Source: a virus. From it: a stretch of DNA of 22,613 bases. Numbering within the stretch: the first letter of the stretch is position 1; each line of letters opens with the position of its first letter. The DNA is taken from positions 1 to 22,613 of IMG/VR virus record IMGVR_UViG_3300021335_000099. One strand, given 5' to 3'. The position numbers and the translations under genes were made by a program. A model generated the notes under the pieces. The model was given only the letters and a program-made list of their open reading frames with translations. It had not been told where the DNA came from and did no database searches. Below, one piece after another: positions 1 to 22,613 of this stretch.

Positions 1-452
1 ATCTGCCCTCTCACCTCTTTGATAAAGTCAGCCTTGCTTCTGCCTGTCAGCGCCGCTTGATAAACGCCATTCGCTAGCGCTTCCAACTGTGATGTCGCTA
101 ATGCCTCAAAGCCTTGGAAAGATAGCCTCTGAAGCCCTGCAATGGCCTCTGGCGAGACTCTAGCGAACGCGCCATAGGTATTGAGCATCCTGAACTGCTC
201 CGCTGCTACAGCCCTGTAGTCGCCCAGCATGTCCTGCACGTCTGCCAGATAGTCTTCCTCCAGAATGCGCCGCATCTCTGTCCTAGCGTTAACAGACCAT
301 TCCACGTCGAACATCGCGCCGTCAGTGGTTGGAGCGGTCTGCAAGTAGTCAGCCAGATCGTTTTCTGTCATTTGCAGGATGTCAGTCAGCCTGCGCTGAT
401 GCTGGTCTGCTAATCGCTCAAGGAATTCAGCATAGTCATCGGCTGCTGCCAT
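1..452 (-). CDS. Head morphogenesis / minor head protein (partial, C-terminus beyond window)
   Basis: The frame is open from an ATG at 452 to the window edge, giving about 150 residues beginning MAAADDYAEFLERLADQHQRR. It is mostly helical and charged, without membrane segments. The ATG overlaps the portal stop as TAATG, so the two are translationally coupled. In many tailed phages a Mu gpF / SPP1 gp7-type protein directly follows the portal and helps procapsid assembly or DNA ejection, and the helical N-terminus fits that. The assignment rests mainly on position, because the more diagnostic C-terminal half is outside the window. Confidence 0.6.
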   Translation of the reverse strand, partial: MAAADDYAEFLERLADQHQRRLTDILQMTENDLADYLQTAPTTDGAMFDVEWSVNARTEMRRILEEDYLADVQDMLGDYRAVAAEQFRMLNTYGAFARVSPEAIAGLQRLSFQGFEALATSQLEALANGVYQAALTGRSKADFIKEVRGQ

Positions 453-1951
453 TACTGAGGCTCACCACTTGTCGGTGGCTCGAATAACTCATCACCACCT
501 TGTACTGGCTCCAGACCAATCTTCTCGCGCACTTCGTTAGGCGTTACTGCGCCAGAGTCGATGTGGTAAGCGTAGATCTGCGTTTTCTCGTTAAAGTCAC
601 CCAGAGCTTGTGTTGCCTGCTCAATTTCGAGGTGAGATCTCGCCAGCTTATCGTCATCTAACACTAGGTCGGCGATCTTCTTATCGATCTCTTGCATCAA
701 GGTGATTGACCTCACCCCACTTGATCTCATTTGCTGGAAGAACATTAGCTCTTTGTCGTAGTCACGGATGTCGAACGAGTCAGGGTAGAACACCTCTGCG
801 TCTGGCGTTACATCAAGCCAGTTGGCGACGTAAGTCCAAAGATGCTCCTCTGCTAACTCAAGCAGGTCGGCTTTCTCTGCCAGCTTTGCGTTCAACAGTT
901 GGAACTCAGTCTGCATCGCTATGCCTGACATCGTGACCGCATCAGTTCCCCGTACAGCACCCATCTGGGCCATGCGGTTAATAGCCTCGACCTTGTCTTT
1001 GATGGACTCTCTGATGCTGGTGATGTTCTGACCAGACGGTTGCAACAGGTAAGGCTGCACTGCGTTGTCCATATCATCGGGTACGTTGATGACAGCCCCC
1101 GCCCCCGCACTTGCGTCAGTGTCGTAAGTCTTCACGAGTGAGGGGTGGTTACTGATGCGGATTAGCTGCTCAATCTCTGACAGTTCCTCATAGATAGCTC
1201 GCTGCATGTACGCAATGTCAGACAGGTCAGATATGCCGATGCCCCTGTTAACACTACGCGCAGCAGGTACGAATACCGCAGGGATCTTGCCCAGTGGGTT
1301 GTCGATCTCGCTGATCATCTGCTCTTTGTCGCCGTCAGACTTCCACTGCTGGATTGTGTCTTTGCGCCAGATGCGGAAATAACTCACCTTGGTTGTCGCG
1401 TCTTCTCTGTCCACTGCTTCACGCAGCTTCAAATAGGTAAGCTCAAATCGACCTGATGGTGTGCGCTCCCACCTCCAGTCGAATACGTTCTCAGGGGTAA
1501 ACAGTGAGAGGTAAGGTCTGACTTCTTGCTCTAGCTCTTCAGCCCTTGTCTGTGCGTTGGACTCTGGCTTATCAACTAGAATCCAGACGTGCCCATAGAC
1601 CGATGACCAGATCTGGGCCTGCTTCATGAAGCTGTTCAGACTTTGACCATCAAGGTCTGCGTCGTTAATCATCGCCTCAATAGACGGGTTGTTAGCCAGT
1701 GAATTCAGTATACGGACAGGGGGAGTGCGCCACAGAAACGAACTGTAGATGTGAACAACATTCCGGCAGTGGTTATCAATCGGCGTCAGGTTGATGCGTC
1801 GAGCATACTCGTTCTCTGACTCGTTGAAGTAGCCAGTCAGGTAGTTGCCTGCTTGATATTCCTCACCCCCTAGATATGAGCGGACGTAAAGTTCCCACCG
1901 CTTCTCATTGGCATCATAGTCGGGGTGCTGATATTCGATGTTACTGTTCAC
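452..1951 (-). CDS. Phage portal protein
   Basis: About 499 residues, a normal portal length. It forms the ring at the capsid vertex through which DNA is packaged and ejected. The N-terminal part (HPDYDANEKRWELYVRSYL, then EYARRINLTPIDNHCRNVVH) resembles DUF4055-like/marine phage portal proteins. The middle is mixed alpha/beta (PYLSLFTPENVFDWRWER), and a long helical stretch follows (SIRESIKDKVEAINRMAQMG), as in the portal stem and crown. It sits directly after the large terminase and before a head-morphogenesis gene, the classic order. The start chosen is GTG at 1951 (TAGTG overlap with the terminase stop, GAGG 8 nt upstream); a GTG at 1960 would add three residues. Confidence 0.82.
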   Translation of the reverse strand: MNSNIEYQHPDYDANEKRWELYVRSYLGGEEYQAGNYLTGYFNESENEYARRINLTPIDNHCRNVVHIYSSFLWRTPPVRILNSLANNPSIEAMINDADLDGQSLNSFMKQAQIWSSVYGHVWILVDKPESNAQTRAEELEQEVRPYLSLFTPENVFDWRWERTPSGRFELTYLKLREAVDREDATTKVSYFRIWRKDTIQQWKSDGDKEQMISEIDNPLGKIPAVFVPAARSVNRGIGISDLSDIAYMQRAIYEELSEIEQLIRISNHPSLVKTYDTDASAGAGAVINVPDDMDNAVQPYLLQPSGQNITSIRESIKDKVEAINRMAQMGAVRGTDAVTMSGIAMQTEFQLLNAKLAEKADLLELAEEHLWTYVANWLDVTPDAEVFYPDSFDIRDYDKELMFFQQMRSSGVRSITLMQEIDKKIADLVLDDDKLARSHLEIEQATQALGDFNEKTQIYAYHIDSGAVTPNEVREKIGLEPVQGGDELFEPPTSGEPQ

Positions 1952-3162
1952 TAACTCCACCTCACTGGTTGTTCCACGTCACGTTGTTTTCTGATTGGGT
2001 ATAGGTATTCAACCAAGTACCCCAGTGCGTCATTCATATGGTCGTAACCGTCATCTTTGTTGGGTTGGCTAGTGCCTTCTTTGTATGTCTGTCGTTCTAG
2101 CGAAGCGATTGTCTGCTTGCACTTAGGGTCAACGAACAATGACCGCACCCCTGACGTGGAGCGCAGCCTACTGTTAACGCTGTTGATTCTGTCTCTAATC
2201 GCTGGGTGGCTGTTCCTCACCTTCACTGCGAAGCCTGCGTTCTGAAGGATTGACAGGTCTGTCCTCCCTCCCGCGCTGGTCTTTCTTTGTTTGCTTGCTG
2301 GGTCTGGATAGATCGTTATGCGTCTGTCCCCATACCTCTGCTTGATCTCGTCAACGATCTCATCGGTGTTGCTGCCGTAGATCACAATCTCGTCAATCAC
2401 TTGGATGTGATCAGCCTCTCTCACGCATATCGCTGCGCTCATTGGGTCGAGGTTAAAGTCCATGCCAATGTGTAGCTCATCATTGAGATAGCCTTTGCGG
2501 ACGCTCTGCTCGCGGTCGAATGCGTAGTAAATGATGCCCTGATAGTTAACGAATTGGGCACGATACTCTTGGTCGAACGTCCTCTCGTCTAAGTCATTAC
2601 GCGCTGCCTCGACCTCAGCCTTATCAACATTACCGCCTTCGATGGTCGTATATTGGAAGGCTTTCCAGCCCTCCTCGCCGTCCGCGCCTCGCGTCCATAT
2701 GTCATAGAAATGGTTGCGCCCCTTTGGTGTCCCAATGAATAACGCAGAGCCTAACCTATCGGACAATGATGGTCGGATCACTTCATACCACGCCTCTGGT
2801 CGCATGTCCGCGAACTCATCCATCACCACAAAGTCCAGCGCCCTCCCTCTCAGATTGTCAGGCTTCTCTGCGCCCTTAAGTGAGATGGTCGAGCCGTTCT
2901 TCAGGGTAAGCGACAACGCAGTCTCATTGCGTTTGCTCACATACCCATCTGGGAGTGCATCGTTCAGCATCTCCCACGCTATCTCTTTCGCAGCCTTGTA
3001 GGTTGGCGCTACATACCAGCAGTTTCTGTTCTTCTCCGCTAACGCAGCGCGCAGCAGTTCATGAGTAGACAAGAACGTCTTGCCAAACCGTCTACCAGCG
3101 ACCACCGCCCTAAACCGTGAGTCACTGAAGAAGATGTCATCCTGTGGCTTAGTTAGCCTCAC
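1951..3162 (-). CDS. terL: Terminase large subunit (packaging ATPase and nuclease)
   Basis: About 403 residues. The N-terminal ATPase shows a Walker A-like AGRRFGKT near residue 23 and a Walker B DFVVMDEFAD near 110, followed by a coupling-motif-like FIGTPKGRNHFYD. The C-terminal RNase H-like nuclease shows acidic positions in GMDFNLDPMS, YPDPAS and DDGYDHMNDALGYLVEY. It translocates DNA into the prohead and cuts it at packaging. It overlaps the small subunit upstream and the portal downstream. The open frame begins with TTG at 3174. A GTG at 3162 (MRLTKPQDD...) is preferred because it shortens the overlap and starts where the family homology begins; neither has a strong SD. Confidence 0.95.
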   Translation of the reverse strand: MRLTKPQDDIFFSDSRFRAVVAGRRFGKTFLSTHELLRAALAEKNRNCWYVAPTYKAAKEIAWEMLNDALPDGYVSKRNETALSLTLKNGSTISLKGAEKPDNLRGRALDFVVMDEFADMRPEAWYEVIRPSLSDRLGSALFIGTPKGRNHFYDIWTRGADGEEGWKAFQYTTIEGGNVDKAEVEAARNDLDERTFDQEYRAQFVNYQGIIYYAFDREQSVRKGYLNDELHIGMDFNLDPMSAAICVREADHIQVIDEIVIYGSNTDEIVDEIKQRYGDRRITIYPDPASKQRKTSAGGRTDLSILQNAGFAVKVRNSHPAIRDRINSVNSRLRSTSGVRSLFVDPKCKQTIASLERQTYKEGTSQPNKDDGYDHMNDALGYLVEYLYPIRKQRDVEQPVRWS

Positions 3163-3490
3163 TCGCTCGCTCAATGACTATCGGTGGCAAGTCTTGCGCC
3201 TCTGGCTCTGGTTGATCGCTCTGGCCTAGCCAGTTCTTCCCTAGCCATACCAACATCGTGGAGTTCCCATCCATTGCAGAGGTAAATTGACGCCTTCTGA
3301 GGCTCATTTTGCCCCCGCTCGCCTTTTGCTTAAAATAATCCGAAAAACCAACCCCTCGCTCTCTCTTGCAGGCTGCGTTCAGGGTGTCGTAATCAATGCC
3401 AAGGATACCAGCCTGCTCCTCTCCAGTGCAGTGGTACTCACACATTCTATCCACTTGATCCCAGTCTATTTCAATCAAAGGTCTGCTCAT
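3149..3490 (-). CDS. terS: Terminase small subunit / DNA-packaging protein
   Basis: 113 residues. The N-terminal part (EIDWDQVDRMCEYHCTGEEQAGILGIDYDTLNAAC) reads as a helix-turn-helix of the kind used by small terminases to recognise packaging sites. The C-terminal half holds MLVWLGKNWLGQSDQPE, a motif I know from small phage DNA-packaging proteins. Its position immediately before the large subunit supports the call. The ATG at 3490 overlaps the preceding stop as ATGA. A generic HTH protein is the alternative but is less likely given order and length. Confidence 0.82.
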   Translation of the reverse strand: MSRPLIEIDWDQVDRMCEYHCTGEEQAGILGIDYDTLNAACKRERGVGFSDYFKQKASGGKMSLRRRQFTSAMDGNSTMLVWLGKNWLGQSDQPEPEAQDLPPIVIERASEAN

Positions 3491-3858
3491 TTCTTCGTTG
3501 CTCGTCTAACTGCTTTGCGCTCTGCCTCAGTATACGAAGCCTTGCCTTTGCCCCCTTTGCTTGCTTTGTTCTTTGCTCTCGAACCCGCTGCTTTCTGTCC
3601 AGACGAGAGAGAATCCCGCGCACCTTTCGGCAGATACCTGCCTTGCCCCTTCTCCCCAACATAATCCCAGTCTTGATCCGTCCATCGGCTCAGTGATGTT
3701 TCTTTCTTTGGCCCTTCGTACTTACCACCCATCTGCTTGTAGTAGTTAACTGCGAGTTGTGCAGCCCTGCCAGACCATTTGCCACCCATCTTACGCATGG
3801 CTTTAGCTTTGGCCCTCTCCCAGATCTCTGGGTTCTTTCTCTTCGCCGTATCTGCCAT
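3487..3858 (-). CDS. DUF5872-like basic protein
   Basis: 123 residues, strongly basic. The N-terminal half (RKNPEIWERAKAKAMRKMGGKWSGRAAQLAVNYYK) is helical. It is followed by SLSRWTDQDWDYVGEKGQ and GRYLPKGARDSL, which matches my memory of the DUF5872 signature seen in phage and some large-virus proteins. The C-terminal 40 residues are a K/R/S/A-rich disordered tail. It overlaps the small terminase by ATGA and the upstream gene by TGATG. Function is unknown; its charge and place in the packaging block suggest nucleic-acid binding (inference). Confidence 0.72.
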   Translation of the reverse strand: MADTAKRKNPEIWERAKAKAMRKMGGKWSGRAAQLAVNYYKQMGGKYEGPKKETSLSRWTDQDWDYVGEKGQGRYLPKGARDSLSSGQKAAGSRAKNKASKGGKGKASYTEAERKAVRRATKK

Positions 3859-4079
3859 CAGTCGTTCAGGCTTGTTTTGGTTCTGTCTGGGGTGTCATGT
3901 CGCTCAATCATGCTTTCAAGGGCGCGGATCTTTCGCTCTGGCGGCAGTTCGTGGTAGTAGAAAAGCCGTCTGCTAGTCGCGTTGTGAGTTGCGCCAGTAT
4001 GCACTTCACCATTCGGCATTGTGTGAACTTGCCCGGCGTAGATCGTGCCATCACGGTTGAACAGTAAAACTCCTCTCAT
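3858..4079 (-). CDS. Hypothetical small phage protein
   Basis: 73 residues. The N-terminal half is probably beta-rich (GVLLFNRDGTIYAGQVH, PNGEVHTGATHN), and the C-terminal half is a charged helix (PERKIRALESMIERHD). I do not recognise a named domain, although short proteins starting with a similar MRGVL-like strand and a repeated T-G-H pattern occur in marine phages. It lies between the holin and the DUF5872-like gene with four-base overlaps on both sides, so it is almost surely translated as part of the late operon. Confidence 0.65.
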   Translation of the reverse strand: MRGVLLFNRDGTIYAGQVHTMPNGEVHTGATHNATSRRLFYYHELPPERKIRALESMIERHDTPDRTKTSLND

Positions 4080-4480
4080 TTGGACACCTGTTTGGTCTTT
4101 TCGTAGGTTCTCATCGCGCCCAAGCCAAGCATACCCATCAAGACAGGCATCATCGTGTCTAGTGCGACCAGTGGGATAGTCACGTCAATCTCCATCAGGG
4201 CTAGAATAAAGTTGGCAAATGGTATGACCATGAAGTTGCCAGCCATCCCTAACACGCACACCCAGCCGACTGCTGGCCTCCATCCTGCAACAAAAAGGCT
4301 CCTGCTTGCAGCCTCGACCTTGTTAACCTCTAGCTGGGCCTTGGCGTTCTCATTGGCGTGACGCTCTGCCATCGTCGCTATCTCATGCGCCAGCTTTGCC
4401 TTCTGGTCTTTGTCTTCGATGAACTCAGACAGTAAGCCAGTGACAGGCCCGACAAGCTCTTTCACAATGCCTAAACTCAT
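4076..4480 (-). CDS. Holin of the 3-TM (GTA-type) family
   Basis: 134 residues. An amphipathic N-terminal helix and a charged coiled region (IEDKDQKAKLAHEIATMAERHANENAKAQLEVNKVEA) lead to RSLFVAGWRPAVGWVCVLGMAG, the hallmark of the GTA holin / Holin_3TM family (PF11351). Hydrophobic segments follow (FMVIPFANFILALMEI, PLVALDTMMPVLMGMLGLGAM), then a short basic tail. Holins form pores in the inner membrane to time lysis. The gene is flanked by four-base overlaps with the DUF5675 gene upstream and the hypothetical gene downstream. Confidence 0.88.
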   Translation of the reverse strand: MSLGIVKELVGPVTGLLSEFIEDKDQKAKLAHEIATMAERHANENAKAQLEVNKVEAASRSLFVAGWRPAVGWVCVLGMAGNFMVIPFANFILALMEIDVTIPLVALDTMMPVLMGMLGLGAMRTYEKTKQVSK

Positions 4481-4872
4481 ATCACAGCCCTCACCCCTTG
4501 GATTGTTAGGTCGAACTCGTACCCTGCAACGTCAAAGAATGCCGCCAGAGTCTTCTTGCTGTTGTACACCGCAGGTTCTAGCGCATCAGACACAAAGCGA
4601 TCACCCAGCCCAATACAGCCCTCTACGTCCCTTGGGTAGTTGGCAGCGTGTATGAGGATAAACGTGCGATCAGGTACATCCATGATCTGAACAACGTCTT
4701 GAAACCGATTACCGCTGAAAGGCTCACACTTGTACTCGCCCTCTGGGATGCAGGACTGCGATGGCGTGTTGTCTAGCCAAGGCCGCTCCACTGTATAACA
4801 AGACCAAGGGCCGACAGTGAGCTTGCCAAGGGTTCCGCTGTCTAGGTACGCAAAACGCTGCAAAAAAACCAT
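4477..4872 (-). CDS. DUF5675 family protein, possible lysis enzyme
   Basis: 131 residues. The layout fits DUF5675: a strand-rich N-terminus (GTLGKLTVGPWSCYTVERPW), then CIPEGEYKCEPF, then FILIHAANYPRDVEGCIGLG. The pairing of IHAAN with GCIGLG is reminiscent of catalytic His/Cys arrangements in small hydrolase or transpeptidase folds, but catalysis is inferred, not proven. There is no signal peptide or membrane helix. It is the first gene of the leftward late operon and overlaps the holin by ATGA, and no lysozyme, amidase or transglycosylase is seen elsewhere in the window. The start at 4872 has AAGGA six bases upstream. Confidence 0.75.
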   Translation of the reverse strand: MVFLQRFAYLDSGTLGKLTVGPWSCYTVERPWLDNTPSQSCIPEGEYKCEPFSGNRFQDVVQIMDVPDRTFILIHAANYPRDVEGCIGLGDRFVSDALEPAVYNSKKTLAAFFDVAGYEFDLTIQGVRAVI

Positions 4873-4913
4873 TTGCTATCCTTGTTTTGGATTACGCAAT
4901 GTGCTAGATGGCG

Positions 4914-4944
4914 ATTATACCCACAAAAATTGCAGAAATGGCAA
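4914..4944 (-). promoter_or_regulatory. Leftward sigma70-type promoter for the lysis/packaging operon
   Basis: On the minus strand a perfect -10 TATAAT lies at 4919-4914. A TTGCCA (4944-4939) lies 19 bases upstream, a spacing longer than ideal. Transcription would start near 4907, leaving a leader of about 35 nt with an AAGGA before the ATG at 4872. It is the only strong -10 seen ahead of the packaging block, and it lies back to back with the rightward promoter at 4965-4992. Confidence 0.55.
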
Positions 4945-4964
4945 AAAAAACCACTCTCCCCCTG

Positions 4965-4992
4965 TTGCATGTGTAAACCTTTGGTGTACAAT
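4965..4992 (+). promoter_or_regulatory. Rightward promoter P1 with internal operator-like inverted repeat
   Basis: -35 TTGCAT (4965-4970), a 16-base spacer and -10 TACAAT (4987-4992) precede the methyltransferase operon. TGTAAACC-TTT-GGTGTACA (4972-4990) is a near-perfect inverted repeat (seven of eight pairs) spanning the spacer and reaching into the -10, so a bound dimer would block RNA polymerase. The same architecture recurs at 9388-9415. The first gene's ATG (5019) has GGAG at 5008-5011. Confidence 0.65.
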
Positions 4993-5018
4993 AACCCCAT
5001 CAACAACGGAGAACGGAC

Positions 5019-5285
5019 ATGGAAAAGATATTGGAAACCAAAAGCATATATAACGGATATGTGTCACTTGTCAGCACTGGCAAGACCTTCAAAACTGTAG
5101 TTCATTGCAATGTTTTTAACGTTTCGATTGAGCGCAAGCACAGGCACTATGAGGCCGCGCTGAAAAGATTCGCAAAGTGGGAGAATTCAGATCCTCGCCC
5201 TATCATGGAGACGCAAGCTAAAAGAGAAGCCAAAAGGAATCAGCGTCGAGCCGAAAGAAAGCAAAGTCAAAAACAGGCCGCGTAA
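5019..5285 (+). CDS. Hypothetical small basic protein
   Basis: 88 residues. The N-terminal half looks beta-rich (SIYNGYVSLVSTGKTFKTVVHCNVFNVSIERK) and the C-terminal half is a highly charged helix (ETQAKREAKRNQRRAERKQSQ). No family is recognised. It is the first gene after promoter P1, with GGAG seven bases before the ATG. The basic tail could bind nucleic acid (inference). Translation looks certain from the promoter, RBS and following compact genes; the role is open. Confidence 0.7.
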   Translation: MEKILETKSIYNGYVSLVSTGKTFKTVVHCNVFNVSIERKHRHYEAALKRFAKWENSDPRPIMETQAKREAKRNQRRAERKQSQKQAA

Positions 5286-5303
5286 GCGGCCCAAGGCGGT
5301 CAG

Positions 5304-5432
5304 ATGTCTAACCATTACAATGAAACGCTGCTGGAACAATTGTTCGAGGAAGCTCTCGATCTAGGGATGCCTGATGAAGAGGCAGAGCAATACGCCGTTG
5401 AACGAGCCGAGCAGCTGGGAGATCCCTCATGA
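5304..5432 (+). CDS. Small acidic hypothetical protein (42 aa)
   Basis: ATG at 5304 to TGA at 5430-5432. The predicted product is acidic and helical, containing ETLLEQLFEEALDLGMPDEE and ending EQLGDPS. Its stop overlaps the ATG of the next gene by ATGA, the coupling seen throughout this genome, which is the main support for it. The SD (AAGG about 10 bases upstream) is weak. No function is assigned. Confidence 0.55.
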   Translation: MSNHYNETLLEQLFEEALDLGMPDEEAEQYAVERAEQLGDPS

Positions 5433-5596
5433 AACTACGCTACCCACTCGCCCTGCTGTTAATTGTCGGTTTTTTGATCGCTGGTAATAACGACTATGAA
5501 AGCGAATTGATGGAGGAGCGACAGTACTTAGAACGATTCTGTGATGGTGTCCACGGCGACTATCTTAACTTGGAGCCTACTTGTGCGGGTTCTTGA
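5429..5596 (+). CDS. Small single-TM membrane protein (55 aa)
   Basis: ATG at 5429 (ATGA overlap with the gene before) to TGA at 5594-5596. KLR is followed by a hydrophobic helix PLALLLIVGFLIAG, then a short polar domain with two cysteines (LERFCDGVHGDY, EPTCAG). This looks like an N-terminally anchored protein with a small periplasmic tail. There is no lipobox cysteine. Small phage proteins with a comparable Y-C-x-x-V...Y pattern are frequent and uncharacterised. Its 3' end contains the start of the methyltransferase gene. Confidence 0.6.
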   Translation: MKLRYPLALLLIVGFLIAGNNDYESELMEERQYLERFCDGVHGDYLNLEPTCAGS

Positions 5597-6527
5597 TCTA
5601 TTCTCTGGCATAGGTGGATTCTCCATCGGCTTGGAATCAGCAGGAATGGAAACTGTGGCTTTCTGCGAGCAAAACACCTTCTGTCAGAAGATACTAGGTC
5701 AGCATTGGCCCACCCTCCCCATACATTCAGACATCACGGAGTTAAACGGATATGAGTACCGAGGATCAGTTGAGCTTGTTTGCGGGGGATTCCCTTGTCA
5801 GCCATTCAGTGTCGCCGGGAAGCAGCTCGGCGCAGAAGATGACAGAGCACTCTGGCCGGAAATGCTGCGAGTCATACGCGAAGTGGCTCCCAGATGGGTC
5901 ATTGGCGAGAATGTTTCTGGAATCATCCCGATGGAACTCGACAATGTGCTATCTGACTTGGAAGGGGAAGGCTACACCTGCTGGACGTTTGTACTTCCAG
6001 CTTGCTCCGTCGACGCCCACCATAGGCGAGACAGAGTCTGGGTTGTGGCGCACTCCAGCAGCGACATCTGGAGGAACACCCAAAGCTCTTTTGGAAGGTC
6101 AGACAACAAGGCCGAGCGGACACAAGATACAGATCAGACTTCAGGATCAGGCCAGAATGTGGCCGACTCCAACGACCAGCGACGCGAATCAGGCATATAT
6201 GAAGAACGACCACGACCTAAAGAAAGGCAACTTGCGCGGAGTAGTCAAGATGTGGCCGACACCGCAAGCCAGCGACAACAAGAATCGGGGACACATGGGG
6301 ATGCCATCGGTGAAAAGACGGAAGGAAAAAGGGAAGCAGCTAAACCTTTCGATGGTAGCCAGCCATGTCTCTGGGAGCCTGAACCCAACGTGGGTCGAGT
6401 GGCTAATGGGGTTCCCAACAGATCACACAGACTTAAAGCTCTCGGAAACGCCGTAGTTCCACCCCTCGTTGCAGAGATTGGTCGAATCGTTATGGAGTTT
6501 GACCAGCAGTCTTTGCAACCAACTTGA
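5583..6527 (+). CDS. dcm: DNA (cytosine-5) methyltransferase
   Basis: About 314 residues from GTG 5583. It shows C5-methyltransferase motifs: I VLDLFSGIGG (3-12), IV GGFPCQPFS with catalytic Cys near 72, VI GENV (108-111), VIII RRDRVWVVA (148-156) and X ALGNAVVPPL (286-295). It methylates cytosine in DNA, probably protecting phage DNA from restriction; no partner nuclease is nearby. Residues about 159-275, where the target-recognition domain belongs, are unusually polar and low-complexity (repeated VAD, Q, R, S, E), and a second frame through this region looks protein-coding. GGAG at 5572-5575 sets the start; an in-frame ATG at 5544 lacks this and lies deeper in the preceding gene. Confidence 0.93.
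   Translation: MRVLDLFSGIGGFSIGLESAGMETVAFCEQNTFCQKILGQHWPTLPIHSDITELNGYEYRGSVELVCGGFPCQPFSVAGKQLGAEDDRALWPEMLRVIREVAPRWVIGENVSGIIPMELDNVLSDLEGEGYTCWTFVLPACSVDAHHRRDRVWVVAHSSSDIWRNTQSSFGRSDNKAERTQDTDQTSGSGQNVADSNDQRRESGIYEERPRPKERQLARSSQDVADTASQRQQESGTHGDAIGEKTEGKREAAKPFDGSQPCLWEPEPNVGRVANGVPNRSHRLKALGNAVVPPLVAEIGRIVMEFDQQSLQPT
5752..6456 (+). CDS. Nested overlapping gene: WPTP-motif methyltransferase-associated protein
   Basis: A 234-residue frame lies entirely inside the methyltransferase gene, shifted by +1. It looks like a genuine protein: MSTEDQLSLFAGD start, SLARMFLESSRWNSTMCYLT, KATPAGRLYFQLAPSTP, two MWPTP repeats (MWPTPTTSDA, MWPTPQASDN) and a C-terminal LNPTWVEWLMGFPTDHTDL. I recognise this combination from phage proteins found with or annotated as C5-methyltransferases. 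GGAG lies about 11 bases before the ATG. The two MWPTP motifs are the shifted reading of VADSN and VADTA in the other frame. The product could act as a specificity or partner subunit (inference); a chance ORF is the alternative but fits poorly. Confidence 0.68.
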   Translation: MSTEDQLSLFAGDSLVSHSVSPGSSSAQKMTEHSGRKCCESYAKWLPDGSLARMFLESSRWNSTMCYLTWKGKATPAGRLYFQLAPSTPTIGETESGLWRTPAATSGGTPKALLEGQTTRPSGHKIQIRLQDQARMWPTPTTSDANQAYMKNDHDLKKGNLRGVVKMWPTPQASDNKNRGHMGMPSVKRRKEKGKQLNLSMVASHVSGSLNPTWVEWLMGFPTDHTDLKLSETP

Positions 6528-6654
6528 TGACCTCTGGCTCCACATCCTCTGGCATCTCTGCTGGGGGGTTGGGGTCTTCTTCGTCAATCAACTCTGTGAT
6601 GATTATTGTCACCTGACAATTCTTAGGCAGGTCTTCAACTACTACACTCGGCAC
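6490..6654 (-). CDS. Hypothetical small acidic protein
   Basis: About 54 residues from GTG 6654, which has AGGAG seven bases upstream; an ATG at 6681 would lie deeper in the preceding gene without a better SD. The product has a strand (CQVTIIITEL) and an acidic, proline-rich middle (DEEDPNPPAEMPEDVEPE). It overlaps the preceding minus-strand gene by 20 bases and runs tail-to-tail into the methyltransferase, sharing 38 bases. No family is recognised. Confidence 0.55.
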   Translation of the reverse strand: MPSVVVEDLPKNCQVTIIITELIDEEDPNPPAEMPEDVEPEVIKLVAKTAGQTP

Positions 6655-6832
6655 TAAACCTCTCCTCAATGAAGCGTTCACGCTGGACCAGTGTTGCCAA
6701 ATCTCGGCATGCCTCTTCCAGAAGCTGGATGTCTTTCGTCCGGTTGTACTCAGTCACCAGATGAACCACCCTCCCACTCAGAAAGTTAAGCTGATTTGAC
6801 ACAATGTAGTCAGTCGGGCTGATTTCCTTCAT
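6635..6832 (-). CDS. Hypothetical helical protein (65 aa)
   Basis: Starts at ATG 6832, overlapping the phosphoesterase stop as TGATG. The sequence (MKEISPTDYIVSNQLNFLSG, then LLEEACRDLATLVQRERFIEERF) is two helices joined by a short turn. Its layout faintly recalls DUF3310-type small phage proteins, but the usual GN-x-x-KY core is absent, so I leave it unnamed. The larger open frame to 6868 lies inside the upstream gene and is not needed. Confidence 0.65.
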   Translation of the reverse strand: MKEISPTDYIVSNQLNFLSGRVVHLVTEYNRTKDIQLLEEACRDLATLVQRERFIEERFSAECSS

Positions 6833-7803
6833 CACTTGTATTTCACCTTGTGAATGTCGCCTCGCCACTCATATTCGCCCGGCTTGTGGACCTTGACGAA
6901 CTCAGGGGTCAGTAAGAAGTTATCACGAATGTGAGCGACGACGAAACCGCTCGTCCAGTTTTTCGGTCCATCATATGCGTAGTCAAACGTCGGTTGGTTA
7001 GGGTCTGCCATCGTGCCGCACTGCACTCCGTATCGGTGTCCCGTATAATCAGTCCACGATTTACACTCCATCTGATGTGTGTGCCCCGTGATGATGTGCG
7101 TGCCAGACTTCAGGGTCGAGTTGTAGCCTGCATGAACGCCACTGCTCACTGGAATGTGCTTAATGACGATAGGCCGCTCCGCTCCCTCCACCCAAAGACT
7201 GACGCAGAACTTCCAAGCGGCAAAGTGATCCTTGAGGGTAAAGCCCTGCACCCCTTTGAACTGAGGCAAAAGGTCCGCCAGCCTCATATCAAACCGCGCA
7301 TCGTGGTTGCCCATCGTCCAGAACCTGTCTGCACTAGGCGCTGCCTTCTCAATCTCAGTCAGACGCTGCCGCACTGCGTTCAACTCTTCCTCGACAGTTG
7401 GCCTCGCCTCCCACCCCAAGGGAGCGTGTCTGCTAATGCTGGAGCCATCCAGAAGGTCGCCGTTCATCACGATTACGTCTGGCTGTAGTTTCTTGGCTAG
7501 TTCCACAAAGGCTAGGTGCGCTGTGGTGACACTATTGATCTCATAATGCGCGTCAGAGCCGATAAGTAAACAAAGGTCTTTATCTACCGTGATGGACTGC
7601 CTAATGCTAGGTCGGGGCTTACCGCTGCGGTCCAAATGTGCTGGGACATGCAGGGATCTTCCTAAAACACTCTCCACGTTTCTTCGCTGGTTGAAGACGT
7701 TCCTCACGTCAACCTTGTACTTTGCAGCCATCGCTGAAGCACCGAGTTGTTCAAACTCGTAAGCGAAGACCTCTGAATCAGCCGGTAGTTTCCTTCGAGC
7801 CAT
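6832..7803 (-). CDS. HTH-containing calcineurin-like metallophosphoesterase
   Basis: About 323 residues from ATG 7803 (GGGGG just upstream); earlier ATGs at 7821 and 7842 would extend into the preceding gene. Residues about 10-45 (FEQLGASAMAAKYKVDVRNV) form an HTH-like segment. The rest carries all metallophosphoesterase signatures: IGSDAHYE, MNGDLLDG, TMGNHDAR, VIKHIPV and TGHTHQ. It should bind two metal ions and hydrolyse phosphoesters, with nucleic acid or nucleotides as plausible substrates given the HTH. It follows the NinG-like gene and is coupled to the next gene by TGATG. Confidence 0.88.
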   Translation of the reverse strand: MARRKLPADSEVFAYEFEQLGASAMAAKYKVDVRNVFNQRRNVESVLGRSLHVPAHLDRSGKPRPSIRQSITVDKDLCLLIGSDAHYEINSVTTAHLAFVELAKKLQPDVIVMNGDLLDGSSISRHAPLGWEARPTVEEELNAVRQRLTEIEKAAPSADRFWTMGNHDARFDMRLADLLPQFKGVQGFTLKDHFAAWKFCVSLWVEGAERPIVIKHIPVSSGVHAGYNSTLKSGTHIITGHTHQMECKSWTDYTGHRYGVQCGTMADPNQPTFDYAYDGPKNWTSGFVVAHIRDNFLLTPEFVKVHKPGEYEWRGDIHKVKYK

Positions 7804-7960
7804 AACGCCCCCGTCGAGCATATGAGTTGCAGACGTGGGCAAAAACCAACGCCTTTAGCTTTTCATCAGACTCTTTTTTTTGCTCTAATTCCCACACTTG
7901 TTTCGCTGCTGCGTCCATCGCTTTCACCATATCTGACGCGACAGCCCTTGGCGATCTCAT
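7778..7960 (-). CDS. Hypothetical small helical protein (60 aa)
   Basis: Starts at ATG 7960, overlapping the NinG-like stop by ATGA, and ends inside the start of the phosphoesterase gene. It is almost wholly helical (VASDMVKAMDAAAKQVWELE, then DEKLKALVFAHVCNSYARRG). No known domain is recognised. Support comes from coupling on both sides and sensible composition. It may be a small partner of the neighbouring nuclease or phosphoesterase (inference). Confidence 0.65.
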   Translation of the reverse strand: MRSPRAVASDMVKAMDAAAKQVWELEQKKESDEKLKALVFAHVCNSYARRGRYGSKETTG

Positions 7961-8385
7961 CTGCGCTCACCCACTCGACGCTCATGTGCTTTTATCTGTT
8001 CTTCCCAGTCGGCAATCATGTCGCGGTAGTCCGCTGTATAGAACTTCACGGGGTCTTTCTTGGTCGCCAGCATTCGTTCAACTGCGTCTTTGCCATACCA
8101 GTCGATCATCCATATCGTGTATTGAGCCTCTGCGCTGCCATGCTTCATACCAAAGCCATTACAGCCCCGGCACTGGGCATGCACATTCTGCTCCTCTAGC
8201 GCCCACCTTGATGATGAGCCTTTGGGGATAAAGTGCCCACCGTCCATATTCTTGTAGTGGTCTAATCGGCCACAGGACACGCACTTGCAGTAGCCGTTGT
8301 CATCAGCCTCGCTGATTCTGGCAAGTTTCTGCAACGTCTTCAATGCCTTAGAGCGAAGTGTTGCCGACGTAGGTTTCTTCGCCAT
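7957..8385 (-). CDS. ninG: NinG/Rap-like HNH-type recombination endonuclease
   Basis: 142 residues. The signature is a zinc knuckle CKCVSCGRLDHYKNMDGGHFI followed by the HNH-like core SRWALEEQNVHAQCRGCNGF and KHGSAEAQYTIWMIDWYGKDA. This matches the lambda NinG (Rap, PF05766) family, which cuts branched DNA and stimulates phage recombination. The basic N-terminus (KKPTSATLRSKALKTLQ) fits DNA binding. It starts at ATG 8385 as TAATG with the upstream gene. The presence of an ERF annealing protein in the rightward operon supports a recombination role. Confidence 0.9.
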   Translation of the reverse strand: MAKKPTSATLRSKALKTLQKLARISEADDNGYCKCVSCGRLDHYKNMDGGHFIPKGSSSRWALEEQNVHAQCRGCNGFGMKHGSAEAQYTIWMIDWYGKDAVERMLATKKDPVKFYTADYRDMIADWEEQIKAHERRVGERR

Positions 8386-8702
8386 TATACTACTCTACGC
8401 AGGTTAGCCTGCTTTGTTCGTTCAGCATCAAACGCCAGTTGCCCAAGCATTATCTTCTTCTTGAGTGTCTCAGCCTTCAGGCTGGCTTGCTGGACTGTTC
8501 GATAGTGGTTGGCCCACTCTCCACTTGATCTTGTTTCTGTTTGAGCCTTAGCAGCGCTTGCCCCTGCATCCATGTGCGCCTTCTGGCTGCTAGCTTCAAA
8601 GCTCTTAAAATTGGTCTCTGCTTCAATTGCTTCCCGACTCGCCCCCTCCCACTCGTTTATACGTTGGCTCAACCTATCTAAGATTTGATCCATTCTATCC
8701 AT
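8385..8702 (-). CDS. Coiled-coil phage protein
   Basis: About 105 residues from ATG 8702, which has GAGGGAG six bases upstream (a GTG one codon earlier is possible). It is predicted entirely helical: MDQILDRLSQRINEWEGASR, then a central EAETNFKSFEASSQKAHMDA and a C-terminal QASLKAETLKKKIMLGQLAF. This resembles the widespread small phage coiled-coil proteins encoded near recombination genes whose function is unknown. It couples to the NinG-like gene by TAATG. Confidence 0.72.
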   Translation of the reverse strand: MDRMDQILDRLSQRINEWEGASREAIEAETNFKSFEASSQKAHMDAGASAAKAQTETRSSGEWANHYRTVQQASLKAETLKKKIMLGQLAFDAERTKQANLRRVV

Positions 8703-8761
8703 CACTCACTCCCTCTTTGTTTTAGACACAGATGACATTTAGTAGGGGTTTGGTGGCCCAT
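8702..8761 (-). CDS. Possible 19-residue leader/mini-gene with a CxxC motif
   Basis: ATG at 8761 to TGA at 8704-8702 encodes MGHQTPTKCHLCLKQRGSE. Its stop overlaps the ATG of the coiled-coil gene as TGATG, the same coupling used by proven neighbours. The CHLC pair suggests a tiny zinc knuckle or a regulatory leader peptide. The SD is weak and the length is short, so this may be chance. Confidence 0.28.
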   Translation of the reverse strand: MGHQTPTKCHLCLKQRGSE

Positions 8762-9134
8762 ACTTGATCTGTCTCTATCGTTAGGCTGTATTTCCACTCA
8801 ACCAATTTCTGCGCTGGCTCAGACGCTGCCCACCTCTCTGCCCATATATAAAACGGGGGAGAGGGTTTTTGCCACCTTTAACGAGTGTTCCATTTGGCGC
8901 TCCCTACTACAGCGCCCAGCTTCAAACAAATTGTCTCTTGGTCGTTCTGCTCAACGGGTCAACCACCCGTACCCTTCCGGGCCTCTGCCACCGAAGTGGA
9001 GCATCCTTTTGCTAAATTAACCCCCGCCTATCGACCACTCGGACGGGAACGAGCTAACAGGCAGGAAAGTGCCTTGGTCTGAGAAATGGGCCAGCCCCCA
9101 AAGCGTGGGGGAGGGGGTGTCTGGGGACTGACCG
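8762..9134. other. About 370 bp without a recognisable gene, rich in perfect hairpins (candidate structured RNA)
   Basis: Between the Cro-like gene and the coiled-coil gene I see no convincing protein. Instead there are exact inverted repeats: GGCGCT/AGCGCC (8896-8916), ACGGGT/ACCCGT (8954-8970), CCAC/GTGG (8988-8999), AGGCA/TGCCT (9059-9074) and CCCCCA/TGGGGG (9095-9111). TGCT (8948-8951) and AGCA (9000-9003) can close a multibranch loop around two of them. On the minus strand the 8988-8999 hairpin has a UUCG loop closed by C-G, an extra-stable tetraloop, which favours a minus-strand RNA lying in the leftward transcript after the Cro-like gene. No known RNA family is recognised. Confidence 0.5.
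8833..8870 (+). terminator. Possible intrinsic terminator on the plus strand
   Basis: CCTCTC (8833-8838) pairs with GAGAGG (8859-8864), an inner CCC pairs with GGG, and TTTTT follows at 8866-8870. On the plus strand this is terminator-like; on the minus strand there is no T-run. No plus-strand gene ends near here, so it would stop antisense or read-through transcription entering the hairpin-rich region. Confidence 0.33.
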
Positions 9135-9332
9135 CTAATCGTAGAAAACATCAGGTCGCAATTCTTCACGTCGAACCTCACCCCCTGTCAACTTCTCCAA
9201 TTTTACCACATGGATCGCAGGAACCCTGCTTTTCCATTTTTGAATGTGCTGACCAGTTACTCCACACTGTCGGGCGATCTCAGCCTTTGACCCGACAATC
9301 TCGACGACTTTTTTGAATGCTTCTGTTTCCAT
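9135..9332 (-). CDS. Cro/YdaS-like HTH regulator
   Basis: 65 residues from ATG 9332. The pattern FKKVVEIVGSKAEIARQCG-VTGQHIQKWKS is a Cro-type helix-turn-helix, and RVPAIHVVKLEKLTGGEV with ELRPD near the end is the hallmark of YdaS/Cro proteins of phages. It would bind operators as a dimer. The open frame extends upstream to 9428 but crosses the promoter, so the ATG at 9332 is chosen. A minus-strand promoter would begin transcription at or next to this ATG, implying a leaderless or near-leaderless message. It is divergent from the recombination operon and likely controls it. Confidence 0.85.
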   Translation of the reverse strand: METEAFKKVVEIVGSKAEIARQCGVTGQHIQKWKSRVPAIHVVKLEKLTGGEVRREELRPDVFYD

Positions 9333-9339
9333 CCAGACC

Positions 9340-9367
9340 ACAATACAGACACACTCATAGTTTGCAA
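9340..9367 (-). promoter_or_regulatory. Promoter of the Cro-like gene (apparently leaderless)
   Basis: On the minus strand TTGCAA (9367-9362), a 16-base spacer and TATTGT (9345-9340) form a good sigma70 promoter. Only seven bases separate the -10 from the ATG at 9332, so transcription should start at about the A of the start codon. No SD is present, consistent with a leaderless mRNA, as known for lambda cI made from PRM. Confidence 0.5.
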
Positions 9368-9387
9368 GAAATAAATACAAAAAAGGT

Positions 9388-9415
9388 TTGCATCGGTAAA
9401 CCGTGGGTGTATTAT
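9388..9415 (+). promoter_or_regulatory. Rightward early promoter P2 with operator-like inverted repeat
   Basis: -35 TTGCAT (9388-9393), 16-base spacer, -10 TATTAT (9410-9415). TAAACC-GTG-GGTGTA (9397-9411) is an inverted repeat (five of six pairs) in the spacer. An extra GGTTTG half-site lies at 9385-9390. It matches promoter P1 at 22 of 28 positions. The -10 covers an in-frame ATG at 9414, so that ATG cannot be the start of the following gene. Confidence 0.68.
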
Positions 9416-9440
9416 GAGCGAACAACAAAGAGGAACCAGA

Positions 9441-9866
9441 ATGTTTGTACCTGATAGATCAATTGAATCTGATATGCGATGGCAAGCAATGTGGGGTGAC
9501 GCTCCCCTCTGCACTAAGTGTGACGGAGAACTGCGCGATCTTAATGACGATGGACACAAATGTCTCGTCTGCCCAGTCTGCGATCTTGGCGAACCCAAAA
9601 ACAACGACGTTCTGTTTAACCTTCACTTCTACGGTATGACCGAGTGCCAGTCGTTTGAGAACGGCATCGTGGAACACTCCCGCTCTGAGATGTTTGACCT
9701 CCAAGTGTGGTGGGAACAGAACCTGCACTGGAAGCTGTCGAAGATTGTCAACGGCATACATGAGATTGCTGATGTGCGTGATGGCAACCTTGCTGGTCAG
9801 TATTTTATCTGGTGGCGTGGCAATCAGATCGGCTGCTTGACGGAGGTTACCCATGGGGCGCGTTAA
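9441..9866 (+). CDS. Zinc-ribbon protein, first gene of the rightward operon
   Basis: About 141 residues from ATG 9441, with AGAGG seven bases upstream; the ATG at 9414 lies inside the -10 and is rejected. A zinc ribbon is clear: CTKCDGEL, then CLVCPVC about 17 residues later. The remainder is tryptophan-rich (LQVWWEQNLHWKLSKIVNGI, QYFIWWRGNQIG) and probably folded. There is no family name I can give. As the first gene under P2 it may be an early regulator or host-takeover protein (inference). Confidence 0.72.
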   Translation: MFVPDRSIESDMRWQAMWGDAPLCTKCDGELRDLNDDGHKCLVCPVCDLGEPKNNDVLFNLHFYGMTECQSFENGIVEHSRSEMFDLQVWWEQNLHWKLSKIVNGIHEIADVRDGNLAGQYFIWWRGNQIGCLTEVTHGAR

Positions 9867-10044
9867 ATCTGAAATGTTTGAAGAATACTTGGGGCCAGAC
9901 GATGAACTGGTCGCCAAACCAATCTCGCAAGTGGTGGACAACATCCGTTACTGCGATTTACCAAGTAACTCGGTCGAACGATTCGAGTACCTAAGCAACC
10001 AACTGAAGGAATTGATGAATGGCATCAGAACAAACACTGATTGA
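9853..10044 (+). CDS. Hypothetical acidic helical protein (63 aa)
   Basis: ATG at 9853 with an excellent SD (GGAGG six bases upstream), overlapping the preceding gene by 14 bases and the ERF gene by 26. The sequence runs MGRVKSEMFEEYLGPDDELV to VERFEYLSNQLKELMNG and is mostly helical. No domain is recognised. Its place directly before the ERF gene suggests a role with recombination or replication. Confidence 0.68.
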   Translation: MGRVKSEMFEEYLGPDDELVAKPISQVVDNIRYCDLPSNSVERFEYLSNQLKELMNGIRTNTD

Positions 10045-10651
10045 AGCCTTGGTAAAGGCTCAGTCACAAATGTCCCATGCGGCATTTGACCAAACCAACC
10101 CACACTTTAAGAGCAAGTTTGCCTCGCTCAAAAGTGTGATCGACGCGGTTAAACCAGCACTGAATGCGAACGGAATAGCGTACGTCCAGAAGTCTGCACC
10201 AATGGATCACGGCATCGCAGTCGAGACTGTTTTCTACGGACATGGCGACAGCCTATCGACTGGCCCTGTGCCTGTACCAATAGACCGAGAGAACGCGCAA
10301 GGCTTTGGGTCTGCTTTGACCTACGCCAAACGCTACTCGCTCGCTATGGCTTGTGGGATAGCCGCAGACGAGGATGACGATGGTAACGCAGCAGCCAAAG
10401 CACCACCAAAGAAGCGGGGGCAGTCTGTAATTGAGACCGTTATGCAAGAGTCAGGCATTAAGGTTGATGAAAAGAAGCGCGACCAGTATGCGACAGCCCT
10501 AGTCAACTCTGTGCAACAAGCAGACGAAGCAGGCATTAACGAACTAATCGAAGAACTGAACGGTGATAACGAGATGAAAATAGCTGTCTGGCGCGAACTG
10601 CCAAGCGGCGTCCGCACATCAATAACGAAAATGAGAGGTGAGAAACAGTGA
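10019..10651 (+). CDS. erf: ERF-family single-strand annealing protein
   Basis: 210 residues. The ERF core (PF04404) is plain: QTLIEALVKAQSQM, NPHFKSKFASLKSVIDAVKP, LNANGIAYVQKS, and GSALTYAKRYSLAMACGIAADEDDDGN. ERF proteins coat single-stranded DNA and anneal complementary strands in phage recombination and circularisation. The C-terminal 70 residues are helical and charged and may contact partner proteins. The ATG at 10019 follows AAGGA. It overlaps the next gene by GTGA. The SSB-like gene two steps downstream and the NinG-like gene are natural partners. Confidence 0.95.
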   Translation: MASEQTLIEALVKAQSQMSHAAFDQTNPHFKSKFASLKSVIDAVKPALNANGIAYVQKSAPMDHGIAVETVFYGHGDSLSTGPVPVPIDRENAQGFGSALTYAKRYSLAMACGIAADEDDDGNAAAKAPPKKRGQSVIETVMQESGIKVDEKKRDQYATALVNSVQQADEAGINELIEELNGDNEMKIAVWRELPSGVRTSITKMRGEKQ

Positions 10652-11049
10652 AACCTAAAAGAGGATTTGCAAGGGACATTTACGAAATTGTGCAGGCTGA
10701 TGGACCTTTGGCCTATAACGGCATCCATGCGCGTCTGCGCAAACGCAAGGTACGAATGTCGAAGGATCAGGTGAAGCGTTGCTTGATTAACATGCAACAG
10801 CGTCAACAGTTGGTCAGGTCAGACCAGAACTACAACAAGTTCGTGGTCGTTGCGAACATAAAAGCGCCAGAACGCGCAGAAATGCCTGACCCTATACAAT
10901 CACCCTCCCTCGTGGAGAAAACGCCTGAGAGCGTCGAAATAACGCCCACAGAGGGCTTAACCCGTCTTGATTCCAGCACGATCACACTGGTCGCAATAAT
11001 CGCGTCAGGAACAGCCGCACTCACCAACATTATTTTGAGGTTCGTATGA
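10648..11049 (+). CDS. Predicted winged-helix protein with C-terminal membrane helix
   Basis: 133 residues from GTG 10648 (GTGA overlap with ERF). Residues 1-70 look like a winged helix (ARDIYEIVQADGPLAYNGI, RMSKDQVKRCLINMQQRQQL, NYNKFVVVAN). A proline-rich linker of about 35 residues (APERAEMPDPIQSP) leads to a hydrophobic C-terminus (TITLVAIIASGTAALTNIIL) consistent with one membrane span. A DNA-binding domain tethered to the membrane is unusual in a phage recombination operon. No named family is recognised. Confidence 0.65.
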   Translation: MKPKRGFARDIYEIVQADGPLAYNGIHARLRKRKVRMSKDQVKRCLINMQQRQQLVRSDQNYNKFVVVANIKAPERAEMPDPIQSPSLVEKTPESVEITPTEGLTRLDSSTITLVAIIASGTAALTNIILRFV

Positions 11050-11324
11050 CAGAGAAAGTATTCGCCAAAGGTCTTTACGTTAAAGCGCCAAGCGAGAAAG
11101 CGCCGGAGTTTGTTAAGTTTGGCATGAGCATCAAGCGGCAAGAAGTCATGGACTGGTTGCAAGGTATGCCAGACGAATGGATCAACTTGCAGGTCAAGGA
11201 GGCGAAATCTGGCAAGTGGTACGCGGAAGTCGATACGTGGAAGCCTGATGCGAGTAAAGCTCGTGTTGCTTACACACCACCGTCTCCACCACAGGACGAC
11301 TACGAAGACGACATACCATTCTGA
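11046..11324 (+). CDS. Phage ssDNA-binding-like protein with SSB-type C-terminal tip
   Basis: 92 residues. The compact N-terminal domain (KVFAKGLYVKAPSEKAPEFV, KFGMSIKRQEVMDWLQ, WINLQVKEAKSGKWYAEVDT) resembles a small phage family that I know as accessory/ssDNA-binding candidates. A proline linker (YTPPSPP) follows, then an acidic tip QDDYEDDIPF, almost identical to the DDDIPF end by which bacterial SSB recruits its partners. The ATG at 11046 has GAGG five bases upstream. With ERF nearby, a role as phage SSB is the best reading, though an SSB mimic is possible. Confidence 0.75.
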   Translation: MTEKVFAKGLYVKAPSEKAPEFVKFGMSIKRQEVMDWLQGMPDEWINLQVKEAKSGKWYAEVDTWKPDASKARVAYTPPSPPQDDYEDDIPF

Positions 11325-11503
11325 TACCATTGCTGGGCGGGTGATTCTGGGCAGGCGAGCGGCAGCGTCAGCCTCCCCTCTGGGGTACGAGAAAAAGACC
11401 ATTTGCCTTGTGGCCCGTTTTCATTCACACATGAAAGTGGTTGACTGCCGCACTTCACAGGATATTTGGGAAGCTGAAATATCCTATCAATCAAGGGGGA
11501 TCT
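11325..11503 (+). promoter_or_regulatory. Intergenic control region with two perfect inverted repeats
   Basis: This 179-bp gap interrupts an otherwise packed operon and holds no convincing gene. TTTCAT-N6-ATGAAA lies at 11419-11436. AGGATATTT-N9-AAATATCCT, a nine-base perfect arm, lies at 11459-11485. TTGACT (11441-11446) with TATTTG (11463-11468, 16-base spacer) could be a promoter whose -10 falls inside the second repeat. GGGGGA then precedes the ATG at 11504. A regulated internal promoter, or an mRNA hairpin controlling the next gene, are the two readings. Confidence 0.5.
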
Positions 11504-11968
11504 ATGGACAAGAATGAATTTACAGCACTTTACGATCAGTGGTTCGCGCTGCACCCGTTTAAGAAGCGGGACTGGGTGGAACTAGGCAAGGTGCATTATC
11601 AAGCCTTTGGGAAAGAGAGCGTGGCGCTGATGACCGAAGCATTGGGTCAACTAACTGAGGAGCTTGACCGCTTCCCATTACCCAAAGACATAAGGTCAAA
11701 GCTTAACAAACTGTCTAGCAGTAAGACTGAGGGTGGTCAGACGAAAAGCAACGTAACGTCTGAGAGCGAGCAGATAGCCACTAGACTGCTGGAACACCGG
11801 CATGGCGTGCATTACAACGGCAAGGTCGTAAAACGCCCTGAGAACGTCCCTGCGTGGATTGAGCAGCTTGTTGAGAGGGTGGACAATGAACTAGGCGTTC
11901 AGTACCCGCTCACAGCGAAGCTGGGCACTCTTGGGTTTATGGTTGTGCAGACGGAGGGCAGGCGATGA
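11504..11968 (+). CDS. Hypothetical protein, possibly replication-related
   Basis: 154 residues from ATG 11504 (GGGGGA four bases upstream); the larger open frame from 11441 lacks an RBS and crosses the inverted repeat. The N-terminal part (FTALYDQWFALHPFKKRDWVELGKVHYQAF) and LTEELDRFPLPKDIRSKLNK suggest a small helical domain, followed by a polar linker and a second domain (ATRLLEHRHGVHYNGKVVKR to LGVQYPLTAKLGTLGFMVV). This position in early operons is often a replication initiator or helicase-loader partner, but I see no diagnostic motif. Confidence 0.7.
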   Translation: MDKNEFTALYDQWFALHPFKKRDWVELGKVHYQAFGKESVALMTEALGQLTEELDRFPLPKDIRSKLNKLSSSKTEGGQTKSNVTSESEQIATRLLEHRHGVHYNGKVVKRPENVPAWIEQLVERVDNELGVQYPLTAKLGTLGFMVVQTEGRR

Positions 11969-12156
11969 ATGATGCTGTCAAGAAATTTCTTGAAGAAGGC
12001 GGGAAGATCCAGCAGCTTGATTCTGGGATCAAGAGAGACTTGAATGTCTGCATGAACTGTAAGAACTTGTTTCCAAGTGCAGAAATGACCAAGGGGAGTC
12101 AGCGACGATGCAAGAAGTGCCATCAGAAACACACGAAGTTCAAGACAAGCCGGTAG
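11965..12156 (+). CDS. Small zinc-ribbon protein
   Basis: 63 residues. Two CxxC pairs, CMNCKNLF and CKKC, are separated by about 19 residues and form a clear zinc ribbon; the tail is basic (HQKHTKFKTSR). A helix (NDAVKKFLEEGGKIQQLD) precedes it. SD GGAGGG lies six bases before the ATG, which overlaps the previous gene by ATGA. It probably binds nucleic acid or an RNA polymerase component (inference). Confidence 0.75.
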   Translation: MNDAVKKFLEEGGKIQQLDSGIKRDLNVCMNCKNLFPSAEMTKGSQRRCKKCHQKHTKFKTSR

Positions 12157-12389
12157 ATATTTTCTATCAGGCAGTCTTAGCACAAGAACGGCTGCGAGAG
12201 TCATATCTTGCCTATAGGCTAGCGCAGATCAGCGCACCCTTCTCAGAGTCTACGAAAAGGCAGATATGGGAATGGCAAAAACTAGGCCATTCAACTAGAT
12301 GGATCTCAGAAGAGCTGGGGGTCACACGCTACAAGGTTCGCGCCCTAGTCAACCGACAAGGCTGGCCCTCCCCCACCAATCTAGCCTAG
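12108..12389 (+). CDS. Small HTH protein, last gene of the rightward operon
   Basis: 93 residues. The C-terminal third, TRWISEELGVTRYKVRALVNRQGW, is a helix-turn-helix; the N-terminal two thirds are helical (AVLAQERLRESYLAYRLAQ). GGGGAG lies nine bases before the ATG at 12108, giving a 49-base overlap with the zinc-ribbon gene in another frame; no better in-frame start is evident. Position at the end of the early operon fits a regulator of late genes, but no antiterminator or sigma-like motif is visible. Confidence 0.65.
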   Translation: MQEVPSETHEVQDKPVDIFYQAVLAQERLRESYLAYRLAQISAPFSESTKRQIWEWQKLGHSTRWISEELGVTRYKVRALVNRQGWPSPTNLA

Positions 12390-12390
12390 T

Positions 12391-12404
12391 GTTCCACGTG
12401 GAAC
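12391..12404. other. parS-like 14-bp perfect palindrome
   Basis: GTTCCACGTGGAAC is a perfect palindrome between the stop of the rightward HTH gene (12389) and the stop of the leftward DUF6447 gene (ending at 12404). It equals the core of the ParB-binding parS site described for Pseudomonas chromosomes and is close to the general bacterial parS TGTTTCACGTGAAACA. It has no loop and no T-run, so it is a poor terminator. No parA or parB lies in the window. Confidence 0.6.
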
Positions 12405-12595
12405 TATTCGTCTTCTTCTGGCTCCATTTCAGCCTTAATCTGCTGAGCGTGAAACCTAATGGACTGCTCAGCCTCTTGCTGGCGCAAGATTAACTCCACA
12501 ACCTCAGACCGCAGCACACCGATTCGGCCTGCTCTGATCTTCGCGTCTTCGCTCAGGTCTTCTTCGTTGTAGTCAATTCCGTCAATCGTGATCAT
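12404..12595 (-). CDS. DUF6447 family small protein
   Basis: 63 residues. The start MITIDGIDYNEEDLSEDAKI followed by a long helix (LRSEVVELILRQQEAEQSI to IKAEMEPEEDE) matches my memory of DUF6447, a small phage protein with a short beta-hairpin and a coiled coil. It is the last gene of the leftward tail-fibre block, nine bases after the virion protein's stop would be reached in the other direction, i.e. just downstream of it. Function is unknown. Its end touches the parS-like palindrome. Confidence 0.72.
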   Translation of the reverse strand: MITIDGIDYNEEDLSEDAKIRAGRIGVLRSEVVELILRQQEAEQSIRFHAQQIKAEMEPEEDE

Positions 12596-12604
12596 TTGAT
12601 TCCT

Positions 12605-13318
12605 CTATTGGTCTTTCACTAGTACTGCTTCAACAAAGACAGCGATCTCATTGGTTGCGCTGCTCGACTTTGCCTGAAACTCAAAGTCAGTCTTTTCCGT
12701 TATCTTGAACGGAACCTGACGATCATAGGATACCTGACTGACAGCGAATGTCGCCTCTGCAACGTGCAAAACTCTTCCTGTGCTAGTAGCGAGCCTGTTC
12801 CTGACTGTGACGTACTTGTTGCCGTTGGTTGTGGCGCTGTTGAAGTCGATGCGAAACAAATACAGCGAATGACCCGCTGGAACCGTGTAGATGCAGGCTT
12901 GAGTAGTCCCAAGGTTTGTACCGATGAAGCCGTAAGTGGTTCCGCCGTTACTGATGGAAATGTCACCAGCGTTGTTGCCTGCCAGAATGATGGCTGAGTT
13001 GATTCTGAGAAAGCTGGCAGATGTAGTGACTGCCACCGTCCCCGTCAGAGTTACTGTCTCGCTGATCTCTGCGTAGTTAGCATCCAGACCGCTCACCAGA
13101 ACGTCCATAGTGTCGCTGGCGCTGGTTGAAACCAGATCCATAGCAACCGCAGAGGACGGGAATACATACCCTGCACCGTCATTCCAGAGCGTCTCAAACG
13201 CTGTTCCGACAGTGGTGTTGAATCCAAATATGTTGACGGCTTTTTGGTCCCACATCTTTCCCTGTGCGACATCGAAAAGAAGGTGAGGGGTGGGTCTTTG
13301 TTGATGATATTGGTACAT
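12605..13318 (-). CDS. Virion structural protein (beta-rich, marine phage type)
   Basis: 237 residues, nearly all predicted beta: FETLWNDGAGYVFPSSAVAM, VLVSGLDANYAEISETVTLT, FLRINSAIILAGNNAGDISI, YTVPAGHSLYLFRIDF. The pattern of a W-N-D-G strand, a VSGLD-x-x-Y-x-E-ISE-TVTL segment and TVPAG is one I know from virion proteins of uncultured marine phages. A decoration, fibre or tail accessory protein is likely. ATG 13318 has AGGAGAG, which straddles the stop of the tiny gene upstream. Confidence 0.72.
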   Translation of the reverse strand: MYQYHQQRPTPHLLFDVAQGKMWDQKAVNIFGFNTTVGTAFETLWNDGAGYVFPSSAVAMDLVSTSASDTMDVLVSGLDANYAEISETVTLTGTVAVTTSASFLRINSAIILAGNNAGDISISNGGTTYGFIGTNLGTTQACIYTVPAGHSLYLFRIDFNSATTNGNKYVTVRNRLATSTGRVLHVAEATFAVSQVSYDRQVPFKITEKTDFEFQAKSSSATNEIAVFVEAVLVKDQ

Positions 13319-13326
13319 GCTCTCTC

Positions 13327-13422
13327 CTAGATTGTATTTGCCAGCCAGACTGCGAAGATGATGCCTGCCACCATCACGAAGATGTAAGTCAAGTCAGCTA
13401 TGATTTCTTTGCGTGGACGCAT
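13327..13422 (-). CDS. Tiny membrane protein (31 aa)
   Basis: ATG 13422 to TAG 13329-13327. The product MRPRKEIIADLTYIFVMVAG continues with IIFAVWLANTI: a basic N-terminus and a single hydrophobic helix. It fills an otherwise empty 108-base gap, begins four bases after the upstream stop, and its own stop forms part of the next gene's SD. A holin-like or lysis-regulating role is possible. No SD is obvious, so coupling is assumed. Confidence 0.5.
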   Translation of the reverse strand: MRPRKEIIADLTYIFVMVAGIIFAVWLANTI

Positions 13423-13426
13423 CACG

Positions 13427-13885
13427 TCAATTGCCGAAGACAATCATGAACGCCATCACAATGATTGTCGCACCCACCACAAAGGTGGTCCCCCCCACTA
13501 GAATTTGGTTTATCAGATGTTGGCGCTCTTTCTTCTTCCTCACCAACATGCGCATGTGCTCTTGTCTTTGCCTTTCCTGCTCTGCTTTGGCTTTCTTAAA
13601 GTCGTCTAGTAGCTTGGGATCAGCAACCAGTAGGAGATCATGCACATCCTTCCAGTAGCGCTCTTGCTGTCTTCTAAGCTGACTGAGGCGTAACAGGTCA
13701 TTCTGACTGAGCGGGCTGAAAGTCGATGCCTTGCGGTCCAGTTCAAACTGGTTCAGACCCTCCCCAAAGTCACTAATCATGCCCATCACTTGGGACACGT
13801 TAGCCTTACCCTCGTTGACTTGCGCGATGAGTCCGTTAATGGCGCTCAGGGTGGCCGAGGCTGCCGCAATGGACTCAATAATCAC
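13427..13885 (-). CDS. Membrane-anchored helical phage protein
   Basis: 152 residues from GTG 13885, three bases after the upstream stop. The start IIESIAAASATLSAINGLIA resembles small proteins of marine podo- and siphophages that begin with IIESxxAAxAA. A long charged coiled coil follows (LLRLSQLRRQQERYWKDVHD, AKAEQERQRQEHMRMLVRKK), and a C-terminal membrane span (GTTFVVGATIIVMAFMIVFG). It is likely a virion-associated or membrane protein; no catalytic motif is seen. Confidence 0.7.
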   Translation of the reverse strand: MIIESIAAASATLSAINGLIAQVNEGKANVSQVMGMISDFGEGLNQFELDRKASTFSPLSQNDLLRLSQLRRQQERYWKDVHDLLLVADPKLLDDFKKAKAEQERQRQEHMRMLVRKKKERQHLINQILVGGTTFVVGATIIVMAFMIVFGN

Positions 13886-13888
13886 GGC

Positions 13889-14074
13889 CTAACCCATAAG
13901 CTGAGGGAGAGCGACCGCAATGATGACCGTGACATAAACGCCCCAGATCATCACTTCTAGACGGTCGAATCGCTTCTCACCCTGCGAAAGCCTGTTATTT
14001 ATAGACTCCATGCGGATCGCACACTCTCTCTCGTGAGCTTCTATTTGCGCTATGGCTTTTTCAGTAGGTGTCAT
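13889..14074 (-). CDS. Holin-like / XhlA-like small membrane protein
   Basis: 61 residues from ATG 14074 (TAATG overlap with the gene before; a start two codons earlier is not needed). An amphipathic coiled region (AIAQIEAHERECAIRMESIN, LSQGEKRFDRLEV) precedes one membrane span (MIWGVYVTVIIAVALPQLM). This coil-plus-TM layout is that of XhlA-type proteins, which work with holins. A second holin-like gene, far from the 3-TM holin, is notable. Confidence 0.65.
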   Translation of the reverse strand: MTPTEKAIAQIEAHERECAIRMESINNRLSQGEKRFDRLEVMIWGVYVTVIIAVALPQLMG

Positions 14075-14400
14075 TACCAAGGCACTCCAGAGGCTTCAGT
14101 AGGGTTCTTCTGAGCGTCTATATTGGCCTGTAACGCTGTTTCTATGGCATCTTGGTCTACACCATTAGCCCAAATCCAGCCTTCCACATCGCTCTGTGTA
14201 ACGCTGTCATAGGCCACAAAGTCTGATGCAGATGCGTCGTAGGTTAGGCCACAAGTGCCATAAGAAGATGCGGTGTAGGTCACAGCGTCATCGCCAGTGC
14301 CCACGGTTTCTTCTGCGTTGCAGCGCCAGTGCGCTACGTTAATGCCACCGTCAGCAATAACATGTTCGCAGGTGGGGATGGTCCATGTGAAAGTAGCCAT
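14074..14400 (-). CDS. DUF7936-like phage protein
   Basis: 108 residues. The start MATFTWTIPTCEHVIADGGI, the middle VAHWRCNAEETVG, and the end ETALQANIDAQKNPTEASGVPW match a small protein (DUF7936 as I recall) found next to tail-fibre genes in many phages. It is beta-rich at the N-terminus, with a helical end. It follows the fibre gene by 14 bases. Function is unknown; its position suggests a fibre accessory. Confidence 0.78.
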   Translation of the reverse strand: MATFTWTIPTCEHVIADGGINVAHWRCNAEETVGTGDDAVTYTASSYGTCGLTYDASASDFVAYDSVTQSDVEGWIWANGVDQDAIETALQANIDAQKNPTEASGVPW

Positions 14401-14414
14401 TAGCTGTTCTCCAG

Positions 14415-16394
14415 TTAGATTGCTGAAATGATGAAGGCTAGTAGTTCAGAGTAGCGCACACCTAAGCGTGTCTGCTCATTACCATCGTCATCAGTCCATG
14501 TGCTTGAAATAAACATTGCATAGCGCCCAGCGTCTAAGCCTTCAGCACTGAATGCGTCTTGTAGGTCTTGTGCAATGATTCCGAAGTGGATACGAGCGTC
14601 ATCGCCTTTTTCTTCTACGGCAGACTTCCAGCGGAACTTACGCAGCAAGCCTTTAGCGGCTACAGCGACACGCTGCTCTGCGTCAGACAGCGCTTCAATG
14701 TCTTGCTTCTCATTGCGGTCAGAGGTCTGGATAGTGCCGTTGGTTGCGTATATGTCGTCAAAGCGAAAGGAGCTTGAGCCAAGGTCAATTGCGTTATCGC
14801 GCAAACTTTGGTTGTCAGGACGCGCTGGCATAATGTTATTTGCGTCTGCATCTCTAGCAAATTGAAGCCCGACTGCGCCCTTTCCAATAATCATGTAGGC
14901 GTTGCTAGTGTCAGAGTTGCAAGCAATACTACCGACTGATGCGCCGTCTTTGTAAAATTGCACAAGATCGCCGTCAGACGAAAGCCTATTAAGCAATAAG
15001 TTGGTATTGCCTGAGCGTGTGCTTGTAATTCTACCGTCAGCACGGTTTTCTACTCCAACGGTTCCAAAGGTCGTAGAAGTCTTACCCACAAGCAGATTCT
15101 GGTTTGAGTCGATGCGCATGGCGCCCGTTGCGGCAGTGCTAAACAACATGTAATTGCTTGCATGGTTATAAATGATATGGCCAACATCTTCGTCGGCTGT
15201 ATCACCAAAGAACAATCGGCTTTCACCACTAGCGCCAGCAATAATAGATATATTTTGACTTGATGCCGCTACGTTTGTTGATTGCGTTATAAAGCCAGTT
15301 TCTGTAGCTAATGTTGGTAAATCAGATGCTGACCCTGTTCTAATCTGATGGAGCTGTTTACTAGGACTGCTAGTACCAATACCAACATTTCCTGAATCGT
15401 CAAACCTGACAACTTCACTTCCAGAATTTTGAAAAACTAATGAGCCATCAGCTACAACACCAAGCTGATAAACCTCTTGCCCATTATTTTCTTCAATCAC
15501 CAAACCACGATGGTCTGAGTCTGACTTGACTTTTAAGGTGCCTGCTGCGGAGCCTTGGATGTTACCGATGGCAAAGGTTTCTGCACTACTGTCCCATACG
15601 ACGCGAGCATTCGTGCCCGTGTCTTCGTAGAAGCTGATGTCGCCGTTGGAGGCTATATCCAAACGAGACAACGGAGTGTTTGCCGTGTTGGACGTTAAAA
15701 ACCGAAGCTCTTTTAGTCCGGTCGTAGCAGATACCGCCTCAATAACAGCGTCAACACCAGTGTGGTCGGTGTCGTTGCTGTAAAACTCAATGCGTCCTAT
15801 TTGCTGGTCGTTTTGCGTCGTTGTGTCTGTATCTTCAAACCGCAGTGTATTCTTTTTAGTTACGCCGGTATTGTCTGCGCGTAATAACGCTACTGCGGTT
15901 CCATCAACTGTCCCATCAACAGTCAAACCATCAGCAGTCACAGTCCCCGTAACGTCGATGCCTGTGGAGGTTGTGGCTAGTTTGGCAACAGCATCGTGAT
16001 AAAGCGTAACCGCACCATCTTTTGTTGCGACTAAATAATTTTCGCCACCTATACTTCCTAAAATAATGTTGTTGTCATCTTGGATGTATATGTTGCCTGC
16101 ACTGCCATCTTTAAAAACGCTGTGCGTACCGTTATAAAAAAGTTCTAGGTCACTGCCAGCACCGAAGATAGCCTTGTCGTTGTCACCAAAGGATATGTTC
16201 GCAGTTGTTGAGATAGCATTGGTGATAGCCCAGTTGGAACCATCCACCCGCGCTAATTCAAACCCTCCCGCCGTGGAGCCGTCGTTGACGTGAACTGAGT
16301 CGTTGGTGGTGTTTACAACTACCTCACCCTCTGCACCTGTGAATGCGGCTACCTGTGCGCTGGTTCCGCGTCTAATCTGTAATTGAGTAGCCAT
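14415..16394 (-). CDS. Tail fibre/spike with C-terminal S74 chaperone domain
   Basis: 659 residues. The N-terminus MATQLQIRRGTSAQVAAFTG followed by GEVVVNTTNDSVHVNDGSTA is the marine-phage fibre anchor. A long, beta-rich, repetitive shaft follows. Near residue 555, SDRNEKQDIEALSDAEQRV begins a peptidase S74 intramolecular chaperone, whose Ser (in the SDRNEKQDI-type motif) cuts itself off after trimer folding; HFGIIAQDLQDAF is also typical. It should bind host surface receptors. It follows the tail-fibre chaperone gene with no gap. Confidence 0.9.
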   Translation of the reverse strand: MATQLQIRRGTSAQVAAFTGAEGEVVVNTTNDSVHVNDGSTAGGFELARVDGSNWAITNAISTTANISFGDNDKAIFGAGSDLELFYNGTHSVFKDGSAGNIYIQDDNNIILGSIGGENYLVATKDGAVTLYHDAVAKLATTSTGIDVTGTVTADGLTVDGTVDGTAVALLRADNTGVTKKNTLRFEDTDTTTQNDQQIGRIEFYSNDTDHTGVDAVIEAVSATTGLKELRFLTSNTANTPLSRLDIASNGDISFYEDTGTNARVVWDSSAETFAIGNIQGSAAGTLKVKSDSDHRGLVIEENNGQEVYQLGVVADGSLVFQNSGSEVVRFDDSGNVGIGTSSPSKQLHQIRTGSASDLPTLATETGFITQSTNVAASSQNISIIAGASGESRLFFGDTADEDVGHIIYNHASNYMLFSTAATGAMRIDSNQNLLVGKTSTTFGTVGVENRADGRITSTRSGNTNLLLNRLSSDGDLVQFYKDGASVGSIACNSDTSNAYMIIGKGAVGLQFARDADANNIMPARPDNQSLRDNAIDLGSSSFRFDDIYATNGTIQTSDRNEKQDIEALSDAEQRVAVAAKGLLRKFRWKSAVEEKGDDARIHFGIIAQDLQDAFSAEGLDAGRYAMFISSTWTDDDGNEQTRLGVRYSELLAFIISAI

Positions 16395-16628
16395 TTAAGT
16401 CTCCAGTGTGGGCCAGTCTTCTTCTTGAAGCTCAGGCCAGTTTGCATGCGTTGTTAGGTCGCGTAGGGCTTGCCGGTAGGTGCGGTATTTTATCTGATCC
16501 GCGTCTGAGAGGGGCGAGTCATTTGCCTGCGTCCAATCAGTTTCTGCAAGTGCCTCGTTGCGCCGCTCACGGTTAATCTGCTCAAACGGTAGCTGTCGCG
16601 GGTTGTCAGAGTTGCCAGAGAAAATCAT
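16395..16628 (-). CDS. Tail fibre assembly chaperone-like protein
   Basis: 77 residues. The central RNEALAETDWTQANDSPLSD and the helix YRTYRQALRDLTTHANWPEL, with a WPTLE end, match the phage tail assembly chaperone family (PF16778-like) that sits beside fibre genes. It overlaps the gpJ-like gene by ATGA and abuts the fibre gene, the expected place for a helper that folds the fibre tip. Confidence 0.82.
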   Translation of the reverse strand: MIFSGNSDNPRQLPFEQINRERRNEALAETDWTQANDSPLSDADQIKYRTYRQALRDLTTHANWPELQEEDWPTLET

Positions 16629-19600
16629 CGCGCTAGTCCCTCTGCTGATAGGAAGATGTCATCCCACTCAGGCGTGCCGGTGACGTTCCTTTGGTATCCA
16701 TACAGCTTGATGTAAACCGTGCTCCCCCCTCTTAGATTGTGAATGAACGGTTGACGTAAAAGTCCAGCAGAACCCTCGCCAGTGGCGAAGGAGAATCCAT
16801 AGAAGTTAGCGTCACCACTACGCGTACCGTTTACGTCATAACTGTCACCAAGGGCATTGGTGCGCTGAACGTGCGTCGTAATCATCGTTACTGATGAACT
16901 AGAAAAAGTACCACTAGGGTTTGCTTCTAGCGTGATCAGGTAGTCGATTGCTTCTGATGTAGTTAGTGGAGTTGTGAAAGTTACATCATCAAGCAACTGC
17001 AAAAGTACCGCTCCAAACTTGTGGTACGGCGTTGAACTGATAAACCCGGTGTATGGTTGTAGGGGAAACTGTGTTGCGGTTACGTTTCCTGAGCTAGCGC
17101 CTTTGATCGTCCCCAATGCGTTCGCTTTGATTTGAGGTGAATCTACACCAGAGGCGTGGATGATTAGCTGACCAGAACCATCGGTGTCTAGGGTGACGTT
17201 ATCAATCCGCACGACATCGGCCTGAATGTCACCAGCCGTAATAGTCCCTACATCAGCAGAGATTGCCGACAATTCTGATACATCTATCTTGGCGGCTGTC
17301 ACGGCTCCAGCATCTATTTTAGCGGTTGTTATCGCTTCAGCATCTATCTTGGCGGTTGTTATCGCTCCAGCATCTATTTTTGCTGCTGTTATCGCTCCGG
17401 CTGCCAACTCCCGAGTGTCTACGGCTGAAGCGTCAATCTTGCCTGCTGTTATCGCGTCCGCAGCTATATTGTCGCTTTCCACGAACTCAAATGAACCTAT
17501 AGCAGCAACGACTGCCGCCGTAGTGATAGATGAGCTTTGTATCGCACCGATGACCGCAGAATCAGCGAAAATCTCAGATGTGTTGATTTCTGTAGATGTG
17601 ATGCTTCCAGCAACAATCTCGGATGCTGCTACTGAGTTTGCCGCTATCTTGTCTGCCGTTATCGCGTTGGCAGCTATAGCATCTGCTGATACTGCTCCTG
17701 CCGCAATCTTGGCTGTGGTTATTGCATTCGCCGCAATCTTGTCTGCGACAATAGCACTCGCAGCGACCTTCGCCGCTGTTACTGATCCCGCTAAAATCTT
17801 GTTCGCTGTGATTGCGTTTGCTTGTATCTTCGCCGTACTGACGGAGTTAGCACCGATGAATGTCTCAGTAATCGTGTCGAGGGTCGCAACGGCACCGCCG
17901 CCAAGCCCCGTTAAGGTTACGTTTCCTGAGCCTGCACCAGAGAGCGTTCCGTCAGCATTGATAGTGACGTTGCTATTGACTAGACCAGTCGCTGCATTAG
18001 CAACAGGGAGCAATCCAGACGCTTGTGTGGCTAGATTCAATTGGTCATCAAGGTCTGACGCTGAGATCGCAGTTGTCCACGCAGTCCCAGAATAACGGTA
18101 GAGCTTGTTGTCACTCGTAAGCATGGCAACTCGACCAGTCGTTAGGTTGGTGGTCGGTAATGTACCCACCCTCTCAATCGGTCTAATGGTGTCGCTAAAT
18201 AGGTCTTCGCCTAACGTCCCCGACAGGTCCGATGTATTTATCAGCGTCGTAAACTCAGGCACTGTTGAGTCGTAGCGGTACAGCTTTTTGTCGCTGGTCA
18301 GGAAAACAATAGACGGCCCGGTGTATCCCGTGGGAGTGGGTAGGCTAGCCACAGCAGAGATTGGTTCAACACCACTAGCAAACGAAGCAGCGGTGATAGA
18401 GCCGGGGTCTACTGACGAGGCGGTAAAGATGTCCTCAGACCACGCAGAGCCTGTCCATACGAACAAGGTGTCTGTGGTAGTCAGCAGCTTAATCTGCCCG
18501 ACGTGCGCCCCTGTGACACCTGAGAGCGTGCTTACAGGCTCAATACCAAACGCATCGCCAGCAGCAAACTCGTCTAGCACATCTTGCGCGAAATCATCAA
18601 GCACAATCTTTTGCGTGGTCGCGTTGAATGAGGCGCTGAACCCAGACAGGTTGCCAGAGCGGTCAACGCTTCTTAACCAATAGTATCGAGTGACGCTGTT
18701 ACCCAGACCCGTGACTGTGTGCTGGTCTGACTTGGTTTTGACAATGAGCGTTGAGGTTGCTTGGTTATCCACCGTGTTCTCAAATATCTCAACAAAGGCT
18801 AAGTCACTGTCGCTGGGCAGTTCATAGTTCAGCTTGATTTGCTGAATACCACCTGTCGCCGTGATGCTTGATGGGATAGCTGGCGCAGTCTGGTCGCCTT
18901 GCAGTGTGAGAGTGTTCGTTATGAATCCAGACACCCTACCTGTGACTGTGACCGCCCTCACCCTGAAGGTATGTTCTTCTAGCTCTTTCTGGCCTGCGAT
19001 TGTCGTGCTGGTGCCGTAGACAAGAACAGATGAGAACTCAGCGCCCGGATCAGTGACAGCCTCGTTCACCCCTCCGTAGTTCAGTTCGAGTGTCGTAGCA
19101 TCAGCAACAGAACCGTAGTCAATCGTCGCCGTATAAGCGTCGGTCACTTGACCGTAGTCAATCTGACTGGCTGATGTGCGCTTAAACTCAACCTCGTAAG
19201 CGTTGACATAAGTGTTGTTGGTCGGTGCAGTCCAAGCAACACGAACAGCAGGAAGAACGGAGCCATCATTACCCAGAACAGTGGTTTCTGTCAGCGTGAG
19301 TGACGTAGGCGCGTCTTGCGCTGGCGTATCGTCAACGATGTCGGAATAGTCTGGATTGTTTGGCCCAACGGTAGCAATGATGTTGGAGGTATCGTTGTCT
19401 GGGTTCCTGTCGGACTCAACAAACGAACCAGAACCGGTGCCGTAAGCAACCGCCCTTACCCAATAGTATCTTGTGTTGCCAACCGCTACGGCATCCGCTG
19501 AGTTGGAAGCGTCATGGATGAACTGCGTGCCCATCGTGCGGCCAATCTCAACTTTGCTCGACCATTGCGAGTTTGGCGAAGCGTATATAACAATCTCTTT

Positions 19601-21268
19601 GAACTGACTGGTGTTAACTGGGTTGGTCCAGTTCAACTCAATACTTTTCAGTCCTGCCGTCGCAGTAAGGTTCTGTGGGTCAGGTACACCCCTAAACCCA
19701 TTAGCAATAACCCCACTAGCCGAAGTAGTGCTGTACTCACCTGCCGTGGGATCAGCGTAGGAACTAGAGTCATCTTCCAAGAGGGTGAGGTTAACAACAC
19801 CGTCTTGAGTATCGCTGAACGACCAAGCTGCACATCGGAAGACTTTGTTCGAGTAGTTCAGTTCTTCAACAGTGACCTGAACCCTGTCACCAACGTCCAC
19901 ACGAAGCCCTGTGAGGTTGGCTGGGAAGGTAATGACCTTCTGCTGGTCTGACATCTGAATCTGCTTGTGAGCGATTCTCTGAGCCATGAAGCTGCTATTT
20001 GTGAAGGATAGCTGGATGTCACGAGTTAGAACTTCACCATTATCTCGGCTAACCGCGCTCGTAAGCTGTACTTCAGGAGCCTCGACGCTTTTGTGGTTTT
20101 GGGCGGGGTCAATAAAAATCGGGCGGATTGTATTAAAGCGGTCACCGCGTTCCACCGAAGTCTTAACCGTGATTGGTCCCGCAAGGTCGTCTTCGTTAAG
20201 GCTTTCTGTGGGGGCTTCATAGACACCTGCTTTTATGGTGTATATACCGTTGCTGTATACGAGACTGCCGTTCATGCCAGACAGCAGCTTGTTGATGTTT
20301 GCTCGGTGCGTGTCTGTTGCGTACAGAACGCCGTTAGCGGTGAATCGCTTCTCTGTACCAGATGCAGGGACAACTACGGTCACATCACAAGCATCAGCAG
20401 CCGTTACCACCGCAGCCCAATCAATCTTGCTGGTCGGTACGCTCAGACCAAACGCCGTGTCTGTCAGATAGTTTGCAACGCAGAGTGCGGGGTTTTCAGT
20501 CCATGCTTGATAGGTTGCGTTGCTTGGGTTGTCACCCGCACTGTTGCCCGCAGCCACATCCAGACGAGGGTCATAGATGTCTTTCTTGCCCTTGACCAAC
20601 GCCTTAATGTTTTGAGGTGTGAGCCGGTCCCACAACTCTTGAGATGAGTCTGTCAGGTTCCACTGCGTGACCAAGTAAGAGATGCCACGCGCTCTATGGG
20701 ATGTTGTCCAGTCGTTGAACGTCGGCCTAAGTAAACTACTTGCGTCTTGTGTGTCTGAGCCTGTCTTGCGCTCAATCAAGCAGATGTGCTCTGAAGGCTC
20801 CTCTGCTGTTGGCCCATATGTACCAGCGGTTACTTGTGATGTCTGATTGATTTGCGCGTCGAGGATGATTTCATTATCGAAGTGTACGTCCCCAATGCTC
20901 TCAACCTCATGGCCAGTTAAAGCGATGCCATGATAGAGCGAGTTGTTGTCCGTCCCAGCAACACCGACAAAAAATATAGGTCCAGAAACCAAGGCTTCGC
21001 CATAGACAATCTTCTGTGGCTCTATCGTACCCCTGACAGTCTGCTGCCTAGTCCTGTCAGTATCTGACTGAGGCATAGTTATATCAGGCATCAAGCCCTT
21101 TATCGCGGCATTAGTAACTGCGGCAGCCGCCGCTATAGTTGCCGCGCCAGCGGCCATTACAGCAAAAGTTGAAGCTGTAGCCGCAGCGGAAACTCCAGCA
21201 ACCGCAGTAATGGTTGCCAACCCTACCGAATAAACTTTTAAGGCTGCCGCTACTATAACTTGTGGCAT
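16625..21268 (-). CDS. gpJ-like tail tip / host-specificity protein
   Basis: 1547 residues. An Ala-rich hydrophobic N-terminus (about 1-60) precedes a hub region with IVYGEALVSGPIFFVGVAG. FN3-like domains begin near residues 527 (NLTATAGLKSIELNW), 657 and 800. Three repeats of about 60 residues (910-1090) carry KLYRYSGTAW-like motifs. A 10-residue repeat region (about 1147-1340; AGAITTAKID units) and a C-terminal beta domain follow. gpJ proteins form the tail tip and select the host receptor. Order with gpL- and gpK-like genes upstream and fibre genes downstream supports this. Confidence 0.92.
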   Translation of the reverse strand: MPQVIVAAALKVYSVGLATITAVAGVSAAATASTFAVMAAGAATIAAAAAVTNAAIKGLMPDITMPQSDTDRTRQQTVRGTIEPQKIVYGEALVSGPIFFVGVAGTDNNSLYHGIALTGHEVESIGDVHFDNEIILDAQINQTSQVTAGTYGPTAEEPSEHICLIERKTGSDTQDASSLLRPTFNDWTTSHRARGISYLVTQWNLTDSSQELWDRLTPQNIKALVKGKKDIYDPRLDVAAGNSAGDNPSNATYQAWTENPALCVANYLTDTAFGLSVPTSKIDWAAVVTAADACDVTVVVPASGTEKRFTANGVLYATDTHRANINKLLSGMNGSLVYSNGIYTIKAGVYEAPTESLNEDDLAGPITVKTSVERGDRFNTIRPIFIDPAQNHKSVEAPEVQLTSAVSRDNGEVLTRDIQLSFTNSSFMAQRIAHKQIQMSDQQKVITFPANLTGLRVDVGDRVQVTVEELNYSNKVFRCAAWSFSDTQDGVVNLTLLEDDSSSYADPTAGEYSTTSASGVIANGFRGVPDPQNLTATAGLKSIELNWTNPVNTSQFKEIVIYASPNSQWSSKVEIGRTMGTQFIHDASNSADAVAVGNTRYYWVRAVAYGTGSGSFVESDRNPDNDTSNIIATVGPNNPDYSDIVDDTPAQDAPTSLTLTETTVLGNDGSVLPAVRVAWTAPTNNTYVNAYEVEFKRTSASQIDYGQVTDAYTATIDYGSVADATTLELNYGGVNEAVTDPGAEFSSVLVYGTSTTIAGQKELEEHTFRVRAVTVTGRVSGFITNTLTLQGDQTAPAIPSSITATGGIQQIKLNYELPSDSDLAFVEIFENTVDNQATSTLIVKTKSDQHTVTGLGNSVTRYYWLRSVDRSGNLSGFSASFNATTQKIVLDDFAQDVLDEFAAGDAFGIEPVSTLSGVTGAHVGQIKLLTTTDTLFVWTGSAWSEDIFTASSVDPGSITAASFASGVEPISAVASLPTPTGYTGPSIVFLTSDKKLYRYDSTVPEFTTLINTSDLSGTLGEDLFSDTIRPIERVGTLPTTNLTTGRVAMLTSDNKLYRYSGTAWTTAISASDLDDQLNLATQASGLLPVANAATGLVNSNVTINADGTLSGAGSGNVTLTGLGGGAVATLDTITETFIGANSVSTAKIQANAITANKILAGSVTAAKVAASAIVADKIAANAITTAKIAAGAVSADAIAANAITADKIAANSVAASEIVAGSITSTEINTSEIFADSAVIGAIQSSSITTAAVVAAIGSFEFVESDNIAADAITAGKIDASAVDTRELAAGAITAAKIDAGAITTAKIDAEAITTAKIDAGAVTAAKIDVSELSAISADVGTITAGDIQADVVRIDNVTLDTDGSGQLIIHASGVDSPQIKANALGTIKGASSGNVTATQFPLQPYTGFISSTPYHKFGAVLLQLLDDVTFTTPLTTSEAIDYLITLEANPSGTFSSSSVTMITTHVQRTNALGDSYDVNGTRSGDANFYGFSFATGEGSAGLLRQPFIHNLRGGSTVYIKLYGYQRNVTGTPEWDDIFLSAEGLAR
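17250..17830 (-). repeat. 30-bp coding repeats within the gpJ-like gene
   Basis: The DNA shows a 30-bp period from units encoding AGAITTAKID and variants (for example AEAITTAKID, AGAVTAAKID, ANAITADKIA). Copies are diverged, with conserved bases at the codons for I, T, K, I and D. It is a coding repeat, probably forming a trimeric shaft, and a possible site of in-frame copy-number change. Confidence 0.8.
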
Positions 21269-21269
21269 T

Positions 21270-21638
21270 CTATAGGCTCCATCCAGCCAGCAAATATCGG
21301 TCAGGTATTGGTGTCATACCCTTCCTCGTCAGGCAAATAACCGCTTCTGATAACTTAATACCACACACCTGCCCGACGATAGGTATGTCAACCACGCAAG
21401 GGTCGCCGTCTTTCAGGTCAGAACTAGCAGTTCCCAAGATGCTGCCGATGAAATCAACTAGCTCGCCCTCTCTCCCCACCAAGACTTCTGCTTGAGCCTC
21501 TGTCTCGTACTGGAACTGCGCGGCATAATCCTTGCCGGTCAATTCTTTTACAATGAAAGCCGTAAACTGACAGCAGTCAGCATCGCCATATTTGAACTGA
21601 CGACGGTCCCACTTGTTAAGCGCAGCGTGAACTCTCAT
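21270..21638 (-). CDS. DUF6950 tail assembly protein (gpK-like position)
   Basis: 122 residues. FKYGDADCCQFTAFIVKELTG is the DUF6950 signature; the Cys pair in DCCQF resembles the catalytic Cys of NlpC/P60-like enzymes. A His partner is not clear, so activity is uncertain. It lies just before the gpJ-like gene, where lambda has gpK, a tail assembly peptidase. It overlaps the upstream gene by ATGA. Confidence 0.82.
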   Translation of the reverse strand: MRVHAALNKWDRRQFKYGDADCCQFTAFIVKELTGKDYAAQFQYETEAQAEVLVGREGELVDFIGSILGTASSDLKDGDPCVVDIPIVGQVCGIKLSEAVICLTRKGMTPIPDRYLLAGWSL

Positions 21639-22276
21639 CTGTACATATCACGAAATCCGAAATCGTCATCGGAGAACCTATTGGGTTTTGTGCCGCCAGC
21701 AACTGAGTCGGAAGTAGCGTCACCCCATCGGATTTTAGCGCCATCTATATCCGCCAAAAACTCAAATGCTAGGTCACCTGAGAAATCGCTCTGCAACTGA
21801 GCATCGGTATATTTTAGGTTTGATGCCCTATCAAATCGTGCAAGCTCAGACTCTGCTGTAAGAGAGATTACATCTCCACCAGAAGCGCCTATTGATACAT
21901 TCATCTGGTCCATAGCGCCCTCCCACACCACCGTGGGATCAGCGAGGAGCGCGTCATCAGCGTCCAAAACACCCAGATAAACCTTCACGGGGTGCATGTA
22001 GTAGTCTTCTGTCAGCGCAGCGCCTGAGATGGTCGCGTCCAAACCAGATAGTGAGAGGGTGATTTTGTAAGGGCTGATGTCGGCACCTTCTTCAATCTGG
22101 CTGATCTCACCTAAATCCCCAACGCCTAGCCAATCCTGACCACCCCATGTGTAAGTGCCGATGGAGTTGTGCAAGTACAAAGTCCCTGATGGAAACTGTA
22201 GTTCGGCAAACGTCACTAACGCGACATGCTGTGATGACAGCGCAGTCAGTACATTCGCAGGAAAACCGCGACTCAT
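21635..22276 (-). CDS. Minor tail / baseplate hub-type protein (gpL or DUF2163-like)
   Basis: 213 residues. Beta-rich: SSQHVALVTFAELQFPSGTL, TYTWGGQDWLGVGDLGEISQ, PYKITLSLSGLDATISGAA, HPVKVYLGVLD, ISLTAESELARFDRASNLKY. This fits DUF2163/gpL-like tail tip proteins that connect the tail tube to the tip. Position before DUF6950 and gpJ matches the lambda L-K-J order. It overlaps both neighbours by ATGA. Confidence 0.78.
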   Translation of the reverse strand: MSRGFPANVLTALSSQHVALVTFAELQFPSGTLYLHNSIGTYTWGGQDWLGVGDLGEISQIEEGADISPYKITLSLSGLDATISGAALTEDYYMHPVKVYLGVLDADDALLADPTVVWEGAMDQMNVSIGASGGDVISLTAESELARFDRASNLKYTDAQLQSDFSGDLAFEFLADIDGAKIRWGDATSDSVAGGTKPNRFSDDDFGFRDMYR

Positions 22277-22613
22277 GCTAGAACATCCTCAACCGCTTCG
22301 ATGTTGAAACTAGACGTGATGTCTGTCTGAGTGTCCCATGACGCTGGGCCTGCAAGCATGAAGACACCCTTGGGCACCGTGTACTCGACTATGGTGTCAT
22401 CTGCTGGGGTCTTTCTAATAGGAGGAGCAATTGAGATGGTCACATTACCAGAAGCATCTGAATTGGTATCGGCAACAACCATATGCAACTCATTGTTAAA
22501 CGCTATGTAATCACCAGCTTTCAAGTAGTTGGTGACACTAGCGGTCGCACCATCACAGACCAAACTGGTACCCGATTGAGTGCCACCGTTTACTTGCAGC
22601 GTTCCACCACCAC
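22273..22613 (-). CDS. Tail protein (partial, N-terminus beyond window)
   Basis: The frame is open to the right edge; the visible 113 residues begin GGGTLQVNGGTQSGTSLVCD. GTSLVCDGATASVTNYLKAG, DYIAFNNELHMVVADTNSDA and NVTISIAPPIRKTPAD resemble a structural tail protein found beside gpL-like genes in marine siphophages. A TTG at 22563 is the first possible internal start but is not the real one, since the frame continues upstream with coding-like sequence. Confidence 0.68.
   Translation of the reverse strand, partial: GGGTLQVNGGTQSGTSLVCDGATASVTNYLKAGDYIAFNNELHMVVADTNSDASGNVTISIAPPIRKTPADDTIVEYTVPKGVFMLAGPASWDTQTDITSSFNIEAVEDVLA

Follow-up and report, generated by a model that had tools for sequence, protein, structure and literature searches.

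A phage cytosine methyltransferase gene encloses a second selected gene in its +1 frame, probably the other half of a two-subunit enzyme

Two overlapping genes in a phage methyltransferase locus

The window analyzed here, the whole 22,613-nucleotide stretch of viral DNA (positions 1-22613), is a fragment of a tailed phage with terminase, portal, NinG-like, Erf-like recombinase and tail fibre genes. On its + strand, flanked by genes of the − strand, lies a methyltransferase pair: a C5-cytosine methyltransferase reading frame (alpha) and a +1-frame gene (beta), the latter fully enclosed by the methyltransferase ORF (5541/5583-6527). Two in-frame GTG codons could begin alpha. The upstream one at 5541 gives an ORF of 5541-6527 and a 328-aa reading; the one at 5583 appears to be the most natural start, judging from the spacing of the GGAG before it and from the usual beginning of the protein, 'xRVLDLFSGIGG'. 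The features of the locus are listed below in order of position.

5429-5596, + strand: small ORF of 55 aa, read from the sequence; its last 14 bases are shared with the start of alpha
5572-5575, + strand: GGAG, 7 nt 5′ of the alpha GTG at 5583
5583-6527, + strand: alpha, C5-cytosine methyltransferase catalytic subunit, GTG start, 314 aa
5595-5618, + strand: alpha motif I, DLFSGIGG
5738-5741, + strand: GGAG, Shine-Dalgarno-like, 10 nt 5′ of the beta ATG
5752-6456, + strand: beta, +1-frame gene nested in alpha, ATG to TAG, 234 aa
5793-5801, + strand: alpha motif IV, PCQ, including the catalytic cysteine; invariant in 59 aligned alphas
6024-6041, + strand: alpha motif VIII, RRDRVW
6046-6378, + strand: variable part of beta, proposed to recognize the target; it contains three W(P/R)TP units (W at 6046, 6160 and 6253)
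6102-6377, + strand: alpha low-complexity stretch, residues 174-265, predicted to be unfolded, at the position of a recognition domain
6372-6461, + strand: alpha WEPEPNVGRV... and motif X (LGNAVVP), overlying the beta motif-IX segment
6379-6417, + strand: beta motif-IX-like segment, LNPTWVEWLMGFP

The methyltransferase motifs are divided between the two frames

Alpha is a single chain carrying motifs I, IV (PCQ), VI (ENV), VIII and X, as judged from Pfam, motif coordinates and invariant columns. It matches Pfam DNA_methylase with an E-value of 1e-44 over residues 16-228 of the 328-aa reading, the match ending at position 217 of the 324 in the profile, and residues W264, E267, P268, R272, G288 and N289 are invariant or nearly so among aligned alphas. 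Structures were modelled from input alignments without the annotated-phage loci. Over about 163 residues, the alpha model resembles M.HhaI (Foldseek E-value of 2e-13). It is unfolded at residues 174-265 (pLDDT <50) and 270-279, the positions at which a recognition domain and motif IX would be expected. When these two elements were sought between motifs VIII and X, the motif IX pattern was found in none of 227 alphas. The low complexity of the methyltransferase frame between motifs VIII and X, pointed out in an earlier note on this DNA, agrees with a stretch that is predicted to be unfolded.

Beta matches PHROG 1008, 'DNA methyltransferase', with an E-value of 6e-35, and has no match in Pfam or NCBIfam. 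Its first 95 residues overlap alpha motifs IV-VIII and are themselves constrained. Among homologues the middle of the protein is between 8 and 306 residues long and contains 0-6 W.TP-type units; among close relatives it differs in length and content between near-identical beta flanks, as would be expected if it were an exchangeable recognition region. In the window, the VAD repeats of alpha (6159 and 6252) correspond exactly to WPTP repeats of beta (6160 and 6253), just as the earlier note had read them. The C-terminal end of beta (LNPxWVEWLMGFP) resembles C5 motif IX, for example RRLTPKECQKLQGFP of a canonical enzyme from one of the same genomes that carry the pair, and the pattern occurs in 213 of 227 betas. 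HHalign comparison of beta with canonical C5 methyltransferases likewise found its best placement at motif IX, at a non-significant P of about 0.06. The beta profile had no relevant match among solved structures, and the model of beta alone (pLDDT of 59, no fold match) speaks neither for nor against the proposed role.

The nested pair is widespread among phages and bacteria

Homologous loci were collected from IMG/VR with beta (L007-L086), from IMG/VR with an alpha alignment alone (L088-L167) and from GTDB species genomes with beta (L168-L247); because most loci were picked by likeness to alpha or beta, their frequencies are not unbiased. The matches span Bacillota, Pseudomonadota, Bacteroidota, Acidobacteria and others. 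All 80 loci fetched with alpha alone encode a +1-frame beta, as do 226 of 227 full-length alphas overall. The exception is L247, in which the nested frame ends early and a separate complete beta lies downstream at 3429-4226. At L142 the first alpha encloses a nested beta, the tally having counted the second of two tandem copies; with both sequences read directly, L247 stands as the single real exception. An intact alpha over an interrupted +1 frame, one of the two observations that the earlier note had named as refuting its proposal, was seen once, at a locus with a second beta. At six further loci, the longest +1 ORF lacks the strict motif IX pattern, yet matches the beta profile over most of its length.

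A few loci depart from the simple arrangement. L142 (133-1955) holds tandem alpha-beta pairs, of which the second alpha is without motifs I-IV while its beta is open. In L019, L163 and L230 the pair is broken by an in-frame stop or an apparent single indel, and these are either decaying copies or sequencing errors. Nine viral contigs (L286-L294, including the contigs of L100 and L084) have a 6-base insertion in alpha motif IV (TAGCTG, TGACTG or TAACTG) that yields GGFP-stop-L-CQP and leaves beta open. Each of the three kinds of stop codon is found at one and the same site, and the insertion could be read either as the footprint of a homing element or as a stop-start split of alpha. In two of these contigs, L288 and L289, the alpha frame encodes an HNH-endonuclease-like CQKCHHxWHK after motif III and just upstream of motif IV; a hidden HNH in a phage methylase has been described (PMC11855218).

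We also fetched C5 methyltransferase loci from 17 genomes carrying the nested pair. Enzymes with a full-length Pfam match have no nested beta (L259 gave a weak partial match), and enzymes whose Pfam match stops near position 163-230 have one; because the 17 genomes were chosen for containing beta, only the absence of beta from the canonical enzymes is an independent observation. The same split, with PCQ and motif X in one frame and a IX-like segment in the +1 frame, was found in very divergent enzymes of Escherichia phage ESSI2, Edwardsiella phage eiAU-183, Klebsiella phage YX3973, Xanthomonas phage PhiXhv-5, Pseudomonas phage Haboob and Sulfitobacter phage phiGT1.

In a few loci the overlap appears to have been dissolved

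At L076 and L196, alpha ends directly after motif VIII and the downstream alpha frame is full of stops. The beta ORF of these loci runs past the recognition region and motif IX into HW(I/L)PEPDIPRVA...KCLGNAVVPQ, which includes motif X; these fused beta-plus-motif-X ORFs had no match in Pfam. The +2 frame of the motif IX DNA reads a worn GxMADGFxxRLDG, which from its sequence is likely a remnant of the GRVADGVPxRxDR of alpha. From this ORF layout and the worn +2 remnant, the overlap appears to have been unrolled at both loci with both protein segments retained.

These loci bear on the possibility that beta, although expressed and under selection, is no methyltransferase subunit but some other phage protein, such as a regulator or an anti-restriction protein, that arose inside alpha. 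Such an origin would suit the lack of significant sequence or fold likeness between beta and known methyltransferase domains. However, the IX-like segment and the variable region of beta fall at the very places where alpha is without motif IX and a recognition domain, beta accompanies alpha at every examined locus, including the dissolved overlaps of L247, L076 and L196, and beta is fused to motif X in L076 and L196. We consequently consider a separate function improbable.

Both frames are under selection from the beta start to the beta stop

Selection acts on both frames over exactly the span of beta. Third-base identity at four-fold codons was measured in 194 non-redundant alphas against a background of within-sequence codon permutation. 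It was 0.31 on the 5′ side of beta (expected 0.28), 0.53 inside beta over motifs IV-VIII and 0.50 beyond them, and 0.32 on the 3′ side of the beta stop (expected 0.27); the rise and fall of synonymous conservation in alpha thus mark the start and stop of beta. Substitution rates in 75 independent pairs gave the same picture. Substitutions per site at alpha codon positions 1/2/3 were.148/.099/.418 upstream of beta and.188/.119/.411 after it, and.360/.193/.183 between motifs VIII and IX, which is the pattern of the beta frame: the fastest position there is the first of alpha and the third of beta. Over motifs IV-VIII, alpha retains half of its usual third-position excess, and between VIII and IX the bias is inverted. 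In this last interval, amino-acid identity in the same pairs is 0.54 for alpha versus 0.72 for beta. A Shine-Dalgarno-like core is present 5′ of the beta start in 160 of 189 homologues (85%), compared with 24% and 39% at two control positions handled identically.

These results bear on how beta might be translated. If a programmed frameshift fused the first part of alpha to the second half of beta, the product would be a single chain, and alpha motif VIII and the beta recognition region are indeed consecutive along the DNA. However, the +1 constraint begins at the beta start codon and not after motif VIII, that start is preceded by a conserved Shine-Dalgarno sequence, motif X would require a second shift, and the L247 beta is a separate gene. 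Frameshift fusion was rejected as very unlikely on these grounds, and the onset of constraint at the beta start codon together with the separate beta of L247 leads us to favor independent starts.

The significance of the +1 ORF itself was assessed by permuting the synonymous codons of the window alpha, which gave a +1 ORF of such length 35 times in 20,000 trials. Against a beta profile built without the window sequence, the real frame scored 296.8 bits, compared with 83.7±15.9 bits (maximum 127.5) in 500 permutations, a difference of ∼13 standard deviations. Although permuted alphas still reach ∼84 bits, since alpha is highly conserved over motifs IV-VIII and part of any shifted frame will therefore look conserved, the idea that the ORF is a chance, untranslated by-product of alpha conservation and codon use can be dismissed, because synonymous conservation is raised only inside beta, the real frame far exceeds the permutations, and between motifs VIII and IX the substitution pattern follows beta codon positions and conservation is higher in beta than in alpha. 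The 234-residue nested protein that the earlier note had proposed at 5752-6456 is confirmed by constraint, permutation and homologues alike, and the extra constraint in its frame that the note had asked about is far above the expectation from alpha alone.

Discussion

We conclude, with a probability of roughly 0.86, that alpha and beta are the two subunits of a C5 methyltransferase, alpha being catalytic and beta contributing target recognition and motif IX. The same DNA would give rise to two proteins from independent translation starts. Alpha, from GTG 5583, would form the large catalytic domain, with motifs I-VIII and X but neither recognition domain nor motif IX. Beta, from ATG 5752 with its own Shine-Dalgarno sequence, would draw its N-terminal part from the DNA of alpha motifs IV-VIII and continue with a variable, modular region of WPTP units and the C-terminal motif-IX-like segment. 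Joining alpha as a heterodimer, beta would complete the small domain and read the target sequence, and alpha would bind AdoMet and methylate the flipped cytosine. Swapping the beta middle region would then provide a new target, and the role in the phage would most likely be modification of phage DNA against host restriction. We infer that the subunits assemble and act jointly, and likewise infer their sequence specificity and biological role.

A two-part enzyme had been suggested in the earlier note, with the nested product standing in for a missing target-recognition domain. The two-part idea is probably right and is strengthened by the presence in beta of the motif-IX-like segment that alpha lacks and by a two-polypeptide precedent, M.EcoHK31I (PMC3404938). 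The suggestion about target recognition was too narrow, because beta apparently supplies motif IX as well.

The closest precedent is M.EcoHK31I, with M.EaeI, of a YGGCCR restriction-modification system. The small gene of M.EcoHK31I is nested in another frame of its large gene. By published description, with which we compared the pair, the larger of its two polypeptides has motifs I-VIII and X and motif IX is found only in the smaller (PMC3404938), and the enzyme has been termed naturally split (PMC3439449). The pair described here is similar in having two polypeptides with a IX-like segment only in the smaller (213/227 betas, 0/227 alphas), its profile likeness to canonical motif IX being weak. 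It differs in that the recognition domain of M.EcoHK31I is assigned, as a prediction, to the large subunit (PMC3404938), whereas here the corresponding alpha stretch is poorly conserved and predicted to be unfolded and the variable region is in beta, and in that the pair is phage- or prophage-borne and the neighbouring genes that we inspected included no restriction enzyme. A search for M.EcoHK31I among plasmids by way of divergent betas led to a K. aerogenes match that, on inspection, had phage-gene neighbours and no annotated restriction enzyme.

Other split and modular enzymes share some of these properties. M.AquI is split within the variable region and its small subunit carries motifs IX and X (PMC3404938). 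As in M.AquI, a second polypeptide here would complete the recognition region, and L076 and L196, where alpha stops after motif VIII and the second protein has motifs IX and X, resemble it further; unlike M.AquI, the window pair has motif X in alpha and its genes are nested. The alpha catalytic domain is like that of M.HhaI and other single-chain C5 methyltransferases, in which, unlike in alpha, motif IX and the recognition domain share one frame with the catalytic domain. The Bacillus phages SPR, phi3T and SPbeta encode multispecific C5 methyltransferases that are single polypeptides. Like these, the pair is phage-borne and has modular, in its case proposed, recognition regions between conserved flanks, and the WPTP units of beta may be analogous to their recognition modules.

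Hundreds of phages and bacteria retain the double reading, and public annotations consequently overlook or misname, in most cases, one half of it. Pairs of Paenibacillus larvae phages (e.g., BLOOM_56 and BLOOM_57 of phage Bloom) are the same nested pair, with both ORFs annotated as DNA cytosine methyltransferase; we found no statement on a two-subunit enzyme in the P. larvae phage genome paper (PMC6070908), and our literature search found no description of the nested pair in phages. Other phage records annotate only alpha, or only the beta frame. In Acidovorax phage Alfacinha1 (L252:903-2073), for example, the beta frame is annotated as a cytosine methyltransferase and the PCQ-bearing alpha frame is unannotated; this phage was checked as a candidate single-chain version since the annotated frame matched beta, and was rejected as such, being again a nested pair. 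The record of E. coli strain EC20 (L295:789-1958) lists two incomplete methyltransferase pseudogenes at this locus, even though no stop interrupts alpha from PCQ to motif X and the other frame holds an open beta.

This kind of enzyme was already known from a restriction-modification system, and the new elements are its wide distribution, the placement of a variable region in beta and the derivatives with an unrolled overlap. We lean slightly towards the broader view that the pair represents an ancient, very widespread and obligately dual-coded group of phage methyltransferases, in which a whole specificity subunit (an overprinted N-terminal part, exchangeable modules and motif IX) is encoded in the +1 frame of the catalytic gene, in which the number of WPTP modules may set the number of targets, and from which some lineages have been unrolled.

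Long same-strand overlaps with strong selection on both frames are rare and hard to prove. The present overlap recurs in hundreds of loci across many phyla, and natural un-overlapped versions serve as controls. The nested pair explains the apparent absence of a recognition domain in many phage 'DNA cytosine methyltransferases'. In public records, one of the two halves of the enzyme is absent, wrongly named or listed as a pseudogene. A further prediction is that the annotated gene, synthesized by itself with changed codons, would yield no active enzyme. The pair offers a clear model of how overprinting can build an enzyme subunit.

Follow-up and report, generated by a model that had tools for sequence, protein, structure and literature searches.

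The minus strand at positions 9003-8732 of an uncultivated marine phage genome encodes a large structured RNA, hereafter the main RNA, and the alignments of its relatives show that its two-domain fold with four pseudoknots is maintained by selection. It has a leader position, directly before the gene p106. From this comparative evidence it is probably a cis-acting leader RNA of the operon which comprises p106, ninG and the late genes. By the searches reported below it is a new family, of the general kind of structured phage leader RNA. The DNA analysed, called the window here, is the whole stretch of 22,613 nucleotides of the IMG/VR virus record IMGVR_UViG_3300021335_000099. This 22.6-kb record carries terminase and Erf genes; when terminases are compared, its nearest cultured relatives, at 51-54% identity, are Pelagibacter phages and DSL-LC06. 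The carriers of the RNA are a clade of uncultivated marine phages.

Significance of the finding

To our knowledge, structured RNAs that steer phage operons come from a few model phages only (lambda nut and HK022 put). An RNA of about 270 nt with four pseudoknots and dozens of compensatory events, absent from Rfam, means that phage leaders hold unexplored folds. Should RNA polymerase be its target, the main RNA would be akin to put in function but far larger; should it instead respond to a ligand or a protein, the late genes would have a phage-borne switch at their entrance. A further element of the same region, element M, turns up in front of unrelated genes across many viral contigs, which makes its function accessible to comparative and reporter study.

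Collection of relatives and alignments

Related loci were collected by a NinG protein search, from which the best 80 of 184 IMG/VR contigs were taken, and in a second set of related loci, from which the best 80 of 84 were taken. Where both neighbours are visible, p106 is separated from the Cro-like gene by 333-437 nt, and this stretch is alignable. A profile of the conserved part, together with two pattern scans (79 and 83 stretches), provided the set of RNA sequences. The main alignment, A1, holds 67 distinct full-length IMG/VR sequences, and a hand-anchored alignment holds 68 sequences after the exclusion of 16 partial or chance matches. Covariation was tested with our own re-implementation of a phylogeny-aware test, for which the P1 and P2 columns were aligned by hand.

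The search by nhmmer over 549 loci confined the main RNA to the phage clade, besides two chance contigs; L163 and L164, two of the cultured terminase relatives, are among these loci. Cellular carriers were considered and rejected: eight genome contigs fit the domain-1 pattern, and these were treated as chance because nhmmer finds in them the pattern segment alone or nothing. The coordinates of all the features are collected in Table 1.

Table 1. Positions in the window of the main RNA, element M and the neighbouring features (stems as 5' strand/3' strand)
Feature	Position or sequence	Strand	Remarks
Cro/YdaS-like regulator gene	9135..9332	-	directly 5' of the RNA region; Pfam YdaS_toxin 4.8e-20, P22_Cro 9.9e-8
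Cro-terminator-like hairpin	9080..9133	-	14-bp stem 9133-9120/9102-9089, then degraded T tract; -23.3 kcal/mol for 54 nt
Element M	9015..9080	-	66-nt three-way junction with pseudoknot; between terminator and main RNA
Element M helices	P1 GACC/GGTC, P2 AGGCA/TGCCT, P4 CTCG/CGAG	-	pair counts
Element M pseudoknot	P4 loop CCCGTC with 3' strand GGCGGG (consensus GRCGGG)	-	co-variation in divergent copies
Main RNA core	8732..9003	-	272 nt, two domains, four pseudoknots; 67 distinct sequences aligned
Domain 1	8940..9003	-	co-variation, domain alignment
Domain 1 P1	9003-8999/8952-8948	-	encloses P2, P3 and P4
Domain 1 P2	8998-8996/8991-8989	-	
Domain 1 P3	near 8982-8971	-	variable
Domain 1 P4	8970-8965/8959-8954	-	
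Pseudoknot PK1	8964-8960/8944-8940	-	P4 loop with segment 3' of P1
Domain 2	8732..8939	-	held by H1
Domain 2 H1	8929-8925/8782-8778 and 8920-8917/8788-8785	-	
Domain 2 H2	8916-8912/8900-8896	-	
Pseudoknot PK2	8910-8902/8746-8739	-	H2 loop with CCYACTAA at the 3' end
Domain 2 H3	8887-8883/8799-8795	-	
Pseudoknot PK3	8876-8871/8757-8752	-	
Domain 2 H4	about 8864-8834	-	hairpin
Domain 2 H5	8826-8823/8814-8811	-	
Pseudoknot PK4	8818-8815/8804-8801	-	
p106	8385..8702	-	first gene 3' of the RNA
ninG	7957..8385	-	second gene of the p106 operon; Pfam NinG 1.8e-15

Hairpins of the single sequence

A sequence-only reading of the window had pointed to five perfect hairpins within 8896-9111. Four of them are present with a stem of at least 5 and a loop of 3-9 (8896-8916, 8954-8970, 9059-9074 and 9095-9111), while the fifth, C-UUCG-G, has a stem of only 4 bp (8999-8989). 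The cluster is rarer than chance, since dinucleotide shuffles average 1.16 perfect hairpins and reach four in 8 of 500 cases, and four perfect hairpins are held by two of the 208 segments of 216 nt tiled along the record. The hairpins are real, but the interval straddles three units: the hairpin of the Cro terminator, element M and the main RNA. Of the last it contains just the 5' 108 nt and misses over half, the RNA continuing to 8732. The cUUCGg hairpin described for the minus strand does exist, but its UUCG loop is not kept among the relatives, which have GAAA, TTTT, TATC or longer loops. The TGCT/AGCA pairing proposed to close a multibranch loop is real and corresponds to helix P1.

Folding of the single sequence gave z = +0.91 for the minus strand and z = -1.08 for the plus strand. 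Neither value is significant, and such folding was discarded as evidence; because this fold is unremarkable, relatives were needed to decide. The view that the region has no credible ORF agrees with the relatives, in which no frame is conserved: the minimum stop-free runs are 20-36 codons over all six frames in 57 relatives, and a protein-coding gene is ruled out by these short runs. No tRNA or tmRNA gene was found by ARAGORN.

Co-variation and strand of the main RNA

Over the 52 proposed pairs and 67 sequences, 99.2% of the cells are standard, against 30-40% when the partners are slid. Double-sided changes are present at 20 of the 52 pairs (308 cells), against at most 4 pairs and at most 20 cells with slid partners, and the cell counts of the real alignment were never attained in shuffled controls. 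By parsimony on the tree, 60 events were scored as double compensatory, 39 as single and 15 as breaking, whereas slid controls gave 0-2 double events. The phylogeny-aware test on 68 sequences found 20 pairs at E<0.05; ten are proposed pairs (in P1, P2, P4, PK1, H1, H2 and H5), and the other ten are cross-correlations of six P1/PK1 columns which change together in one clade (18 of the 68 sequences). Chance as the source of the structure is rejected by this test, by the pair counts and by the tree events.

P1 alternates between TGCTC/GAGCA and TGTCC/GGACA, P4 between CGGGT/ACCCG and either CCGGT/ACCGG or CGGTT/AACCG, and PK1 between G-C and A-U. PK3 has one double event only, and its 5' strand could alternatively pair with the H5-loop strand. 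H4 is poorly aligned in A1, yet it folds in all 34 distinct versions (the regular expression missed the one of L106), its inner stem alternating between CCC/GGG and CTAT/ATAG types. Many unpaired bases of the main RNA are invariant among the relatives.

At pairs which are Watson-Crick in some sequences, G.U was found in 127 cells and A.C in 5, which fixes the minus strand as the RNA. The covariance analysis by which the sequence-only reading had proposed to check the region, when run, gave abundant compensatory changes in the stems. The co-variation bears out what that reading had claimed, a new structured RNA of the phage, read from the minus strand and located in the leftward operon, with the Cro-like gene on one side and ninG on the other.

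The plus strand at 8832-8872 has H4 followed by GTTTTT, which makes a strong terminator-like site (-14.1 kcal/mol) and the sole plus-strand flag of the strict terminator scan. This site could be a stop for rightward antisense transcription.

Position of the main RNA and the terminators around it

The main RNA is present in all 63 distinct contigs which have p106 and at least 350 nt upstream of it, or, with duplicates, at 201 of 201 such loci. The distance from the end of the RNA to the start codon of p106 is 13-38 nt in every measurable relative and 29 nt in the window, where the ribosome site GAGGGAG lies between the RNA core and the p106 start. An unlinked ncRNA gene, which had been mentioned as one option for the region, is disfavoured because of this short distance, and since the main RNA stands directly before the next gene it probably controls the p106 operon. 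The spacer between the RNA and p106 (window 8703-8731, minus strand, and relatives) occurs in either of two versions that can replace each other, ATGTCTAAA..GAGGGAGAGAG and GTGGGAGAGAGAAA; this exchange points to recombination where the RNA ends.

The T tract of the Cro-terminator hairpin, degraded in the window, is intact in many relatives, and its T run ends at P1. Four examples of upstream GC hairpins with a T run were folded and gave -15 to -23 kcal/mol. L106 and L053 have an unrelated hairpin with a T run at the same place, and relatives of the L055 type have no clear terminator 5' of the RNA. The strict terminator scan, by which long loops are missed, flagged 17 of 44 loci upstream of the RNA, about half of these flags being a hairpin within cro or element M. 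The pattern of an intrinsic terminator (GC hairpin and T run) is present in the upstream hairpin of the relatives and absent from the minus strand within 9003-8732.

Strong terminators within the first 4-5.5 kb 3' of the RNA were found on the same strand in 23 of 44 relatives and on the opposite strand in 34 of 44. None of them is conserved, and the idea that antitermination serves to overcome such a conserved downstream site was dropped on this comparison. Inside the leftward operon of the window, the minus strand at 5274-5293 has a strong GC hairpin with a T run.

Proposed function of the main RNA

In the proposed mechanism, polymerases which read through the Cro terminator, or initiate close to it, would transcribe the main RNA as the 5' leader of the operon. 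The RNA would fold while emerging from the polymerase, and the folded RNA would then control the p106-ninG-late operon in cis. As to the way in which this control is read out, our analysis tentatively places antitermination as the likeliest, with an action on translation or mRNA stability nearly as likely. In antitermination the nascent folded RNA would attach to the polymerase during elongation, either by itself or together with a protein of phage or host, and the polymerase so bound would resist pausing and termination along the long leftward operon, as with put or nut.

Several clues bear on antitermination. The main RNA has the place of nutR and putR after a PR-like cro promoter, a terminator-like hairpin is present in the operon (5293-5274, minus strand), and element M, which shares the topology of domain 1, has a terminator-like hairpin downstream in some of its copies (counts below); a put- or nut-like action fits the place of the main RNA and the company of M. 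On the other side, the recurring terminator lies upstream, where a cis-acting nascent antiterminator cannot act, and this, with the lack of conserved downstream terminators, weighs against antitermination. Counted against it as well are the many closely related contigs among the M copies with such hairpins, the likeness of M and domain 1, which is of topology only, and the absence of a boxA-like site, none being found on the minus strand from 9332 to 8690 with one mismatch to the consensus allowed.

The window also encodes, at 11965-12156 on the plus strand, a small protein which, over its first 22 residues, is similar to the RNA-polymerase-binding domain of SutA (E 1.2e-5, below the Pfam cut-off). 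From this similarity, it is a possible candidate for a polymerase-binding partner. A wider idea, which we regard as rather unlikely, is that uncultivated marine phages possess a set of RNA antiterminators, working with or without proteins, that goes far beyond put; it would be represented by the four-pseudoknot RNA at the head of the late operon and by the small, mobile, often tandem element M, which stands before genes and in several cases immediately before a terminator hairpin.

A leader acting on translation or mRNA stability, riboswitch-like or as a protein-binding operator, is possible though somewhat doubtful; its fold or switching would set the access to the ribosome site of p106 or protect the 5' end of the late mRNA. 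The constant closeness of the p106 start speaks for it, although such closeness is expected in any compact phage genome. The long-range pseudoknots PK2 and PK3 close just 5' of the ribosome site, the many invariant unpaired bases are what a binding pocket would have, and the pyrimidine-rich strand of H4 could, by inspection, pair with GAGGGAG. Glutamine riboswitches occur in marine phages (PMC9004378), but p106, which has no Pfam or PHROG match, offers no function pointing to a ligand.

It is unlikely that the main RNA is a stand-alone trans-acting RNA, or a ribozyme which cuts the transcript, with p106 merely as the next gene. The size and the number of pseudoknots are like those of large ornate RNAs, and a terminator hairpin stands between cro and the RNA in many relatives, but an end at 13-38 nt before p106 hardly fits a 3' terminator and the main RNA was found in one context only, both by the pattern stretches (79 and 83) and by nhmmer over 549 loci. 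That the region works at the level of DNA, as a site of replication, packaging or recombination whose hairpins are incidental, is highly improbable, for although the region is mosaic, with M present or absent and P3 and the spacer variable, the excess of G.U over A.C points to selection on one strand, as RNA.

Element M

Element M is an insertion found in the window and in only some of its relatives. It is a second RNA element, absent from Rfam and recurring before unrelated genes, and probably counts as a separate finding. A pattern scan gave at least 120 viral stretches with it, and all the loci examined gave 69 distinct 55-mers in 152 loci. The covariance model R1 matches the copy of the window with 72.6 bits (E 8.7e-21), the window being among the R1 seeds, and found 147 copies in 100 sources, 99 of which were selected for carrying M. 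Tandem arrays hold up to four copies (L274, L295 and L331); further sites are L055:1969-2039 on the minus strand and the arrays in L314 and L266. The genes that M precedes are erf, in some of the window's relatives, a SNF2-like helicase (by sequence reading) and many small genes. Of 76 copies of M, 13 have a terminator-like hairpin at most 120 nt 3' of them; among control stretches the count is 28 of 441. Many closely related contigs are included in the count for M.

The search pattern fixed the letters of the pseudoknot, and the 5' strand of P1 was chosen by complementarity (9 sites without one were dropped), so only P4 and 28 divergent copies are independent evidence; the alignment A4 holds 39 sequences of 61. 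P4 varies between A-U, G-C and U-A. The 28 distinct copies outside the search pattern keep the pseudoknot in 27 cases by eye, and in several of them it is changed on both sides, as in CCCACC/GGTGGG (L325 and L311) and CCTGTC/GGCAGG (L306).

No Rfam match was found for element M, and one M copy searched to E<=10 gave one chance snoRNA match only. M is absent from all 398 genomes of the one bacterial phylum searched, and blastn against the GenBank phages gave no match apart from one non-motif match. Homology of M with domain 1 was considered and is unsupported: the two are alike in topology only, and R1 with filters off finds M and misses domain 1.

The leader of the SNF2-like helicase (L360-L383 and L435-L549; e.g. 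L437, L449 and L464) has an M-like fold, GACCTAGCCCTATCTGTGGACGAAGCAGGGC, and then a conserved hairpin, GTGGACACCCACTTCRYGC. By the T run that comes after this hairpin the leaders fall into two sets, the run being intact in the first and interrupted (TATTTCG) in the second. R1 gave 17 matches at E<=0.1 among the 80 helicase loci listed. Among the matches listed there are 64 distinct helicase-leader hairpins, 22 with an M-like regular-expression match upstream and 42 without. T runs in the former are T5 in 18 and T4 in 4; in the latter they are T5 in 5, T4 in 4 and T3 in 31, with none in 2. By eye, 2 of the 22 matches are false and many of the 42 hold an M-like fold which the expression misses. 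Because of these false and missed matches, and of the two apparently separate lineages, no conclusion is drawn on M and terminator strength.

Searches for known families

Against Rfam release 15, no match at the gathering score was found in the window or in ten related loci, and window positions 8690-9150 gave no match at E<=5. Among 50,697 GenBank phage records, ten matches of 20-33 nt were found (E 0.9-3), none of them in HK022, and these were judged to be chance. No match was found in plasmids. A literature search, of which subscription journals were mostly outside the coverage, found no description of the main RNA.

Comparison with known systems

The ornate RNAs GOLLD and ROOL are large and structured and some of them are in phages. 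The main RNA, on the other hand, has no match in Rfam, is about 270 nt long and is tied to one operon.

Flaviviral xrRNAs have a junction ring with a pseudoknot from a loop to the 3' flank, and element M and domain 1 share this arrangement. The hosts and the sequences differ, and among the papers listed by the literature search none was on xrRNA in phages. Glutamine riboswitches (glnA and Downstream-peptide) join a junction to a pseudoknot of a hairpin loop with the 3' flank. They resemble element M and domain 1 in topology and in being present in marine phages; the glnA and Downstream-peptide covariance models gave no match in the window region (E<=5), in the related loci or in an M copy (E<=10).

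The place of the main RNA, between the cro and ninG genes, is that of lambda nutR, compared with which the main RNA is a far larger structure. HK022 put acts in antitermination through the zinc-binding domain of the RNA polymerase beta' subunit. In HK022, some 270 nt separate putR from the start of PR (PMC9378689). The put RNA has about 70 nt and two stem-loops, and it acts alone on RNA polymerase. Like put, the main RNA would be a phage RNA that acts in cis close to where an early operon begins. It differs from put in its length of about 270 nt, its ten or more helices, its four pseudoknots and its place 3' of the Cro terminator.
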